In this document: piece after piece, positions 1 through 64,000 of the stretch | How the letters are laid out: every line of letters begins with the position of its first letter | Numbering within the stretch: the first letter of the stretch is position 1 | Assembly (NCBI GenBank): GCA_009377605.1 | Contig: WHTT01000005.1 | Coordinates: 1-64,000 of the forward strand | DNA from: Luteitalea sp. | GTDB taxonomy: Bacteria; Acidobacteriota; Vicinamibacteria; Vicinamibacterales; Vicinamibacteraceae | Direction of reading: 5' to 3' | DNA length: 64,000 bases | Position numbers and translations under genes: made by a program | The notes under the pieces: generated by a model | Seen by the model: only the letters and a program-made list of their open reading frames with translations | Databases searched by the model: none | What the model was told of the DNA's origin: nothing

Positions 1-237
1 GGATCCCTGATTCAGCGGAAATCGCCGCACATAGCGCATGAGCAGCGGCAGCGTCAGCCCCCACGTCGCGCAGCGTACGGCGTTGATCCAGAGCACCCAC
101 GTGATCGATTTGCCAACCGCCAGGTAGCTGGCGTACAGCATGACCGAGAGAACGACGGTTGCGCCGGCCCACACTCCTACCGCCAGCAGCACCCGCTGCC
201 CAATGCCCCACGACCGATCCTTGTGGCGCTCGTTCAT
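1..237 (-). CDS. N-terminus of a membrane sensor protein, probably LytS/YehU-type histidine kinase (partial)
   Basis: The first 79 codons are visible; the gene runs off the left edge of the window. The peptide starts MNERHKDRSWGIGQ and has two hydrophobic stretches, about residues 15-41 and 46-66. It then reads LPLLMRYVRRFPLNQ. That pattern, membrane helices ending in a basic RRFPL motif, is familiar from the N-terminal membrane part of LytS-like sensor histidine kinases paired with LytTR regulators in Acidobacteriota. The kinase domain itself is not in view, so the family is inferred. The ATG at 235-237 was chosen because it gives a basic N-terminus before the first helix. It is transcribed in the same direction as rel and lies downstream of it. 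Confidence 0.5.
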   Translation of the reverse strand, partial: MNERHKDRSWGIGQRVLLAVGVWAGATVVLSVMLYASYLAVGKSITWVLWINAVRCATWGLTLPLLMRYVRRFPLNQGS

Positions 238-255
238 GGAGTTTGAGTTCCTAGG

Positions 256-312
256 CAGGGCCGCCTCGCCGAGGCGGCGGTGACGACGCGGGAGGCTGAC
301 GCGCCCTACCAT
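256..312. repeat. REP-like palindrome, family 1 (CCGCCTCG-C-CGAGGCGG)
   Basis: The 87-base gap between rel and the sensor gene contains a GC-rich palindrome at 261-277, followed at 299-310 by the motif gacgcgccctacc. The same palindrome and the same CCCTACC/GGTAGGG edge recur at 30121-30187, 40340-40365 and 51328-51353, with degenerate copies at 18489-18602 and 38849-38882. As RNA it would fold into a hairpin downstream of rel. Confidence 0.75.
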
Positions 313-324
313 CGCTAGCTGGCC

Positions 325-2511
325 TTAGGAACCCGCCACCACCTTGCGGGTGGCGCGCTCCACATCGAGCACGCCGGTCACCCCCTTGATGGACGCGATG
401 ACCTTTTCGAGGTGCTTGAGATCGTTGATCTCCACGGTCATGTCGATGCGGCCCTGGCCCTGCTCGCTGGTCGCCTCCATCGATCGGATGTTCGTGTTGA
501 TGCCCGAGACCTTGGCGCTCACGGCCGCCAGCATGCCCTTGCGATCCTCCACGATGACGCTGAGCGGCACCGCATAGGTTGCAGGCGTCTTCTCGCTGCG
601 GGCCCATTCCACCTCGATACGCCGCTCCGGGTCGTACATCAGGTTCAGGACGTTGCGACAGGTCGCCGAGTGCACCGAGACGCCCTTGCCGCGCGTGATG
701 TAGCCGATGATCTTCTCGCCGCGGATGGGATTGCAGCAGCGCGCGCGAAAGACCAACAGGTCGTCGGCCCCGCGCACGGTGATTCGATCCTCGCCCGACC
801 TGAGGACGCGCCGCATCATCGACGCGAGACGGCCGGGCTGCTCCGGCTCCGGTAGGCGCTCAGCCGGTACGGCCTTCTGCAGCACGTGACGCGCCGAGAT
901 CTTCCCGTACCCAACGGCCGCCATCAGGTCGTCCACCCTTTGCAGCCCGTGCTCCTGCGCGACCTTGCCGAGCGCATCGGCGGCGAGGGTCTTCAGATTG
1001 ACACCAAAATGGCGGGCTTCCTTTTCGAACAGGCGGCGGCCGATCTCGAGCGCGCGCTGCTTCTCCTGCGCGTTGATGAAGTGCCGGATCTTCTGGCGGG
1101 CGCGGGACGTGACGATGTGCGCGAGCCAGTCACGGCTCGGTGAGCGTCCGGCCTGTGTCACGATCTCGACGATGTCGCCGTTCTTCAGGCGGTGTCGAAT
1201 CGGGACGAGCTTCGCGTTGACGCGCGCACCGATACACTGATGGCCGATGTCCGTGTGGATCGAGTAGGCGAAATCGATCACCGTCGCGCCACGCGGCAGC
1301 GCCTTGACCTCGCCGCGAGGTGTGAACAAATACACCTCTTCCGGATAGAGGTCGATCTTGAGGCTCTGAATGAACTCGCCGGGGTCGCGCACCTCTTGCT
1401 GCCACTCGAGCAGCTGCCGCAGCCACTTGAAGTACTGCTCGTCGCGCTCGGCGCCGACGCGTCCTTCCTTGTATTTCCAATGCGCAGCGATGCCCTCCTC
1501 GGCAATGCGGTGCATGTCCTCCGCCCGGATCTGGATCTCGAACGGCATGCCATGCTCGCTGATGACCGACGTATGCAACGCTTGATAGCCGTTGGGCCGC
1601 GGCATGGCAATGAAGTCCTTGATGCGGTCGGGGATGGGCGACCACGTCTGGTGGACGATGCCGAGCGTGGCGTAGCAGTCCTGGACGGATCCCGTGATCA
1701 CGCGTAGCGCGAGGAGATCGTAGACCTGATCGAGGTCGATGCGCTGCCGTTTCAGCTTCAGGTGAATGCTGTAGAGGCGCTTGATACGCCCTTCCAGCAG
1801 GATGACGGGCACCTGTGCTTCTTTGAGCTTCGACGCGAGCGTCGCCTCGAGCTCGGCCATCACCGCTTCCATTTGCTTGCGGCGGCTCTCGACTTTTTGG
1901 CGGAGCGCCTCGTAGGCGCGCGGCTCGAGCGATCGATAGGCGAGCTCCTCGAGCTCGTTCTTCACCTTGCTCATGCCGAGGCGGTTGGCGATGGGCGCGT
2001 AGATGTCGAGCGTCTCCTGCGCGACGCGAATAGCGCGCTCCTCCGGCAAGTGGTCGAGGGTGCGCATGTTGTGGAGCCGGTCCGCCAGCTTCACCAAGAT
2101 CACCCGCACATCGTCGACCATGGCGAGCAGCATCTTGCGGAAGTTCTCGGCCTGCCGCTCTTCGCTCGTCGAGAAGCCCACCTGGGGAATAGCACCAAGC
2201 TTGGTGACGCCCTCGACGACATGGGCGACCTCGGGGCCGAAGAGGTCGCGAATCTTGGTGATAGTGGTGAGCGTGTCCTCCACGACGTCGTGCAGCAAGC
2301 CTGCGGCAATCGCCACGACGTCGAGCCGCTGCTCGGCGAGGAGATTCGCCACCTCGAGCGGATGCACGAGGTACGGCTCGCCGGAGTGGCGGATTTGCCC
2401 CTTGTGCTCCAGCGCCGAGAAGACGTAGGCCCGGCGAAGCAGCTCGATATCGGCCTCTGGGCTATACGCCCGGACCTTGTCGACAACGTCCTCGAACCGA
2501 ATCATGCTCAC
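325..2511 (-). CDS. rel: Bifunctional (p)ppGpp synthetase/hydrolase (RelA/SpoT family)
   Basis: This 728-residue protein has the full long-RSH layout and length. An HD hydrolase domain comes first, with HDVVED at residues 74-79. The synthetase domain follows, with the RIKD variant typical of bifunctional enzymes and the PNGYQALHT motif. A TGS domain follows (EEVYLFTPRGEVKALPRG...). A C-terminal ACT domain spans roughly the last 80 residues (VPLSVIVEDRKGMLAAVS). It makes and degrades the stringent-response alarmone in the cytoplasm. The RIKD rather than EXDD motif plus an intact HD site argue for both activities. The start MSMIRFEDVV matches the usual short N-terminus. It is alone on its strand here; the next gene (2806) diverges. 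Confidence 0.95.
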   Translation of the reverse strand: MSMIRFEDVVDKVRAYSPEADIELLRRAYVFSALEHKGQIRHSGEPYLVHPLEVANLLAEQRLDVVAIAAGLLHDVVEDTLTTITKIRDLFGPEVAHVVEGVTKLGAIPQVGFSTSEERQAENFRKMLLAMVDDVRVILVKLADRLHNMRTLDHLPEERAIRVAQETLDIYAPIANRLGMSKVKNELEELAYRSLEPRAYEALRQKVESRRKQMEAVMAELEATLASKLKEAQVPVILLEGRIKRLYSIHLKLKRQRIDLDQVYDLLALRVITGSVQDCYATLGIVHQTWSPIPDRIKDFIAMPRPNGYQALHTSVISEHGMPFEIQIRAEDMHRIAEEGIAAHWKYKEGRVGAERDEQYFKWLRQLLEWQQEVRDPGEFIQSLKIDLYPEEVYLFTPRGEVKALPRGATVIDFAYSIHTDIGHQCIGARVNAKLVPIRHRLKNGDIVEIVTQAGRSPSRDWLAHIVTSRARQKIRHFINAQEKQRALEIGRRLFEKEARHFGVNLKTLAADALGKVAQEHGLQRVDDLMAAVGYGKISARHVLQKAVPAERLPEPEQPGRLASMMRRVLRSGEDRITVRGADDLLVFRARCCNPIRGEKIIGYITRGKGVSVHSATCRNVLNLMYDPERRIEVEWARSEKTPATYAVPLSVIVEDRKGMLAAVSAKVSGINTNIRSMEATSEQGQGRIDMTVEINDLKHLEKVIASIKGVTGVLDVERATRKVVAGS

Positions 2512-2658
2512 CGGTGTCTATCTATGTAGGGGTGGCAGGTAAGGGCGCTTCAGGGGCACCGTCGATATGGGCCGCCGTGTCTCATCTCCTGGTACGTAGC
2601 GCGCTCAAGCGATGGGGCAGCTCAAGTAGCACCCCTTTACCTGTCACTATAGCGCGCC

Positions 2659-2688
2659 TTGACCGCCTGAGCGGCGCTTGACTATACT
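2659..2688 (+). promoter_or_regulatory. Sigma70-type promoter for the TPR lipoprotein gene
   Basis: TTGACC at 2659-2664 and TATACT at 2683-2688 are separated by 18 bases. This gives a leader of about 110 bases before the ATG at 2806. The rest of the 2512-2805 gap, shared with divergent rel, shows a loose inverted similarity between ggcaggtaaggg (2534 area) and the complement of ccctttacctgtc (2634 area), and nothing else clear. Confidence 0.6.
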
Positions 2689-2805
2689 GGTCGGCGCTTT
2701 TCCTCGAAGAGCCCGCCGTCGCTATGCTCAGGCGCGGCAAGCCGGCCAAGGTAGGGGGTGTCGCGGTTACGGCAGGCCCCGTTCCCGAGCTCAAGGAGAG
2801 TCTTC

Positions 2806-3765
2806 ATGGTTACCCGGTTCCGTTCGTTGGGCCGTCTGTTTCTCGTGGCTGGTGTGGTGGTGTCTGTTGCCGGCTGCAACTTTGCCCGGTTGAAGGCAAA
2901 TCGCGAGTTCAGCCAAGGCAACGAAGAGTACGCGGGCAAGAAGTATCGCGAAGCCATCGAGCACTACCACACAGTGCTCGAGTCGCTGCCGGAGGACGAG
3001 ATCGCGCAGGACGACGCGCTGAGTAGCGTGTGGTTCTTCCTCGCGAACGCGAACGACAACCTCTACAGGCCGGGGGCCGAAAACGCAGAGAATGAGCAGA
3101 TCGGGCAAGAGGCGATCGAGAACTATGAGCTCGCGTCGAAGCGCTCAAAGGACCCGAAATACCAGAAGCTTGCGCTCCAGTACCTGTTCGGTCTGTATAG
3201 ACCAGACAAGATGGACCGCCCGGATGAAGCCGAGCGAATTGGCAAGACGCTCATCAGCAGTGATCCTGATGACCTCGACTCGTACCGAGGGCTCGCACGG
3301 CTGTATCTGGACATTGGAGACCCCGAATCGTCGGTGGCCACGCTGCAACAAGCCCTCGAGCGCAGCCCAGATGACGTCAACTTGCTACAGGAGCTCGCGG
3401 AAACGCACAACAAGGGTGGCAAGTTCGACGACGCCGTTGAGATCTACGAGCGGGTGGCGGATCTCCAACCCAGGGATCCGGTGGCACGCCTTCGCCTAGC
3501 GCAGTTCTTCCAGGAGAAAGCAGACAAGGATCACACTCTGAGCGCGCCGCAGAGGGGTGAGTACATCGAGCGCGGCATCGAGGCGACCGACCGCGCGCTC
3601 CAGGTCAAGCCCGACTACTTCGAAGCCTTCGTGTACAAACGGATTCTGCTGAATCTACAGGCCAAGCAGACCAAGAACCGGAAAGAGTACGACGCCATCA
3701 TGAAGCAGGCTGACGAAGTCACCCAGAGGATCGAGCAGATGCAGAAGAAGCAGGGCGATACGTAG
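2806..3765 (+). CDS. TPR-repeat lipoprotein
   Basis: A 319-residue lipoprotein. The N-terminus MVTRFRSLGRLFLVAGVVVSVAGC has a lipobox (VAGC, Cys24), so the mature protein should be anchored to a membrane by its lipidated Cys. The rest is helical and repetitive, with TPR-like units (for example around FSQGNEEYAGKKYREAIEHYHTVLESLPED and DVNLLQELAETHNKGGKFDDAVEIYERVADLQPRD; each shown in parts). TPR lipoproteins usually scaffold envelope complexes; the partner is unknown. The ATG at 2806 was preferred over an in-frame GTG at 2758 because AAGGAG (2793-2798) sits 7 bases upstream and the signal peptide starts there. The stop codon TAG abuts the octamer array. Confidence 0.85.
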   Translation: MVTRFRSLGRLFLVAGVVVSVAGCNFARLKANREFSQGNEEYAGKKYREAIEHYHTVLESLPEDEIAQDDALSSVWFFLANANDNLYRPGAENAENEQIGQEAIENYELASKRSKDPKYQKLALQYLFGLYRPDKMDRPDEAERIGKTLISSDPDDLDSYRGLARLYLDIGDPESSVATLQQALERSPDDVNLLQELAETHNKGGKFDDAVEIYERVADLQPRDPVARLRLAQFFQEKADKDHTLSAPQRGEYIERGIEATDRALQVKPDYFEAFVYKRILLNLQAKQTKNRKEYDAIMKQADEVTQRIEQMQKKQGDT

Positions 3766-3989
3766 GGGACAGGGATCAAGGGACCAAGGGACCAAGGGAC
3801 CAAGGGATCGAGGGATGGCAGGGTGGCTCGCGCAGCCGCCGTTACTCGCGGTCACCTCCCGGCAGGTTCACCCGTCACCCTCGGCCTGCACGGGCACTGT
3901 CGCAGCCTTTCCTCCCCTTGATCCCTTGATCCCTTGATCCCTTGGTCCCTTGGTCCCTTGGTCCCTTGGTCCCTTGATCCCTTGGTCCC
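3766..3989. repeat. Paired inverted octamer array A
   Basis: Left arm (about 3766-3816) is a tandem run of GGATCAAG and GGACCAAG octamers. Right arm (about 3914-3989) is about nine octamers of the complement (CTTGGTCC / CTTGATCC). A 97-base non-repetitive loop separates them. The variant order is the same in both arms: one GGATC type, a block of GGACC type (3 on the left, 4 on the right), then GGATC type again. The arms therefore look like homologous copies that have since changed unit number. The element starts directly after the TAG of the lipoprotein gene. The first 20 bases of each arm are enough for a stable hairpin in RNA. Confidence 0.9.
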
Positions 3990-4035
3990 CGTCCGCTAGC
4001 CCCCGCCGTCTCTGTCTCCCCCTTGCAACCCCAAG

Positions 4036-4070
4036 CGTTTTACGCCACTGTAAAACGGTCTTGCTAGACT
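4036..4070 (+). promoter_or_regulatory. Palindromic operator and -10 of the first Oar-like receptor
   Basis: CGTTTTAC (4036-4043) and GTAAAACG (4050-4057) form a perfect 8-bp inverted repeat with a 6-base gap. TAGACT at 4065-4070 is a fair -10. The -35 position for a 17-base spacer (4042-4047) falls inside the palindrome, as expected for a repressor site. Leader length to ATG 4092 is about 15 bases. Confidence 0.55.
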
Positions 4071-4091
4071 GTCCTTTTTGGGGGACTTTCC

Positions 4092-7000
4092 ATGTCAATC
4101 TATATCCGACGTCTAGCTGTTCTTGCGCTCCTGCTTTGTCCGAGCGTGCTCACGGTGTCACGGGCCGCCGCCCAGAACGTCACGACCGGCGCCGTCAGCG
4201 GCATCGTCGTGGACGAACAGCAGGCCGTGCTGCCAGGAGCCACGGTTGTCGCCGTCCACGAGCCCACCGGCACGACTTACGAGACGGTAACGCTGGAGGA
4301 CGGACAGTTCCAGTTGTTGAACGTGCGCGCAGGCGGCCCCTACCAGGTCACCGTCGCGCTGCCGGGCTTCCGGGATGAACAGCGCACCGGCCTCAACGTC
4401 CCGCTCGGATCCGCGTTGGCGGTGAACGTGACGCTGCAGCTTGCGACGGTCGCCGAGACCGTGGAAGTCACCGCGCAGGCCAGCGAGACCTTCAGCTCTG
4501 CGACGCAGGGCACGGCGTCGAACGTGCCGCAGGCAGCAATCGAGACGCTCCCCACCATTGCGCGGCGTATCGACGACTTCGCACGAACCAATCCCTTCAT
4601 CGTGCAGACGCCGGCCGGCCAGGACGGCTCGGCGCTGTCGGTGGCCGGGCGAAACAACCGCTACAACAGCATCCAGGTCGACGGCGCGGTCAACAACGAC
4701 CTCTTCGGCCTGGCGGCCTCTGGCGTACCGGGTGGGCAGGCTGACGCCCAACCCGTGAGCCTCGACGCCATCCAGGAGCTGCAACTGGTCGTGGCACCCT
4801 ACGACGTCCGGCAGGGCGGCTTCGCTGGTGGCGGGATCAATGCCATCACCAAGAGCGGCGCGAACAACTTCTTCGGGACCGGCTATTACTACGGCCGCAC
4901 GCAGGCGCTCGTCGGGGACGGCATCGACGAGGAACCAGTGTCAGACTTCGAGGATCAGCAGTTCGGCGCCAGCGTCGGCGGGCCCCTCGTCCGCAACCAG
5001 GCGTTCTTCTTTGGCCTCGGCGAGCTCAACCGGCGCAGCACGCCGACCGGGTTCTCGGCCGATGACTGGGCGGCCGTGAGCGATCGTGCGGAAGGTCGCA
5101 GGCAGGACGTCACACGCTTCGTGGACATCCTGCAGAACCAGTACGGGTACGACCCCGGTCCCGTGAGCGAGTTCTCACGCCAGCGCGACAACAACATGAT
5201 CTTCGCGCGCGGCGATCTCAATCTCTCGCCCAATCATCGCCTGACCGTGCGCCACAACTATATCGACCCGATCTCAGACATCGGCTCGATCAGCAATAGC
5301 ACATTCTTGTTCCCGGACAGCTTCTACCAGTTCAACAGCGCGGTGAACTCCACGGTCGGCCAGTTGAACAGCCAGTTCGGCGGCTTCGTGAACGAGCTGC
5401 GCGTGACCTACCAGCGCATCCGCGACCGCCGCGGCGGCTCCGATGATTTCCCTGGTCTCTTTCCTCACCTCTTCGTCAATATCCCCGATGGCACGTTGGA
5501 GGCCGGACGCGAGGAGTTCTCGACGGCCAACGAGCTCGATCAGGACGTGGTCGAGGTGACCAACGATCTCACCTTCGTGCGCGGCCGCCACACCTTCACG
5601 CTCGGGACGCACAACGAGTTCTTCAGCTTCCGGAATCTCTTCATCCGCGACAACTTCGGGACCTACCGCTTCGACAGCCTGGATTTCTTCGAGCAGGGGC
5701 TCGCCCAGCAGTTCGACTACAGCTTCTCCGCCACCTCGGATCCGGAGCAAGCGGCGGAGTTCGCGGTGCGACAGTTTGGCTTCTACGCGGGCGACCAGTG
5801 GCGCCTCGCGCCGCAGTTCACGCTCACCTACGGCCTGCGCGTGGATCTGCCGCGCTTTCCGGACGACCCCGCGCGCAACCCTGTCAGCGAGGAGCTGTTC
5901 GGGTTCCGCTCTGACGTGACGCCGAATGACGTGTTGTGGTCTCCGCGCGTGGGCTTCAACTATGACCTCGGCACGGACACGCGCCAGCAGCTTCGCGGCG
6001 GTCTGGGGCTCTTCGCAGGACGGACGCCGTATGTCTGGTTGAGCAATCAGTACAGCAACACCGGTCTCGAGTTCACGCGATTGAACGTTCCACGCGACGC
6101 CGACAATCGCATCCCGTTCGTCCCCGATCCGAGCGCCCAGCCGACGACCGTTGGCGATGCGGCGACCAACGAGATAGACCTGATCGATCCGGACTACCGG
6201 TTCCCGCAGGTCATTCGAGGCAATCTCGGATACGACCGGGAGGTCGGCGGCGGTCTCATCGCCACGGCGGAGCTCCTCTTCAGCAATAGCCTCAAGGACA
6301 TCGCGTACCAGAACCTGAACCTCGAGCAAATTGGCACGCAGCCGGACGGACGGCCGCTCTTCCAGCGCGCCAACCCGGAGCTGAGTGACGTCATCCTGCT
6401 CACGAATACCGACGAAGGCGAGAACTACAACCTCGCATTCAAGCTAGAGCGGCCGCTTCGCGATGGCTGGTTCGCGAGCGGGTCGTATGCATACGGCTAT
6501 GCGCGGTCGCTCAACGACGGCACGTCGAGCCAGGCGGCGAGCAACTGGGGCAATCTCTACGTGCCGGGGGACCCCAACAACGCTCCGGTCGCCCGATCGA
6601 ACTTCGAGGTGCACCACCGCATCAACTTGAGCGGCTCTTATCGCTTTGACTTGAGGCAGTTGGGCGTAACTGCGTCAGCCTTCTACAATGGGCAAAGTGG
6701 TCGGCCGTACTCGAGCTCGTTCAGTTTTACAGACGTGAACGGTGATGGCCGCAACGCAAACGATCAGCTGTACATTCCGGCCAGCGCCGACGAGGTCGTC
6801 TTCAGCAACGGAACATACGATGACCTGCTCGACTACGTCGCGTTGGCCGAGCTCGAGGACTACATCGGCCAGATCGTCCCGCGCAATGCCTCGTTCACAG
6901 CCTGGACCCACATCGTGGACTTCAGGGTGGCGGTCGATGTCCCACTCGCAGGACGGCGCGGCCTCGAGCTCGCTTTCGATGTGTTCAACTTGGGAAACGT

Positions 7001-7193
7001 GTTCGGCAACGAGACGGGCCTGATCCGAAACGCGGGAAGCTTCCAGCAACTCCTCCCGGTTCGCTTCGGCGGAATCGATGATGAGACGGGCAAGATGATT
7101 TTCGACCTCAGCCCGCTCTCCGTCTCACCCTTCACCATCGATGATCTCCGATCTCGCTGGCAAGGGCAGTTCAGTATCAGGTTTCGGTTCTAA
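4092..7193 (+). CDS. TonB-dependent receptor, Oar-like, with carboxypeptidase-regulatory domain
   Basis: A 1033-residue outer-membrane protein. Residues 1-27 are a signal peptide (MSIYIRRLAVLALLL... ending SRAAAQ). An Ig-like carboxypeptidase-regulatory domain covers about 30-115 (GAVSGIVVDEQQAVLPGATV). The plug covers about 125-260 (SVAGRNNRYNSIQVDGAVNNDLFG), and a long beta-barrel ends in the aromatic signature GQFSIRFRF, with terminal Phe. Such receptors take up large substrates using TonB energy; the ligand cannot be read from sequence. It follows array A and has its own promoter with an operator-like palindrome. The ATG at 4092 gives a complete signal peptide. Confidence 0.92.
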   Translation: MSIYIRRLAVLALLLCPSVLTVSRAAAQNVTTGAVSGIVVDEQQAVLPGATVVAVHEPTGTTYETVTLEDGQFQLLNVRAGGPYQVTVALPGFRDEQRTGLNVPLGSALAVNVTLQLATVAETVEVTAQASETFSSATQGTASNVPQAAIETLPTIARRIDDFARTNPFIVQTPAGQDGSALSVAGRNNRYNSIQVDGAVNNDLFGLAASGVPGGQADAQPVSLDAIQELQLVVAPYDVRQGGFAGGGINAITKSGANNFFGTGYYYGRTQALVGDGIDEEPVSDFEDQQFGASVGGPLVRNQAFFFGLGELNRRSTPTGFSADDWAAVSDRAEGRRQDVTRFVDILQNQYGYDPGPVSEFSRQRDNNMIFARGDLNLSPNHRLTVRHNYIDPISDIGSISNSTFLFPDSFYQFNSAVNSTVGQLNSQFGGFVNELRVTYQRIRDRRGGSDDFPGLFPHLFVNIPDGTLEAGREEFSTANELDQDVVEVTNDLTFVRGRHTFTLGTHNEFFSFRNLFIRDNFGTYRFDSLDFFEQGLAQQFDYSFSATSDPEQAAEFAVRQFGFYAGDQWRLAPQFTLTYGLRVDLPRFPDDPARNPVSEELFGFRSDVTPNDVLWSPRVGFNYDLGTDTRQQLRGGLGLFAGRTPYVWLSNQYSNTGLEFTRLNVPRDADNRIPFVPDPSAQPTTVGDAATNEIDLIDPDYRFPQVIRGNLGYDREVGGGLIATAELLFSNSLKDIAYQNLNLEQIGTQPDGRPLFQRANPELSDVILLTNTDEGENYNLAFKLERPLRDGWFASGSYAYGYARSLNDGTSSQAASNWGNLYVPGDPNNAPVARSNFEVHHRINLSGSYRFDLRQLGVTASAFYNGQSGRPYSSSFSFTDVNGDGRNANDQLYIPASADEVVFSNGTYDDLLDYVALAELEDYIGQIVPRNASFTAWTHIVDFRVAVDVPLAGRRGLELAFDVFNLGNVFGNETGLIRNAGSFQQLLPVRFGGIDDETGKMIFDLSPLSVSPFTIDDLRSRWQGQFSIRFRF

Positions 7194-7214
7194 TCAGTAA
7201 CAGGTCCGATACTC

Positions 7215-7273
7215 GTAGCGCAGGCCTTCAGGCCTGCCATCCCGGCGTCGGCAGGCCTAAAGGCCTGCGCTAC
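7215..7273. repeat. REP-like palindrome, family 2 (GTAGCGCAGGCCT...)
   Basis: GTAGCGCAGGCCTTCAGGCC and its near-perfect inverted copy flank an 11-base centre, 59 bases in all, between two convergent genes. A second copy lies at 60022-60094. Each arm also contains its own AGGCCT palindrome, so it can fold as two small hairpins or one long one. It may act as a bidirectional terminator here. Confidence 0.8.
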
Positions 7274-7285
7274 TCGTCACTGCTC

Positions 7286-10200
7286 TTAGAACCCAGGTCG
7301 AATATTAAAGGCAAACTTCCAGCCGACGCCTTCGCGGTCGAGTGGCCGGACGGCGTTGAGCTCGAAGATGGCAAAGCCGAGCGCGTTGAAGCGCAGGCCG
7401 GCCCCCACGCTGCGCACCCAATCGCGTGACCCGTTGGCAAACGCGGGGTCCTCGGTAGACGTCCAGGCCACCCCGGCGTCACCAAAGAGCAAACCTTCGA
7501 TCGGCACTGGGCCGTAGTCGTACTGCCCCTTGAAGATGCCAATCAACGGGAAGCGCAGCTCGGCGTTGAGAACGAGTATGCGTGAGCCGATCAGGCGATC
7601 AAACTCTGGACAACCGCTCTCGTCCGTCGCATTGCACTCGCTGCGGTCAATATCATTCAGGTCGTAACCACGCACGAAACCAGGGTCTGCAAAGTACTGC
7701 GACCCGAGAAACAGCGGGCGCAATCGCGTATCGTCTCCGTCCCCACCATACCGACCGTAGTGCAACCCACGCACGGCGAACGTGATGGGGCGGACCGGAG
7801 CGAAGTAGCGACGGTAGTCGAGGAGCATGCCCGTATAGTTCAGACTGCCGCCCGTTGGGCTGGCCTCAACCCGCCAACGCGAGCCCAGTAAGGGGCTAGT
7901 TGGGCCGAACACTGTTGTGTCGTGAACGAACGCCGCGGAGCCGCTCGCCAAGTGAATGTCGTCCGGCGCCGCCTCCTCGAACTCGCTTCGATCGAGGAGC
8001 TCTCCGAATGGAGAGAACGTGAACCGATCCACTTCCTGGTCGAATGCGATGTTCTCGTAGCCGCCTGAGAACTCGAACCGATCGGATCGGCTGAATGGAT
8101 ACGCCACCAAACCGGCAATCTGGCGGTGTGTCTGGCGTATCGTGACGAAGTCTTCGGTAAAGGTGCCGTCTGGTTGTAGAGTACGTCCCCTGAAGCCGCC
8201 CCATCGATATGGAATCGATCCTCCAATCAAGCCCCAGTTCAACCGGGACGAGCGATTCAGGTAGGCCACCTGACCGCCAATGTCCTCAACTTCGCCGTTG
8301 GCGAGAATGTTGGTGGTCAGAATGTGATTGCCGAGGATGTCGCTGAATTGGAGCGCAACGCCGCCGCTCAGATACGTCCCGAACGAGCTCGCCCCGACGC
8401 CCATCGCTTGGGCTGCATAGTCGAGGCCCAGCTTGGCATCGTAGGGAGCTTCTTCCGGTTTTTGATCTTCCGGGGGCAGGCCGAAGCTCGCGTCGGTGAG
8501 CAGCTTTTCAACCTGCGTGTTCTTGCGCGCCGCGAGCGGCGGGGGGAGCATGGCTGCATCCGGCTGGGACGCGTCGGTCGATATCTCGACCGGCACCTCA
8601 CCAGCGCTCCCATCCAATGTTCGGATTTCGAACCCGCTATCGAATTGCACGCTGTAGGCGAGGCGGTCCGCCTTGGCGGCAACCGACAGTGCCGGGCTGA
8701 GCGCCGTGATACCGGTCACGCCGGTCCTGACGTCGGTCACGCGATGCATGCGGCCGCTCTCGATCTCGAGCCGGTAGACGTTGGTGACACCATCTGGATC
8801 CGCGAGGAAGAAGAGTGACCGACCATCCTGCGCCCACTGCGGGTTGATGTGCTTCCCTTGCGGAAATGCCGCAACCGGCTCGATACGCCTGGTGTCGAGG
8901 TCGAGCCGCGCCAGACGGTATGCGCCAAACTGCAGCGTCTCCAGGTTGCTGGAGAAGCGATCGGTGACGAACACGATGGTCTTGCCGTCTGGCGACCATG
9001 CCGGTTGTATCTCTGCGTACGCATCGTCGGTCAACGCTCGAAGCTCGCCCTTGTCGAGGTCGTACAGGTAGAGATCGGGCAAGCCTCCCTTCAGGGCAGA
9101 GAACGCAATGCGGCGGCCATCCGGGGACCAGGTTGGATGGAAGATCTCACCGAGCTCTTCGAACTCCTCTTCACGCACGCGCTTTCCCTGCTCGACGTCG
9201 TAGATGCTCAGCACGGGGTTTCCACGCCTCACGGCCGCAAAGGCAATGTGGCGGCCGGCGTGATCCCAGGCACCGGCGGAATTGATGAACTGCAAGCTGT
9301 CGAAGTGCGGGTCAGCCGCGGTCTCCACGATCTTGCGCTCGATCTTTCCGGTCTCCGCGTCGGCGAGGAACACGTCGATGGAGAAGAGGTCCTTCTCGGA
9401 AAGGAAGGCTATCTTCTTGCCGTCAGGGCTCAGCGAGGGACCGATGTTCAGTTGGCCGCCGTTCTGCTGCTCGGAGAGCACCAGCCTGCCGCTCTCCTCC
9501 TGCGGCGCCTTGCTCAACACCGGCTGGTACTGCTCGATGATGGCGCCCTTCCAGCTGTCGGAGAGCTCTTTGATGTCCAGTCCGGTGACCTCCATCAAGG
9601 CACCCTCGGCATCCCCCGTTTGCGCCGCGATGCGGAGCGCGTCACCCACGACCGCGTCACCCCAACGGCCAGCCACGTACGCCCACAGCGCCTGGCCCCA
9701 CCGGTACGGAAAGTACCGTGGGTTATTGAGGTCTCGAATGGTCGGGAGGTTGTCTCGCAACGCGGCATCGCGAAGCCACATGGCTGTCTGCGGATCCACC
9801 GGGCCAATGGAGAGATATTCGGCCATGCCCTCGATGAACCACAGGGGGAGGCGGAACAAGCCGCGCCCGCCCATCATGAAGCCGATGTCGTACTGAAAGG
9901 CATGGACGAGCTCATGGCCGAGCACGTGGTCCGTCTCCGCCAGGGGGCCGGCAAACGGCAGGACCACCCGCCGCTTGAGCGCCTCGGTCACGCCACCGGT
10001 GCCCTCCCCAATGCCCCCCTCGATCACGTTGGTCTGCTCGAAATGAGGGTGACTCGCGTAGAGGATGAGCGGTTGGCGGCTGGTCAGCTCGTGGTCCAGG
10101 GTCTTCACGAGCCGCTCGTACCAGCGCTCCGCCATGCGGGCGGCCTCGTCAATCGCTGCCTTTTCCTCTGGGTAGTAGTGAATGTCGAAATGCTGGGTCT

Positions 10201-10345
10201 TGAGGACCTCGAAGCGAAAGCGGTCGTATTGGACCTTGTTTTGTCCGAAGTACTGGGCGGACGCATGCGCGGGCACCATCAGGGCAACTGCTGCACCCAG
10301 CGCGACAGCGGCCGCAAGGCGACTGCTGAGAAAGCGCATAGCCAT
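7286..10345 (-). CDS. Secreted peptidase-MA-like / PD40 propeller / surface-antigen barrel fusion
   Basis: A 1019-residue protein in three parts. After a signal peptide (cleaved near AHASAQ30) comes a gluzincin-like domain with HELVH at 144-148 and a downstream WFIEGMAEY at 169-177 that supplies a third zinc ligand. Residues about 290-600 hold TolB-type propeller repeats (LSPDGKKIAFLS, WSPDGRRIAFSA, WSPDGKTIVFVT). The C-terminal 350 residues look like an Omp85/BamA-type barrel ending FAFNIRPGF with terminal Phe. The expected location is the outer membrane with the peptidase outside the cytoplasm. The substrate is unknown. A GGGAG sequence 9 bases upstream supports the start. It is convergent with the receptor at 4092. 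Confidence 0.8.
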   Translation of the reverse strand: MAMRFLSSRLAAAVALGAAVALMVPAHASAQYFGQNKVQYDRFRFEVLKTQHFDIHYYPEEKAAIDEAARMAERWYERLVKTLDHELTSRQPLILYASHPHFEQTNVIEGGIGEGTGGVTEALKRRVVLPFAGPLAETDHVLGHELVHAFQYDIGFMMGGRGLFRLPLWFIEGMAEYLSIGPVDPQTAMWLRDAALRDNLPTIRDLNNPRYFPYRWGQALWAYVAGRWGDAVVGDALRIAAQTGDAEGALMEVTGLDIKELSDSWKGAIIEQYQPVLSKAPQEESGRLVLSEQQNGGQLNIGPSLSPDGKKIAFLSEKDLFSIDVFLADAETGKIERKIVETAADPHFDSLQFINSAGAWDHAGRHIAFAAVRRGNPVLSIYDVEQGKRVREEEFEELGEIFHPTWSPDGRRIAFSALKGGLPDLYLYDLDKGELRALTDDAYAEIQPAWSPDGKTIVFVTDRFSSNLETLQFGAYRLARLDLDTRRIEPVAAFPQGKHINPQWAQDGRSLFFLADPDGVTNVYRLEIESGRMHRVTDVRTGVTGITALSPALSVAAKADRLAYSVQFDSGFEIRTLDGSAGEVPVEISTDASQPDAAMLPPPLAARKNTQVEKLLTDASFGLPPEDQKPEEAPYDAKLGLDYAAQAMGVGASSFGTYLSGGVALQFSDILGNHILTTNILANGEVEDIGGQVAYLNRSSRLNWGLIGGSIPYRWGGFRGRTLQPDGTFTEDFVTIRQTHRQIAGLVAYPFSRSDRFEFSGGYENIAFDQEVDRFTFSPFGELLDRSEFEEAAPDDIHLASGSAAFVHDTTVFGPTSPLLGSRWRVEASPTGGSLNYTGMLLDYRRYFAPVRPITFAVRGLHYGRYGGDGDDTRLRPLFLGSQYFADPGFVRGYDLNDIDRSECNATDESGCPEFDRLIGSRILVLNAELRFPLIGIFKGQYDYGPVPIEGLLFGDAGVAWTSTEDPAFANGSRDWVRSVGAGLRFNALGFAIFELNAVRPLDREGVGWKFAFNIRPGF

Positions 10346-10410
10346 GAAGTAAACTCCCGAGACTCAGAGACGCGGGGACCAGCTTCTGTGCCGAATCGGC
10401 GATTCCGGAG

Positions 10411-10498
10411 AACGGGGACAGCCCTCGTTCCTCGGCCCCGATGCTCTGGGCAACGGCTCCCTCAATCATCCGAAAACGAGGACTGTCCCCGTTTCCAC
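10411..10498. repeat. Inverted repeat with ACGGGGACAG arms
   Basis: ACGGGGACAGCCCTCGTT near 10412-10429 is mirrored by AACGAGGACTGTCCCCGTTT near 10475-10494. GGGGACAG-type palindromes of this kind are, from general knowledge, common REP elements moved by REP-associated tyrosine transposases. No such transposase is in this window. Confidence 0.6.
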
Positions 10499-10744
10499 AA
10501 CGCTCGAGGCTCCGATTGTCCACGCCGGGGGTCGATCACGGCATCCTCGGAGTGACTTGCAAAAACGCCGCCTACGTCTCCCGATAAGCATACCCGGCTC
10601 GAGTCGAGACTTGCCAGGTCAATCAGGGTCAGGCCCTTCGACTCGCCTGTCGGCTTGCCAGGAACCAGGGGCGGGGACCTTCGAGATCAGAGGTGAGAGG
10701 TTCTAGCGGACCGCGGCCAGGGCCGCGCTCCCCGACGCTCACTC

Positions 10745-10798
10745 GAGAACCCTGAAACTTGACTCAACGAGTCAAGTTTTCGGCGCCTCAAGGGTTCT
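10745..10798 (-). terminator. Nested hairpin downstream of the tonB-exbB-exbD-exbD operon
   Basis: Inner perfect 11-bp stem AAACTTGACTC (10755-10765) / GAGTCAAGTTT (10769-10779) with a 3-base loop, and an outer stem AGAACCCT (10746-10753) / AGGGTTCT (10791-10798). It sits about 150 bases past the last exbD. On the minus strand the 3' flank is not a clean T-run, so it may terminate weakly or be a protein-binding site instead. Confidence 0.5.
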
Positions 10799-10944
10799 AG
10801 GTCTGAGGACAGAGGTTCGAGGCTAAACTGTCAAGAGTCAATGGTTTGCTGGCTCGAGGCGTGTGACCAGGCTCAGGACCGGCGCCAGGCTCTGCCACCG
10901 GCACCTACCCCGGCCCCACGTTGAACCTTGAACTTCGCGAACCT

Positions 10945-11415
10945 TTACTCGCTGGCTGGCGGCGCCTGTGCTGACGCCTGCCGCATCCCTTCGGTGACAA
11001 TGCCAACCATTTCGACACCGGCACCCCTGGCAGCATCGATGATTTCGACCACCTCTCCGTAGGGCACCGCCGGCTCGCCAATGAAGAACATCTTCTTTTC
11101 TTTACGTGTACTGAAAAGATCTCGAAGCCGAGACTCCAGCTCGTTCAGACCGACGTCCTGCTTGTTGATGGAGATGCGCTTGTCGGCGGAGTATTCCACC
11201 ACGATCTGGTCCGAGACCGTGCTTTGCTCCTGCGACCTGGTCTCGAGCGGCAGGTTGATATCCATCCCCTGTTGCGAGTGAGCGAGCGCAGAGAGAAAGA
11301 TCACGATCAGCACGAGCAGCACGTCGATGAACGGCGTGACGTTCATGTCCGCCAGGAAGTGCGGCGGCTCGCTCTCGATGACCTTTTCAGCGCCGTAATG
11401 CTTGTGGAGAGCCAT
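10945..11415 (-). CDS. exbD: Biopolymer transport protein ExbD (second copy)
   Basis: A 156-residue ExbD/TolR family protein: short cytoplasmic N-terminus, one transmembrane helix (about 24-46, including MNVTPFIDVLLVLIVIFL with the essential Asp), and a periplasmic domain. With ExbB it forms the proton-driven motor that energises TonB. Last gene of tonB-exbB-exbD-exbD; only 3 bases separate it from the previous exbD, so it is surely cotranscribed. Two exbD genes with different periplasmic domains are common in phyla rich in TonB receptors. Confidence 0.93.
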   Translation of the reverse strand: MALHKHYGAEKVIESEPPHFLADMNVTPFIDVLLVLIVIFLSALAHSQQGMDINLPLETRSQEQSTVSDQIVVEYSADKRISINKQDVGLNELESRLRDLFSTRKEKKMFFIGEPAVPYGEVVEIIDAARGAGVEMVGIVTEGMRQASAQAPPASE

Positions 11416-11418
11416 CGG

Positions 11419-11874
11419 TTACTCACCTCCCTCCGCCGGCCCCTGCTCCTCGCGCACCGCGTCTGGATCCTGCTCCGTGATGAGGCCGACCTCCTCGATC
11501 TCCGCCTCACGAAGACGATCCATCATCTCCATCACGGCTGCATATCGTGTCGTCCGGTCTGCCTTCAGGTAAACGATGTGCTCCGGCTTCGACTCGAGCG
11601 ACTCCATGATGCGGCTGAGGACCTGCGCCTCGGCGACCGGCTGGCCGTCCACATAGAACTCTCCACTGGCCGTGATGAGCACAGTCGTTTGTTCTTGGGT
11701 GTCCGGCTTCTGCTCGATGTTGCTTGCCTGCGGCAACGTCACATTCGCGCCCGCCTGGACCATCGGCGCAATGAGCATGACGATGATCAACAACACGAGC
11801 ATCACGTCGACGAGCGGCGTCACGTTGATGTCTGCCTTAACGCCACCCTTAGCGCCACCGAGGTCCATTGACAT
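11419..11874 (-). CDS. exbD: Biopolymer transport protein ExbD (first copy)
   Basis: A 151-residue ExbD/TolR family protein. Its N-terminus KADINVTPLVDVMLVLLIIVM contains the conserved TM Asp. The periplasmic domain (about 45-135) includes the usual VYLKADRTTRYAAVMEMMDRLREA segment (given here in its recognisable form). The acidic tail ends EEQGPAEGGE. It follows exbB by 32 bases and precedes the second exbD by 3 bases. Confidence 0.93.
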   Translation of the reverse strand: MSMDLGGAKGGVKADINVTPLVDVMLVLLIIVMLIAPMVQAGANVTLPQASNIEQKPDTQEQTTVLITASGEFYVDGQPVAEAQVLSRIMESLESKPEHIVYLKADRTTRYAAVMEMMDRLREAEIEEVGLITEQDPDAVREEQGPAEGGE

Positions 11875-11906
11875 GGGGCTCTCCTTGCCGTCCGTGGTTC
11901 TTCGTT

Positions 11907-12578
11907 CTACGCCGTCTTCTTGATGAAGTAATCAACGAGCTCCGATGAAGAGTTGTCCATCTCGACGTTGAAGTACTCGACCCGGCCAGTGAGGTAGTTG
12001 TAGAACCACACTGCGGGGATGGCGACGAACAGCCCGAGCGCTGTCTCGACGAGCGCTTCCGAAATACCAACCGACACCGAGCCGAGACCGGCGGAAGCGG
12101 TCTCACCGATCGCTTGGAACGCGTTGATAACGCCGATGACGGTGCCGAGGAGGCCGACGAACGGCGCCGTCGAGCCGATCGTGGCGAGCGATGGCACGCC
12201 GCGCTTCAGGTCGTTCGACGTCAATGCCGTGGCGCGCTGGATGGCGCGGTGCACCGTGTCGAGCAGGTCCTCACGGCTCAGGCTGGAGCCGCTCTCCTGC
12301 TGGAACTGGTACTCCTGCAATCCGGCGAGCACGACTTTCGCCAAGTGACTGTACCGATAGTTCTTCGACTGTGACACCGAAATCGCGTCCTTCAGGTGCC
12401 CTTCCTTGAGGTGCTTCGCAACCTGTGGCGCGTAGATCTTCGATTGGCCCTTCGCCTGGCGGAAGGTCCACCACCGTTCGACCGCAATGCCAATCGACCA
12501 GAAAGACATGATGAAGAGGACGACCGCGACCAACTTCGCCGGAACGCCCATGGTGACCCACATTTCCCAAAGATCCAT
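11907..12578 (-). CDS. exbB: ExbB / MotA-TolQ proton-channel protein
   Basis: A 223-residue membrane protein with three hydrophobic segments: about 13-33, then a pair near 123-145 and 163-185 (GVPSLATIGSTAPFVGLLGTV is the family signature). It conducts protons together with ExbD to drive TonB. The frame is open up to a GTG at 12644, but ATG 12576-12578 is preferred. It has a perfect GGAGGT Shine-Dalgarno 6-7 bases upstream and gives the usual ExbB start MDLWEMWVTMG. Located between tonB and exbD. Confidence 0.93.
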   Translation of the reverse strand: MDLWEMWVTMGVPAKLVAVVLFIMSFWSIGIAVERWWTFRQAKGQSKIYAPQVAKHLKEGHLKDAISVSQSKNYRYSHLAKVVLAGLQEYQFQQESGSSLSREDLLDTVHRAIQRATALTSNDLKRGVPSLATIGSTAPFVGLLGTVIGVINAFQAIGETASAGLGSVSVGISEALVETALGLFVAIPAVWFYNYLTGRVEYFNVEMDNSSSELVDYFIKKTA

Positions 12579-12668
12579 TCCCTTACCTCCAATGTACTGC
12601 GTGCTTCCAAACTTCGAGTCGCCGAAGAGCGCCATCGACGACACGCACGGCTCGATCTACGTTGTTGT

Positions 12669-13385
12669 TTACTGCAGCGTGAAATTCACCGTGACCGTCA
12701 TGATGACCGGCACAGGCACGTTGTTGAGCATCGTCGGCGTGTACTGCCACTGCTTGACCGCGTCGAGCGCCGACTGGTCGAGCAAGGGGATGGACTTGAG
12801 CACACGCGCGTTGGCCACCTTGCCGTCGGTACCGATCGTGGCCTCGATGATGACAATGCCCTGCACCCGTGCCGACTGCGCGATCTGCGGGTAAACAGGA
12901 TCGACGTTCTTGACGCGGCTCGGCTGCTTGATGGCGCCGCCCACCCGCACCGGCTTCTGCACGGGCGGAGGCGGTGGCGGAATGCCTCCCACCACGCCAC
13001 CTGACGTGCCGCCAGGGATACCACCCGCGACGCCACCTGTCGCACCGACGACACTCGATGGCGGCGGTGGCGCCTCCGGCAGGATCTCTTTCGGCGCTTC
13101 AATGGGCGCCGCGGCAGGATTCATTTCAACGGGTTTGACCGTTGGAGGTGGCGCCGCCTCAGGTGGTGGTGGTGGTGGCGGTGGCGGTGGTGGCGGCGGC
13201 GGCGCCGCTGCAAACGCCATCATTGCAGGCGGTGCCGGCAGATTCCCGGTCGCCATGAGCGGAATGACGATCACCGCTCCAACGATAACGACATGCAGCA
13301 GAATCGAAACCGGGACCGTATACCACTTCTTCGACCCCACCTTTACCGAGGGATCGACCACATCGCCGAACATCTCACGTGGCAC
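12669..13385 (-). CDS. tonB: Energy transducer TonB
   Basis: A 238-residue protein with one N-terminal transmembrane helix (about 25-45), a Pro-rich periplasm-spanning stretch and a C-terminal TonB domain (about 155-238). The C-terminal domain includes VDPVYPQIAQSARVQGIVII and the QWQYTPTMLNNVPVPV motif. Fourteen consecutive prolines are encoded at 13161-13202, followed by glycine-rich repeats GGVAGGIPGGTSGGVVGG. It passes inner-membrane proton energy to outer-membrane receptors, three of which are in this window. Start GTG at 13383-13385 has GGAGG about 10 bases upstream. First gene of the operon, behind the promoter at 13441-13470. Confidence 0.93.
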   Translation of the reverse strand: MPREMFGDVVDPSVKVGSKKWYTVPVSILLHVVIVGAVIVIPLMATGNLPAPPAMMAFAAAPPPPPPPPPPPPPPEAAPPPTVKPVEMNPAAAPIEAPKEILPEAPPPPSSVVGATGGVAGGIPGGTSGGVVGGIPPPPPPVQKPVRVGGAIKQPSRVKNVDPVYPQIAQSARVQGIVIIEATIGTDGKVANARVLKSIPLLDQSALDAVKQWQYTPTMLNNVPVPVIMTVTVNFTLQ

Positions 13386-13440
13386 AGGCTCGTCCTCCTC
13401 ACCCCTCCAACAGGCCCTGGGCTGTGCGGCAGGAGCGCCG

Positions 13441-13470
13441 ATTATAGCGACAGGCCAAAAAGCCTGTCAA
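13441..13470 (-). promoter_or_regulatory. Near-consensus promoter of tonB-exbB-exbD-exbD with embedded palindrome
   Basis: On the minus strand TTGACA (13465-13470) and TATAAT (13441-13446) are both perfect consensus hexamers with an 18-base spacer. The spacer region contains the perfect inverted repeat GACAGGC (13462-13468 on the minus strand) / GCCTGTC (13449-13455), which overlaps the -35. A repressor bound there would block this otherwise very strong promoter. Leader to the GTG is about 50 bases. Confidence 0.85.
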
Positions 13471-13499
13471 CGCACCCACATGTAACAAAGCTCTCTCAC

Positions 13500-13788
13500 T
13501 TCGCTCGCTAAACTCGAGGAAGCCCGCAGTCGAGGCGGTTCCGAGACGGTCTGCCCCCTTGTCCTCCCGACTGCCCGCATCCGCCGCCGAAAATTGCGGC
13601 CCTTTCGCTCATTACTTATTTAGACACCGCACGGCGAGAAATGGACACATCCGCCTTCGCGCGCCGCGCTTCGGCGCGACAAGCCCGGCGTCGCTTCGCG
13701 CTATGGCGGGCAAGTTCTGCCGAAGCTTCAGCGAAGGCGGCTCGTCCGCCGTAGCGCGGAGGCGGAGCTCGGCCTTGGCCATTGGCAC
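13500..13788. other. Gene-free stretch with degenerate GC-rich repeats
   Basis: Between the tonB promoter and the DUF502 gene. From 13660 to 13788 it carries imperfect palindromes of ctcgtccgccgtagcgc type (13741-13757), a word that returns at 18508-18524. The repeat reaches to within a few bases of the DUF502 stop. No coding region or clear promoter was seen. Confidence 0.5.
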
Positions 13789-14439
13789 CTACTTTTTTGT
13801 ACGTCTCGTATCACGAAACGCTCGCGGCTCACTGATCGCCGAGCTCGAGGTCAAACGCTCTGGTAGCGCCATTCCCCCGGTCAGAAAGATCCTGATCCCT
13901 TCTTCTACGCTGAGCTGCGGAAAACTGACGCGCTCCCGCGGGTAGATGAAGACGTCACCCAGATACAAGTGATTCGTCGGCACGTACACGGCAACGAGCT
14001 GCTCGAGGCCGCGCCCACGGTCCACCATGAACTCACGCGTGAGGAAACCGAGGATGAAGCCACGCCGAGGATCCTCCACGAGGGCCATACGTTTGAACCC
14101 GTACTCGTTGTCAGGATTGAACGCGGCCAGGAGCTGCTTCACCGGCGCGTACACGGTTCGGAAGACAGGCAGACGCAGCAGATACTTGTCCAGCCGCTGC
14201 AGCAACTGGCGGCCGAAGACGTTCATGCCCACGACGCCAACGAGCAGCACGAACGCGACGGTGGTGATCAAGCCGAGGCCAGGTATCTGTTGTCCGGTCC
14301 ACCGCTCGTAGAGCGGCGCGACCAGCCCGTCGAGGAATTGGAAGATCCAAACCAATGCCGCCACGCTCACCACGAGCGGCACCATCACGAAGAAGCCCGC
14401 AATGAAGCGTCGCCGGAGCCAGAGCAGCACAGAGGTCAC
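13789..14439 (-). CDS. DUF502 family inner-membrane protein
   Basis: A 216-residue protein of the DUF502 family. Two transmembrane helices (about 12-35 and 56-76) precede a conserved soluble domain with PVFRTVYAPVKQLLAAF, FILGFLTREF and VYVPTNHLYLGDVFIYPRE, typical family blocks. Function unproven. The GTG at 14437-14439 overlaps the uppP stop as GTGA, so translation is probably coupled. Upstream in-frame starts exist inside uppP but would only add a non-conserved basic extension. The last codons run into a degenerate repeat, giving the tail DTRRTKK. Confidence 0.85.
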   Translation of the reverse strand: MTSVLLWLRRRFIAGFFVMVPLVVSVAALVWIFQFLDGLVAPLYERWTGQQIPGLGLITTVAFVLLVGVVGMNVFGRQLLQRLDKYLLRLPVFRTVYAPVKQLLAAFNPDNEYGFKRMALVEDPRRGFILGFLTREFMVDRGRGLEQLVAVYVPTNHLYLGDVFIYPRERVSFPQLSVEEGIRIFLTGGMALPERLTSSSAISEPRAFRDTRRTKK

Positions 14440-15293
14440 AGCTGTAGCATCCAGAGGGCCACGGCGGCGGCAAGCGCCAGACGATACCACGCAAACGCGT
14501 CCAACCGATGGCCGCCGAGGAACCGCATGAAATACGCGACCGTAATGTAGCCAACCACCGCCGACGAGGCGATGCCGATGACGAAGACCGTCACCTCACC
14601 CGGCGGAAGTGGCTCGCCGACGAGGACCAGACCTTCCTTGGCGGCGGCCGCGAGAATCGCCGGGATCCCGAGCAAGAAACCGAAGCGCGCCGCCGAGGCC
14701 CGTGAGAGTCCGAGCATCATGCCCATCACAATGGTCGCTCCCGAGCGCGACACGCCGGGCACGAGCGCCGTGGACTGGGCAATGCCGAAGAGCAGCGCGT
14801 CGACAGCGGTCAGCGCCCCTTCACTTCTCTGCTGGCGCGACACCCGCTCGACGAGGAAGAACAGGAAGGCGCCCCCTGCCAGGGTCACGCCACACACGAG
14901 CGGCGAACGCAGTGAGCCCTCGATCGCGTCCGCCCAGAGCCCTCCTATCACCACGATTGGCAGCGTCCCGATCACGATGAGACGCGCGAGCTCAGCAGCC
15001 CTGTCTCGGCTGTCCGACGACAGGTCCCGCGACGGCGCTCGGACGGTGAACCACGTCGACACGCGCGCCATGCGCGGCACGGCGCGCACCATTGCGACGA
15101 CATCGGCGCGGAAATACGCGACCACCGCCGCGAGCGTCCCGAGATGCGTGGCCACGTCGAACGGCAAGCCAAAGAGGTCGCCATCCCACCCAAAGAATGC
15201 CCGCGCGAGAATCAGATGCGCCGAGCTCGAGATCGGTAAGAACTCGGTGATGCCCTGGATGACGCCCAGGAACAAGGCATGGAGCAGGTGCAC
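14436..15293 (-). CDS. uppP: Undecaprenyl-diphosphatase (BacA/UppP)
   Basis: A 285-residue polytopic inner-membrane enzyme that dephosphorylates undecaprenyl pyrophosphate to recycle the lipid carrier for peptidoglycan and O-antigen. Diagnostic motifs are present: GITEFLPISSSAH (Glu17, Ser22-24, His26) and PGVSRSGATI. Length is normal. The start is GTG at 15291-15293 with a poor ribosome site. It follows secF but a MITE (15311-15473) lies between them, only 18 bases from this start codon, so its promoter may lie in or beyond the element. GTGA overlap with the DUF502 gene. Confidence 0.95.
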   Translation of the reverse strand: MHLLHALFLGVIQGITEFLPISSSAHLILARAFFGWDGDLFGLPFDVATHLGTLAAVVAYFRADVVAMVRAVPRMARVSTWFTVRAPSRDLSSDSRDRAAELARLIVIGTLPIVVIGGLWADAIEGSLRSPLVCGVTLAGGAFLFFLVERVSRQQRSEGALTAVDALLFGIAQSTALVPGVSRSGATIVMGMMLGLSRASAARFGFLLGIPAILAAAAKEGLVLVGEPLPPGEVTVFVIGIASSAVVGYITVAYFMRFLGGHRLDAFAWYRLALAAAVALWMLQL

Positions 15294-15310
15294 AGCAGTA
15301 TCAGGACCCT

Positions 15311-15473
15311 AGTGGGCTGTATCAGTCATTTGTAAAGCGCCTGGCGGGCGGGGCATCCCCCTGGCTGCGTTGCTCGTGGGTCACATACTGCCTGTATGCT
15401 CCCTCCTCGCGCCTTGCCAGCCGGGCGCCGCGCTCCGCCAGCCACTTTACAAATGACTGATACAGCCCACTAG
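15311..15473. mobile_element. 163-bp MITE with 29-bp perfect inverted termini
   Basis: Positions 15311-15339 and 15445-15473 are exact reverse complements, beginning CTAGTGGGCTGTATCAGTCA. The outer CTAG at each end may be a 4-bp target duplication, leaving 25-bp termini that start TGGGCTG. Inside the termini are further GC-rich complementary words (cgcctggcggg / ccgccagcc). There is no coding capacity, so it would need a transposase elsewhere. The right CTAG supplies the TAG stop of secF. Confidence 0.85.
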
Positions 15474-16498
15474 CCCCGCCGTCGTCGGCGTACTTTCGGG
15501 CGGGCCGAGACCGAAGGGGCCGCCGGAGCGGCCGCCGTGGCCGTCGCAGCCGGGGGCGCTGTTGCGCCCGCCCGCGCTTCCCTGCCGCGCTTGCTCACAA
15601 CGATCGCAATGGAGGAGGCGATGAAGACGGTCGAGTACGTCCCGACGATGATGCCGACGAGCATCGAATACGCAAAGCCCTTCAGCACCTCCCCGCCGAA
15701 CAGGAAGAGGGCCATCATCGCCAGCAACGTCGTTCCCGTCGTGATTACCGTGCGGCTCAGCGTCTGGTTGACGCTACGGTTGACGATGGTCGTGAGCGAC
15801 TCGCGTCGCAGCACTCGGAGGTTCTCGCGCACCCGGTCGAAGATGACGATCGTGTCGTTCACCGAGTAGCCCGCAATCGTGAGAATGGCCGCCACCACGT
15901 TGAGCGACAGCTCGTAGCCGATTCGGAACTGTTGAACGAAGGTGAGGAAGGCCAGCACGACAAGGATGTCGTGGACCGTCGCCACCATTGCACCGACGGC
16001 GAACGAGGGGCGGAAGCGCAGTGCGATGTAGACCCCGATGCCGAGGATCGAGAGCACCACGGCCCAGATACCGCGTCGCTGGAGATCGCGGCCAATGATG
16101 GGCCCCACGAGCTCGCTCCCGGCAACCTCGAAGGTGCCGATCTTCGCTTCCTGCAGCGTCTGCACCACCTGCTTCGACGACTGGTCCAAGCTGGTGCCCT
16201 GCTCGGTGCCCTCCATCACGGGCAGGCGAACCATGATCTCGTTGTCGCCCGGCTGGCCGTACTGTTGGACGATCTTGTCTCCCGAGATGCTTTCGAGCGC
16301 ACGGCGGACGGTTTCCTCCGGGGTCGCCTGGTCGAACTTCAGGACGATGCTCGTGCCACCCGAGAAGTCGATCCCCAGCGCAGGCCCGCCCTGCTTCACC
16401 ATCAGGCCGACGCCCGTCAACAGGATGAGGGCCGACAGGGCGAGCGCGTGCCAGCGCCAGCGGATGAAGTCGTAGTTGGTGTTGGCGAGGATGCGCAT
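15470..16498 (-). CDS. secF: Protein translocase subunit SecF
   Basis: A 342-residue inner-membrane protein with six predicted helices. The family signature GIDFSGGTSIVLKF occurs in the first periplasmic loop, and IAGYSVNDTIVIFDRVREN in the helix-4 region. With SecD and YajC it uses proton motive force to complete protein export. The C-terminus is Ala/Pro-rich and ends VRRRRRG. Its TAG stop lies inside the right terminus of the MITE, so the native end may have been altered. It follows secD by 24 bases. Confidence 0.95.
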   Translation of the reverse strand: MRILANTNYDFIRWRWHALALSALILLTGVGLMVKQGGPALGIDFSGGTSIVLKFDQATPEETVRRALESISGDKIVQQYGQPGDNEIMVRLPVMEGTEQGTSLDQSSKQVVQTLQEAKIGTFEVAGSELVGPIIGRDLQRRGIWAVVLSILGIGVYIALRFRPSFAVGAMVATVHDILVVLAFLTFVQQFRIGYELSLNVVAAILTIAGYSVNDTIVIFDRVRENLRVLRRESLTTIVNRSVNQTLSRTVITTGTTLLAMMALFLFGGEVLKGFAYSMLVGIIVGTYSTVFIASSIAIVVSKRGREARAGATAPPAATATAAAPAAPSVSARPKVRRRRRG

Positions 16499-16522
16499 GG
16501 TCTTGCAGTCGCTCCGGTCTCT

Positions 16523-18058
16523 TCAGATGCTGACGGTCGCCTGACGTCGTGACGTCAGGATGATCTCGAAGAGCGTTCGCGACACGAAGAGCGACGTGAA
16601 CATGTTCGATACCAGTCCCACGGTCAGCGTAGTTGCGAACCCGCGGATCGGCCCAGTGCCGAATTGGAACAAGAATGCGGCCGCGATCAACGACGAGACG
16701 TGCGTGTCGAGAATCGTCAGGAACACGCGATCGAAGCTGGCTGCCACGGCGTAGCGCGGCGCCTTTTCCGTCGCGAGCTCTTCCTTGATTCGCTCGAAGA
16801 TCAGCACGTTGCTGTCGACGCCGATCCCGAGCGTCAAGATGAACCCCGCAATGCCGGGTAGTGTCATGACGGCACCGAGATACGCCATGAAGCCGAGCAG
16901 GATCACGAGGTTCAGGACGAGCGCCAGGATGGCATTGACGCCGCTCAGTCTGTAGTAGACGAGCATGAACAGCGCCACCAGGATGAGGCCCGCCAGCGAG
17001 GCGGTCACACCGGCACGAATCGAGTCGGCGCCCAGCGTCGGTCCCACGGTCCGCTGCTCGAGATAATCCAGGTCGGCCGGCAAGGCGCCCGAACGCAGCA
17101 CCAGCGCGAGATCGGCGGCCTCCTGTTGCGTGAAATTGCCGGTGATCCGCCCATCGGCATTGATGCGGGTCTCGATGGTGGCCGCCGATTGCACCTTTCC
17201 GTCGAGCACGATGGCCAGAAGCCGGTTGACGTTGGCGCCGGTGAAGTCGCCGAACTTGCGGGCGCCCTCGTTGTTCAACGTGAAGCTGACGGCGGGCAGG
17301 TTGTACTCATCGAGCGTGGGCCGCGCGTTGCGCAGCTCGCGACCGGCCACGGCGGGCACTTCGTCGACCAAATAGAACTGCCCCTCCACGCCCTGCGCCA
17401 CGACCGTGTTCTCCGGCACTTTGCCGCCGTGAGGTTGCAGCAGCGCCTCCTCCGTGGCCGCCGGGCTCCCCTGAACCAGCTTGAACTCCAACTGCGCCGT
17501 CGCTTGGATGATGTCCTTCGCGCGCTCGACATCCTCGACGCCGGGGAGCTGCACCATGATTTGGTCGTTCTCGCTCCCTTGCGTCGCCACCGTCGGCTCG
17601 GTCACACCGAGCTCGTTCACGCGCCTCTCGATCGTTTGGACCGATTGCTGCACCGTCTCACGACGTCGCTGCTGAACGATGTTCGGCTTCATCTCAAACG
17701 CGTAGGTGCCGGCACTCCGGCTCACGCGATCGTAGGAGACGCCGGCTTCGGTGTCGGCGGCCGCGCGAAACTCGCCGTCGCGCGCCGACGGCACGCCCTG
17801 GACGCGGAAGCGCGTCACTGTTTCAGCCGTCACCTTGACGGGAATCTTCTGCTTCTCGAGCACCAGGCGAAGCTGCTCGGCCGTCTGCTGCGTCTCGAGC
17901 CGCAGCGCATCGTCGGTCTGCACACGCAGCACGAGATGGACACCGCCGCGCAGATCGAGACCAAGTTTCACCTTCTGGCTCGGCGGATAAAACGCCCACA
18001 CGGCAAGCGCCGTCACCGCCAGGATGATGAGGACCTTCCAGCGAAGCGTCTTCCACAT
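16523..18058 (-). CDS. secD: Protein translocase subunit SecD
   Basis: A 511-residue inner-membrane protein: first helix about 8-25, then GLDLRGGVHLVLRV, a large periplasmic P1 domain (about 50-330) and five C-terminal helices with the conserved GFILTLGIGVDSNVLIFERIKEE block (shown in its characteristic form). Partner of SecF in Sec-dependent export. The gene order tgt-yajC-secD-secF is the classic one. ATG at 18056-18058 gives the normal MWKTLRWK start. Confidence 0.96.
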   Translation of the reverse strand: MWKTLRWKVLIILAVTALAVWAFYPPSQKVKLGLDLRGGVHLVLRVQTDDALRLETQQTAEQLRLVLEKQKIPVKVTAETVTRFRVQGVPSARDGEFRAAADTEAGVSYDRVSRSAGTYAFEMKPNIVQQRRRETVQQSVQTIERRVNELGVTEPTVATQGSENDQIMVQLPGVEDVERAKDIIQATAQLEFKLVQGSPAATEEALLQPHGGKVPENTVVAQGVEGQFYLVDEVPAVAGRELRNARPTLDEYNLPAVSFTLNNEGARKFGDFTGANVNRLLAIVLDGKVQSAATIETRINADGRITGNFTQQEAADLALVLRSGALPADLDYLEQRTVGPTLGADSIRAGVTASLAGLILVALFMLVYYRLSGVNAILALVLNLVILLGFMAYLGAVMTLPGIAGFILTLGIGVDSNVLIFERIKEELATEKAPRYAVAASFDRVFLTILDTHVSSLIAAAFLFQFGTGPIRGFATTLTVGLVSNMFTSLFVSRTLFEIILTSRRQATVSI

Positions 18059-18116
18059 ATGTCAGCCAGTCAGCTATCAGCGGTCAGCATTCAGGATGCA
18101 GGATTCAGCCCAAGGA
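18059..18116. repeat. Degenerate short-period array between yajC and secD
   Basis: The 58-base gap is made largely of loosely repeated cagtcag / tcagc / attcag words with a spacing of about 7-8 bases (gtcagccagtcagctatcag, then cattcaggatgcaggattca). It looks like a decayed single-arm relative of the short-period arrays elsewhere in the window. Confidence 0.5.
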
Positions 18117-18470
18117 TCAAGAGGAGCCCGACTCCGGGACGACCGGATCTTGGCCCTGATAGCCGCCGATGCCAGCCCGCGCGATTTCAACCGTGACCTT
18201 GTCGGCAATCTGCAGGCGGACCGTCTTGTCACTCAGGCGCGTCACCGCGCCGTAGATGCCGGACGTGGTGACCACCTTGTCACCGATCTTGAGGTTCGAC
18301 TGAAAGTCGGCAACCTTCTTCTGCCGCCGCCTCATGGGCAACAGGATGAGGAGGTAGAAAATCGCCAGGATGACGGCGAACGGGAGCAACTGCACCCAGG
18401 GGCTGACGGCCGCATCGGGGCGAGACGCGAGCGCCACCGTGGTTGAAACGAGCGACGATGTACTCATCAT
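18117..18470 (-). CDS. yajC: Preprotein translocase subunit YajC
   Basis: A 117-residue protein with one transmembrane helix (about 25-45, WVQLLPFAVILAIFYLLILL) followed by the YajC signature PMRRRQKKVADFQSNLKIGD and a small soluble domain (VVTTSGIYGAVTRL). It associates with SecDF. Position between tgt and secD is canonical. Confidence 0.95.
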   Translation of the reverse strand: MMSTSSLVSTTVALASRPDAAVSPWVQLLPFAVILAIFYLLILLPMRRRQKKVADFQSNLKIGDKVVTTSGIYGAVTRLSDKTVRLQIADKVTVEIARAGIGGYQGQDPVVPESGSS

Positions 18471-18488
18471 GAGCAGTCAGGACAATGG

Positions 18489-18588
18489 GTAGGGCGCGTT
18501 TCGCCGACTCGTCCGCCGTAGCGCTGAGCGCAAAGGCGAAACGCACCGTTCGGACGCCTCGGCGAGGCCTCCCTCTCTTTGGGGCACC
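18489..18588. repeat. Degenerate REP-like palindrome between tgt and yajC
   Basis: The region begins GGGTAGGGCGCGTTTCGCC, contains GGCGAAACGC and CGCCTCGGCGAGG, and the matching CCCTACC lies at 18589-18596 just inside the tgt stop region. It is a stretched relative of family 1 (compare 30121-30187). Confidence 0.6.
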
Positions 18589-19743
18589 CTACCTTGCCGG
18601 CCGGCGGGAAAAACGTTGGTGGAATTCCTGCCTGAAACGACCGAAGGTCCCAAACGCTATAGAGTCCCTAATTCGACGTAGGGTGTCAAGGTAGAAGCGG
18701 AGGTTGTGCAGCGTCGCCAGGGTCGGGCCGGTCATTTCGCGGACGAGGAAGAGGTGCCGCAGATACGCGCGTGAAAACGACCGGCACGTGTAGCATCCGC
18801 AAGCCGGATCCGGCGGCCGGTCGTCGCGCGCGTGGCGAGCGTTGCGGATGTTGAGCGGTCCCTCCGACGTCAGGAGCTGGCCATTCCTGGCGTTTCGCGT
18901 GGGAATCACGCAGTCGAACAGGTCGATGCCTCGCGCAACGCTCTCGAGGATGTCGTCCGGCATACCGGCACCCATCAGGTACCGTGGTCGGTCCTCTGGC
19001 AGGAGTGCCGCGGTGTGCCTCACCACGTCGTACATGACCTGAACGGGCTCGCCAACGCTCAGGCCGCCGATTGCGTAGGCGTCGAACCCGATGTTCACGG
19101 TCTCGCGTGCGCTGCGCTCTCGCAGGTGCGGATACACGCCGCCTTGGACGATCCCGAACTGCGCCTGCAACGGATTCGTGACGGTCACGCCGCCGGAGGC
19201 GCCGCGTACCTCGTCGAAGCGGCCCCGCGCGCGCGCCGCCCACCGCAGCGTCCGCTCGAGCGACACGCGGGCCGCCTCCTCGGATGCCGGGTACGTCAGG
19301 CACTCGTCGAGCACCATGGCAATGTCGGAGCCGAGCCGTGCCTGGATATCGACCACCTGCTCCGGTGTCAGGTGGTGGTGGCTGCCATCGACGTGCGACC
19401 TGAAGCGTGCGCCCTGCTCGTCAATCGCGACGAGCGGCCCCAGGCTGAACAGCTGGTAGCCGCCGCTGTCGGTCAGGATGGGCCCCGGCCATCCGATGAA
19501 GCGGTGCAGCCCGCCTCGCTCGGCAATCAGCTCGTCGCCGGGACGAAGGTACAAATGATAGGTATTGGCGAGGAGAATCTGGGCGCCCGCATCGCGCAGG
19601 TCGCGATGGGTGACGCCCTTCACCGTGCCACGTGTGCCGACGGGCATGAACGCCGGCGTCTCCACGAGGCCATGCAACGTCGGCAGGAGACCGCGCCGCG
19701 CGGCACCTTCGCGATGGGTCACTGTGAAGGCATGGATGGGCAC
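18589..19743 (-). CDS. tgt: Queuine/preQ1 tRNA-ribosyltransferase
   Basis: A 384-residue enzyme that swaps guanine 34 of certain tRNAs for preQ1 in queuosine synthesis. Asp92 in ILTDSGGYQ and the Asp in DCVIPTRNARNG are the catalytic aspartates. The zinc site reads CGCYTCRSF with a downstream His. Length is normal. The start is GTG (19741-19743), directly downstream of octamer array B: the array arm ends 14 bases before the start codon, so either the leader RNA contains the array or the promoter lies within it. Heads tgt-yajC-secD-secF. Confidence 0.95.
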   Translation of the reverse strand: MPIHAFTVTHREGAARRGLLPTLHGLVETPAFMPVGTRGTVKGVTHRDLRDAGAQILLANTYHLYLRPGDELIAERGGLHRFIGWPGPILTDSGGYQLFSLGPLVAIDEQGARFRSHVDGSHHHLTPEQVVDIQARLGSDIAMVLDECLTYPASEEAARVSLERTLRWAARARGRFDEVRGASGGVTVTNPLQAQFGIVQGGVYPHLRERSARETVNIGFDAYAIGGLSVGEPVQVMYDVVRHTAALLPEDRPRYLMGAGMPDDILESVARGIDLFDCVIPTRNARNGQLLTSEGPLNIRNARHARDDRPPDPACGCYTCRSFSRAYLRHLFLVREMTGPTLATLHNLRFYLDTLRRIRDSIAFGTFGRFRQEFHQRFSRRPAR

Positions 19744-19756
19744 GGGTTCTTAGAGA

Positions 19757-19957
19757 GGGATCTAGGGGTCAAGGGATCTAGGGATCTAGGGATCTAGGGG
19801 CACCGGTCACGAGACCTAAGGTTAAGCCCAAAGCTGTGACACCGTGAATGGCTGCAGGATGTGGCGCGAAGCCTCGAGAGCCGTAGACGAACGACGCGAC
19901 CCCTTGATCCCTAGACCCCTTGACCCCTAGACCCCTTGACCCCTAGATCCCTTCACC
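19757..19957. repeat. Paired inverted octamer array B
   Basis: Left arm 19757-19800 is five octamers in register (GGGATCTA, GGGGTCAA, GGGATCTA three times). Right arm about 19900-19957 is about seven complementary octamers alternating CCCCTTGA and CCCCTAGA. The loop is about 100 bases and not repetitive. It fills the space between divergent tgt and ddl, so unlike array A it cannot simply be a terminator. Confidence 0.9.
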
Positions 19958-19980
19958 TTGTCACCGCGGGGCAATCCGTG

Positions 19981-20000
19981 GATCCTAGTGTCCTAGGATC
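19981..20000. repeat. Perfect small palindrome before ddl
   Basis: GATCCTAG and CTAGGATC flank a TGTC loop, an 8-bp perfect stem 40 bases upstream of the ddl start. It could be an operator or an RNA hairpin; no T-run follows. Confidence 0.5.
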
Positions 20001-20040
20001 TGTGGATTGAAATTCGCCCAATCGCAGCTGTGGACCAGCC

Positions 20041-21201
20041 TTGAAGAAGCTCCGCGTTGGCGTTATCTACGGCGGCCGATCAGGCGAGCATGAAGTCTCG
20101 CTGGCGTCGGCGGCAGCCGTCCTTGGCCATCTCGATCGTTCGACGTACGACGCCGTGCCGATCCACATCGAGCGCGACGGGCGGTGGACGATCGCCGAGA
20201 CGCCCCCGCTCTCGTCATCCGCGGCCGAAGTCATCCAGCAGGCGCGTCTCGAGCATGCACACGACGCTCATCCGCTGCGAGAGGTGCACATGCCAGCGCG
20301 GCCGAGCGAAGACACGATCGTCACGATCGAGCGATCTGCGGAGCGCATGACTGCCATCAACGAGGATCGCGCGCGGGTGACCGGCCTTGGCCTGGACGTC
20401 GTGTTTCCAGTCTTGCATGGACCGTACGGCGAAGACGGCACGGTCCAGGGTCTGCTGGAGCTCGCCAACGTGCCGTATGTCGGGTCGGGCGTGCTCGCCT
20501 CTGCCGTCGGCATGGACAAGGCGGTGGCCAAGCTGGTCTTCGCTGCCCGTGGTCTGCCGATTGGCAACTACGTTGTCGTCGCACGACGGAGATGGCTGGA
20601 CGAGCCGGACGCCGTGATTGCAGACGTTCTCGGGCGCCTCGCGCTCCCGGTATTCGTCAAGCCGGCGAACCTGGGCTCGAGTGTCGGCATCACCAAGGCG
20701 GTGGATGTCGCAAGCCTCGAGGACGGCCTTCGCGTGGCATCTGGCTTTGATCGCAAGATTCTCGTGGAGGCGGCGATACCGGACGCGCGCGAGATCGAGG
20801 TTGCCGTGATCGGGAATGACGAGCCAGAAGCCTCCATGCCAGGCGAGATCCTGCCGTCGCGCGACTTCTACGACTACGACGCGAAGTACCTGGCACCTTC
20901 GCAGGAGATCATTCCCGCGCCGATCACGCCGGAGCAGACGGACGAGGTCCGACGGCTGGCGATTGAGGCGTTTCGCGCCGTCGACGCGGCCGGCTTCGGG
21001 CGCGTCGACTTTCTCCTCAGCCGCACCAACGGTGCGCTCTACTTGAACGAGATCAATACCATCCCCGGTTTTACGACCATCAGCATGTTTGCCAAGCTCT
21101 GGGCTGCAAGCGGCGTCGAGTATCCGGTGTTGCTCGATCGGCTCATCGCACTGGCCCGCGAGCGGCACGCCGAGAAACAGCAGCTTCGCACCACGGTGTA
21201 A
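20041..21201 (+). CDS. ddl: D-alanine--D-alanine ligase
   Basis: A 386-residue ATP-grasp enzyme that makes the D-Ala-D-Ala dipeptide of peptidoglycan. Recognisable motifs are RVGVIYGGRSGEHEVSL at the N-terminus, MDKAVAKLVFAARGLPIGNY in the lid region and FLSR...LYLNEINTIPGFT at the C-terminal metal/ATP site. The TTG at 20041 is used as start because the protein then begins KKLRVGVIYGG, the standard ddl N-terminus, and no ATG or GTG lies suitably upstream. No strong ribosome site. Divergent from tgt across array B. Confidence 0.95.
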   Translation: MKKLRVGVIYGGRSGEHEVSLASAAAVLGHLDRSTYDAVPIHIERDGRWTIAETPPLSSSAAEVIQQARLEHAHDAHPLREVHMPARPSEDTIVTIERSAERMTAINEDRARVTGLGLDVVFPVLHGPYGEDGTVQGLLELANVPYVGSGVLASAVGMDKAVAKLVFAARGLPIGNYVVVARRRWLDEPDAVIADVLGRLALPVFVKPANLGSSVGITKAVDVASLEDGLRVASGFDRKILVEAAIPDAREIEVAVIGNDEPEASMPGEILPSRDFYDYDAKYLAPSQEIIPAPITPEQTDEVRRLAIEAFRAVDAAGFGRVDFLLSRTNGALYLNEINTIPGFTTISMFAKLWAASGVEYPVLLDRLIALARERHAEKQQLRTTV

Positions 21202-21336
21202 AGGGGCGAGGGGGAAGCCCGCGGGGCTGTGAACGGAACATTTCGTCCGTATGGCTGGTCCTCGAGCAGTCTCGGCAGCTGGCGATCGGCGACCCCGAGA
21301 TCGTGGCGGCGGCCGAGCTCTTGGGACTTGCCCGAT

Positions 21337-21381
21337 TGTCACAGTGGTATCTGTCACAGCGGTATCTGTCACAGCGGTATC
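21337..21381 (+). promoter_or_regulatory. Three tandem 15-bp repeats upstream of the second Oar-like receptor
   Basis: TGTCACAGTGGTATC, TGTCACAGCGGTATC and TGTCACAGCGGTATC run head-to-tail with one mismatch and end exactly at the -35 hexamer TTGACC (21382-21387). Spacing of 15 bp and this position suggest tandem activator or repressor sites. The alternative is a five-codon repeat in a decayed coding frame (it would read QRYLS). Confidence 0.65.
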
Positions 21382-21411
21382 TTGACCGCTTACCCCCTCC
21401 TGGCATAGAGT
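21382..21411 (+). promoter_or_regulatory. Promoter of the second Oar-like receptor
   Basis: TTGACC (21382-21387) and TAGAGT (21406-21411) with an 18-base spacer, immediately after the triple 15-bp repeat. The leader to ATG 21488 is about 70 bases. The -10 is weak, consistent with a need for an activator. Confidence 0.5.
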
Positions 21412-21487
21412 GCTGTCACTCTGCGTTAACGTACACGCACTCAGGTGTGATCGGACACGCGCCACGTGTCCGAGAGAGGAGGCTCGC

Positions 21488-24400
21488 ATGCGCCCACCGC
21501 TGCGGCTCGTCACGTTCCTCGTCCTGGCCGGCGTGGCCAGCGTCCCGGTCCCCGCAGGCGCGCAGGTCGATACCGGAAGCATCCTCGGCATCGTCCGCGA
21601 CGCCAGCGCGTCGGTCCTTCCAGGAGCGACGGTGACCATCGTTCAGCAGGAAACATCCTTCAGCCTGACCACGGTGACCGGTCAAGATGGCAGCTACGTC
21701 TTCACACCGGTCAGAAGCGGCACCTATCGCATCGAGGTGGAGTTTCCCGGCTTCAAGACGGCGCAGCGCACCATCGAGCTGCGCCTCCAACAGCAGGCGG
21801 AGGTGAACTTCACGCTCGATCCAGGCGACGTTGCCGAGACCGTCGATGTGACGGCCGGCACCCCGCTGCTGCAGACCCAAAGCGGCTCGGTGGGCGAAAC
21901 GGTCACCGCGCGAACCGCGGTGAACCTGCCGCTCAACGGACGTGACTTCACGTACCTGGCGAGGTTGACGTCGGGCGTGACGCACGCCCAGCCTGGCGCG
22001 CGTGCGGCCGGGCAGTTCGCCGCCAACGGCGCCCGGCCGGCGCAAAACAGCTATCTGCTCGACGGGATCGACAACAACACGAGCAACGTCGACTTCTTGA
22101 ACGGCACGGCGTACGTGGTCTCGCCGCCAGTCGATGCCATCAGTGAGTTCAAGGTGCTGACCAACTCGTTCAGCGCCGAATACGGGCGCGCGGGCGGCGC
22201 CGTGCTCAATGCGTCGATGAAGTCGGGAACCAACACGTTCCATGGAAGCGGCTGGGAGTTCCATCGCAACGACGCGCTGGATGCCAACGAGTTCTTCGCC
22301 AACGCGACGGACCAGGCCAAGGCGGACTTTCTCCAGAATCAGTACGGCGCCACGGCCGGCGGTCCCATCATCGCCAACAAGCTGTTCTGGTTCGGGTCCT
22401 ACGAGGGCACGAACACGCGGCAGGGCCGGCTATGGACGACCAGCGTCCCGACGGCGGCAGAGCGTGCAAGCGGATTCACTGACTTCTCGGATCTCATCAG
22501 CGGACAGGATGGCACGCGGGGCCCCGACTCGCTGGGGCGAACGTTCCCGTTAGGGACTCTCTTCGACCCCGCAACGACGCGCGAGGTGACGACCGGCCAG
22601 ATCGACCCTGTGACCGGACGCACGGCGGTCGCGAGCGGCTTCGTCCGGGATCCGTTCCGCGGCAACCGAATTCCACAGGACCGTCTGAACCCCAACGCCA
22701 TTCGACTGCTCGAGCAGTACCCCGAGCCGAATCAACCCGGCCCGTTCGACAACTACGTGACCACGCGGCAGAACGAATCGGACACGCACGCCATTCATGG
22801 GCGCGTCGATTTCAACATCAGCGAGCGCAACCGGTTGTTTGGGCGCTACAGCCTGACCGACGCGGACCGCGTCAGGCCGGGGCCGTTCGAGGGCTATGCC
22901 GATGGCGGCGCATTTGGCGAGGGCCTCGAGACCCAACGCACGCACGGTGCTGCGGTGAGCTACACCCACATGTTCTCGCCGAACCTGATCAACGAGACGC
23001 GCGTCGGCGTAAGCCGCGAGCACACCTATCGCGTGCCGCCCTTTGGCGATGACACCAGCGACATCCCCGCGCAGTTCGGGATTCCGGGCGTCCCGCAAGT
23101 ACCGGGCAACGGCGGTCTCCCTCCGATCAACATCGGCGGCCTGCACCGGCTGGGTGCGGTGACCTGGCTCGTGAGCGAGCGCTTCAGCAACACCACACAG
23201 CTCACCAATAACTTGACGAAGGTGTACAAGTCCCACACGTTCAAGGGCGGCATCGAGCTGCAGCACGTGGAGTTTCCGTGGACGGCACCGCCAACCGCCC
23301 GAGGCGAGTTCAGCTTCGGCGGTGCGTACACCTCGATGCCGAACCAGAACGACGGCAGCACCGGCCGCGCGCAGCTCTTGCTGACGCCTTCGACCTCGCT
23401 CGTGCCAAACGGCGTTGATTTCGTCGGCGGGGCCAATGACGTCAATGCCTCCCCCTTCGGGAGCATCGACAACTTCAGAAACTACTTTGCGGCCTACGCG
23501 CAGGACGATTGGAGGATTTTCTCCAGCCTCACGCTCAACTTCGGCCTTCGCTGGGAGCATTTCAGCCTGGTGGGCGAGGAGCACTGGGCGCAGGCGAACT
23601 TCGTTCCGGGCACGCCAGGCGCAGGCGCGCGCTACATCGTGCCCGAGCGCCGCCGGGACGATCCGCAGCTGTCGCCGGAGTTCATCGATGCGCTGGCCGT
23701 GGACGGCATCGAGCTCGTGTACTCGGACGAGTTCGGCAGCGGCATTGGCCAGATGCAACAGAACTTCGCCCCACGCGTCGGATTTGCCTATCAGCCCACC
23801 TCGAAGATGGTGATTCGCGGCGGGTACGGGATCTACTACGCGGCATTCGAGAATCGTGGCGGCTTTCCCAATCTCGGATACAACTATCCTTTCCAGTACG
23901 ACTTCAACTTCCAAGCCGCGAACGACGTCACGCCGCTCAGGTATCCCGATGGGTCGCAGGCGACGCTGGAACGGGGCTTACTCTCGGTTCCGCTCGACCC
24001 GCGGTTCGTCAGCGGCGAGGGACTGAACCTGCGCGGCATCGAGTTCGACTACAAGACGCCGTACCTCCAGGGCTTCAACCTGACGGCACAGTACGAGCTG
24101 ACAGATCACGACTCGGTTGAAGTGGGGTACGTCGGCTCACTGGGCCGTCATATCGAGACGTTCTCCGGGACGAACCACGTCACCGAGATCTTGCCTCCAG
24201 GTGTCGACCCACAAGAGCACGTGCCCTTTCCACACTTCGCTCGCGGATCGTCCTACGCCACGACCAACGGCACGAGCAGCTACCACTCATTGCAGACCAA
24301 GTTCACACATCGGTTGAGCAAAGGCCTGGAATTCCTCGCCGCTTACACGCTGAGCGAAGCCAAGACCAACGCCGGTGATCTGCTCAGCGGCGGAGGCGTT

Positions 24401-24997
24401 GGCGGCCTTCGGGCGCCGGATCTTCCAGGATTCGGCATCCAAGCGGATACGGGGTTGGCGCCGTTTCACATCCGGCACGCGTTCACGTTCAGCGGCATCT
24501 ATGAGCTGCCCTTCCAGGGCCCGATCTTTGGCGGATGGAGCGCCAATTGGGTCGTCGCGCTCTACAGTGGCCCGCCGCAGACGATCGGATGCACGGTCGC
24601 AACGACCGCAGGTCTCGGCTGCTATGCGCTGCTTGTCCCGGGCGAGGATCCGTACGAAGGGAGCCACGACGTGTCACAGTTCTACAATCCGGATGCCTTC
24701 GCCGACCCGCCCGTGGCAACCGAGATCGGCCAAGCCGACTACGCGCCGCTCGGCGGCGGCCGCACCCAGGTGACCGGACCGCCGTTCCAGCAGTTCGACT
24801 TCTCGGTGGCCAAGCGTGTGAGCCTCACGGCTGGGACGCATCTGGAGCTCCGCGTCGAAGCGTTCAACCTGACCAATACACCGAGCTTCAACCTGCCGGG
24901 CTCGCTCAACTTCAGCAACCGGGCGAACTTCGCGCGCATTACGAGCACCCGAAACTCCGCCCGGCAGATCCAGATCGGAATGAAGCTCTACTGGTAG
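21488..24997 (+). CDS. TonB-dependent receptor, Oar-like, with carboxypeptidase-regulatory domain
   Basis: A 1169-residue outer-membrane receptor. Signal peptide is MRPPLRLVTFLVLAGVASVP...AGAQ (cleavage about residue 26). The carboxypeptidase-regulatory domain covers about 30-110 (TGSILGIVRDASASVLPGATV). The plug carries LPLNGRDFTYLARLTSGV and the strongly conserved FSAEYGRAGGAVLNASMKSG. The barrel ends QIQIGMKLYW with an aromatic terminal residue. Start ATG has GAGAGGAGG upstream; a longer frame from 21410 lacks one. It leads into the DUF5107-symporter-GH2-LacI cluster and is the likely outer-membrane importer of that locus (inference from position). Confidence 0.92.
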   Translation: MRPPLRLVTFLVLAGVASVPVPAGAQVDTGSILGIVRDASASVLPGATVTIVQQETSFSLTTVTGQDGSYVFTPVRSGTYRIEVEFPGFKTAQRTIELRLQQQAEVNFTLDPGDVAETVDVTAGTPLLQTQSGSVGETVTARTAVNLPLNGRDFTYLARLTSGVTHAQPGARAAGQFAANGARPAQNSYLLDGIDNNTSNVDFLNGTAYVVSPPVDAISEFKVLTNSFSAEYGRAGGAVLNASMKSGTNTFHGSGWEFHRNDALDANEFFANATDQAKADFLQNQYGATAGGPIIANKLFWFGSYEGTNTRQGRLWTTSVPTAAERASGFTDFSDLISGQDGTRGPDSLGRTFPLGTLFDPATTREVTTGQIDPVTGRTAVASGFVRDPFRGNRIPQDRLNPNAIRLLEQYPEPNQPGPFDNYVTTRQNESDTHAIHGRVDFNISERNRLFGRYSLTDADRVRPGPFEGYADGGAFGEGLETQRTHGAAVSYTHMFSPNLINETRVGVSREHTYRVPPFGDDTSDIPAQFGIPGVPQVPGNGGLPPINIGGLHRLGAVTWLVSERFSNTTQLTNNLTKVYKSHTFKGGIELQHVEFPWTAPPTARGEFSFGGAYTSMPNQNDGSTGRAQLLLTPSTSLVPNGVDFVGGANDVNASPFGSIDNFRNYFAAYAQDDWRIFSSLTLNFGLRWEHFSLVGEEHWAQANFVPGTPGAGARYIVPERRRDDPQLSPEFIDALAVDGIELVYSDEFGSGIGQMQQNFAPRVGFAYQPTSKMVIRGGYGIYYAAFENRGGFPNLGYNYPFQYDFNFQAANDVTPLRYPDGSQATLERGLLSVPLDPRFVSGEGLNLRGIEFDYKTPYLQGFNLTAQYELTDHDSVEVGYVGSLGRHIETFSGTNHVTEILPPGVDPQEHVPFPHFARGSSYATTNGTSSYHSLQTKFTHRLSKGLEFLAAYTLSEAKTNAGDLLSGGGVGGLRAPDLPGFGIQADTGLAPFHIRHAFTFSGIYELPFQGPIFGGWSANWVVALYSGPPQTIGCTVATTAGLGCYALLVPGEDPYEGSHDVSQFYNPDAFADPPVATEIGQADYAPLGGGRTQVTGPPFQQFDFSVAKRVSLTAGTHLELRVEAFNLTNTPSFNLPGSLNFSNRANFARITSTRNSARQIQIGMKLYW

Positions 24998-25019
24998 AAC
25001 GGGGAAATGAGGAACGGAG

Positions 25020-25193
25020 CACCACCACGAAGGACACGAAGAATTTTCACCACGAAGAGCACGAAGTTTGAAGAACACGAAGAGTACGAAGTCTTTGATT
25101 TGAGAATTAATTGATTTCTTCTTCGTGCCCTTCTTTCTTCGTGTCCTTCGTGTCCTTCGTGGTTGATCCTTCGTGATCTTCGTGGTTATTGCA
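25020..25193. repeat. Paired inverted 9-mer array (CACGAAGNN)
   Basis: Left arm about 25020-25090 repeats CACGAAGGA, CACGAAGAA, CACGAAGAG with interruptions. Right arm about 25120-25193 repeats the complement (TTCGTGTCC, TTCGTGGTT). The centre is AT-rich (ttgatttgagaattaattga). Arrays of this CACGAAG type are, from general knowledge, scattered through unrelated genomes and often mis-translated as Glu/His- or Arg/Lys-rich frames. The architecture matches the octamer arrays but with a 9-bp period. Confidence 0.85.
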
Positions 25194-25196
25194 CGC

Positions 25197-28100
25197 ATGC
25201 ACCGCAACACCAACCAATCAAAGGTGCGGATCTGGGCAGACGAGGTCGTGATTCCCACCTACCAGGCCGGCGAGCCGGACAGAAATCCGATGTTCCTCGA
25301 GCGGCGCGTCTACCAGGGCAGCTCGGGACGCGTCTATCCGTACCCCGTCATCGATCGGATCGCGGACACGCGTGTCGACGAGCGCCATCCCGTCCTGTTT
25401 CTCGAGAACCGCTATCTCGAGCTCATGGTCATGCCCGGCTTCGGCGGCCGCATCCAGTACGCCTACGACAAGACGAACGGCTACCCGTTCATCTACCACA
25501 ACACGGTCATCAAGCCGGCGCTGGTTGGCCTCACAGGGCCCTGGCTCTCGGGTGGCATCGAGTTCAACTGGCCGCAGCACCACCGGCCAGGGACGTTCTG
25601 CCCCGTCGATTACACGATCACGGAGCGTGCGGACGGGGCGGCCACCTTGTGGCTCAGCGAGATCGAGCCCATGTGGCACCTGAAGAGCACGCTCGGCCTC
25701 ACGCTGTACCCAGACAAAGCCTTCCTGGAGATCGCGATTCGCTTCTTCAATCCAACGCCGATCCCGCAGACGTTCCATCTCTGGACGAACCCAGCGGTGC
25801 ACGTCAATGAGCAGTATCAGGCCATCTTTCCGCCAGACGTCCAGGCCGTCTACGACCACGGCAAGCGAGACGTCTCCGAGTATCCGATCGCGCGGGGTGA
25901 GTACTACAAGGTGGATTACTCGAGCGGCGTCGACATCTCCTGGTACAAAAACATCCCCGTGCCGACCTCCTACATGGCGGCAGGGTCACGCTACGACTTT
26001 CTCGGCGGCTATGACCACGGCAAGCGGGCCGGCATCCTCCACGTCGCCGATCATCGCTTCGTGCCCGGAAAGAAGCAGTGGGTCTGGGGCGCTGGCGATT
26101 TCGGCAAGGCATGGGACCGCAACCTGACAGACGAGGACGGGCCCTACGCCGAGCTGATGTGCGGCGTCTTTGCCGACAACCAGCCTGACTTCTCCTGGCT
26201 CCAACCGTTCGAAGAGAAGGAGGCCAAACAGTACTTCTTTCCGTACAGCGAGATTGGCTACGTGCGCAATGCGACCATCCACGCTGCCGTCAGCCTCGAG
26301 CTCCGCCGCAGTCTTGCCGTGGTCGGCGTGTACGCGACATCCTCACGACCTGACGCGACCGTTCGACTGGTGTATCGCGGACGCTCGATTTGGGATAGGA
26401 GCGTCGATCTCTCACCCGAAGCGCCATTCACGGCGCGTGTTCCCCTGCGCCCACGCGTCCACGCGCAGGGGCTCAGCCTCGAGGTCTGCAGCCGCGACGG
26501 AGATCTGCTCGTCGCCTACACGCCGGAGCCGAAGCGCCCGCCGGCCGTGCCCGATCCTGCGACAGCCATCCCAGCGCCAGCGAAGGTGGCCAGCACCGAG
26601 GCGCTCTATCTCGCTGGCCTGCACCTCGAGCAGTATCGTCACGCGACGCGCGAGCCCGAGGATTACTATCGGGAGGCGCTGCGCCGCGATCGAGACGACG
26701 TGCGCAACAACACCGCGCTCGGGCGGCTGCTCGTACGGCGCGGCCAATTCGCGAAAGCGGAGCCGCTGTTCGGGGCGGCCATTCGAGCGGAGACGAAGCA
26801 CAATCCAAATCCCTACGACGGAGAGGCTTACTACTACCTCGGTCTCTGCCTTCGCTATCAAGGTCGGATTGCTGCAGCCGGTGACGCGTTCGCGAAGGCA
26901 GCGTGGAACGCCGCCTGGCAAGATGCCGCGTTCTTCAACCTCGCCCAGCTCGCCGCAATCGATGGGGACCTTGCCCAAGCGCTAGCACTCGTCGATCGAT
27001 CGCTGATCCGTAACGCTCACAACCAGCAGGCGTCGCATCTGAAGTCGCTCCTCTCGAGGCGACTCGGACGCCATTCCGAGGCGCTCGACCTGATCGATCG
27101 GCTGCTCGACCGCGACCCCTTGGACTTCGGCGCTCTCAACGAGCGATTGCTCCTCCTTCGGGCAAGAGGTGAGCACCGTGCCGAAGCCTCCGCCCAGGAG
27201 AGCCTCGTCTGCTCGATGCGACGCGACGTCCACACACATCTCGAGATCGCTGCAGCCTATGCGCACGCCGGCGCCTATGACGAGGCGCTGGACCTCCTTG
27301 GTCGACTGCTCGCGGACGATACGCCGGAGCACCGCGCCGCGGGGCACACGGGTCGAGCGGGGACGCCGAACCTACGCCCCATGCTCTTCTACCATGCCGG
27401 TTACTACGCTCTGCTGAAGGATGATCAGGAAGAGGCGGCTCGATACTTTACCCGAGGCGCAGAGCAGTGCCCAGATCGGTGCTTCCCGAACAGCGTGGAC
27501 AGCTTGCTGGCGCTCCAGGCCGCGTTGACGCTCAACCCCAAGGATGCGCGCGCCGCGTTCTACCTCGGCAACCTCTGGTACGACAAGGGGCAAGTCGACG
27601 AAGCCAGAGCAGCCTGGGAGCGCTCGCGGCGGGGGGATGTCGTCCATCCGACGACACACCGCAACCTGGCCCTTCTGTACTTCAACAAGCAGCATGAGCC
27701 AAGGAGAGCGCTGCGTGCCATGACGCGCGCCTTCGCGCTCGATCGATCGGATGCGCGTGTCCTCTTCGAGCTCGACCTGCTGAAGAAGCGCACCGGCGTC
27801 TCCCCGGGTCAGCGATTGGCGTTCCTCCGGCGCTACGCGGCGCTCGTGGATCGGCGCGACGACCTGACCCTCGAGGTCATCACGTTACGAAACACGCTGG
27901 GCGACCATGAATGCGCGCTGGAGATCCTCACCGCGCGTACGTTCCATCCGTGGGAAGGGGGAGAAGGCAAGGTCACCGGACAGTACGTCGTGGCGCTCGT
28001 GGAACTCGCGAAGCAAAAGCTTGCCGCCGGCGACGCACAGCGGGCTGTAGCGCTATTGCAGCGTGCGCGCGTGTACCCGCTGAACCTCGGCGAGGGCAAG

Positions 28101-28577
28101 CTCGCCGGTGCGCAAGAAAACCAGGTGTTGTACTGGCTGGGCGTCGCGTTCGAGCGCGTGGGAGACCTTGCGGCGGCGAAGCGGAACTGGCAGGAGGCCG
28201 CGACCGGTCTCGAGGCTCCTACAACCGCGATGTTCTACAACGATCAGAGCCCAGACGCGCTCTTCTATCAGGGACTCGCGCTCGAGCGCTTGAAGCGCCG
28301 CGCGCGCGCGCGGCAGCGATACGAGGCGCTCGTGCAATTCGGAAGGGGACACCTCAACGATGAGGTGAGCATCGACTATTTCGCGGTGTCGCTGCCCGAG
28401 TTCCTCGTCTTCGACGAGGACCTGCGCCTCCGCAACGAGGTCACGTGCCGGTATTTGATTGCGCTCGGCTCGTGGGGCCTGGGCCGCCGCCACGGCAGCC
28501 TGAGAGGGTTGGGGACCGCGCTCCGGCTCGATCCCAGCCACCAGCCGGCACGCCTGCACCTCCGGATGTTCGGATGA
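25197..28577 (+). CDS. DUF5107 domain / TPR-repeat protein
   Basis: A 1126-residue protein. Residues about 15-320 match the DUF5107 type: FLENRYLELMVMPGFGGRIQ, LTGPWLSGGIEFNWPQHHRP, and NPAVHVNEQYQ are its recognisable blocks, reminiscent of galactose-mutarotase-like beta-sandwiches. From about 450 to the end it is TPR repeats (LYLAGLHLEQYRHATREPED, YYYLGLCLRYQGRIAAAGDA and others). There is no signal peptide, so it is probably cytoplasmic. Placement before a symporter and a GH2-like enzyme suggests handling of sugars, but no reaction can be named. ATG 25197 was chosen because an upstream in-frame start at 25173 would read through the CACGAAG array. The stop overlaps the next gene as ATGA. 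Confidence 0.85.
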   Translation: MHRNTNQSKVRIWADEVVIPTYQAGEPDRNPMFLERRVYQGSSGRVYPYPVIDRIADTRVDERHPVLFLENRYLELMVMPGFGGRIQYAYDKTNGYPFIYHNTVIKPALVGLTGPWLSGGIEFNWPQHHRPGTFCPVDYTITERADGAATLWLSEIEPMWHLKSTLGLTLYPDKAFLEIAIRFFNPTPIPQTFHLWTNPAVHVNEQYQAIFPPDVQAVYDHGKRDVSEYPIARGEYYKVDYSSGVDISWYKNIPVPTSYMAAGSRYDFLGGYDHGKRAGILHVADHRFVPGKKQWVWGAGDFGKAWDRNLTDEDGPYAELMCGVFADNQPDFSWLQPFEEKEAKQYFFPYSEIGYVRNATIHAAVSLELRRSLAVVGVYATSSRPDATVRLVYRGRSIWDRSVDLSPEAPFTARVPLRPRVHAQGLSLEVCSRDGDLLVAYTPEPKRPPAVPDPATAIPAPAKVASTEALYLAGLHLEQYRHATREPEDYYREALRRDRDDVRNNTALGRLLVRRGQFAKAEPLFGAAIRAETKHNPNPYDGEAYYYLGLCLRYQGRIAAAGDAFAKAAWNAAWQDAAFFNLAQLAAIDGDLAQALALVDRSLIRNAHNQQASHLKSLLSRRLGRHSEALDLIDRLLDRDPLDFGALNERLLLLRARGEHRAEASAQESLVCSMRRDVHTHLEIAAAYAHAGAYDEALDLLGRLLADDTPEHRAAGHTGRAGTPNLRPMLFYHAGYYALLKDDQEEAARYFTRGAEQCPDRCFPNSVDSLLALQAALTLNPKDARAAFYLGNLWYDKGQVDEARAAWERSRRGDVVHPTTHRNLALLYFNKQHEPRRALRAMTRAFALDRSDARVLFELDLLKKRTGVSPGQRLAFLRRYAALVDRRDDLTLEVITLRNTLGDHECALEILTARTFHPWEGGEGKVTGQYVVALVELAKQKLAAGDAQRAVALLQRARVYPLNLGEGKLAGAQENQVLYWLGVAFERVGDLAAAKRNWQEAATGLEAPTTAMFYNDQSPDALFYQGLALERLKRRARARQRYEALVQFGRGHLNDEVSIDYFAVSLPEFLVFDEDLRLRNEVTCRYLIALGSWGLGRRHGSLRGLGTALRLDPSHQPARLHLRMFG

Positions 28578-30100
28578 CGTTCACCAAGCTCGATGTGGCC
28601 GTGTTCGTAGCCTTCTATGGCACCGTGCTGGCGTTCAGCCTCGTCAAGAGCCGTGGCCGGCGAACGAGCGCTGACTACTTCCTCGGGGGGCGCCAACTAC
28701 CGTGGTGGCTGATCGGCGTGTCGATCGTGGCTGCAAACATCTCCACCGAGCAGTTCGTCGGCATGGCGGGCCAAGCCGCTGGCGACGTGGGCCTGGCGGT
28801 AAGTGCATGGCAACTCACCGGGGCGATCGGGATCGTCATCGTCGCACTGACGTTCCTACCGCGGTTCCTACGGGCCGGCATCTACACGATGCCGGAGTAT
28901 CTCGAGTATCGGTACTCTCCCGCAGCGCGCGCCATCATGTCGCTGCTCACCGTGACCATCTACGTGGCTGTCACGATGGCCGCGGTGTTGTACTCCGGCG
29001 CCACGACACTCGAGATCATCTTCGGCTCGACGTTGACGACCGGTGTCGCCCTCATCGCGGGCATTGCCGTCGTGTACGTCACATGGGGCGGGTTACTTGC
29101 GGCGGTCTGGGCCGACCTCTTCCAAGGGATCGCCCTTCTGCTCGGAGGCTTCGTGATCTTGGTTCTCGGCGTGGCTGCCGCGGGCGGCCCAGACGCGTTC
29201 TTCACGCAGAACGCGGACCGCCTCCACATGATCTTGCCACGCGATCATCCCGAGCTGCCTTGGAGCGTGCTCGTTGGCGGCATCTGGATCCCCATCTTCT
29301 ACTACTGTGGGCTGAATCAGTTCATCGTGCAGCGCACGCTAGCCGCGCGCTCGCTCAAACAGGGACAGCTTGGAATCGTCTTTGCCGCAGCGCTGTGGCT
29401 CCTTGTTCCCTTTGTCGTCGTCATGCCGGGCGTGCTCTCGCACCAGCTCTACGCCGATCGTCTCACGAGACCGGACCAGGCGTACCCGACGCTCATCCGT
29501 GAGCTGGTCCCAGCAGGAATGCGCGGCTTCATCTTCGCGGCCATTGCGGGCGCCGTGATCAGCTCGCTCGGCTCGATGTTGAACGCCGCCTCGACCATCT
29601 TCACGATGGACATCTACAAGCGCCATCTGCGGAGAAGCGCCGGTGAGCGCGAGCTGGTCGCGGCGGGCCGTCTGGCCACGGTGGTCTTTCTCGCCATCGC
29701 CTGCCTGATTGCGGTCTCGCCGCGGCTGCACGGCGGCGTCTTTGCTTTCATCCAGGAGTTCCAGGGCTATATCTCGCCCGGCATCCTCGCGGCGTTTCTC
29801 TTCGGGTTCGTCGTCAAGATCGCACCTCCGAGCGCCGGCGTTGCAGCGCTGGTTCTCAGCGCCCCTATGTACGGGCTCCTGCAGTGGCAGCTTGGCCACG
29901 TTGCCTATCTGCACCGGATGCTGCTGACGTTCGTGTGCTTGCTGGTCTTGATGGCGATCATCACGGCAGCTTGGCCGTTGCAACGAGCCAAGCCGCTGCC
30001 GGTGCGCACGGATATCGATCTGACCTCGTCGGTTGCTGCGAGAGTGTGTGGAGCCGTCGTGATCGCGGCCGCTGTATTGTTCTTCGTCGTCTTCAGATGA
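28574..30100 (+). CDS. Sodium:solute symporter (SSS family), probably sugar
   Basis: A 508-residue inner-membrane transporter with about 13-14 hydrophobic helices. Family motifs include RRTSADYFLGGRQLPWWLIG with VAANISTEQFVGMAG in the second helix region and AIAGAVISSLGSMLNAASTIF late in the protein, as in SGLT-like sugar symporters. It overlaps the DUF5107 gene by ATGA (28574-28577), so translation is coupled. It probably brings the product of the locus into the cytoplasm with Na+; the exact sugar is unknown. Confidence 0.93.
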   Translation: MTFTKLDVAVFVAFYGTVLAFSLVKSRGRRTSADYFLGGRQLPWWLIGVSIVAANISTEQFVGMAGQAAGDVGLAVSAWQLTGAIGIVIVALTFLPRFLRAGIYTMPEYLEYRYSPAARAIMSLLTVTIYVAVTMAAVLYSGATTLEIIFGSTLTTGVALIAGIAVVYVTWGGLLAAVWADLFQGIALLLGGFVILVLGVAAAGGPDAFFTQNADRLHMILPRDHPELPWSVLVGGIWIPIFYYCGLNQFIVQRTLAARSLKQGQLGIVFAAALWLLVPFVVVMPGVLSHQLYADRLTRPDQAYPTLIRELVPAGMRGFIFAAIAGAVISSLGSMLNAASTIFTMDIYKRHLRRSAGERELVAAGRLATVVFLAIACLIAVSPRLHGGVFAFIQEFQGYISPGILAAFLFGFVVKIAPPSAGVAALVLSAPMYGLLQWQLGHVAYLHRMLLTFVCLLVLMAIITAAWPLQRAKPLPVRTDIDLTSSVAARVCGAVVIAAAVLFFVVFR

Positions 30101-30120
30101 CGAGCGTCGGTGGCTAGCGA

Positions 30121-30187
30121 GCACGGCGCGTTCGGCGAACGCGCCCTACCGCGGACGACGGTAGGGCCGCCTCGCCGAGGCGGCCGC
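30121..30187. repeat. REP-like composite palindrome, family 1 (best copy)
   Basis: Three palindromes in a row: GGCGCGTTCGGCGAACGCGCC-type (30125-30145), CCTACC-n9-GGTAGG (30145-30166), and GGCCGCCTCG-C-CGAGGCGGCC (30165-30185). It lies between the symporter stop and the GH2 gene on the same strand. This layout explains the other, partial copies in the window. Confidence 0.8.
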
Positions 30188-30228
30188 CGGCTTTTGGCTG
30201 TGGTCCATCTGTCGTGAAAGGGAGCCCC

Positions 30229-33168
30229 ATGCGTCGACATGTCACGCTTTTGGCTGGGAGTCTTCTGGGCATGCTCAGCCTCGTCTCGGTCCCGGCGATG
30301 CAGGTTGCTTCGCAGGACGTCGTGTCGCTCGCGGGCACCTGGCGCTTCGAGCTCGACCGCGACGACCGCGGCATCCTCGAGCACTGGTATCGGCGGTCAC
30401 TGTCGCAGCAGATCGCGCTTCCCGGCGTGCTCCAGGCACAAGGCTTCGGTGATGACGTGACACCGGCCACCGAGTGGACCGGGCAGGTTGTGGATCGCTC
30501 GTACTTCACCGCTCCGGAGTACGAGCCCTATCGCCGGCCAGGGAACATCAAGATCCCCTTCTGGCTCCAACCAGACAAGCATTACGTTGGGCCAGCCTGG
30601 TACCAGCGTGACATCGAGATTCCGGAACCGTGGCGCGGCCAGCAGGTCGTCTTGACGCTCGAGCGGCCGCACTGGCAGACGCTCGTCTGGATAGACGATC
30701 GCATCATCGGCAGTAACGATAGCCTGTCCACGCCGCATGTCTACGACCTGGGGAGAACGCTCGAGCCTGGTAAGCATCGGCTCACGGTCCGCGTCGACAA
30801 CCGGCTCATCGTGGACGTGGGCGTCAACTCGCACAGCGTGAGTGACCACACTCAGAGCAACTGGAATGGAGTCGCGGGCCGCATCGAGCTCGCGGCGACG
30901 CCAGCAGTGTGGATCGACGATCTGCAGCTCTACCCGGATGTCGACGCGAAGCTCGTGCTCGTACGTGGGAAGGTGGGCAACGCCACCGGCCGGGCCGGCC
31001 GCGGCAGCGTGCGCTTGGAGGCGGAAGGCTTCAACGTGGCGGCTCCAATTGCCGCACCCGCGCCGATGAACGTCGATGTGCAGTGGAATCGGCACGGTGG
31101 CACCTTCGAAGCTCGGTATTCGCTCGGCCGGGGCGCAAAGCTGTGGGACGAGTTCACCCCAGTGCTCTATCGCCTCACCGCGACACTCGAGCCTGGGACA
31201 GCGGCATCTGCTCCGCTTGACGCTCGAGCCCCGAACCTCGAAGCCCGCCCGTTCCCCTTTGCGGTGACGTTTGGATTGCGCCAGATTGGCGTGGAGGGCA
31301 CGCAGTTCGTCGTGAACGGCCGCAAGACGTTCTTCCGCGGCACGCTCGAGTCCGCCATCTTCCCCAAGACTGGTCATCCGCCGACGGACAAGGGATCCTG
31401 GAAGCGCATCATCAGCACCGCCAAGGCGCATGGCCTGAACATGTTTCGTTTTCACTCGTGGTGCCCGCCGGCCGCGGCATTCGAGGCAGCCGACGAGCTC
31501 GGTTTCTATCTCCAGGTGGAAGCTGGCTCCTGGGCGAATCAGTCGACGAGGCTCGGCGTAGGCTTACCGGTCGATGCCTGGATCTACAAGGAGACGGATC
31601 GGATCCTCCGCGCCTACGGAAACCATCCGTCATTCGTGCTGATGGCGTACGGCAACGAGCCGGAAGGCAACGACGAGGCGTATCTGGCGCGGTGGCTCAC
31701 GCATTACAAGGCCAAGGACCAGCGCAGACTCTACACGGCGGCATCCGGGTGGCCGCAGATTCCGGAGAACGAGTTCCACGTCACGCCGGATCCGCGCATT
31801 CAGGCCTGGGGGGCCGGTCTGAAATCGCGCGTCAACGCCCGGCCGCCGGAAACCCGGACCGATTACCGCGACTACATCCGCAAGTGGCGGGTGCCGGTGA
31901 TCAGCCACGAGATCGGTCAGTGGTGCGCGTTCCCGAACTTCGCAGAGATGCCAAAGTACACGGGATATCTCAAGCCGAGGAACTTCGAGATCTTTCGCGA
32001 GCGTCTCGACGAGCAGCAGATGGGCGGTCAGGCTCGCGAGCTCTTGCTGGCGTCGGGCAAGCTGCAGACGCTCTTGTACAAGGAAGACATCGAGTCGGCC
32101 CTCCGCACACCTGGAATGGGCGGCTTCCAGCTCCTCGACCTCCACGACTTCCCCGGCCAAGGCACCGCCCTGGTGGGTGTGCTCGACGCCTTCTGGGAAC
32201 CGAAGGGCTATGTGACAGCCGAAGAATACCGACGCTTCTGCAACAGGACCGTGCCGCTCGCTCGGCTCGAGCGGCGGGTCTTCTCGAACAGCGACACGCT
32301 CGAGGCGGTGCTCGAGGTCGCACACTTTGGACCGGCACCGCTCGCAGACGTCTCGATCACTTGGAAGCTCGTTCCCACGGAGGGCGGCGACCAGCCGGTC
32401 GCCGGGGGCAGCTTGCCGCCGCGAACGATTCCTCTGGGCAACGCTATCGCACTCGGCCGCGTCGCAGCGGATCTCCGCCAGGTGCCTGCTCCCCAACGCT
32501 ACAAGCTGGTGGTTGCGCTCGAGGGCACGCCGTTCGAAAATGACTGGGACGTGTGGGTGTACCCGGACCGTGTGGACACTCGAACGCCGCAGGCCGTCAC
32601 CATCGCCACCGACCTCGATCGCGCCACCCTGACGACACTGAGGGATGGCGGTCGCGTGCTGCTCATGATCCCGCCGAAGCGCGTCAAAGGAGATGACCGC
32701 CGGAGCGCGAAGCGCGGAGGCGGCCCGGTGGCGCTCGGCTTCTCCAGCATCTTCTGGAACACGGCGTGGACCGGTGGCCAGCCGCCGCATACGCTTGGCA
32801 TCCTCTGCGATCCCGAGCATCCTGCGCTCGCGGCGTTTCCGACCGACTACCATAGCAATTGGCAGTGGTGGTATCTCGTCACCCGGGCAGGTGCGATGCT
32901 GCTGGACGATCTCCCGTCGCAGCTCCGCCCAACCGTGCAGGTCATCGATGACTGGGTCACCAGTCGCAAGCTGGGGCTGATCTTCGAGGCGCAGGTCGCC
33001 GGCGGCCGCCTGCTCGTGACCAGTATCGACCTCCGAAAAGAGGGGGATCGCAATCTCGTGGCGCGTCAGATGCTGCACAGCCTGCTTACGTACATGGCCA
33101 GCAATCGCTTTCGGCCGGACGTGGAGATAACGCCCGAGCAGGTCAAGGGCTTGATAGCAGATCCATGA
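30229..33168 (+). CDS. Glycoside hydrolase family 2-like enzyme (beta-galactosidase type), secreted
   Basis: A 979-residue protein with signal peptide MRRHVTLLAGSLLGMLSLVS. An N-terminal jelly-roll (SLAGTWRFELDRDDRG, ALPGVLQAQG, YVGPAWYQRDIEIPEPW) precedes Ig-like domains and a TIM barrel. The barrel has the acid/base Glu477 in MAYGNEPEGN and the likely nucleophile Glu561 in VISHEIGQW. The C-terminal part resembles a sugar-binding domain. It should hydrolyse a beta-linked glycoside in the periplasm or outside the cell. ATG 30229 was chosen because AAAGGGAG precedes it; a GTG at 30214 would add five residues. It overlaps the LacI gene by ATGA. Confidence 0.88.
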   Translation: MRRHVTLLAGSLLGMLSLVSVPAMQVASQDVVSLAGTWRFELDRDDRGILEHWYRRSLSQQIALPGVLQAQGFGDDVTPATEWTGQVVDRSYFTAPEYEPYRRPGNIKIPFWLQPDKHYVGPAWYQRDIEIPEPWRGQQVVLTLERPHWQTLVWIDDRIIGSNDSLSTPHVYDLGRTLEPGKHRLTVRVDNRLIVDVGVNSHSVSDHTQSNWNGVAGRIELAATPAVWIDDLQLYPDVDAKLVLVRGKVGNATGRAGRGSVRLEAEGFNVAAPIAAPAPMNVDVQWNRHGGTFEARYSLGRGAKLWDEFTPVLYRLTATLEPGTAASAPLDARAPNLEARPFPFAVTFGLRQIGVEGTQFVVNGRKTFFRGTLESAIFPKTGHPPTDKGSWKRIISTAKAHGLNMFRFHSWCPPAAAFEAADELGFYLQVEAGSWANQSTRLGVGLPVDAWIYKETDRILRAYGNHPSFVLMAYGNEPEGNDEAYLARWLTHYKAKDQRRLYTAASGWPQIPENEFHVTPDPRIQAWGAGLKSRVNARPPETRTDYRDYIRKWRVPVISHEIGQWCAFPNFAEMPKYTGYLKPRNFEIFRERLDEQQMGGQARELLLASGKLQTLLYKEDIESALRTPGMGGFQLLDLHDFPGQGTALVGVLDAFWEPKGYVTAEEYRRFCNRTVPLARLERRVFSNSDTLEAVLEVAHFGPAPLADVSITWKLVPTEGGDQPVAGGSLPPRTIPLGNAIALGRVAADLRQVPAPQRYKLVVALEGTPFENDWDVWVYPDRVDTRTPQAVTIATDLDRATLTTLRDGGRVLLMIPPKRVKGDDRRSAKRGGGPVALGFSSIFWNTAWTGGQPPHTLGILCDPEHPALAAFPTDYHSNWQWWYLVTRAGAMLLDDLPSQLRPTVQVIDDWVTSRKLGLIFEAQVAGGRLLVTSIDLRKEGDRNLVARQMLHSLLTYMASNRFRPDVEITPEQVKGLIADP

Positions 33169-34295
33169 GCGCGCGCAAGCGAGTCGGGCCGACGAGGCCA
33201 TCGAGACCGGCGGGAATTCGTGAGATCGCGAAGGCGCTGAATGTTTCGATCGGCACGGTCGATCGTGCGCTGCACGATCGCGGCCGCATCAGTCCTCTCA
33301 CCCGCCGCAAGGTCTTGAGGATGGCGGAGCGGTTGGGATACCGCCCCAACTTGGCGGCACGCTACTTGTCGTCCAAACGGGAGATGCGCATCGCGTATTG
33401 CCTCCCTCGCGAGGTGGCATCGTTCTTCGAGCTGGTCGCCGACGGGATCACTGCCGCGGCGGGCGCGTTGGAGGCCAGCGGCGTCGTGCTCGTGCATCAT
33501 TCCTATTCGCGGCTGGGTCACGGCGAAGCTCGCGCGGTCGAACGGGCGCTGACAGACGACATCCACGGGCTAATCATCGCGCCGGGCCGGCCGGACAGGC
33601 TCGAGCCGCTCATCCATCGAGCCGCCAGCCGAGGGATCCCGACCCTGTGCGTCTCGACGGACGCGCCAAACACCGAGCGCCTCGCGGCCGTCTCCGTCGA
33701 CCCGACCACGAGCGGATCGCTCGTCGCCGAGCTGATGGGGCGATTCCTCAAAGGCAGCGGCAAAGTGATCGTGGTCACGGGGTCGCTGAACACCATGGAT
33801 CATGCCGGCAAGCTGGAGGGCTTTCGCCGGGCGACCGATGAGATCTGGCCCAACGTACGGATCGCGTCCATCGTCGAGGCGCACGACAACGAGGCCGAGG
33901 CGTACGACAAATGTCTGAAGGTGCTCACGGACCAGCCGGATGTTGCCGGCGTGTACGTCAGTACGGCCAACTCGCTTCCTGTGATCGAGGCAATCGAGCG
34001 CCGTGGGCTGTCTGAAGTCACGCTGATCACGACTGACCTGTTTCCCGCGCTCGTCCCGCTCATCGAGTCTGGAAGGATCGCGGCAACGATGCATCAGCGC
34101 GCGTGGACACAGGGCCGGGTTGCGCTCCAGAATCTCCACCGCTTCTTGGTGGAGCACATCTCACCCCCCGACCATGTGCGCCTCTCACCCCACATCGTCA
34201 TGAAGAGCAACCTGAAGCTGTTTCTCGATCGCATCCAGCAGGGTCGGGAATCGGGATTCAGGATTCAGGATTCATTACGGAACTTGACGGAATGA
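33165..34295 (+). CDS. LacI-family transcriptional regulator
   Basis: A 376-residue regulator. Its helix-turn-helix and hinge lie at about 17-70 (GIREIAKALNVSIGTVDRAL... LGYRPNLAARYLSSK). A periplasmic-binding-protein-like effector domain follows (about 75-350) with the type IV sugar-binding pattern (VYVSTANSLPVIEAIERRG). It is translated with the GH2 gene through ATGA and probably controls this locus in response to a sugar. The last 16 residues (RESGFRIQDSLRNLTE) are encoded by three tandem GGATTCA heptamers and their flank at 34247-34275, so the natural C-terminus may have been replaced by a repeat. Confidence 0.92.
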   Translation: MSARKRVGPTRPSRPAGIREIAKALNVSIGTVDRALHDRGRISPLTRRKVLRMAERLGYRPNLAARYLSSKREMRIAYCLPREVASFFELVADGITAAAGALEASGVVLVHHSYSRLGHGEARAVERALTDDIHGLIIAPGRPDRLEPLIHRAASRGIPTLCVSTDAPNTERLAAVSVDPTTSGSLVAELMGRFLKGSGKVIVVTGSLNTMDHAGKLEGFRRATDEIWPNVRIASIVEAHDNEAEAYDKCLKVLTDQPDVAGVYVSTANSLPVIEAIERRGLSEVTLITTDLFPALVPLIESGRIAATMHQRAWTQGRVALQNLHRFLVEHISPPDHVRLSPHIVMKSNLKLFLDRIQQGRESGFRIQDSLRNLTE

Positions 34296-34373
34296 TCCCT
34301 CTTCCGCTAGGCGCTCACCCCCTGAAATCGGGTGCTCCGCAGAATATTTTTGACATCTGGCAGACTTTTGTGC

Positions 34374-34401
34374 TTGACACCAAAATTTTCTCATCCATAA
34401 T
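34374..34401 (+). promoter_or_regulatory. Promoter of the first AKK microgene
   Basis: Perfect TTGACA at 34374-34379 and CATAAT at 34396-34401 with a 16-base spacer, in a local AT-rich island (34340-34430). A second TTGACA lies at 34350-34355. The expected transcript has a leader of about 85 bases before ATG 34492. Confidence 0.7.
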
Positions 34402-34491
34402 CTACATCTTGTATGACGGCGACAAGCTCAATCCATCTGTAGTGCCGCGTTTGGGCACAAGGGCTGAGCTTGCGCTTTCCAAGGAGGCAGA

Positions 34492-34554
34492 ATGGCCAAG
34501 AAAGCAGCCAAGAAGGCAGCGAAGAAGGCGAAGAAGGCTGCCAAGAAGCGCTAA
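34492..34554 (+). CDS. AKK microprotein 1: 20-residue Lys/Ala-rich peptide
   Basis: Reads M-AKKAAKK-AAKKAKK-AAKKR, so 10 of 20 residues are Lys and the last is Arg. A textbook Shine-Dalgarno AAGGAGG (34481-34487) lies 4 bases before the ATG. A consensus-like promoter lies 90-118 bases upstream and a strong terminator 27 bases downstream, so this is a complete minimal gene. The composition is that of a histone H1 tail or Hc1-like nucleoid peptide; binding to DNA or RNA is an inference. A second, similar gene follows at 34755. No family name is known to me. Confidence 0.75.
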   Translation: MAKKAAKKAAKKAKKAAKKR

Positions 34555-34580
34555 GCGAACGACTCGCTCGACGCTTCCTC

Positions 34581-34614
34581 AGGGTGTCGCCGCAGTGTGC
34601 GACACCCTTCCTTC
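34581..34614 (+). terminator. Intrinsic terminator after AKK microprotein 1
   Basis: AGGGTGTCGC (34581-34590) pairs perfectly with GCGACACCCT (34599-34608), with an 8-base loop and a TTCCTTC tail. Confidence 0.8.
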
Positions 34615-34754
34615 GCACTAGATGCCCAGCGTGGCATCGCGTATCGGGAGCGCTGATCCATCGGCGGCACACAATGGTCACGGGAGTGACAGCCGCGTGG
34701 GTGGGTCAGGAGCTGCTCTCGTGTTGGACACCCTAGTGAAAGGGGGTACAGGTC

Positions 34755-34808
34755 ATGGCCAAGAAAACGGGCAAGAAAACGGCCAAGAAGGCGGCCAAGA
34801 AGAAGTAG
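34755..34808 (+). CDS. AKK microprotein 2: 17-residue Lys-rich peptide
   Basis: Reads M-AKKTGKK-TAKKAAKKK with 9 Lys of 17. It begins MAKK like microprotein 1 and keeps the same K-K spacing, so the two are probably paralogues. AAAGGGGG (34738-34745) is a plausible ribosome site 9 bases upstream, and a strong terminator follows 23 bases after the stop. No clear separate promoter was found in 34615-34750, so it may depend on read-through past the first terminator or on a non-consensus promoter. Confidence 0.65.
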   Translation: MAKKTGKKTAKKAAKKK

Positions 34809-34831
34809 CGCCCCTACGTGGTTCGCCGCAC

Positions 34832-34864
34832 AGGGGGCGGCCGTCGCCCCCTTTCTCTCTCTCT
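34832..34864 (+). terminator. Intrinsic terminator after AKK microprotein 2
   Basis: AGGGGGCG (34832-34839) pairs with CGCCCCCT (34845-34852) around a GCCGT loop, followed by TTTCTCTCTCTCTC. It also ends transcription toward the convergent HEAT/cyclophilin gene. The flank 34880-34912 carries a small gagctct / gagtcct 7-mer run. Confidence 0.85.
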
Positions 34865-34909
34865 CCAATCCCTTCCGTGAGTTTTGAGCTCTGGGCTCTG
34901 AGTCCTGAG

Positions 34910-37129
34910 TCAATTACCGGTCATCGACTCCCCATCCCAAACACGGACGCGCTTGATGACGTCCCATTGCTGTAGCGCGTCGACGATCTCCATGCCATCG
35001 ACGACGTGGCCGAAAACCGTGTAGCGGCCGTCGAGATGCGGCTGAGGGGTGTGCGTCACGAACCACTGGCTGCCTCCAGTGTCCGCCCAGGGGTCGAGCG
35101 CCATGCCGAGCGTGCCGCGGGCGAACGGCCGCGTGCTCAGCTCATCGCGAATCGTATAGCCAGGCCCGCCTTCTCCATCGCCCCGCGGGTCGCCGTCCTG
35201 CACGACGAAGTTGGCAACGACGCGGTGAATACGGGCGTTCTCGAAAAAGCCCTTTTGCGCCAGGCTGATGAAGTTGGCAACCGTCAGCGGTGCGTTGACG
35301 GGATCGAGCTGAACTTGAATGGTGCCGCGGTTCGTTTCGATGTACGCCTGAGGCGAGAACGTGGGTTGCACGAGCTCCGGTGCGTCGTACTCCGCACGTG
35401 GTCGCGTGACCGGTGCCGGGCGTATGCGTGAGACGTCTGCGCTCGGATCGAGCTTCTGCAGCAGCTCGGCGGCCCGGACCCGCACAGCCCAGTCCTTGTC
35501 GCCAAGCGCATCGCCAAGCCATTCGCGCGCCGTGGTGGTGTCCAGCGCGGCCAATGACTCGAGCGCGGCAGCTCGCGCGCCGTATCCAGCGTCCGCCTTG
35601 GCGACGCGGTACGCGGCGACCAGCGCGGGCACCGCCTTCTTCATCGTATGCTCCTGTGCCAGCCTCGCAGCCGCTATCCGGACGCCCATGTCTTGATGTT
35701 CCAGATGGGTGAGAACGAGCTCCTCGAGGTCGGGCGCATCAATCGCGGCGAGCGCACGCAGCACTGCGGGGATGACGCGGGCATCCTCATCTTTCAACAC
35801 CTCGTGGAGCCGGGGTGCCGCCACGTCGGCCGGCAGCGAGCTGAGCGCGGTGGCAAGGGCGGCCCGAACCACCCACTCGCGGTCACGGTCGAGCCCCGAG
35901 AGGATGATGAAGAACTCTTCGGGTCTGATGGCGGCGAGCGCGCGAATCGCGGCGGCGCGCATCGCTGGCCACGGATCCTGGACGAAATCGAGGATCGCGT
36001 CGTAGGCCGGATCGCTCTTCAGTGTCGCGAGCGCCTCGATGACCTCGAGCTGCAACTGATTCTGATTCGCCGCCGGCCGACCGCCACCATCGTCCGGTGC
36101 GCTCGCCGAGCGCGCCGCACTAGGAGCTGCCTCAGGAGCCGTACGGGGCGGCGGCGCCAGTAGCGGCAACAGCGCGTCCACCGCCTTCGGATCCCCGATC
36201 TCTGCGACTGCTCTCACGGCAGCGATCTGGACACCAACCGTCGGGCCCTTCCCTTGCACGAGCGGCAGCAGAACGTCGAGCGCACCAGCCTCCTCGAGCT
36301 CGCCAAGACCTCGCACGGCAAACGCCGCCGTATAGGCGTTTTGGTCACCGGCAAGCGTCAGGAGCGCCGGTAGGGCGCGAGCGTCACCGATACGCTGCAG
36401 CGCGTATGCGACAGGCCACCAGCGCAGCGTCGGCTGTCCTTGCGCATCGAGCACCAGCGCTGCCAGCGACTCATACGCGTCGAGCCGCACGAGCGCGCAC
36501 AGTCCGAGACGCACGGCATCCGCTTCTGCGGGAACCTCCAGCGCATCGTCGGGCGGCACCTGCTCGAGCGCGCCGGCAGCGAGATGGGCGCTCACCATGC
36601 CGCCAATCGCCTCGGCGCTGCTCTGAGCGGCTTCACCGATGAGCCCCAGCGCCTCAGCCGCTCGCCCTTGCACTCGCGCATCCGGATCGGCCAGCGCGCT
36701 GGTCAGCGGTGCTACGCCGTCAGGGACGCCAATGAGGCCCAAGCCGAAAGAAGCGATTGCGCGGACCGCCGGATCCGGATCCTTCAGCGCCGCAGTCAAT
36801 GGCGCCACGCCCTCGGGCTCGCCGATCCGACCGATAGCAAGTGCGGCGCGCCAACGTAAGCGCGCCTCGGAGTGCTGAAGCAAGGCCGGGAGATCCGCGG
36901 GTGCAGTCGGCGGTTCGACACTGTCCTGCGCCTCTGGCGTTCGGCCGGCGCCAGGCTCCTTGGGCGCAGGCGCCGCGGACGCGGGATCTCGAAGCACCCG
37001 CTGATCTTCCAGCCACAAGATCGTGCCCATGTGCTGTTCGATGGTCACCACAGGAGCTGGCGGCGCCGGTGGCGCGCTCGCGCACCCGGCGGCGAGCAAG
37101 GCAACTATCCCCCACGATCTCGCACGCAT
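34910..37129 (-). CDS. HEAT-repeat lipoprotein fused to a cyclophilin-type peptidyl-prolyl isomerase
   Basis: A 739-residue lipoprotein: signal MRARSWGIVALLAAGC (lipobox, Cys16), then about 550 residues of HEAT repeats (LLQHSEARLRWRAALAIGRIGEPEG, PDPAVRAIASFGLGLIG and others). The C-terminal cyclophilin domain spans about 580-739 (IETNRGTIQVQLDPVNAPLTV, FENARIHRVVANFVVQDGDP, WFVTHTPQPHLDGRYTVFG). The combination suggests an envelope-anchored folding helper that docks on client proteins. The active-site Arg of cyclophilin is present in IHRVV. ATG 37127-37129 was preferred to an ATG 11 codons upstream because GAGG precedes it and it gives a compact signal. Convergent with the AKK genes. Confidence 0.85.
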   Translation of the reverse strand: MRARSWGIVALLAAGCASAPPAPPAPVVTIEQHMGTILWLEDQRVLRDPASAAPAPKEPGAGRTPEAQDSVEPPTAPADLPALLQHSEARLRWRAALAIGRIGEPEGVAPLTAALKDPDPAVRAIASFGLGLIGVPDGVAPLTSALADPDARVQGRAAEALGLIGEAAQSSAEAIGGMVSAHLAAGALEQVPPDDALEVPAEADAVRLGLCALVRLDAYESLAALVLDAQGQPTLRWWPVAYALQRIGDARALPALLTLAGDQNAYTAAFAVRGLGELEEAGALDVLLPLVQGKGPTVGVQIAAVRAVAEIGDPKAVDALLPLLAPPPRTAPEAAPSAARSASAPDDGGGRPAANQNQLQLEVIEALATLKSDPAYDAILDFVQDPWPAMRAAAIRALAAIRPEEFFIILSGLDRDREWVVRAALATALSSLPADVAAPRLHEVLKDEDARVIPAVLRALAAIDAPDLEELVLTHLEHQDMGVRIAAARLAQEHTMKKAVPALVAAYRVAKADAGYGARAAALESLAALDTTTAREWLGDALGDKDWAVRVRAAELLQKLDPSADVSRIRPAPVTRPRAEYDAPELVQPTFSPQAYIETNRGTIQVQLDPVNAPLTVANFISLAQKGFFENARIHRVVANFVVQDGDPRGDGEGGPGYTIRDELSTRPFARGTLGMALDPWADTGGSQWFVTHTPQPHLDGRYTVFGHVVDGMEIVDALQQWDVIKRVRVWDGESMTGN

Positions 37130-37182
37130 GTGGAATCCTCGCAGTCGACGCGTCATGGTCACGGCGACAGCATCCTATCAAA

Positions 37183-37225
37183 GGGGCAAGGGGTCAGGGG
37201 GCAGGGATCCCTTGCCTCGCCCCTC
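37183..37225. repeat. Short paired inverted octamer array E
   Basis: Octamers GGGGCAAG, GGGTCAGG, GGGCAGGG run from 37183 to 37206, then the complement ATCCCTTGCC, TCGCCCCTC. GGCAAGGG pairs with CCCTTGCC. This is the smallest relative of arrays A-D, and its right arm contains the -35 of the next gene. Confidence 0.65.
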
Positions 37226-37239
37226 GGACCTTGTATACT
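37212..37239 (+). promoter_or_regulatory. Promoter of the deoxynucleoside kinase gene, probably leaderless
   Basis: TTGCCT (37212-37217), 16-base spacer, TATACT (37234-37239). Transcription would begin near 37246-37250, at or just before the TTG start codon at 37250. Confidence 0.6.
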
Positions 37240-37249
37240 CCGCGGCATC

Positions 37250-37888
37250 TTGGAGTTCCGATACCTAGCCATTGAAGGACCTCCGGGCGCCGGCAAAGGA
37301 ACCCTCGCAGAGCGGCTTTCGGCTCGGCTCGACGCCCATCTCGTGCTCGACGAGACTGAGAACCCGTTTGGCGACGATCAGGATTCGCGTCGCCCCGGCG
37401 CAGCGTTTCAGTCACAGCTCTTCCATCTGCTCTCACGCCACCGGCAGCAAGAAGCGCTGCGCCAAGGTGATCTCTTCAGCCAGATCACCGTATGTGACTA
37501 CCTGTTCGACAAAGACAAGATCTTCGCTTACCTCAAGCTGGACGACAACGAGCTGTTCATCTATCAGCGCGTCTACGAGCTCCTTGCGCGCGACCTCCCA
37601 ACGCCAGATGTTGCGATCTATCTGCAGGCCTCAACCGAGGTGCTCCGCAAACGTGTCAAGGCACGAGCGCGCCACGACCCCGAACACCGGCCGCTCCGCG
37701 AGCGGGACCTCGCGGAGCTCAATGATGCCTTCACTCACTTCTTCTTCCACTACACGGCCACCTCGCTCCTGGTGGTGGAGACCTCCGAGCTCGACCTGGA
37801 ATGGGACGATGAGACGGTGGACGACCTCCTGAAGCAGATCGAGAACGCTCACGCCGGGACCCGATACTACGTGCCCAGAACCACATAG
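37250..37888 (+). CDS. Deoxynucleoside kinase (dAK/dGK type)
   Basis: A 212-residue kinase that phosphorylates deoxynucleosides in nucleotide salvage. P-loop GPPGAGKGT lies near the start, CDYLFDKDKIFAYLKL matches the family substrate-site block, and LQASTEVLRKRVKARAR is the lid/arginine region. The protein starts LEFRYLAIEGPPGAG; TTG 37250 is the only sensible start, since the frame upstream is the inverted octamer array and non-conserved. The -10 box ends 10 bases before the TTG, so the mRNA is likely leaderless. It is followed by accD on the same strand. Confidence 0.88.
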   Translation: MEFRYLAIEGPPGAGKGTLAERLSARLDAHLVLDETENPFGDDQDSRRPGAAFQSQLFHLLSRHRQQEALRQGDLFSQITVCDYLFDKDKIFAYLKLDDNELFIYQRVYELLARDLPTPDVAIYLQASTEVLRKRVKARARHDPEHRPLRERDLAELNDAFTHFFFHYTATSLLVVETSELDLEWDDETVDDLLKQIENAHAGTRYYVPRTT

Positions 37889-37918
37889 GGATTGCGATGG
37901 TGTTAAGCTGTTGCGAAC

Positions 37919-38848
37919 ATGGCCTGGTTCAAGCGCGAGCGAAAGCCCATTGCACCACCCGATCGCGCAAGCCGTGTGCCGGAGGGCCTCTGGGTAAAGT
38001 GTCCCAGTTGTGGTCAGGCGCTCTACCACAAAGATCTGTCCGCCAATGTCCACGTCTGCCCGAAGTGTGACCACCACTTCCGGCTCGGCGCCGTCGACCG
38101 GCTGCGAGCGCTGCTCGACGACGAGCAATGGACCGAGCACGATGCGGGGCTGCACACGACAGACCCCTTGAGCTTCATCGACACGAAGCCTTACACGCAA
38201 CGGCTGAAGGCGGCAGTCGAAGCCACCGGTCAAAACGACGCGGTGGTCTGCGTGACGGGCCGCGTCGAGGGCGTCGACGTGGAGATCGCCGCGATGGAGT
38301 ACAGCTTCATTGGCGGCAGCATGGGCGTTGTCGTCGGCGAGAAGATTACACGTGCCATCGAGCGGGCCCTGGCTTCTCGTCGACCGTTGATTATCGTCTC
38401 GTGCTCGGGAGGCGCTCGCATGATGGAGGGAACGCTCTCACTCATGCAGATGGCAAAGGTCAGCGCCGCGCTGGCGCGCTTGGATCGTGCTCGGCTTCCC
38501 TATATCTCTGTGCTCACGGATCCCACCACTGGCGGCGTGACGGCGAGCTTTGCAATGCTCGGCGATTTGAACATCGCCGAGCCGAAGGCGCTCATCGGGT
38601 TCGCCGGACCGCGCGTGATCGAGCAAACCATCCGGCAGAAGCTCCCTGAAGGCTTTCAGCGGAGCGAGTTCCTCCTCGAGCATGGCTTCGTCGACATGGT
38701 GGTGGACCGCCGCGAGCTGAAAACGACCATTGCGAGGGCATTGCGCTTCATGACGCCTCCGGAGATTCCGAGACCATCCGCGAGCGAGGCAGATACGAGC
38801 GTCGAGCCTGTCGGGCCCCAGCCCGAGAACGCACCGGTGCCGCAGTAG
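37919..38848 (+). CDS. accD: Acetyl-CoA carboxylase carboxyltransferase subunit beta
   Basis: A 309-residue subunit that, with AccA, transfers the carboxyl group from biotin to acetyl-CoA in fatty-acid synthesis. The N-terminal zinc ribbon has Cys28, Cys31, Cys47 and Cys50 (KCPSCGQ ... VCPKCDHHF). The carboxyltransferase core includes FIGGSMGVVVGEKI, SCSGGARMMEGTLSLMQM and the glycine-rich PTTGGVTASFAMLGD loop. A Pro/Ser-rich tail ends ENAPVPQ. Pairing of accD with folC downstream is a common bacterial arrangement. Confidence 0.97.
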   Translation: MAWFKRERKPIAPPDRASRVPEGLWVKCPSCGQALYHKDLSANVHVCPKCDHHFRLGAVDRLRALLDDEQWTEHDAGLHTTDPLSFIDTKPYTQRLKAAVEATGQNDAVVCVTGRVEGVDVEIAAMEYSFIGGSMGVVVGEKITRAIERALASRRPLIIVSCSGGARMMEGTLSLMQMAKVSAALARLDRARLPYISVLTDPTTGGVTASFAMLGDLNIAEPKALIGFAGPRVIEQTIRQKLPEGFQRSEFLLEHGFVDMVVDRRELKTTIARALRFMTPPEIPRPSASEADTSVEPVGPQPENAPVPQ

Positions 38849-39009
38849 GAGGTAGGGCGCGTTCGCCGAATGCGCCCAGGCCTCGCCCTGTCGTCGATCC
38901 CTCCACGCGGCCTGAACGCTCGAGCCAGCGGGCCCGGGACCTTGGGCTCTCGCACCTCGCACGTTGCACCGTGCATCTGCACCTCGACCCTTGAACCTCG
39001 AACCTCCCT
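38849..39009. repeat. Spacer with partial REP and degenerate short array
   Basis: Positions 38853-38882 (gtagggcgcgttcgccgaatgc, given in part) are a half-copy of REP family 1. Positions 38930-39008 are a run of short words cacctcg, acgttgc, accgtgc, acccttg, aacctcg, aacctcc with a spacing of about 7-8 bases, a one-armed decayed array. No gene or promoter was recognised; folC starts right after it. Confidence 0.55.
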
Positions 39010-40308
39010 ATGTCGCCTTTCGAACGTCTCGCACGCCTCGAGCAGTTCGGCATCAAGTTTGGCCTCGAGAACATGCGCACGCTCTGCGCGGCGCTCGAGC
39101 ACCCGGAGCGGGCGTTTCGCTCCGTGCTGGTTGCCGGCACGAACGGCAAGGGCTCTGTCACGGCGATGGTCGCTGAAGCGCTCCGCGTTGCCGGCTACCG
39201 ATCCGCGCGTTACACGTCTCCCCACCTCGTACATCTCGCGGAGCGTTACGTGGTCGACGGGGCAACGGTAGACGAGGGAAGGTTGGCCAGTGTCCTCGAG
39301 CACGTGCTCGATATCGAAGCCGCGTGTCGTCACGATGGCCGGCTCGAGACACCGGCGACCCACTTCGAGGTGGCCACGGCCGTCGGCCTGGAGCTGTTCC
39401 GCAACGCGGGCGTCGATGTCGCGGTCCTGGAGGTTGGATTGGGAGGCCGCTTCGATGCCACGAATGTGGTGCCAGCTATAGCGGGCGTCATCACGACCAT
39501 CGATCTGGATCACACCCGATTCCTCGGCCGCACGATCGCCGAGATCGCCACCGAAAAGGCTGGCATCGTCAAGCGGGGCATGAGCGTCGTGACCGGGGAG
39601 CGCAAGCCTGAGGCTGTGCGCGTGTTCGAGGAAGCGTGCCGCGCGCAGCACGCAACGCTGGTAAGGGCCGATGAGGATACCGACGCGCGCACGACGTTCA
39701 CCGCAGGCGAAACGGACCTCCGCCTCCGAACGCCGGTCGCCGACTATGGCCCTCTGCGGCTCGCGCTCCGAGGCGCGCACCAGGTCATGAATGCCGCGGT
39801 CTCGGTCCGTCTCCTCGAAACGCTTGCGGTGCGCGCCATCGACGTGCCGGCTCACGCCATCGTAAGGGCACTCTCCACGACACGCTGGCCCGGTCGCCTG
39901 CAGCGCCTCCAGCTCGATGGAGGCCGCGAGCTGATACTCGACGGCGCACACAATCCCGCGGGGGCGAGCGCACTGGCGACATGGCTCCAGGCAACGTTCC
40001 CTGGGACGCGCGTCCCCGTGGTCTTCGCCGCCATGAGCGACAAGGATGTGACCGGGATGCTCGGCGCGTTGAAGGAGGTCGCGAGCCAGCTGGTGATAAC
40101 AGAAGTCGAGAATCCACGGCGCTTACCAGCCGTCAGCATCGCTGAAACGGCACGTGCGGTTGCTCCAGATCTCCCTGTCGCGATCGTGGCGTCGCCGGGA
40201 GCGGCCGTCGAGCGCGCCCTTGCACATGGCCCCCTCGTCTGCGTCGCCGGATCGCTCTTCCTGGTCGGTGCCGTTCTCAACGTCTTCGGACAAGGAGGCC
40301 AGACCTAA
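39010..40308 (+). CDS. folC: Bifunctional folylpolyglutamate synthase / dihydrofolate synthase
   Basis: A 432-residue Mur-ligase-like enzyme adding glutamate to (dihydro)pteroate and folates. The ATP site reads AGTNGKGSVTAMVAEAL. Other conserved blocks are YTSPHLVHLAERYVVDG, EVGLGGRFDATNVV and ILDGAHNPAGASALA. ATG 39010 starts at the conserved MSPFERLARLEQFGIKFGLE. It follows accD across a repeat-filled spacer. Its TAA stop lies inside a 13-bp near-perfect hairpin (40294-40322). Confidence 0.96.
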   Translation: MSPFERLARLEQFGIKFGLENMRTLCAALEHPERAFRSVLVAGTNGKGSVTAMVAEALRVAGYRSARYTSPHLVHLAERYVVDGATVDEGRLASVLEHVLDIEAACRHDGRLETPATHFEVATAVGLELFRNAGVDVAVLEVGLGGRFDATNVVPAIAGVITTIDLDHTRFLGRTIAEIATEKAGIVKRGMSVVTGERKPEAVRVFEEACRAQHATLVRADEDTDARTTFTAGETDLRLRTPVADYGPLRLALRGAHQVMNAAVSVRLLETLAVRAIDVPAHAIVRALSTTRWPGRLQRLQLDGGRELILDGAHNPAGASALATWLQATFPGTRVPVVFAAMSDKDVTGMLGALKEVASQLVITEVENPRRLPAVSIAETARAVAPDLPVAIVASPGAAVERALAHGPLVCVAGSLFLVGAVLNVFGQGGQT

Positions 40309-40322
40309 AAGGTCGGGCCTCC
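40294..40322 (+). terminator. Hairpin overlapping the folC stop codon
   Basis: GGAGGCCAGACCT (40294-40306) pairs with AGGTCGGGCCTCC (40310-40322), one mismatch, loop AAA. The TAA stop at 40306-40308 is in the hairpin. No T-run follows, so it may be a REP element used as a transcript end. Confidence 0.6.
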
Positions 40323-40339
40323 ACTACTAAATGCCGGAA

Positions 40340-40365
40340 GGCCGCCTCGGCGAGGCGGCCCTACC
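40340..40365. repeat. REP-like palindrome, family 1
   Basis: GGCCGCCTCG-G-CGAGGCGGCC at 40340-40360 followed by CTACC, between the convergent ends of folC and the third receptor. Same core and edge as 51328-51353. Confidence 0.75.
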
Positions 40366-40367
40366 TA

Positions 40368-43283
40368 TCAAAACTGCAGCCGGACGCCGAAGCGGACGAT
40401 GCGCGGGTCGAGGAGGGCGGTCACCTCCTGGAAGCTGCCGTTGGAGGCCGTCGCGTTGCGAAACGCCGTCACCGTTCCGGCGTTCGCGAGATTGAAGATG
40501 TCGAGCATCGGTGTCAATCGCACGCCGCCCGCCAAGGTGAACGTCTTGTCGAAGCGGAGATCGAGAATGGCGACGTTCGGCGCGCGGTTGGCCGTCGCCG
40601 GCTCCACGCGAATCGTCTCGCTGCCGGCCTCGGGAAGCGAGACGTTGAGCGAGCGCCCCCACTGCCGGCCGCTTTGAACCTTGTAGGACCCGCTGATCCC
40701 GACGGCCCACGGCGCCACGTACCGCCCGATGATCTTGTAGTTCCAGATCGTCGTCTGCTCGCGACCGAAGCGGCGCAGATTCGGCCGCCAATCGTAGTCC
40801 TTGTTGTTGCCCGCGGACGAGAGTGCTCCTGTGTCCGAGCCGGTGCCATAGAGCTGCTCCAGCCATGTGTAGCCGAACGACGCGAGCAGCATCCAGCGGT
40901 CGCGGAAGCGCCGATTCACGCCGAGCTCCAGCGTGTGATAGTCGGCGTCGTTGTCCGCCGGGTTCGTGAACACACGGTTCTCCTCGGCTGGCGCGCGGTC
41001 GAACAACGCGATCGTTCCGCCATCGTCGGCCGTGCCCGACTGTCCATCCGGCCCAGGGTCGGTCTGCTCGATCGGCAGCGTATACGTAGCGATGCGGCCG
41101 AGGTCGACGACATCCCACTCGTCACGGATGTTCTTGTAGACGTAGGACGCGCGCGCTGAGAGACCTCGGACGACTTCGCGTTCGAAGTGGGCTGATATCT
41201 CCTGTGACACGGGCCGATCGAGGTCTGGATCAATCGTGACGCCAGAGGGACCAGCCACCGTGCGCAGGAAGCTTTCCAGCTCGGCGGGGCCGTCGAGGAC
41301 CAGGTTGCCGTTCAGGTCTGTCCAGTCGTAGCGGAGGCGCGTTCTGCCGACGGGATTTGCCTCCGCGGCGACCGTGTCTGGGGCCGAATTGAAGTAGAAC
41401 CTTCCCCAAAAGACCTTCAGCACTGAGCGCCCGTCGCCCCTCAAGTCGTAGGCGAGCCCAACGCGGGGCGCCACGGTTGTCGATCGCGAGACGGTCTCGC
41501 CTGGCACCTGCTGCTCGCTGAAGAGCTCCATTAGTCGCTCGTCACTCGTGCCGGCGAGCGCTGGCACGCCTTCTGGCGTCACGAGCTGATCCGGCCAGAA
41601 GTCGCGATAGCGATCGAGGCGAAGCCCGAGGTTGAGCGTGACGCGATCGCTGATGCGCCAGTTGTCGTTGAGGTACACGGCGAACGCATTGACGCGATTG
41701 TCGCTCTCGTTCGGCGTGTTGTAGAACTCTACCTCGCTCGGGATCGTGTTCAAGACCTCGTCGTAATAGACGTGATTGAACGGCTGATCGGCAAAGAACG
41801 TCCGCGTTTCCCACCGCCCGTCGGTGCCCAGCTTGAAGTTATGGCTGCCGATCCACCCGCTCTTGTCGTAGGTGAGCGAGACGGAGAACTGAGGCTTCTC
41901 TCGCTGCTGATCCTGATACAGCGTGTGCGGCCCGCCGTCCAAACGGGCGCCTGTGCTGAGGTCCAGTCGACCCGGAACATACGGCCCAGCAAAAGCGCCG
42001 CTCTCGGTGGTCGGCCGGAGCGGAAAGAAGTTCCGCCAGGTGCCGGCGATGACGTCGAGGAACAGCCGATCGCTCAGGACGCTCGTCCACTCGGCCTTGT
42101 AGACGTAATTGCGCGACGACTGGAAGCGAGCGGCGGACACCGGCACGTTCTGGCCGAGATCACGGAGCGCTTGTAGCTTCTCGCGCTTGTTCGCGTAGCC
42201 AATGAGCTGGTTGTTGCGGTTCAACTGATACGTGCCCTTGACCGTGAAGGGGTTGGTCAGCTTCGAGCGGGCCAGCTCGTCGAAGTTCAGCACGTTCTTG
42301 TACTGGTCGTTGAGCCGATACGAGTAGTAGAACCACGCTTTGCCGCGATAAATCGGGCCGCCCAGGTCGGCGTTGATGTCGTACTGGCGGTCGATGGGGT
42401 TACCGCGCTGCAAGCCATCTTCCTCCCTCGTGAAGAAGCCGTCCCCATCACGCTCACCCTCTGTCCGAAACGCGCCCGGGACGTTGTCGCTAATCGTCCG
42501 ATCCCCCTCCCAATCGCTGTACCAACTACCCGAGAAGTCGTCGCCGCCGGACTTCACGGTGACGTTGAGCGACGCGCCGGGCGTGTCCTGGTCGGCCATA
42601 TTGCCGGCGCCACCGATCTGGAATTCCTCGAAGGAACCGAAGTCGAAGTAACCGGCGTTCGCGTTCGTGCCTTCGGTGGTGTTGATGCCCTCGAGTCGAG
42701 TCGTATTCTGTTGGTTCACGCCGTACGTCATGTAGCCGGTCTGTGTGCCAGTGTGCGACCCGCCCACGTCGAATCCCGTGACCTGGATGGCAGCCGACTG
42801 TGACATGGCCGCCCAGACATCCCGTGCGTTCGGAATCTCCGTCAGCAGCTCCTTCACGAAGTTCGTGCCCACACCGGTGGTGGTGGTGTCCACAATCGGC
42901 GACTCACCGCTGACCGTGACGGTCTCGGCGAGGGAGGCAACGTCGAGGCTGGTATTGAGGGTCAACGTCGTATTGATGACGACGCGCACGCCCTCGTGCT
43001 TGAGGGTTTGGAATCCCTCGAGCTCGAAGGTCACGTCGTAGACTCCGGGTGGCAGGGCAATCAGCCGATACGTGCCATCCTGGTCGGTGACAGCGACTTG
43101 GGGCTGGATGCGGGCGGGGCTCTCTGCTGTCACCGTCACACCTGGCAGCAGCGCGCCGCTCGAATCGGCGACGACTCCGGTGATACGGCCGCGAAAGTCT
43201 TGCGCTGTGGCGGGTGCTGCAAGCAACACCCCCAGCGCGCAAACGGCAAATCGGCGAGACGCCGACAAGCTCAGCGCGTTCAT
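40368..43283 (-). CDS. TonB-dependent receptor, Oar-like, with carboxypeptidase-regulatory domain
   Basis: A 971-residue outer-membrane receptor. Signal peptide MNALSLSASRRFAVCALGVL to ATAQ (about residue 28). The carboxypeptidase-regulatory domain covers about 30-110 (GRITGVVADSSGALLPGVTV), followed by plug and barrel ending RFGVRLQF with terminal Phe. It has more Asp/Glu-lined loops than the other two receptors, but the ligand is unknown. ATG 43281-43283 has GAGGAGGAGGG upstream; the frame is open further but without a signal peptide. Its promoter is at 43407-43435. Divergent from lptD. Confidence 0.92.
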   Translation of the reverse strand: MNALSLSASRRFAVCALGVLLAAPATAQDFRGRITGVVADSSGALLPGVTVTAESPARIQPQVAVTDQDGTYRLIALPPGVYDVTFELEGFQTLKHEGVRVVINTTLTLNTSLDVASLAETVTVSGESPIVDTTTTGVGTNFVKELLTEIPNARDVWAAMSQSAAIQVTGFDVGGSHTGTQTGYMTYGVNQQNTTRLEGINTTEGTNANAGYFDFGSFEEFQIGGAGNMADQDTPGASLNVTVKSGGDDFSGSWYSDWEGDRTISDNVPGAFRTEGERDGDGFFTREEDGLQRGNPIDRQYDINADLGGPIYRGKAWFYYSYRLNDQYKNVLNFDELARSKLTNPFTVKGTYQLNRNNQLIGYANKREKLQALRDLGQNVPVSAARFQSSRNYVYKAEWTSVLSDRLFLDVIAGTWRNFFPLRPTTESGAFAGPYVPGRLDLSTGARLDGGPHTLYQDQQREKPQFSVSLTYDKSGWIGSHNFKLGTDGRWETRTFFADQPFNHVYYDEVLNTIPSEVEFYNTPNESDNRVNAFAVYLNDNWRISDRVTLNLGLRLDRYRDFWPDQLVTPEGVPALAGTSDERLMELFSEQQVPGETVSRSTTVAPRVGLAYDLRGDGRSVLKVFWGRFYFNSAPDTVAAEANPVGRTRLRYDWTDLNGNLVLDGPAELESFLRTVAGPSGVTIDPDLDRPVSQEISAHFEREVVRGLSARASYVYKNIRDEWDVVDLGRIATYTLPIEQTDPGPDGQSGTADDGGTIALFDRAPAEENRVFTNPADNDADYHTLELGVNRRFRDRWMLLASFGYTWLEQLYGTGSDTGALSSAGNNKDYDWRPNLRRFGREQTTIWNYKIIGRYVAPWAVGISGSYKVQSGRQWGRSLNVSLPEAGSETIRVEPATANRAPNVAILDLRFDKTFTLAGGVRLTPMLDIFNLANAGTVTAFRNATASNGSFQEVTALLDPRIVRFGVRLQF

Positions 43284-43406
43284 GCGGTCCCTCCTCCTCG
43301 GTGAACGGCCTGCCTTCGCGGCTTCGCTGCGTCGGCGCGGCCACACGAGCCAGAGCTCCCACGTTGGGCCGTGGGTCGCAGGGGCGAAAATTGGTGGGCA
43401 GATGGG

Positions 43407-43435
43407 AGTATAGAACACATGCACGAAGTGTGAAA
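43407..43435 (-). promoter_or_regulatory. Promoter of the third Oar-like receptor
   Basis: On the minus strand TTTCAC (43430-43435), 17-base spacer, TATACT (43407-43412). The leader is about 115 bases. It sits in the 280-base gap shared with divergent lptD. Confidence 0.6.
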
Positions 43436-43563
43436 GCGAGTGTGGTAGGCTCAACGTTGCCGTCCGACGGAGCGTCGGGTTTACGACGTAGGTCGCGAAC
43501 GCGCGCTCGGCAGCTGCATCTCGACCGGGCGGCCATGGGCAGCCAGCCATCGTCAGACCGTTG

Positions 43564-46071
43564 ATGACGCGCACCATCTCTTTCCTGGCGGCGCTGCTCC
43601 TCGCCGCGTCGAGTGCGGGAGCGCAACAGACTCCGGCGCAGCCGCAGAATCAAGCGCCGGCGCCGTCCGAGCAGGAACCGGCCCCACCTCCACCCGCTCC
43701 GTCGCCACAGCCAGCGCAGCCATCCGAGCCGGCGTCGCAGGCGCCCCAGCCGGCACCGCAAGAGCCAGCACCCTCGGAGCAACCACCCGGAGAGGAACAA
43801 GCCCCCGCGGTCGATTCAGCGGGCGCGCCGATCCAAGAGCTGCCGTGGGCGGTTCGCAGGTATCGATACGACAAAGGGACGCGGAAGGGCGCGTATCTCC
43901 ACGCGATCGGCAACGTCGAGATCGAGCAAAACGACGGCCAGCGTTTCTTTGCGGACGAAGTCGAGCATTGGGCGGACACAGGCAAGATCATCGCCGTCGG
44001 CAATGTGGTGGCGAGCGGACCGGATCACCGGATTGCGGCAGATCGCCTCGATTACGACTCGAAGACCAGAACCGGCACGTTCTTCAACGCGTATGGCTCC
44101 GCCTCGCTGGGAGACCACGTCGAGAAGAGCTACTTCGGCACGCAGGAGCCAGACGCGTACTTCTATGGGGTGGAGATCTCGAAGATTGGGCCGAAGCGCT
44201 ACCGCGTGCGGAAGGGCGGCTTCACGAGCTGTGTGCAACCGACGCCACGCTGGGAGCTGGTGTCGACCACTGCCATCATCGAGCTCGACGACTACGCCGT
44301 GCTGACCAATGCTCTCCTCAAGGTCAAGGGCGTGCCGGCGTTCTATCTGCCGATCATGTACTATCCCATTCAAGACGACGACCGCGCGACCGGGTTCCTC
44401 ATCCCCGTCTACGGCGCCTCGACGCTGCGCGGGCAGAGCGTGAGCAATGCGTTCTTCTGGGCCATCAACCGGAGCCAGGATGCGACCATCCTCCACGACT
44501 GGTTCAGTAAAGCCGGCCAGGGGGTGGGCGGCGAATATCGGTATGTCTCGGGAGCAGGCTCTCAAGGCCAGGTGAGCACGTATCTGCTCGACGGCAAAGA
44601 GACCGTGTACGGAGACTACGTGCAGCCGGCGCGCCGGAGCTTCGACGTCCGCGCCACGGCGACGCAGGCCATGCCGGCGGGTCTGACGGCGCAGGCCAAC
44701 GTCAACTTCTTCTCGGACATTGCCACGCAGCAGCTCTACCAGCAAGACGTCTACTCCGCCTCACAGCGCTCCCGCACCATCTCCGGGCGCCTGTCCGGCT
44801 CCTGGGGAGTCCATAACACCAGCGCATCGTACGAGTCCACGGACATCTTCTACGGGGAGACGAATTACAGCCGCTACGGCGCCGTGCCGCGCCTGCAGTA
44901 CCGCTTCTCCAACCAGCAGCTCGGGTCGGCGCCGGTCTTCGTCACGCTGCCGATCGAGTTCGCCGGCGTGCTGCGGCGTGACGTCAACACGCGTACCGAG
45001 GTCGACAGGGACCGCGGCCTCAACCGCATCGACCTGAGCCCCTCGGTCAACGTGCCGTTCCCCAATTGGTCGTTTCTCAACATAACGTCGACCGCCACGC
45101 TGCACAACACCCGGTACTCGGAGCGGATGATCGACAGTAACGGCGACGGGTCACTCGACGAGCAGGCAGAACAGTCGGTCACACGGCGATACTGGCAACT
45201 GGGGACGCGACTCGTCGGTCCCATCTTCAGCAAGATCTGGGATACGGGCAACAGTCGTTTCAAGCACGTGATCGAGCCGAGCATCCACATTCAGCGTCTG
45301 ACCAGCGTCGATGAAGAGATCAGTTCAGCCATCCCGCGCATCGAGCACTCCCACTTTCTCATCACCGGCACGACCAACACGCGGTACGGTGTCACGAACC
45401 GCTTCTTGCGCAAACCAAACGACAATCCATCGGCCCAGGCGCGGGAGGTGCTGAGCGTCTCCCTGTCACAAACGCACTACTCGAACCCGGAGGGCCGGCG
45501 TACGGACTACCAAGGGTGCCCGAGTTGCTTCTACACGGATGTTGCGGGTCTAGAGCTGAACTACTCGCCCATTCAGCTCGAGGTCACGGCGAACCCGACC
45601 GAGCGCACCAGCGCGCGGCTGCGCCTCGAGTACGACTCGATACTCGGCACGTTGCCCTCGCTGAACGCAAATGGCAAGGCGCAGCTCACGCGCTGGGTCA
45701 GCGTGGATGCCGGGTGGAGCCAGCGGAGCTACATCACCAACCCCCTCGCCTCGGACAAATTCATCAACACCACCACGAACGTGCAGGAACCTAACGGTCG
45801 ATACGGGGGTCGTTACAGCTTCTTTTACGATCTCCGCCGCTCGACGCTGGTCGAGAATCGCTTCCTGGCGTTCTACAACGCCCAATGCTGTGGAATTGCC
45901 GTTGAATACCAAACGTACAACTACCCCGTCCTCGGGGCGTCGCTCATCCCGCAGGATCGGCGATTCAACATCTCGTTCACGCTGGCCGGTATCGGAACGT
46001 TCTCCAATTTCCTCGGCGCGTTCGGGGGCGGGGGAACGACGGGGTCCAGCGGATATGGGAGAAGCTACTAG
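43564..46071 (+). CDS. lptD: LPS-assembly protein LptD
   Basis: An 835-residue outer-membrane protein that inserts lipopolysaccharide into the outer leaflet. Signal peptide MTRTISFLAALLLAASSAGA, then an unusual Pro/Gln/Glu-rich linker (about 20-88), then the periplasmic OstA/LptA-like domain (GNVEIEQNDGQRFFADEVEH, GNVVASGPDHRIAADRLDYD) and a long barrel with the conserved LPIMYYPIQDDDRATGFLIP block. The Pro-rich linker is longer than usual. ATG 43564 was chosen over a TTG one codon earlier. The TAG stop gives its final G to the first octamer of array C. Confidence 0.9.
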   Translation: MTRTISFLAALLLAASSAGAQQTPAQPQNQAPAPSEQEPAPPPPAPSPQPAQPSEPASQAPQPAPQEPAPSEQPPGEEQAPAVDSAGAPIQELPWAVRRYRYDKGTRKGAYLHAIGNVEIEQNDGQRFFADEVEHWADTGKIIAVGNVVASGPDHRIAADRLDYDSKTRTGTFFNAYGSASLGDHVEKSYFGTQEPDAYFYGVEISKIGPKRYRVRKGGFTSCVQPTPRWELVSTTAIIELDDYAVLTNALLKVKGVPAFYLPIMYYPIQDDDRATGFLIPVYGASTLRGQSVSNAFFWAINRSQDATILHDWFSKAGQGVGGEYRYVSGAGSQGQVSTYLLDGKETVYGDYVQPARRSFDVRATATQAMPAGLTAQANVNFFSDIATQQLYQQDVYSASQRSRTISGRLSGSWGVHNTSASYESTDIFYGETNYSRYGAVPRLQYRFSNQQLGSAPVFVTLPIEFAGVLRRDVNTRTEVDRDRGLNRIDLSPSVNVPFPNWSFLNITSTATLHNTRYSERMIDSNGDGSLDEQAEQSVTRRYWQLGTRLVGPIFSKIWDTGNSRFKHVIEPSIHIQRLTSVDEEISSAIPRIEHSHFLITGTTNTRYGVTNRFLRKPNDNPSAQAREVLSVSLSQTHYSNPEGRRTDYQGCPSCFYTDVAGLELNYSPIQLEVTANPTERTSARLRLEYDSILGTLPSLNANGKAQLTRWVSVDAGWSQRSYITNPLASDKFINTTTNVQEPNGRYGGRYSFFYDLRRSTLVENRFLAFYNAQCCGIAVEYQTYNYPVLGASLIPQDRRFNISFTLAGIGTFSNFLGAFGGGGTTGSSGYGRSY

Positions 46072-46200
46072 GTGAGGGGGTGACAGGGTGACAAGGTGAC
46101 GGGGTAGCGCGAGGCCTACGGTCAACGGAGCAGGCCCGACGCGATCGCAGAATCACCCATTCACCGTGTCACCCCATCACCCAGTCACCTTGTCACCCGC
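46071..46200. repeat. Paired inverted octamer array C (GGTGA + 3 variable bases)
   Basis: Left arm: GGTGAGGG, GGTGACAG, GGTGACAA, GGTGACGG and degenerate GGTAGCGC in exact 8-base register from 46071 to 46110. Right arm: TCACCCAT, TCACCGTG, TCACCCCA, TCACCCAG, TCACCTTG, TCACCCGC in exact register from 46153 to 46200. The unit is five fixed bases plus three free ones. The loop is about 42 bases. It fills the lptD-rfbB gap completely, from the last base of the lptD stop to 15 bases before the rfbB ATG. Confidence 0.9.
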
Positions 46201-46215
46201 GTTACGGAGCTTCAA

Positions 46216-47253
46216 ATGACTCACGTGCTAGTCACCGGCGGTGCCGGGTTCATCGGCAGCAACTTCGTAAAGCACATCTTGGCGGCGCGCCCTGACTGGC
46301 GTGTTACCACGCTCGACAAGCTCACTTACGCAGGACGGCTCGAGAACTTGAAGGAGGCAGTGGATTCACCGCGGCACAGGTTCGTGGAGGGCGACATCTG
46401 CGACCGTGACACCAGCGCACCGCTCGTTCAGGACGCGGACTACGTGGTTCACTTCGCCGCGGAGACGCACGTGGACCGCTCGATTCTCAGCGCCGGTGAA
46501 TTCATCAACACGGACGTGTTCGGCACGTTCGTCCTGCTCGAAGCGGCGCGCCAGGCTCCACGACTGAAACGCTTCGTTCAGATCTCGACCGATGAAGTGT
46601 ACGGAAGCGTGCCGGAAGGGGCCAGTCGCGAGACCGACGAGATCAAGCCGCGCAATCCGTACTCGGCGAGCAAGGCGGGGGCGGACCGCCTCGCCTACAG
46701 CTATTGGGCCACCTATCAGGTACCCGTCATCGTGACGCGCGCGTCGAACAACTACGGGCCAAATCAATTCCCCGAAAAGGTGATCCCGCTCTTCATCACG
46801 AACGCGCTCGATGATCTGAAAGTGCCGCTGTACGGTGACGGTCAGAACATCCGTGACTGGCTACACGTGCGCGATCACTGCGCCGCGCTCGACCTGCTGC
46901 TCGACAAGAGCTCGCCTGGCGAGGTCTACAACATCGGAGGGGGCAACGAAGTCAGGAACCTCGATCTGACGCACGAGATCCTGGCCCTTGTCGGGAAGCC
47001 GTCGTCGCTCATCCAGCCCGTTACGGACCGCCTTGGCCACGACCGCCGCTACTCGCTCGACACCACCAAGATCCGTGCCCTCGGCTGGACACCGGCACAG
47101 ACCTTTGCGGATGGCCTCGCGGAGACCGTGGAGTGGTACAAGCAGAACGAGTGGTGGTGGCGTCCCATCAAGGAACAGGACCCAGCGTTTCGCGATTACT
47201 ACAAGCAGCAGTATGTGGACAGGGGCAAGGGGTCCAGGGATCTAGGGATCTAG
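46216..47253 (+). CDS. rfbB: dTDP-glucose 4,6-dehydratase
   Basis: A 345-residue short-chain dehydrogenase family enzyme converting dTDP-glucose to the 4-keto-6-deoxy sugar, the precursor of rhamnose and related surface sugars. It has the NAD site GGAGFIG (residues 8-14), TDEVYGS, and the catalytic YSASK. The body ends with FRDYYKQQYVD as in the family. The last nine residues (GKGSRDLGI) are encoded by the left arm of octamer array D, an added tail. It sits next to lptD and an Rmd-like enzyme, so it belongs to envelope polysaccharide synthesis. Confidence 0.95.
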   Translation: MTHVLVTGGAGFIGSNFVKHILAARPDWRVTTLDKLTYAGRLENLKEAVDSPRHRFVEGDICDRDTSAPLVQDADYVVHFAAETHVDRSILSAGEFINTDVFGTFVLLEAARQAPRLKRFVQISTDEVYGSVPEGASRETDEIKPRNPYSASKAGADRLAYSYWATYQVPVIVTRASNNYGPNQFPEKVIPLFITNALDDLKVPLYGDGQNIRDWLHVRDHCAALDLLLDKSSPGEVYNIGGGNEVRNLDLTHEILALVGKPSSLIQPVTDRLGHDRRYSLDTTKIRALGWTPAQTFADGLAETVEWYKQNEWWWRPIKEQDPAFRDYYKQQYVDRGKGSRDLGI

Positions 47254-47337
47254 GGATCTAGGGGGGCTACGGTAGAGGCCTCCGGCTCGCCCTCGACCCC
47301 TTGATCCCTTAGTCCTTGATCCCTTGCCCCTTCGACC
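47222..47337. repeat. Paired inverted octamer array D, overlapping the rfbB C-terminus
   Basis: Left arm in 8-base register from 47222: GGGGCAAG, GGGTCCAG, GGATCTAG three times, GGGGGCTA. Right arm from 47291: CCTCGACC, CCTTGATC, CCTTAGTC, CTTGATC (7 bases), CCTTGCCC, CTTCGACC. The loop is about 21 bases. The left arm is translated as the end of RfbB and carries its stop. The GGATCTAG unit is the same as in array B 27 kb away. Confidence 0.88.
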
Positions 47338-47371
47338 TTTCACCTTCGCTGCGTACTACCCGGAGCAAAAA

Positions 47372-48322
47372 GTGTCCGACCGTCCTGTGCTCGTCACCGG
47401 TGCGGCTGGCTTCGCCGGCAGCCACCTGCTCGACCTCCTCATCCGCGACGGCCGGCCCATCGTGGGCTGGTATCGCCCCGGCAGTGACGAGCCCCGCACA
47501 GCAAGAGATGGCGTCACTTGGCGCGCCGTCGAGCTACTGGATGGAAAAGCCGTACAACGCGCGCTTGCCGACATGAGCCCGTCGGCCCTTTATCATTTGG
47601 CTGGCGCTGCCCACCAGGCGAGCTCGTGGCAGGAGAGCGACACCGCGCTTGCCCTCAACGTCCGTGCCACTCATCACCTCCTCGAGGTGCTGCGGCGACG
47701 GTCGCCTGGCACCCGAGTGCTGGTGACCGGCTCGGCAGCGGTGTATCGACCGGCGGCTGTGCCACTCGAAGAGGATGCACCGCTCGCCCCCACGAGCCCC
47801 TACGGTCTCTCGAAGCTCGCCCAGGAGCTGCTGGCGCTGCGCGCGGCACACGACGACAAGCTCGAGGTGATCGTCACCAGATCTTTCAATCACATCGGAC
47901 CGGGTCAGAGCCCCCAATACTTCGCATCGAGCTTTGCGCTGCAGCTCGCGCGCATCGAAGCCGGTCTCGAAGCTCCAGTCATCTCGGTGGGCAATCTCGA
48001 ACCGCAACGCGACTTGACGGATGTGCGGGACACTGTGCAAGCGTACAAGCGACTCATGGCGCACGGCCGTCCAGGCACGACCTACAACGTGTGCAGCGGT
48101 CATGCGTACGCCATCGGCGATGTCCTCGGCGAGCTTCGGCGGCACGCCACGCGCGAAATCGAGGTACGCGTCGACACAACACGGCTGCGCCCGACCGATC
48201 AGGCGCTGCTCGTCGGCAATCCGGCTCGCCTCACCACCGACACCGGCTGGCGACCTGAAATCCCCCTCTCCCAAACACTTGCCGATCTCCTCGCCTGGCA
48301 TCGGGCGCGGCTCACGCAGTGA
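47372..48322 (+). CDS. NAD(P)-dependent sugar epimerase/reductase, Rmd-like (GDP-4-keto-6-deoxymannose reductase)
   Basis: A 316-residue extended short-chain dehydrogenase. NAD(P) site VTGAAGFAGSH, catalytic YGLSK, and the RSFNHIGPGQSPQYFASSFA block that is characteristic of GDP-4-keto-6-deoxy-D-mannose reductase and GDP-mannose dehydratase relatives. It probably reduces or dehydrates a nucleotide sugar for surface glycans alongside RfbB. GTG 47372 was chosen because GGAG lies 7 bases upstream; the frame is open further into array D but that part is repeat. Convergent with the kinase gene 11 bases away. Confidence 0.82.
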   Translation: MSDRPVLVTGAAGFAGSHLLDLLIRDGRPIVGWYRPGSDEPRTARDGVTWRAVELLDGKAVQRALADMSPSALYHLAGAAHQASSWQESDTALALNVRATHHLLEVLRRRSPGTRVLVTGSAAVYRPAAVPLEEDAPLAPTSPYGLSKLAQELLALRAAHDDKLEVIVTRSFNHIGPGQSPQYFASSFALQLARIEAGLEAPVISVGNLEPQRDLTDVRDTVQAYKRLMAHGRPGTTYNVCSGHAYAIGDVLGELRRHATREIEVRVDTTRLRPTDQALLVGNPARLTTDTGWRPEIPLSQTLADLLAWHRARLTQ

Positions 48323-48332
48323 TCACTGATCG

Positions 48333-51251
48333 TTACCGCCCCTCCCAGTTGAGGACGACCGTCACCGGAAGCGGCAGCGAGCCCTCGCGCGGTGCGTTGA
48401 GCACGAACTGCTGGCCGTCGGGAAACGCGGCGTAATGGTACCGAAGGTCCCATCCACGGAACGCGAGCTCGAAGAGGGGCGTTGGCGATCCCACGCGGGG
48501 CGTCTCGCCGGAGAGATCAATCGGCGCCGCCATGAGCATCCGGTCCGCGCCGTGGTAATAGAGCTCCTGCCCATCTGCGCGCCACTGCGGCTGGCGGCCG
48601 TATGACGGAGAGACGCGCCAGCGTTGGCCAGTGGTGCGATCGACCTCCTCGAAGAAGACGAAGCGATCTCCCGAGTCGCGCGATGAGTAGGCCAGGAATT
48701 GGCCATCCGGCGAAAATCTCGGCTCATCGTCCGCGTGCGAGGTGCGATGGAAGAGGGTCTGGCGACCCTGAGCTTGCTGAAGGGTCGAAGGGTCAGGGTC
48801 GCCCTGAGCTTGCCGAAGGGCGGCAGGCGCAGGCCCGGCCAGCAGGTCGAGTAAGTGGATATCCCAGGATGTCTCGTGCCCGAGTTGCTGGAACGCCAAC
48901 CATCGACCATCGGAGGACACGTGGAAGGGCTGCGCCTCGGCCCGAAACTCGAACATCTCCGTCGCCGCCCCATTGCCGTCGGCGGTCTTCCGCAACAGTC
49001 GTGCGCGTCCCTCACCATGGGCGACAAACAGCAGCTGCCGATCGTCCGGAGACCATATCGGGCAGGTCTCATCGTCCGGCCCCCACGTGATTTGTGTGCG
49101 GCCGCCGCTCTCGATGTGGACGACCCAGATGTCGGTCGTGCCGGCGGCGGCATCGCGCTCTTCGTACGCGAGCCGGGTACCATCATGCGAGAGCGCAATG
49201 TCGCGGAATTCCCCCGGCCCACCGAGGACGCGGGCGGTGCGACCGGTCCGATCGACAATGCGGAGCTCGCGATCCACTTGGCGGCCGCCGCGATACGCGA
49301 CGACGCCTTTGGGCGATACCGAGTACTCAGCGTGAAATTGCTGGTACGGGCTCGGATCGAGACGGTGGCCGATCTGGGTGGGCGCTCCGGTGAGCCGCCC
49401 GCGCTCGATATCGAGCGGGTGCGCGTAAAGCACACCCTGCTTCAAGTAAAACAGGGTGTCGTCGGTCGCATGGGCGTTCGCGTCGCTGTCGACGAGGGCC
49501 TGATCGGTCGTGCTGTCGAAGCGCGCGAAGTAGATGGCCCGCTGGGCCCCGCCTTCCTTTTGCGCAGAGTAGATGAAGCCACGTCCCGATGGCAGCACGA
49601 CCGGCCACCTGAGCTCATCGAGTCCATTCGCACCGGCGGTCCGGAGCGCCTGTGGAGCGCCGCCGTACGCCGGGACGCGATAGATTGTCTCGCCGAGCTG
49701 ACCAGCGAACACAATCGCGTTGCTGGGTCCCCATGAGCCGCCGAGCGCGCGCGGTGCGTCGCACAGAACGACCGGCTCTCCGCCGTTGGCAGGAGCCTTC
49801 CACAGCCGCCCCGACTTGAAGAACGCGATGTACCGGTTATCGGGCGACCAGAACGGATCGACACCGCCACTGGAGTTGTGAACCTCGGTCGCCTGCACGC
49901 CGCTCAGGGCGCGTATCCAAAGCCGCCCCTGACTCTCGAACGCGAGCCGCGTACCGTCCGGTGAGATCGCGAGGCTATCGAACTCGCCACCAGGGGGCGG
50001 ATAGACCGTAAACGCGATTCGCGGCAACGGACCAATGTCACCGCGCGCAGGCCCGCGGAGGGCGCGCCAGGCGAACGTGAGGAGCACCAGGAGGACCAGC
50101 ACGCCCGCCAGCCACAGCCAGCGCGGCGCGTCGTACCAGCGCGTACGCGTCGTGGCCGGTCGCGCGCGGCCTTGCCCGCCGCTGATGAAGCCCGTCAGGG
50201 CGAGCTCGAGCTCACCCACGCTTCCGAAGCGCTTCGCAGCGTCTGCGGAAAGGGCGCGCTCGACGATGTGAACGAACCCTGCGGGCAGGTTGGAGCGTTC
50301 GTCGCGCAGGCGCCTGGCCGCACCCGTCTCATGCGCCTGCCGCACGTCATCGATCGATCGCGCCGCGATTGGGGCCTTGCCGGTCACAAGGCGGAAGAGC
50401 ATCACGCCGACGCTGTAGACGTCGCTCTGCACTGACGCGGCAGCGCCACGAAAGAGCTCGGGCGCCATGTACAACGGCGTGCCGGCGAGATCCGCTACCT
50501 CGACGCCGCCTGGTAGCGGCCGCTCGCGCCCTGCGCCGAAGTCCATCAAGACGATGCGGCCATCGCGCCTGTCGCGCATGACGTTTTGCGCCTTGATGTC
50601 CCGGTGCAACAGCCCAGCGCCATGGACAGCGGCCAGCGCCTCGCACACGTCGAGGCCCACGAGGGCCGCCTCGCGCGCGCTCAGCCGGCCGCGCTGCCGA
50701 AGGCCCGCTTCGAGTGTCTGGCCTTCCACCAGCTCCATCCACAGACCGACGAACCCGTCCATGCGCGCCGCCCCGTAAATGGTGACCACACTGGGATGGT
50801 TGATACGCGCCATCAACCGGGCTTCCTGGATGACACCCTCCGCGTAGCTCCGATCCGCAAGATCGGGGATCAACTTCAGCGCGACCTCTCGATCCAGGCG
50901 GGAGTCCCAGGCGCGAAACACCACGCCGTAGGCCCCGTGGCCGAGCACCTCGCGCAGCTGGAGATGCGCCCATGTCTTGCGCGGCAGCAGGGTTCTAGCC
51001 GGGAGTGGACCGGCGTGCGGCGTCGGGCCCGCCGACGAGGTCAGGTCGATCTCCGCCTCGTTGCGACCCTGGCCATCCACAGGCGCGTCGCGATGGACGC
51101 CGGCAATCTCGGCAATCAGCCGAAGCTGGCGGAGGAGATGGCGCGTCTTCTGGCTGCTGGTGCGGGAATCGACGGCGGACCAGTCGACGGCCTGGCCGTC
51201 GGAGACGGCTTCGGCCACCGAGTCGAGCAGGGCTTTCGGGTCGAGTGTCAC
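48333..51251 (-). CDS. Ser/Thr protein kinase with C-terminal TolB/PD40 beta-propeller
   Basis: A 972-residue membrane receptor kinase. The cytoplasmic kinase domain (about 100-355) has the glycine loop GHGAYGVV, Lys126, HRDIKAQN (HRD 216-218) and DFG (237-239), so it should be active. One transmembrane helix lies at about 378-397 (LWLAGVLVLLVLLTFAW). The extracytoplasmic part is a propeller with repeats such as ISPDGTRLAFES, WSPDNRYIAFFK and WSPDDRQLLFVA. This layout is typical of Acidobacteriota. Residues about 806-829 are encoded by two REP-type repeats inserted in frame (48766-48820). Start is GTG at 51249-51251 without a clear ribosome site. Confidence 0.92.
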   Translation of the reverse strand: MTLDPKALLDSVAEAVSDGQAVDWSAVDSRTSSQKTRHLLRQLRLIAEIAGVHRDAPVDGQGRNEAEIDLTSSAGPTPHAGPLPARTLLPRKTWAHLQLREVLGHGAYGVVFRAWDSRLDREVALKLIPDLADRSYAEGVIQEARLMARINHPSVVTIYGAARMDGFVGLWMELVEGQTLEAGLRQRGRLSAREAALVGLDVCEALAAVHGAGLLHRDIKAQNVMRDRRDGRIVLMDFGAGRERPLPGGVEVADLAGTPLYMAPELFRGAAASVQSDVYSVGVMLFRLVTGKAPIAARSIDDVRQAHETGAARRLRDERSNLPAGFVHIVERALSADAAKRFGSVGELELALTGFISGGQGRARPATTRTRWYDAPRWLWLAGVLVLLVLLTFAWRALRGPARGDIGPLPRIAFTVYPPPGGEFDSLAISPDGTRLAFESQGRLWIRALSGVQATEVHNSSGGVDPFWSPDNRYIAFFKSGRLWKAPANGGEPVVLCDAPRALGGSWGPSNAIVFAGQLGETIYRVPAYGGAPQALRTAGANGLDELRWPVVLPSGRGFIYSAQKEGGAQRAIYFARFDSTTDQALVDSDANAHATDDTLFYLKQGVLYAHPLDIERGRLTGAPTQIGHRLDPSPYQQFHAEYSVSPKGVVAYRGGRQVDRELRIVDRTGRTARVLGGPGEFRDIALSHDGTRLAYEERDAAAGTTDIWVVHIESGGRTQITWGPDDETCPIWSPDDRQLLFVAHGEGRARLLRKTADGNGAATEMFEFRAEAQPFHVSSDGRWLAFQQLGHETSWDIHLLDLLAGPAPAALRQAQGDPDPSTLQQAQGRQTLFHRTSHADDEPRFSPDGQFLAYSSRDSGDRFVFFEEVDRTTGQRWRVSPSYGRQPQWRADGQELYYHGADRMLMAAPIDLSGETPRVGSPTPLFELAFRGWDLRYHYAAFPDGQQFVLNAPREGSLPLPVTVVLNWEGR
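48766..48820. repeat. In-frame REP pair inside the kinase gene
   Basis: CCCTGAGCTTGCTGAAGGG (48766-48784) and CCCTGAGCTTGCCGAAGGG (48802-48820), 36 bases apart. Translated on the minus strand they give LRQAQGDPDPST then LQQAQG. CCCTGAGCnnnnCGAAGGG palindromes are, from general knowledge, widespread REP-type sequences. The 36-base spacing keeps the frame. Confidence 0.8.
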
Positions 51252-51327
51252 TGACGGGAGACGACAAGTCTAACCCGAGACGTTGGAATTTCACGCCCCT
51301 CGAGCGATGGTAAGGCGGGCGCGCCGA

Positions 51328-51353
51328 GGCCGCCTCGGCGAGGCGGCCCTACC
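51328..51353. repeat. REP-like palindrome, family 1
   Basis: GGCCGCCTCG-G-CGAGGCGGCC at 51328-51348 plus CTACC, 5 bases from the htpX stop, in the gap between the kinase start and htpX. A short GGGCGCGCC word precedes it. Confidence 0.75.
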
Positions 51354-51357
51354 AGGA

Positions 51358-52197
51358 TCACGGGGTCAGCCGGGTCAGCGCCTCGATTCGCGCGGCGGTG
51401 GGCGGATGCGTGCTGAACAACGAAAAGAGCCCGGAGACCGACAACGGCTTGACGATGAACATGTGCGCAGTAGCCGGATTCGCATCGAGCGGTACGCGCC
51501 GCGAGGCGCTTTCCAGCTTGCGCAATGCCTGCGCCAGCCCATATGGGCTGCCCGCAATTGCCGCGCCGCCAGCATCTGCGGCGAACTCACGTGAGCGCGA
51601 GATGGCGGCCTGGATGAGCATCGCCGCCAGCGGCGCCACGATCACGGCCGCAAGCAGCCCGAGCGGGTTGCCACCGCGGTCGTCACCGCGGCCGCCATAG
51701 CCAAAGATGGCGGCAAAGCGTGCCATCTGGGCGACGAACATGATGGTGGCCGCAAGTGTCGCCGCGATCGAGCTGATCAAGATGTCCCGGTGCTTGACGT
51801 GTGCGAGCTCGTGGGCCATCACGCCCTCCAGCTCCTGCTCGTCGAGCAAATGGAGAACACCCTCGGTGGCGGCAACCGCCGCATGCTGCGGGTTGCGGCC
51901 GGTCGCAAACGCGTTGGGCGAGTAGTCCGGTATGACGTAGACGCGTGGCATGGGCATGCCGGCGCGCTGAGTCAAGCGTCGGACGACCTGCGACAACGGA
52001 TGCTCGGGACCGACTTCCTTCGCTCGGTACATCCGCAACACGATTCGGTCGGAGAACCAGTACGATCCGAAGTTCATGGCAACCGCCAACACGAAGGCAA
52101 TCACCAGACCGCCCGACCCTCCGAGCCATTGACCCAGCAGCAGCAAAAGCCCGCTCAGAGCACCAAGAAGGAAAGCTGTCTTCACCACGTTCGTCAT
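51358..52197 (-). CDS. htpX: Membrane zinc metalloprotease HtpX (M48 family)
   Basis: A 279-residue inner-membrane protease for misfolded membrane proteins. Two N-terminal helices (about 8-28, 32-48), zinc motif HELAHVKH (His129, Glu130, His133), two further helices and the third ligand Glu in [10 protein letters not shown]. It ends [12 protein letters not shown], the usual M48 C-terminus. Length and order are normal. Divergent from the gene at 52356. Confidence 0.95.
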
Positions 52198-52227
52198 GCT
52201 GTTCCTATTTTACGGCGAAACCGGCCG

Positions 52228-52355
52228 GGATGTTCTTTCGTCCTTGGTCCTTGGTTCTTGGTTCTTGGTTCTTGGGCTGTGCCCCTCGCCCCTGCTGACC
52301 CCCGACCTGCCGCCGGTTTCCGTTTCCTGATTCCTGATTCCTTTATACTGAGGAA
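52228..52355 (+). promoter_or_regulatory. Spacer with 7-mer runs and a -10 box abutting the start codon
   Basis: Positions 52238-52275 hold a cttggtt / cttgggc heptamer run, and 52325-52345 hold cctgattcctgattcc. TATACT at 52343-52348 ends 7 bases before ATG 52356, so transcription would start at or next to the ATG (leaderless). GAGG lies only 2 bases before the ATG, too close to be a normal ribosome site. No clear -35 was found at the right distance because the heptamer run occupies it. Confidence 0.55.
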
Positions 52356-53069
52356 ATGGCACGCCGATTCCTGTTGGTAGTTGCCCTGTCGCTCACGAGC
52401 GCCATGCTGTCAGGCCTGGCAGTCGCGCAGCAGCCACAGCCGTTTCCCAAGCCTGCCGACCGAACGGCGCCTCGACCGAAACCTGCGCCGCCTGAGCCCA
52501 GCGAGCGACCCGGCAACGAAGAGCCGCCTCCTGAGCGAGACCAAGCCATCCCAGAGGACAAGGTCACGGGACGAGAGATGGGCAGCCCGACGCAACCGGC
52601 GGATGAGAGACCACTGCCCGTCCAGTCGTCCGCGAGCAGCTCAACCGGCTCCAAGTCGACGGCGCAAGCTGGAGCCGCAGCGAAGGACGTCGAGGCGGCG
52701 GGCGAGCCGGCGCCAACCGAAGCGACGCTTGGTTTTCCCCTGTTCTCGGGCGCCCAGTTCCTGAAGTCCTACAGCGCTGGCCAAGGGCAACGCTATTACT
52801 TGTTCGGCGCGACGGCGAGCTACACAGAGGTCGTCAGCTTCTATCGCAGTGCGTTGCGCTCGCGAGGCAACCGTGTCTTCGACGCGCCGCCGGTGCACAT
52901 TTTCGAAGAGGGCCGCTTCGACGAGCGGCGCATGGCGTTCCCGCCGAGCGTGACCGTGAAGGACTACACCTGGGGCAATGCCGAGGGCTACCTCGATCCA
53001 AGACAAGGCGCACAGCCACAGCGATATCCGACGGTAATTCAGATCGTGCCGGGACCAAGAGAGCGATAA
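52356..53069 (+). CDS. Secreted Pro-rich protein of unknown function
   Basis: A 237-residue protein. The signal peptide MARRFLLVVALSLTSAMLSGL ends near AVAQ25. Residues 26-125 are disordered and rich in Pro, Glu, Ser and Lys. A folded domain follows (about 128-237): GFPLFSGAQFLKSYSAGQGQ, YYLFGATASYTEVVSFYRSA, and PTVIQIVP at the end. This resembles the small periplasmic FxSA-then-YxxLFG domain found as a lone domain in several phyla, but I cannot name it. No partner is adjacent: htpX diverges and thiC converges. Confidence 0.75.
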   Translation: MARRFLLVVALSLTSAMLSGLAVAQQPQPFPKPADRTAPRPKPAPPEPSERPGNEEPPPERDQAIPEDKVTGREMGSPTQPADERPLPVQSSASSSTGSKSTAQAGAAAKDVEAAGEPAPTEATLGFPLFSGAQFLKSYSAGQGQRYYLFGATASYTEVVSFYRSALRSRGNRVFDAPPVHIFEEGRFDERRMAFPPSVTVKDYTWGNAEGYLDPRQGAQPQRYPTVIQIVPGPRER

Positions 53070-53120
53070 GCGAAAACCGCAGCTGTCGTCCGCCAGTCGG
53101 CTCTCATCTCGCGCCGGGCC

Positions 53121-55085
<1,965 letters not shown>

Positions 55086-56258
55086 TCACGCCAGCCGCCT
55101 CAGAATGAAGCACTTCAGGTAGTAGGTCTCCGGCATGCCGAGCAGCACCGGATGGTCTCGGGACTGCATGCGCTTCTCCACGACCACCACGGGCGCATTG
55201 GCATCGACCGCAGCACTGAAGACCACCTCGCCAAAGGTTGCCTCGTCCACGTGAGCCGAGCAGGTACATGTGATCAAGTGCCCGCCTGGGCGCAAGAGTC
55301 GAAGCGCCCGGAGGTTGATCTCTTTGTAGCCGCTGAGCGCGCGCGGCAACGCTGTCTTGCGCTTGGCGAACGCAGGCGGGTCGAGCACGATCGTATCGAA
55401 CCGCTCGTCTTCGCGCTCCAGCTGGCGCAAGGCGTCGAACACGTTCGCGCAGCGCACCTCGAGGTTCGTCACACCATTCAGCACAGCATGTTCGCGAATG
55501 GCCCGGCATGCCTCGTCGGAGATCTCGAGCGCGAGCGCGCTGTCACACTGCCGAGCGAGCCTCAACCCGAACCCGCCTTGATAGCTGAAGCAGTCGAGCA
55601 GTCGGCCGCGCGCGTATCGCGCCGCCGCCTCACGGTTCTCACGCTGGTCCAGGAACAAGCCAGTCTTCTGGCCCCGCCGGATGTCGACCTCGTAGGCAAC
55701 CGGCCCTTCCCGCACGGCCACGCGATCCGGCACTGTGCCGTGGACGGTCTCGACCCGTTGCTCGAGACCCTCGAGCAGGCGCACCTTCGGATCGTTGCGT
55801 GCGATGATGCCAGCCGGCTCGAACAGCTCCACCAGTTGGTCGCGAAGAAGCGGCAAGAGCCGGTCCGTCCCCTGAGACAACGTCTGAACGACCAGGACAT
55901 CACCATAGCGGTCGACGATGAGGGATGGGAGGAGGTCGCCCTCGGCGTGCGCGAGACGGTATGCCGTGGCGTCGATCGCCAGCGACTGGCGGACGCGCCA
56001 GGCCATATCGAGCCTCGACCGCCACCACGCGGCATCGATGGCCTCGTCGGTCCTCGTCAAGAGGCGCAGCGCGATCTGCGATCGCTCGCTGTAGAGTGCC
56101 TGGCCAACGAGTCGGCGGCGGCCGTCGACTACACGAACCACCTCGCCCGCCTCCGCATCGATCTGCGTCAAGTCGGATCGGTAGATCCACAGGTGGCCAT
56201 TGTGGATGCGCTGCAGGCCATGATGGCTGATGGAGACGGTTGAGGGTGAGCTGCGCAT
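55086..56258 (-). CDS. rlmI: Class I SAM-dependent rRNA methyltransferase, RlmI-like
   Basis: A 390-residue enzyme with an N-terminal PUA-like domain (LQRIHNGHLWIYRSDL) and a Rossmann methyltransferase. The motifs are GQKTGLFLDQRENR, LLDCFSYQGGFGLRLAR (SAM motif I region), and IVLDPPAFAKRK, the DPPAF variant of the catalytic motif. These match RlmI (23S rRNA m5C1962) and its relatives. The start chosen (56256-56258, MRSSPSTVSISHHGLQ) drops nine residues that would overlap the promoter of divergent rpiB. It lies upstream of the thiC riboswitch on the same strand. Confidence 0.85.
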   Translation of the reverse strand: MRSSPSTVSISHHGLQRIHNGHLWIYRSDLTQIDAEAGEVVRVVDGRRRLVGQALYSERSQIALRLLTRTDEAIDAAWWRSRLDMAWRVRQSLAIDATAYRLAHAEGDLLPSLIVDRYGDVLVVQTLSQGTDRLLPLLRDQLVELFEPAGIIARNDPKVRLLEGLEQRVETVHGTVPDRVAVREGPVAYEVDIRRGQKTGLFLDQRENREAAARYARGRLLDCFSYQGGFGLRLARQCDSALALEISDEACRAIREHAVLNGVTNLEVRCANVFDALRQLEREDERFDTIVLDPPAFAKRKTALPRALSGYKEINLRALRLLRPGGHLITCTCSAHVDEATFGEVVFSAAVDANAPVVVVEKRMQSRDHPVLLGMPETYYLKCFILRRLA

Positions 56259-56287
56259 CGGAAGGTGCTCGAGCGATCGACCCATAG

Positions 56288-56293
56288 TACAAT
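56288..56293 (+). promoter_or_regulatory. -10 box of rpiB-glyA-dinG, probably leaderless
   Basis: TACAAT at 56288-56293 ends 8 bases before ATG 56302. With the usual 6-8 base distance to the start point, transcription begins at or next to the ATG. The -35 region would lie near 56265-56270 inside the rlmI start region. Confidence 0.5.
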
Positions 56294-56301
56294 CAACGGC
56301 T

Positions 56302-56793
56302 ATGCGCGTAGCGCTGGCGGCGGATCATGCGGGCGTGACGTTGAAAGAGCTCGTCAAGCCGGTGCTGGACGAGATGGGCGTGACCTATGAAGACTTCGGC
56401 ACCCACTCGATGGAGGCGGTGGACTACCCGGACTTCGCCGCGCGCGTAGCACGTGACGTTGCCGGCGGCCGCTCCGACCGCGGCATCCTGGTGTGCGGCA
56501 CCGCCATCGGGATGGCCATGGCCGCCAACAAGGTTCGCGGCATCCGGGCTGCGCCCGTCGGGGACCTCGCCACGGCGAGGCTCAGCCGATCGCACAACGA
56601 CGCGAACATCTTGGCGCTGGGCGCACGTGTCACACCGACCGACCTGGCGCTGGCAATCGTCCGCGCGTTTCTCACGACGACCTTCGAGGGTGGCCGCCAC
56701 GAACGGCGTGTGCGAAAGATCGCCGCGCTCGAAGACGGGGCCGCACTCGAGCGGCCCATGTCCTCCTCTTCCGCAGTCAGCCATACATCATGA
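56302..56793 (+). CDS. rpiB: Ribose-5-phosphate isomerase B
   Basis: A 163-residue RpiB/LacA family enzyme interconverting ribose-5-P and ribulose-5-P. It has the start [15 protein letters not shown], Cys65 in [23 protein letters not shown] (shown in part by its motif) and [13 protein letters not shown]. The tail after about residue 145 is longer than usual. The stop overlaps glyA as ATGA, so the pair is translationally coupled; pairing of rpiB with glyA is common in bacteria. Confidence 0.95.
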
Positions 56794-58061
56794 CCACCGA
56801 CACCGTCTCGCCCCTGCTTCGCACCTTGATCGAGACTGACCCCGAGATCGCCGCAGCAATCCGTCACGAGGTCGACCGGCAGAACAGCGGCCTCGAGCTC
56901 ATCGCCTCCGAAAACTTCGTGAGCCGCGCCGTGCTCGAGGCCATGGGCTCGGTCATGACCAACAAGTACGCCGAAGGGAAGCCAGGCCACCGTTACTACG
57001 GCGGGTGTGAGTTTGTCGACGTCGCGGAGTCGCTCGCCATCGATCGAGCGAGGGAGCTCTACGGCGCGGAGCACGCGAACGTGCAACCGCACTCCGGCGC
57101 GCAGGCGAACATGGCGGTGTATATCACCGTGCTCCAGCCTGGGGATACGGTCCTCGGCATGAACCTGGCGCACGGCGGCCATTTGACACATGGCCATCCG
57201 CTCAATTTCTCAGGGAAGTTCTACACTGTTGTCCCGTACGGGGTGCGGCAGGAGGACGAGCGGATCGACTACGAGGCGCTCGAGCGCCTCGCAGAGCAGC
57301 ACAAGCCAAAGCTCGTCATCGTGGGCGCGAGCGCGTACCCACGCGTGATCGACTTCGCCCGCATCGCGCAGGCGGCGCAGGCCGTCGATGCGCCGGTCAT
57401 GTGCGACATCGCGCACATCGCGGGCCTCGTCGCCGCCGGCGTCCATCCCAGCCCCATCCCGCACGCCGACTTCATCACGACGACCACGCACAAGACCCTG
57501 CGCGGTCCACGTGGCGGCATGGTGCTGTGCCGTGCGCAACGGGCCAAGGCGCTCGACAAGTCGGTCTTCCCGGGCCTTCAGGGTGGACCGCTGATGCACG
57601 TGATTGCCGGCAAGGCGGTTTGTTTCAAGGAAGCGATGTCGCCGGAGTTCGCCGACTACCAGCGCCAAACAGTCGTCAACGCCGATCGGCTCGCCACCAG
57701 TCTCGCTGCCGCGGGCTTTCGCCTGGTCAGCGGCGGCACGGACAACCACCTCATGCTCGTCGACGTGTTCTCCCGCGGAATCACCGGTCAGACGGCGGAG
57801 GCAGCGCTCGGCAAGGCAGGAATCACCGTCAACAAGAACGCGATCCCGTTCGACACGAATCCCCCGATGGTGGCAAGCGGCGTCAGGATCGGCACACCCG
57901 CCGTGACGACGCGTGGCATGCGCGAGCCGGAGATGGATCTCATGGCGGAGTACATCGCCCGTGTGCTCGCAAGCCCTGAAGACGACCGTGTGCTGCAGGC
58001 GGTGCGTGGAGAGGTGGAAGCGCTGTGTCGGAGGTTCCCGCTGTACCCGCCGGCAGCCTGA
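56790..58061 (+). CDS. glyA: Serine hydroxymethyltransferase
   Basis: A 423-residue PLP enzyme making glycine and methylene-tetrahydrofolate from serine. The PLP lysine is Lys235 in [13 protein letters not shown]. The N-terminal block [20 protein letters not shown] and the motif [12 protein letters not shown] are standard. Normal length. Its 3' end overlaps the start of the helicase gene by 37 bases. Confidence 0.97.
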
Positions 58062-60025
58062 CGGATGCCACCAGCGCCAGGCTGGCATCCGACGGCCCGC
58101 TCGCTCGTACGCTTTCGGGCTTCGAGCCACGCCCCAGCCAGCGCGAGATGGCCGTCGCCGTCGCGGCCGTGCTGACGAGCGGCGGCGTTCTGCTGGCCGA
58201 GGCAGGCACCGGCACGGGCAAAACGCTTGCCTACCTCATTCCCGCGATCTTGAGCCGCCGACGCATCCTCGTGTCGACCGGCACCAAGAATCTCCAAGAG
58301 CAGATCTTCCACAAGGATCTGCCGCTGCTACAACGCACCCTCGGCGTACCCTTCACCGCGACGTACTTGAAGGGCCGGACAAACTACTTGTGCCGGCATC
58401 GCTTCGAGCAGTTCACGGCCGAAGGCCTGTTGCTGCCGGACGACCGCGTCCACTTCGCGCTCGTCGAGGACTGGGCCGCCCATACGGAGACCGGCGACCG
58501 CGCCGAGATCGACGAGCTGCCCGACGATATCTCGTTCTGGAGCGACATTGCCGCAACATCCGAGCAATGCTTGGGCACGTCCTGCCCGCAGTACCAGGAG
58601 TGCTTCATCACGCGCATGCGGCAACGCGCCGCGGAATCGGATGTGGTCATCGTCAACCATCACTTGCTGTGCGCGGATGCCGCGCTGCGCCAGCACGCGT
58701 TTGGCGAGGTCATCCCGGAGTGCGACGTCGCCATTATCGACGAGGCACACCAGCTCGAAGACGTGGCCACGCAGCACTTTGGTGTGAGCATCAGCAATTA
58801 CCGCCTCGAAGAGATCGTCCGAGACGCCCGCCGGGCGCTCGTTGCGCCGGCGCACCCCGGCACGAGCGAGGCCGATCGCGTGCCTGCCGCGGAGCGCCAA
58901 CGCCTCGCGCACGCGCTAGAGGAGGTCGATGCCGGATCCCGCGAGCTCTTTGGCGCGCTCGATCGCACGCGGGTTGGCGACAGGCCAGGGAATCCCGATC
59001 GTGTGCGCGTGACAGCGGACTCGCTGGCGTCGATTCACGAGCCGGGGTATGCGCTCGCAGGTGCGCTCGCGGCGCTGGCGTCGGGTCTCGGTGACGTGAT
59101 TGACGCCCCAGAGGAGCTTCGCGCAATTGCCCATCGCGCGACCGAGCTCCGAGAGCAGCTCGCCTTTCTCTTGAAGGCAGACAATGAGAGCTTCGTGTAC
59201 TTTCTCGAGCGACGCGGCCGTGGAGTGTTCTTGCGGGCCGCGCCGGTGGACGTCTCGCACATCATCCGCGAGCTGTTGCTCGACCGCATGCATGCGACCG
59301 TGCTCACGTCAGCCACCCTTGCCGTTGACGGCTCGTTCGAGTACGTCCGTTCGAGGCTAGGGATCGATGAGGCGGAGGCGCTTCGGCTGCCGTCGGAGTT
59401 CGACTACGCACAGCAGGCAACGCTGTACTTGCCGCGAGGCCTGCCCGATCCTCGATCGGGCGCATTCGCCGCGAGAGCTGGCGACGAAGTGGTCGAGATA
59501 TTGCGGCGGACGGAAGGACGAGCGTTCGTGTTGTTCACGAGCTACGCCACGCTGCGCCAGGTGCAGGCCCGGGTCGCAACAGCCCTGCCCTACCCGCTGT
59601 TCGTGCAGGGAACCGCGCCACGATCTCGGCTCGTGGAGCAATTTCGTGCGACGCCGAACGCCGTCCTCCTGGGAACCAGCAGCTTCTGGCAAGGTGTCGA
59701 CGTCGTCGGCGAGGCGCTGAGCTGTGTGGTCATCGACAAGCTGCCCTTCGCCTCGCCAGCGGATCCCATTACGGCCGCACGTATCGACGCTCTCAGGGAA
59801 CGCGGTGAAGATCCCTTCAGCACCTATCAGGTGCCGTTGGCCATTTTGACGCTTCTCCAAGGGCTCGGGCGGCTCATTCGATCCCGCGCCGACCGCGGTG
59901 TCCTTGCGATTCTCGATCCGCGCCTGCGCACCATGGGCTATGGGCGGCGATTCCTCGATGCCTTGCCGCCGGCGCCAGTGATCCACACGCTCGACGACAT
60001 CGCTCGCTTCTTGAGCCAGTCGTAG
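58025..60025 (+). CDS. ATP-dependent DNA helicase, DinG/XPD (Fe-S) family
   Basis: A 666-residue superfamily 2 helicase. Walker A is [12 protein letters not shown], the DEAH box is [12 protein letters not shown], and the iron-sulphur cluster cysteines are in NYLCRHRF and [17 protein letters not shown]-terminal helicase motifs include [17 protein letters not shown] and QGLGRLIRS. It probably repairs or restarts replication by unwinding DNA 5'-3'. GTG 58025 overlaps glyA by 37 bases; no later start conserves the N-terminal region. The TAG stop is the first part of a family 2 palindrome. Confidence 0.9.
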
Positions 60026-60094
60026 CGCAGGCCTTTAGGCCTGCCCGGTGCCCGCTTTGGCGCCGTTATTGGCAGGCCTAAAGGCCTGCGCTAC
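60022..60094. repeat. REP-like palindrome, family 2, carrying the dinG-like stop codon
   Basis: GTAGCGCAGGCCTTTAGGCC and the reverse complement of its first 20 or so bases flank a 25-base centre, 73 bases in total. It is the same element as 7215-7273 with a longer centre. The TAG of the helicase gene (60023-60025) is bases 2-4 of the palindrome. Confidence 0.8.
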
Positions 60095-60175
60095 GTGCTA
60101 AATGAACTGCATTGCGCCTGACAGTGTAAACTTGAGTAATCCATGACCTTCTGCTCCCATCCCAGGAGGACCGCG

Positions 60176-61147
60176 ATGATCCGCAGCTCTGTCGGCCAGC
60201 AACTCCTTCGTGTGGCACTGGCTCTCACTCTAGCAATATGGGCGGCGCCGGGAGCCGCTCAAACGACTGGCATGATCCAGGGCAAGGTGGTCGACGATAG
60301 TGGCAAGCCAGTCCAGGATGCTCAGGTCGTCATCGAGTTCAAGGACATGGCCGGCCGCAAGCTCCAGACGAAGACGAACAACAAGGGCGAGTACATACAG
60401 GTAGGGCTACAGCCAGGCGCCTACGTCGTCACCGCATCGAAGGAGGGCGTCGGTTCGCGGACAGAGGAGGTGACGGTCCGGGTCGCCCAGACGGCGCAGG
60501 TGGATCTCGAGCTCGGCGCCGGCGACGAGGCGCCGCCCTCGCCGGAAGATCAGAAGAAGGCGGAAGAAGCAACGAAGCTCTTCAATGAGGGCGTTGCCGC
60601 GAGCAACGCCGGCAAGGATGACGAGGCGGTTCAGAAATTCACCGAGACAGCCAAGCTGCTGCCGTCCTGCTACGAGTGCCACTACAACATCGGCTTGGCG
60701 CACATGCGTAAGAACGAGGCGGATCAGGCCGAAGCGGCGTTCAAGAAGGCCATCGAGGCGAATCCGAAGAAATCCGAGCCCTACGGCCGGCTCGCCGCCC
60801 TCTACAGCAGCCAGAAGAAATTCGACGAGGCCGCGGCCATGAGCACCAAGGCCAACGAGCTCGGTGGTGGCGCAGCAGGCGGTGGCGGCGGCGGTGGGGA
60901 GGCCTTGTTCGATCAGGGCGTCAACCTATGGAACGCCGGCAAGATAGACGAGGCCATACAGGCGTGGGAACAGGCCACCAAGGCCGACCCCAAGCATGCC
61001 GCGGCCCACTATCAGCTGGGCCTCGGGTATCTCAACAAGGGCCAGACGGATGAGGCGGCAAAGGCGCTCGAAGCCTATTTGCAGCTGGAGCCCAACGGCA
61101 AGAACGCGGAGCAAGCCAAGGGCATGCTCGCCACGCTGAAGCAGTAA
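60176..61147 (+). CDS. Secreted carboxypeptidase-regulatory / TPR-repeat protein
   Basis: A 323-residue protein. Signal peptide MIRSSVGQQLLRVALALTLA to GAAQ29. A carboxypeptidase-regulatory-like beta-sandwich (about 32-115, GKVVDDSGKPVQDAQVVIEF) precedes TPR repeats (about 130-210 and 245-320), separated by a Gly-rich linker (GGGAAGGGGGGGE). Probably periplasmic or outer-membrane associated and a protein-interaction scaffold; partner unknown. ATG 60176 has AGGAGG 6-7 bases upstream and was preferred over ATG 60143, which would mask the signal peptide. Confidence 0.85.
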   Translation: MIRSSVGQQLLRVALALTLAIWAAPGAAQTTGMIQGKVVDDSGKPVQDAQVVIEFKDMAGRKLQTKTNNKGEYIQVGLQPGAYVVTASKEGVGSRTEEVTVRVAQTAQVDLELGAGDEAPPSPEDQKKAEEATKLFNEGVAASNAGKDDEAVQKFTETAKLLPSCYECHYNIGLAHMRKNEADQAEAAFKKAIEANPKKSEPYGRLAALYSSQKKFDEAAAMSTKANELGGGAAGGGGGGGEALFDQGVNLWNAGKIDEAIQAWEQATKADPKHAAAHYQLGLGYLNKGQTDEAAKALEAYLQLEPNGKNAEQAKGMLATLKQ

Positions 61148-61164
61148 ACCTTCGTCGAGCGCAC

Positions 61165-61911
61165 GTGCCATCTCACCCCGGCTCGATTGCCACCGATCGT
61201 CAAGCAGGAATCAGTGCCAATCTGGCGGCGGTTCGTGCGCGCCTGGCGACTGCCGCCAGCCGCGCCGGACGCGACGCTGGGGCCATCCGGCTCATCGCCG
61301 TCTCGAAGACGTTCGCTGCCGAGGACGTCCGGGCCGCCGCCGCGGCCGGTCAACGTGACTTCGGCGAGAACAAGGTGCAGGAGGCGCTCCAGAAGATCGA
61401 TCGCACTCGCGACCTCGATCTGCGCTGGCATCTCATCGGACATCTGCAGTCGAACAAAGCAAAGAACGCACCTGCGTTTGCGTACATCCACGTCCTCGAT
61501 CGCATCGAGCTCCTGGAAAAGGTGGAGCGCGCCGCTTCCGGGCGGGAGGCGGCGCCTGAGCTCTTGGTCCAGGTCGATCTCGCGGGGGAGCCGACCAAGC
61601 ACGGGGCGCGGCTCGAAGAGCTGGATGCGATCTTCGAGGCGGCAGACCGCTCCACGAGTCGCGTGGTCGGCCTGATGCTCCTGCCGCCGTGGCTCGAAGA
61701 TCCAGAAGCCGTGCGGCCATGGTTTCGCAAGCTCGCCGAGCTGCGCGAGACTCTCAGGGCTCGCGGCGTACCTGCAGAGATGCTCCGCGAGCTGTCGATG
61801 GGCATGAGCCACGATTTCGAGGTGGCAATCGAGGAGGGCGCCACGATGGTCCGCGTTGGAACGGCCATCTTCGGCAAGCGCCCGCCGCCACGGGAACCTC
61901 CCGGCGCGTAG
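61165..61911 (+). CDS. yggS: PLP homeostasis protein YggS/PLPBP
   Basis: A 248-residue alanine-racemase-fold protein that buffers pyridoxal phosphate. The PLP lysine is Lys48 in LIAVSKTF. FGENKVQEAL, WHLIGHLQSNK and ELSMGMSHDFEVAIEEGATMV (typical end block) are present. GTG start at 61165. It is followed 5 bases later by yggU, a usual pairing. Confidence 0.94.
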   Translation: MPSHPGSIATDRQAGISANLAAVRARLATAASRAGRDAGAIRLIAVSKTFAAEDVRAAAAAGQRDFGENKVQEALQKIDRTRDLDLRWHLIGHLQSNKAKNAPAFAYIHVLDRIELLEKVERAASGREAAPELLVQVDLAGEPTKHGARLEELDAIFEAADRSTSRVVGLMLLPPWLEDPEAVRPWFRKLAELRETLRARGVPAEMLRELSMGMSHDFEVAIEEGATMVRVGTAIFGKRPPPREPPGA

Positions 61912-61916
61912 CGCTC

Positions 61917-62219
61917 ATGACTCGAGGGTCGCCCTTGCCCGACTGGCTGACCGATACGTCCGAGGGCTGCGTGCTGACCGTCCGGGTGATCCCGCGGGCC
62001 GGTCGCACCGAGATCGCCGGCGAACGGGCCGGCGCGCTCCTGGCCCGCATCGGCGCCGCCCCTGTCGAGGGAGCGGCCAACGTCGCGCTGCTGGAGCTCC
62101 TGGCAAGGCGCCTGGATATCCCCCGCGAGCGTCTGACGATCGTGGCAGGCGGGCGCGGCCGCAGCAAGCGTATCGCGCTCAGAGGCCTCACCGCCGCCGA
62201 CGTGGCGCGCCGCCTCTAA
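61917..62219 (+). CDS. DUF167 / YggU family protein
   Basis: A 100-residue protein of the DUF167 family: LTVRVIPRAGRTEIAGE, APVEGAANVALLELLARRL and IVAGGRGRSKRIAL are the family blocks. Function uncertain. The start MTRGSPLPDWLTDTSEGCVL is conserved; a longer frame from 61689 lies inside yggS and was dropped. Shares the terminator at 62227-62274 with yggS. Confidence 0.88.
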   Translation: MTRGSPLPDWLTDTSEGCVLTVRVIPRAGRTEIAGERAGALLARIGAAPVEGAANVALLELLARRLDIPRERLTIVAGGRGRSKRIALRGLTAADVARRL

Positions 62220-62226
62220 CGGACAT

Positions 62227-62274
62227 GGGACCGGGTACCTTTGCGCTCCCGAAAAGATACCCGGTTCCTTTTTC
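62227..62274 (+). terminator. Terminator of yggS-yggU
   Basis: GGGACCGGGTACCTTT (62227-62242) pairs with AAAGATACCCGGTTCC (62253-62268) through 16 pairs, two of them G-U in RNA, followed by TTTTTC. The arm sequence resembles a common REP (ACCGGGTATC type), so it may be a repeat used as a terminator. Confidence 0.8.
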
Positions 62275-62330
62275 TTGACGTGGCCAGCGTGTGGGGGGGA
62301 TGCTGAAGGCAAGCGTCCGAGTGAGTGAGT

Positions 62331-64000
62331 ATGAACATTCTGGTCCCGACCGCGGTGGCCCTGATTGGGCTCGCGATCGCGTATCGCATCTACCCTCGAT
62401 ACATCGCGCGCGTCTTCATGGAAGACGACAAGAATGGGGTCCCCTCGCAACGACTGGCCGACGGCGTCGATTACGTCCCCAGTCGGACGCACGTTGTCTT
62501 CGGTCACCACTACGCCACCATCGCTGGCGCAGGACCTATCGTCGGACCGACACTGGCACTGGCCTTTGGCTGGCAGCCTGTCTGGCTCTGGATTCTGTTG
62601 GGAGGCATCTTCTTTGGAGCCGTGCACGATATGTCGTCGCTCTTTGCCAGCGTGCGCGAGCAGGGGAAGACGATCGGCGAGATCGCGAGGCGTGCCCTGG
62701 GACCGGCCGGCTATGTGCTCTTCATTCTCGTGCTCCTCTTCGTGCTCACGCTGATCAATGCAATCTTCCTCAACCTGAGCATTGCGGCACTGACGTCCAT
62801 CTATCCCGCGGCGGCGCTCAATCTGGCGCCAGACCAGACCCTGCTCAACACCGTCGTGGAAGGCGGGATCGTCAAGGCGCACATCGGTGGCATCGCCACC
62901 ACATCGGTCATCGCGATCACGCTGTGCGCACCAGCAATTGGGTGGCTGATCCGTCATGATCGGCTCTCTACGCATGCGGCCTACGGTGTGGCGTTCGTCA
63001 TTTGCATCGTGAGCATCGCGCTCGGCTTCGCCTTCCCGGTCCGCGTCGAAGGAGAAGTATGGCGCTATGTCATGACGGCCTACGTATTCCTTGCGTGCGC
63101 GTTGCCACTGTGGTTCATTCTGCAGCCGCGTGATTTCACGAACGTTCAAATCTTGTACGGGGGGCAGCTCCTGCTGCTCGTCTCGGTGATCGTCGCTGGT
63201 ACGAGTGGCGCAACGATCCAGGCCCCGGCTGCTGCGATTGCCGAAGGGAACGCGCTCCTCAAGGGTGGTGTGTGGCCGCTCTTGTTCATCACCGTGGCGT
63301 GTGGTGCCATCAGTGGGTTCCACAGCCTGGTGGCGAGCGGCACGACCGTCAAACAGTTACCGAAGGAGAGCGATTGCCGCCGCGTTGGCTACGGAGCGAT
63401 GGTCGTCGAGAGCTTTCTGGCGGTGCTGGTGATGGTGGCGGTGGCCTCGATGCTTCCGCGCAGCGAGTATCTCGCCATAGTGTATCCACCTGATGCGGCG
63501 ACAAACCCGATCTTGGGCTTTGCGGTCGCGGCGGGACGCCTGATACACAGTGCTCTTCCGATCATTCCGGTGGCAATCGCGGTGGTTATCGGCATCCTGA
63601 TGGTGGAAGGCTTTGTCGTCACGACGCTCGACAGCTCGGTGCGCCTTTGCCGATATCTGTTGGAGGAGTTCTGGCACTTTGGATTCGAAGGCGCGGTTCC
63701 GACGGTCCTTCGCAATGTGTACGTGAACACCGGCATTGCGGTCGCGCTCATGCTCTTCTTCTCCGTGAGCGGCACAGTCCGACAGATGTGGCCGATCTTC
63801 GGCGCCGGCAACCAGCTCATTGGCGCCCTCGCGCTGGTGACGGTCAGCGTCTGGCTGGCGCAACGGGCGCGGCACACGCTGTTTGCCCTGGTGCCCGCTA
63901 TCTTCATGATCGCTACCACGATCGCAGCCCTCGCGCTGCTGGCCCGCGTGAACCTCGCCGGGGTCAATGCGGTGCTCGGCGTGACGGCAGTCGCTCTGCT
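62331..64000 (+). CDS. cstA: Carbon starvation protein CstA (partial, runs off the window)
   Basis: At least 556 codons of a polytopic inner-membrane transporter. Clear CstA blocks are FGHHYATIAGAGPIVGPTLA, FGAVHDMSSLFASVREQGKT and CGAISGFHSLVASGTTVKQL. The family imports peptides or pyruvate under carbon limitation. ATG 62331 gives the standard short N-terminus MNILVPTAVALIGLAIAYRI. The ribosome site is weak. A long frame on the opposite strand is its shadow. Confidence 0.94.
   Translation, partial: MNILVPTAVALIGLAIAYRIYPRYIARVFMEDDKNGVPSQRLADGVDYVPSRTHVVFGHHYATIAGAGPIVGPTLALAFGWQPVWLWILLGGIFFGAVHDMSSLFASVREQGKTIGEIARRALGPAGYVLFILVLLFVLTLINAIFLNLSIAALTSIYPAAALNLAPDQTLLNTVVEGGIVKAHIGGIATTSVIAITLCAPAIGWLIRHDRLSTHAAYGVAFVICIVSIALGFAFPVRVEGEVWRYVMTAYVFLACALPLWFILQPRDFTNVQILYGGQLLLLVSVIVAGTSGATIQAPAAAIAEGNALLKGGVWPLLFITVACGAISGFHSLVASGTTVKQLPKESDCRRVGYGAMVVESFLAVLVMVAVASMLPRSEYLAIVYPPDAATNPILGFAVAAGRLIHSALPIIPVAIAVVIGILMVEGFVVTTLDSSVRLCRYLLEEFWHFGFEGAVPTVLRNVYVNTGIAVALMLFFSVSGTVRQMWPIFGAGNQLIGALALVTVSVWLAQRARHTLFALVPAIFMIATTIAALALLARVNLAGVNAVLGVTAVAL

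Follow-up and report, generated by a model that had tools for sequence, protein, structure and literature searches.

A conserved pair of Lys/Ala-rich micro-ORFs in Vicinamibacterales, putative genes for a tail-only, histone-H1-like microprotein

Can a frame of 20 codons, rich in lysine and alanine and far below annotation length, be a real gene, and what would its peptide do? The question arises at positions 34492-34554 of a 64,000-nucleotide stretch of Luteitalea sp. DNA (contig WHTT01000005.1, positions 1 to 64,000), here called the window. An earlier note, made from the letters alone, had proposed a gene at this place, and its frame, ribosome site and promoter are confirmed in the sequence; the perfect AAGGAGG that it described is present at 34481-34487, leaving a gap of 4 nt to the ATG of the frame (ORF1). 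What it overlooked is a second gene of the same kind, ORF2, about 200 nt 3' of ORF1, which lies beyond a 10-bp hairpin and has a ribosome site and a terminator of its own. The features of the locus are as follows.

34374..34379, + strand: -35 element TTGACA, invariant in 45 aligned leaders
34396..34406, + strand: -10 region CATAATCTACA, with CATAAT at 34396-34401 or TAATCT at 34398-34403
34403..34413, + strand: near-palindrome TACATCTTGTA at the expected transcription start, kept in most relatives across the order
34407..34491, + strand: structured 5' leader of ORF1, with P2 arms at 34424-34430 (AAGCTCA) and 34465-34471 (TGAGCTT); P2 pairing with compensatory changes
34481..34487, + strand: Shine-Dalgarno AAGGAGG of ORF1; AGGAGG (AGGAGA in some) kept in the leader alignment
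34492..34554, + strand: ORF1, 20 codons, 20-aa microprotein MAKKAAKKAAKKAKKAAKKR, from its own sequence, relatives and selection
34581..34608, + strand: 10-bp hairpin 3' of ORF1, terminator- or attenuator-like, with a T-poor tail here (-18.8 kcal/mol, z -4.0)
34609..34754, + strand: ORF1-ORF2 spacer and ORF2 leader, foldable
34738..34746, + strand: ORF2 ribosome-site element GAAAGGGGG; GAAGGGGGGGAT in most relatives
34755..34808, + strand: ORF2, 17-aa paralogue MAKKTGKKTAKKAAKKK, from its own sequence and relatives
34832..34852, + strand: ORF2 terminator, AGGGGGCGGCCGTCGCCCCCT and a pyrimidine tail, found by terminator scan and folding
34910..37162, - strand: HEAT-repeat/cyclophilin-type peptidyl-prolyl isomerase gene, convergent syntenic neighbour, read from the sequence

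The order promoter, ORF1, hairpin, ORF2, terminator and convergent HEAT/cyclophilin gene is kept across Vicinamibacterales, and the genome carrying the window (6.79 Mb) shares the locus with a genus-mate (G001). The HEAT-repeat/cyclophilin-type neighbour is no part of the microprotein function.

The promoter lies about 90 nt 5' of ORF1. TTGACA, a 16-nt spacer and CATAAT together match 11 of the 12 consensus bases, and a promoter scan finds one such site against 0.1 expected from shuffles. The TTGACA/CATAAT assignment of the earlier note stands as far as the site is concerned; TAATCT is an equally possible -10, since the first positions of CATAAT vary among relatives while TAATCTACA (34398-34406) is invariant in the 45 aligned leaders. 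The pattern TTGACA-N-TAATCTACA-N-GTRTG is present in 108 of 162 Vicinamibacterales genomes, a single time in each, and never in the reversed control, and a stricter form retrieves 25 of 396 Acidobacteriota genomes, all 25 of them inside the order. The near-palindrome TACATCTTGTA is a possible operator for some regulator.

The frames themselves are conserved as well. A search of relatives for MAKK frames with a ribosome site, as the earlier note had suggested, excludes chance, because the pattern matches 31 of 100 genomes and its reversed control none. ORF1-region DNA matches 61 of the 100, some of these matches being other Lys/Ala-rich genes. A strict short-ORF pattern, which skips long alleles and alleles ending in KKK (the window's own included), is found in 90 of 162 Vicinamibacterales genomes; owing to partial symmetry of the repeats, the reversed control also gives 14 genomes, and the count of 90 therefore leans on the sequences listed. 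The union of the short-ORF and promoter patterns covers about 125 of the 162 genomes, with all 15 families of the order represented, and each of 30 loci retrieved by the promoter alone has at least one micro-ORF at the expected position. Among 85 loci, some from genomes fetched more than once, the neighbour was found in 76 and is convergent in 74; loci without a convergent neighbour either reach a contig edge or lie outside Vicinamibacterales. The genome comparison shows vertical inheritance of the putative cassette through the order, and it shows two short predicted genes that have ribosome sites and hairpins and run the same way downstream of a single, highly conserved promoter.

Single copies are lost in places. 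ORF1 is absent from most loci of one family group (f5), where the promoter stands 128-251 nt 5' of ORF2 and the 16 residues of ORF2 (MAKKAKGGKKKAGKKR) are identical over the ten distinct DNA variants compared. Promoter and ORF2 are kept and ORF1 is gone in G025 and G052, and ORF1 is kept and ORF2 decayed in G003 and G005. Either copy may disappear while the other persists. One genome, G033, has three micro-ORFs in a row, not two (L007, reverse strand 841-1377).

Evidence for coding comes from 113 distinct ORFs, prefiltered on start, end and Lys content, which encode 69 distinct peptides of 14-65 aa (median 18). Differences at the three codon positions number 246, 434 and 1632, mostly in the third position; the 371 close pairs compared, not independent of one another, give a pN/pS of 0.11. 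These comparisons show purifying selection on the micro-ORFs as predicted coding sequence. Stop codons in the 113 ORFs are TAA or TAG, never TGA. Identical peptides are encoded by both copies in 15 of 43 two-copy loci, although the DNA differs at 3-9 sites; when each distinct peptide pair is counted once, 10 of 35 match exactly where 0.47 would be expected, a number reached in 0 of 5000 shuffles, which ignore relatedness. Gene conversion may be part of the source of these identical copies. The persistence of synonymous differences between copies with the same peptide points to selection on the predicted product. The earlier note had expected lack of conservation and frame-breaking changes if it were wrong; the frame and ribosome site are conserved, and its view of a real microprotein gene below annotation length is strongly supported by the conservation of frame, ribosome site and promoter throughout the order, by purifying selection and by the identical twin peptides.

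The composition of the peptides is narrow. After the initiator Met, the filtered set contains K (50%), A (30%), G (7%), R (5%), T (4%), V (2%), P (1%) and S (0.4%), and nothing else. Since acidic, aromatic and Leu/Ile residues are missing from all 69 filtered distinct peptides, folding, membrane insertion and catalysis are unlikely. Charge, between +0.37 and +0.67 per residue and about +0.5 as a rule, is the conserved property of the predicted peptides. Their ends are near-fixed, with MAKK at the start and nearly always KKR at the C-terminus, and Lys is interspersed with Ala/Gly/Thr spacers. Other residues occur outside the filter: G001 has an Asn-containing member, and in G031 (L011:1701-1859) a 52-aa version, which ends in KGCKAC and bears two Cys, unlike all others seen, takes the place of the second copy.

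The RNA around the frames appears to be structured. In the ORF1 leader, P1 (GGTGG/CCACC) and P2 (GCTCAG in the P1 loop, with a downstream CTGAGC) would jointly form an H-type pseudoknot. P2 is paired in 92% over 45 leaders, with compensatory changes, and P1, which is weaker, in 72%; both helices were chosen by eye and then counted, so these counts are biased towards what was seen. The two helices together give 82% paired cells, compared with 78% when shuffled and 27-49% when slid (45 leaders). The covariation score is 0.152 against 0.098 (0 of 500 shuffles), and because the shuffle control leaves relatedness in, the support for covarying helices is good but not conclusive. The leader contains a covarying helix and probably a pseudoknot. 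The leader of the window folds by itself with z -1.9; in its own genus P1 is not evident and an extended P2 hairpin is found instead. A leader fold from RNAalifold only was discarded, as it paired promoter bases with the ribosome site, which is impossible in the transcript.

The strong terminator that the earlier note placed after ORF1 is in part confirmed: the hairpin is strong, and here it lacks a T run and is unlisted in the terminator scan, because TTCCTTCG follows it. In most relatives a long T run comes directly after this hairpin. Further downstream, the ORF1-ORF2 spacer of many relatives (e.g., L046:1634-1759, L076:1160-1290 and L108:3565-3695) has a conserved GTGCCAGGCGGCA core, flanked by GCGAG/CTCGC in several of them; it is a candidate structured RNA with no Rfam match and is not seen in the window's genus. 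The ORF2-leader alignment comprises 19 sequences, two of them (L173 and L190) miscut, and no covariation is claimed for it. Rfam covariance models gave no match in the window region, and 12 loci of relatives gave two matches below the gathering score (E 0.23 and 0.52).

Outside the order, a pattern scan of 84,980 species returned chiefly Acidobacteria. Similar single genes of the MAKKAKKAAKKKKR type, with similar upstream DNA, occur in two FCPU426 MAGs and one Proteobacteria-labelled MAG, and singletons in one Planctomycetaceae MAG and one Streptomyces-labelled MAG. Each of three loci (L090, reverse strand 5519-5566; L100, reverse strand 7605-7649; L114, reverse strand 473-517) has a single MAKK(A/V)KKAAKKKKR-like gene; its ribosome site is of the AAGGAGGT type, and the AT-rich DNA upstream is similar too. 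These FCPU426-type genes apparently form an independent family of the same kind. Six other matches outside Acidobacteriota (L088, L092, L097, L098, L099 and L107) were set aside for want of a Lys-rich micro-ORF.

We propose that the locus is probably a cassette with two copies of a gene for a tail-only, histone-H1-like microprotein, a polycation that binds DNA, RNA or another polyanion. This reading draws on the variation in length, the weak Hc2 matches, the Lys/Ala tails found elsewhere in the order and the reported binding of KPAA peptides to DNA (PMC9239181). The initiator Met, with Ala next to it, would be removed, and the remaining chain would be an unfolded polycation with a charge of about +9 to +12. 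The peptide may be made in quantity, although tight repression of the promoter is also conceivable and abundance is a guess. It would bind polyanions by charge, most likely the DNA phosphate backbone and/or structured RNA, and on DNA it could bring about local compaction and charge neutralization, as do the Lys/Ala/Pro tails of H1, Hc2 and AlgP. Two copies with different leaders would provide redundancy, dosage or two expression regimes. ORF2 is probably expressed in part by read-through past the ORF1 hairpin, since the promoter sits 5' of ORF1, and directly before ORF2 in loci without ORF1. The probable role of the leader helix or pseudoknot is to adjust how stable the mRNA is or how well it is translated, possibly via autoregulation. 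Several features weigh against this reading: the near-fixed MAKK...KKR ends suggest more specificity than charge alone would need, the characterized H1-like bacterial proteins compared are all much longer than the 14-20-aa forms, and the profile matches stay below curated cut-offs, with none for the 20-mer. As a ligand, DNA is not set apart by the genomic data from rRNA, mRNA or polyphosphate. A fuller version, in which a 14-20-residue tail-only protein binds chromatin or RNP, is kept order-wide in two copies that often encode the same peptide behind a highly conserved promoter, and may bind its own pseudoknotted leader, is held only tentatively and we would sooner doubt it than accept it whole.

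The main rival to the H1-like tail is a lineage-specific, unannotated ribosomal protein or ribosome-bound factor, a basic peptide lying in an rRNA pocket. There are precedents in bL37, of 24 aa (PMC5876184), and in the formerly unannotated bS22 of Borrelia, with 61% Lys/Arg (PMC10618245). The window's genome has no match to PF08213 (bS22-like) at E<=1, and bTHX (PF17070) gives no match at the locus and only sub-cut-off matches elsewhere in the genome. Such a role would also accord with the near-fixed MAKK and KKR ends and with vertical conservation across the order. However, length varies from 14 to 65 aa with repeat number, whereas a pocket protein typically keeps one length and one pattern; Arg is much scarcer than Lys, spacers switch freely between Ala-Ala and Gly-Gly, hydrophobic or aromatic anchor residues are missing, and two copies per genome would be unusual. 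We regard the ribosomal role as unlikely, though it deserves serious consideration.

It is less likely again that the ligand is polyphosphate or another storage polyanion and that the peptide organizes granules as AlgP does. The KPAA-rich, H1-like region of AlgP is needed for the spacing of polyphosphate granules (PMC9239181) and its composition is similar, but no co-localized polyphosphate gene was recognized and the N-terminal helical domain of AlgP is missing. Rather improbable, too, is the view that the RNA or the act of translation matters, with the frames serving as leader peptides, attenuators or small RNA. The covarying leader helix, the conserved promoter, the inter-ORF hairpin and the frames rich in Lys codons would fit such a device. 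Yet no gene in the same direction follows, the neighbour being convergent; the frames accept synonymous changes but not replacements; two copies with different DNA encode the same peptide; and the promoter is retained for ORF2 where ORF1 is lost. An antimicrobial peptide or type-I toxin, which would be short, cationic and driven by a strong promoter, is hardly credible given the lack of hydrophobic residues for an amphipathic or transmembrane helix, of a signal peptide and of any recognized antitoxin RNA or immunity gene, together with vertical inheritance, synteny and a BLAST search against phages and plasmids (low-complexity filter on) that gave no match.

If translated, the tail-only microprotein would belong to one of the shortest bacterial protein families known to us with such deep conservation, and as a minimal disordered protein it would count as a new basic cell component in this order. 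It would have escaped notice because it is below annotation length, of low complexity and thus filtered from searches, and so rich in Lys that trypsin destroys it for mass spectrometry. The family would offer a test of whether a function that needs no fold, only charge and length, can be conserved, in a soil order that is abundant yet little studied. The similar FCPU426-type and Planctomycetaceae peptides would then imply more than one origin.

Profile and PDB sequence searches with the ORF1 20-mer gave no Pfam, NCBIfam or PDB family match. The Hc2/H1-like profiles (PF07382, NF038052, NF038053) do not match ORF1, and no allele exceeds a curated cut-off; the 65-aa allele scores 19 bits where the cut-offs are 40 and 135, and the 52-aa allele is likewise far below. 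The peptides nevertheless have an Hc2-like trait, a Lys/Ala-rich composition with variable repeat number and, presumably, disorder. A search of the literature, mostly beyond subscription journals, found no description of this Lys/Ala microprotein family.

The nearest ribosomal counterparts, bL37 and bS22, are of comparable size scale, very basic, lineage-specific and overlooked before structures; they differ in sequence and are pocket-bound helical peptides. bTHX, a basic ribosomal protein of about 26 aa, resembles the microproteins in being small and basic. Elsewhere within the order itself (L149-L154), Lys/Ala-rich tails are found on H1-like proteins about 100-170 aa long, several of which have Pro/Ala-rich acidic starts. 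Two further proteins (L156, reverse strand 818-1261; L160, reverse strand 1065-1301) have at the N-terminus a Lys/Ala tail that closely resembles the microproteins in style, followed by a C-terminal part that we take to be SWIB-like.

The likeness to a histone H1 or Hc1 tail that the earlier note saw has indirect support as far as H1 is concerned, from the spread of alleles at one locus (14-65 aa), the weak Hc2 matches and the DNA binding reported for AlgP peptides; Hc2 and AlgP are the better models, not Hc1. Hc2 (HctB; PF07382, NF038052) is described as DNA-binding, Lys/Ala-rich and variable in repeat number (PMC2848022), the last two being traits shared with the microproteins; these are far shorter than Chlamydia Hc2, given there as 165-237 aa. 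In composition the microproteins are also like the C-terminal KPAA tails of AlgP and PhaF, of the H1-tail type, and isolated KPAA-repeat peptides of AlgP bind DNA in vitro (PMC9239181). In AlgP and PhaF, however, the tail is carried by a larger protein with an N-terminal domain; the AlgP architecture of an N-terminal helical domain and a KPAA tail is absent here, and the microprotein corresponds to the tail alone. A Lys-rich, nucleic-acid-binding tail is thus of a known kind, whereas the predicted stand-alone version of 14-20 aa, duplicated and kept across an order, is apparently new, at least to us.

Follow-up and report, generated by a model that had tools for sequence, protein, structure and literature searches.

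Two tandem microgenes, ORF A and ORF B, located in a 64,000-nucleotide stretch of a Luteitalea sp. contig (the window), encode lysine-rich peptides and form a locus that is conserved across the order Vicinamibacterales in its promoter, leader, reading frames and terminators. The peptides retain a common composition and are constrained at the peptide level, and the locus is a real gene pair rather than low-complexity noise. On balance, we lean towards regarding the peptides as free-standing polycations, similar in kind to the tail of histone H1, that would bind polyanions, with DNA and/or RNA as the first candidates.

Two lysine-rich microgenes in tandem

The locus lies between a LacI-family regulator, which stands outside the microgene unit, and a convergent gene for a HEAT-repeat protein with a cyclophilin domain (Table 1). 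ORF B starts 200 bases beyond the stop codon of ORF A, exactly where the initial annotation had described a second MAKK frame. The two frames share the spacing of their first three lysine pairs; the proposal that they keep a common KK spacing fails at the fourth pair, which is shifted by one residue in ORF A. A pattern of three lysine pairs with two-codon spacing occurs three times in the window, always within ORFs A and B, and not once in 100 shuffles. In the whole genome of this organism, MAKKxxKK is found only at the ORF A and ORF B sites, with no occurrence of the reversed-pattern control.

Both frames are preceded by candidate ribosome-binding sites. AGGAGG-type sites also lie upstream of ORF A in other genomes, and GAAGGGGGGGAT or a variant of it stands upstream of ORF B across families. 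This element resembles an extended, G-rich Shine-Dalgarno sequence; a search of the assembly for the pattern of the 16S tail, to which it might pair, returned no match. The hairpin downstream of ORF B is G+C-rich, begins approximately 24 bases 3′ of the stop codon and is followed by a T/C-rich tail, in agreement with the earlier claim that this frame has a terminator of its own.

Table 1 Features of the microgene locus and its neighbours, with positions in the window.
Feature	Position	Strand	Description
LacI-family regulator (upstream neighbour)	33165–34295	+	Pfam PF13407, PF00356; outside the microgene unit
Promoter	34374–34401	+	TTGACA-N16-CATAAT; 11 of 12 consensus matches; within the conserved block TTTGTGCTTGACA...CATAATCTACATCTTGTATG
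Leader (5′ UTR) of ORF A	34408–34491	+	Conserved in alignments A2 and A3; start site predicted from the −10 position
Shine-Dalgarno sequence of ORF A	34481–34487	+	AAGGAGG; read directly
ORF A (upstream microgene)	34492–34554	+	MAKKAAKKAAKKAKKAAKKR, 20 aa; read directly and translated
Terminator-like hairpin after ORF A	34581–34614	+	AGGGTGTCG...CGACACCCT, then TTCCTT; z = −2.58 against shuffles
A–B spacer	34615–34739	+	Without a recognisable promoter
G-rich ribosome-binding element of ORF B	34740–34746	+	AAGGGGG; read directly; eight bases upstream of the start
ORF B (second microgene)	34755–34808	+	MAKKTGKKTAKKAAKKK, 17 codons plus stop; read directly and translated
Terminator-like hairpin after ORF B	34832–34862	+	AGGGGGCG...CGCCCCCT (34832–34852), T/C-rich tail TTTCTCTCTC
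HEAT-repeat protein with C-terminal cyclophilin domain (convergent downstream neighbour)	34910–37162	−	Pfam HEAT_2, Pro_isomerase

The locus is conserved across Vicinamibacterales

A pattern search of 60 relatives recovered the motif in 21 genomes, compared with 3 for the reversed control. The loci obtained were mostly ORFs of 17–26 aa, often in tandem, with a common promoter block TTTGTGCTTGACA-N16-CATAATCTACATCTTGTATG upstream. We then used model R1 (alignment A2), which spans 111 positions of promoter and leader and contains no reading frame. Because 18 of the 26 genomes from which R1 was derived had first been found through the ORF pattern, the 107 other genomes constitute its independent test. 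R1 matched 133 of 162 Vicinamibacterales genomes, including 89 of the 100 good ones, and covered 75 of 86 genera. Nearly all of these genomes have a single match; in the Luteitalea genome R1 hits 34366–34456 (E = 2.9e-21). In the rest of the phylum, it matched none of 40 genomes, of which four belong to the same class. R1 was likewise without a match in 29 of the 162 genomes of the order, and laxer filters on 20 of these recovered none (0/20). Near-complete genomes from part of family f8 (e.g. G051, G498 and G499) are among the R1-negative ones.

At least one lysine-rich microgene (start MA(K/R), 12–80 aa, rich in lysine) was present at 133 of 133 R1 loci, including all 107 from genomes not used for R1, whereas the same test yielded 0/133 on the reverse strand and 0/116 in sequence windows of unrelated loci. 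In support of the loci being orthologous, a convergent cyclophilin motif lies downstream in 107 of the 126 genomes with sufficient sequence, although none was found in the 8 genomes of family f14 examined.

The tandem pair occurs in 70 of the 133 genomes (one with a third ORF), while 42 carry the second gene only and 21 the first gene only, some of the latter loci running to the end of a contig. ORF B is the sole frame in 25 of 27 genomes of family f5 and in 13 of 13 of f10; ORF A is the sole frame in 13 of 13 of f8, where it takes the form of an H1-like ORF of 35–65 aa. Loci with a single frame, which the initial annotation had named as a finding that would speak against selection on the peptides, do occur in these three families, yet the remaining frame is kept, and we therefore interpret them as lineage-specific loss. 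Of the first gene, the f11 genomes G036, G053 and G026 retain a decayed remnant in which ACGGCGAAGAGC replaces ATGGCGAAGAAG. At the second position of G031 (L032, approximately 1692–1850), we found a 52-aa H1-like ORF, MAKTVAKKAAVKKAAPKK..., with the C-terminal sequence KGCKAC.

In genus g26 of family f14, a further promoter–leader copy stands upstream of an ftsZ-like gene, the gene being identified by eye (L167, L170, L174 and L175). This copy suggests a portable, growth-linked module. The four second promoter matches were left out of the architecture, terminator, cyclophilin and ORF-test counts.

Selection acts on the peptides

The 196 classified peptides, a set from which the classifier left out the second ORF at seven two-ORF loci and the third ORF in G033, are mostly 14–29 residues long (range 14–65 aa) and contain approximately 54% Lys+Arg. 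Lysine accounts for 49% of residues, alanine for 28%, glycine for 7% and proline for 0.8%, with no aspartate or glutamate; beyond Met1, only two residues in the whole set are L, I, M, F, W, Y or C. The peptides have a net charge of approximately +9 to +11 and no bulky hydrophobic residue. They start with MAKK in 191 of 196 cases and end with KKR or KKK in 192.

The comparison of synonymous with non-synonymous change across orthologous loci, as suggested in the initial annotation, revealed far lower non-synonymous change in 14 of 17 family/length groups, with pN/pS between 0 and 0.36. The exceptions were the 18-aa A peptides of f2 (0.90), the 17-aa B peptides of f5 (0.48) and the 14-aa B peptides of f2 (0.47). 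In addition, the A and B peptides are identical in 18 of 63 two-gene genomes, although their DNA differs at 3–9 sites. The excess of pS over pN, the complete lack of acidic residues and these identical peptides from differing DNA together indicate that the peptide is under selection. That much of the original argument from conserved lysine positions stands; the positions themselves are held within families and drift across the order, where the constants are the composition, the MAKK start and the KKR or KKK end.

These data also bear on the idea that the locus is functionless low-complexity DNA produced by slippage of AAG-AAG-GCN units, to which we attach next to no credence. The sequence is indeed repetitive and its length changes between families, but the promoter, ribosome-binding site and terminator are conserved order-wide, and slippage does not agree with identical A and B peptides encoded by differing DNA. 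Given the shuffles in the window, and a frame at every one of the 107 independent loci with none in the controls, we rejected chance or repeat slippage.

Synonymous sites are constrained as well, so that the claim of constraint not on the DNA alone holds with a qualification: in f5, f10 and f15, they have diverged approximately one-third to one-half as far as those of the adjacent cyclophilin gene in the same genomes. Specifically, pS was 0.187 versus 0.548 for B in f5, 0.187 versus 0.533 for B in f10 and 0.256 versus 0.530 for A in f15, with A and B of f2 mostly closer to the cyclophilin. Most third positions in f5 are invariant over 23 genomes, including AAA at codon 4. This pattern would follow from the codon preference of a highly expressed gene, from an RNA-level constraint close to the start codon or from the two together. 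Since synonymous sites are also constrained, a role of the RNA may coexist with that of the peptide.

One promoter and probable read-through

Scanning positions 34250–35000 for sigma-70-like promoters returned the one upstream of ORF A as the sole candidate, and across the order this main promoter was recognised by the spacer-scan method in 115 of 133 loci. In the B-only families, the same promoter stands upstream of B. The initial annotation had anticipated two separate short transcripts, which our data do not support: promoter-like sites occur in only 2 of 70 A–B spacers (median length 193.5 nt), compared with 0.8 expected from shuffling, so that a separate promoter for ORF B finds no support. 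Terminator-like hairpins follow the last ORF at 58 of the 60 loci with one ORF and at 65 of the 69 with two, and at 56 of these 69 a hairpin follows the first ORF; the shuffled control over all sites gave 5 of 201. The terminator and promoter scans used simple scripts and single-base shuffles. ORF B has a terminator, but the scans revealed no promoter specific to it, so that it is probably reached through read-through, and the simplest reading of these elements is probably one promoter giving a short A transcript and a read-through A–B transcript. Separately, we considered the −35 region as a general promoter element of this genome and rejected it, since TTGTGCTTGACA with up to one mismatch occurs at 19 sites versus 11 for the reversed control.

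The succession of a run of lysine codons, a terminator and a second gene recalls an attenuator. Classic amino-acid attenuators consist of a codon run, a terminator and then the regulated gene, and ORF A might correspondingly be a leader peptide whose lysine codons sense charged tRNA-Lys and set read-through at the first hairpin. We consider this very improbable. Beyond the terminator there is just a second lysine-rich microgene with its own terminator and then, in 107 of 126 genomes, a gene of convergent orientation; no lysine synthesis or transport gene, and no co-oriented biosynthetic or transport gene of the kind expected, stands downstream, and both B-only and A-only families exist.

The leader contains, in many genomes, a GGTGG/CCACC hairpin with a conserved GCTCAG loop, with compensating changes in a few lineages (alignment A3). 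For the hand-defined hairpin, counted over 100 of the 137 promoter-bearing loci, 80.8% of cells were paired and 17 were compensated, compared with 5.2 in shuffles, while 2 pairs were changed on both sides, compared with 2.6 in shuffles. Covariation support for this hairpin in the order is moderate, and it does not appear clearly formed in the Luteitalea genome itself. RNAalifold yielded no consensus structure of the leader, either on 18 sequences or on the transcribed part of 100. Rfam returned nothing at gathering score at the locus, with three chance-level matches (E = 0.48–3.7); the only match of the window at gathering score is a TPP riboswitch at 54915–55023 on the reverse strand.

One could take the RNA, with its leader and two hairpins, as the functional product and the lysine-rich frames as secondary. 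The leader persists in f10 genomes that have no ORF A, the synonymous sites of B in f5 and f10 are some threefold less diverged than the neighbouring cyclophilin, and the compensated cells described above point in the same direction. We nevertheless judge this account quite unlikely, as the frames are present at all 133 loci with pN far below pS, and neither the RNAalifold analysis, the count of pairs changed on both sides nor the Rfam search provides support for it.

Similar microgenes outside the order

To place the peptides in a wider context, we searched for the exact 17-aa form in bacteria and archaea, with one genome for each of 84,980 species, and obtained 24 stretches. Fifteen were titled Acidobacteria, Acidobacteriota, Vicinamibacteria or Vicinamibacterales, and two more matched this order despite other titles; the others comprised three from Phycisphaerales, two from Betaproteobacteria, one from Desulfurococcales and one other. 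Stand-alone 17-aa lysine-rich ORFs outside Acidobacteriota were seen in Phycisphaerales (L187, L190 and L207), in Betaproteobacteria (L189 and L200) and in L201. Those of Phycisphaerales and Betaproteobacteria, such as MAKKKAKKKAKKKSKKR and MAKKKAKKAAKKKAKKK, are likewise 17 aa long, with a ribosome-binding site and a hairpin, but they are single genes with different promoters, and the tandem pair was not seen. In the order to which one of the betaproteobacterial cases belongs, a similar pattern occurs in 4 of 120 genomes. The microgenes of the two groups probably have independent origins, and such genes probably arose more than once.

A proposed role as polycationic microproteins

We propose that the locus would be a two-gene unit of stand-alone polycationic microproteins that resemble the Lys/Ala tail of histone-H1-like proteins, with no attached domain. 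A single strong sigma-70-type promoter would give rise to a transcript of approximately 200 nt, containing ORF A and terminated at the first hairpin. Through incomplete termination, the polymerase would reach ORF B, which would be translated from a strong G-rich ribosome-binding site, and transcription would end at the second hairpin. Through their charge, the peptides would then bind polyanions, with DNA and/or RNA as the most likely targets, and might act as small condensing or counter-ion proteins. This reading is based on the match in composition with the Lys/Ala tails of H1-like proteins, with Hc2 and AlgP as precedents. The lack of a hydrophobic face and of a signal sequence would argue against a membrane-active or secreted role.

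The main rival to polyanion binding is a ribosome-associated role, in which the peptides would be small basic proteins of the bTHX/SRA kind, synthesised in relation to growth and bound to rRNA, with no function in the nucleoid. bTHX and SRA are very small, almost purely basic ribosomal proteins, and lysine-rich disordered tails are typical of ribosomal proteins. The peptides described here are similarly tiny and all-basic, their promoter and ribosome-binding sites suggest strong expression, and the promoter-leader copy at the ftsZ-like gene of g26 points to growth-linked control. They differ from bTHX and SRA in showing no sequence match, in being made up of A, K and G only and in their large length range; a spread from 14 to 65 aa would be unusual for a ribosomal protein. 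Moreover, the short forms match no Pfam or NCBIfam model, and the pair is flanked by the genes for a LacI-family regulator and a cyclophilin and does not belong to a ribosomal operon. We therefore consider a ribosomal role unlikely.

If translated, the polycationic peptides would be among the smallest widely conserved bacterial proteins, encoded behind a conserved promoter in about four-fifths of the genomes of a large order. The small-protein literature indicates that annotation usually misses genes of such shortness. They would also provide a test of how little sequence a histone-tail-like function needs, with charge and composition kept while positions drift, and the lineages in which one copy was lost or lengthened would serve as natural experiments on dose and length. 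A broader proposal, which we put forward tentatively and with some doubt, is that Vicinamibacterales use an order-wide pair of stand-alone histone-tail microproteins, down to 14 residues, as general nucleic-acid counter-ions, and that f8 has been growing one of them into an H1-like protein of 35–65 residues. If so, these peptides would rank with the shortest known conserved proteins that associate with chromatin or RNA, and f8 would make visible a route connecting a microgene with a histone-H1-like protein.

Comparison with known systems

A full-text literature search for the peptide strings returned only unrelated contexts, and topic searches returned nothing either, within a coverage outside which most subscription papers fall. 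The analogy with H1 is drawn from composition, because the short peptides match no family model. Against HC2 (PF07382, cut-off 40 bits), ORF A gave no match and two long relatives scored 21.5 and 19.1 bits; the Luteitalea genome gave three weak matches, all under the cut-off, and lysine-density filters applied to such weak matches elsewhere in this genome (L226 and L228) returned nothing. The weak matches of the long forms in f8 and G031 extend to H1-like models, again below the curated cut-offs, and a PDB sequence search with a 65-aa relative retrieved only weak matches to histone H2B tails (best E = 0.046).

The closest parallels are Hc2 and Hc2-like proteins (PF07382; NF038052, NF038053; BpH1 of Bordetella). 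Chlamydia Hc2 is reported to bind DNA and RNA, and its lysine-rich repeats vary its length (PMC2848022). Like these proteins, the peptides have repeats rich in Lys and Ala, in which V, T and P serve as minor spacers, an evenly spread positive charge and a variable length, and the 196 classified peptides show the HC2 trait of lysine-rich repeats with even positive charge and without acidic residues. Size sets them apart: Hc2 of C. trachomatis is given as 165–237 aa (PMC2848022), compared with 14–65 aa, and mostly 14–29 aa, here. The present system is also distinguished by its two tandem genes behind a conserved promoter and by its occurrence in bacteria of soil and water.

A second parallel is provided by the KPAA tails of AlgP and PhaF in Pseudomonas, which are likewise Lys/Ala-rich, disordered and similar to the H1 tail. 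The H1-tail-like repeat domain of AlgP is reported to be required for the spacing of polyP granules, and DNA binding and the organisation of polyP or PHA granules are reported for tails of this type (PMC9239181). In AlgP and PhaF, however, the tail forms the C-terminal end of a larger protein whose N-terminal domain is helical, and single lysines are spaced by PAA, whereas the peptides described here are stand-alone, carry KK doublets and no other domain and contain less than 1% proline. On the tests made, the peptides fall outside the HC2 family; they may work like H1 tails.
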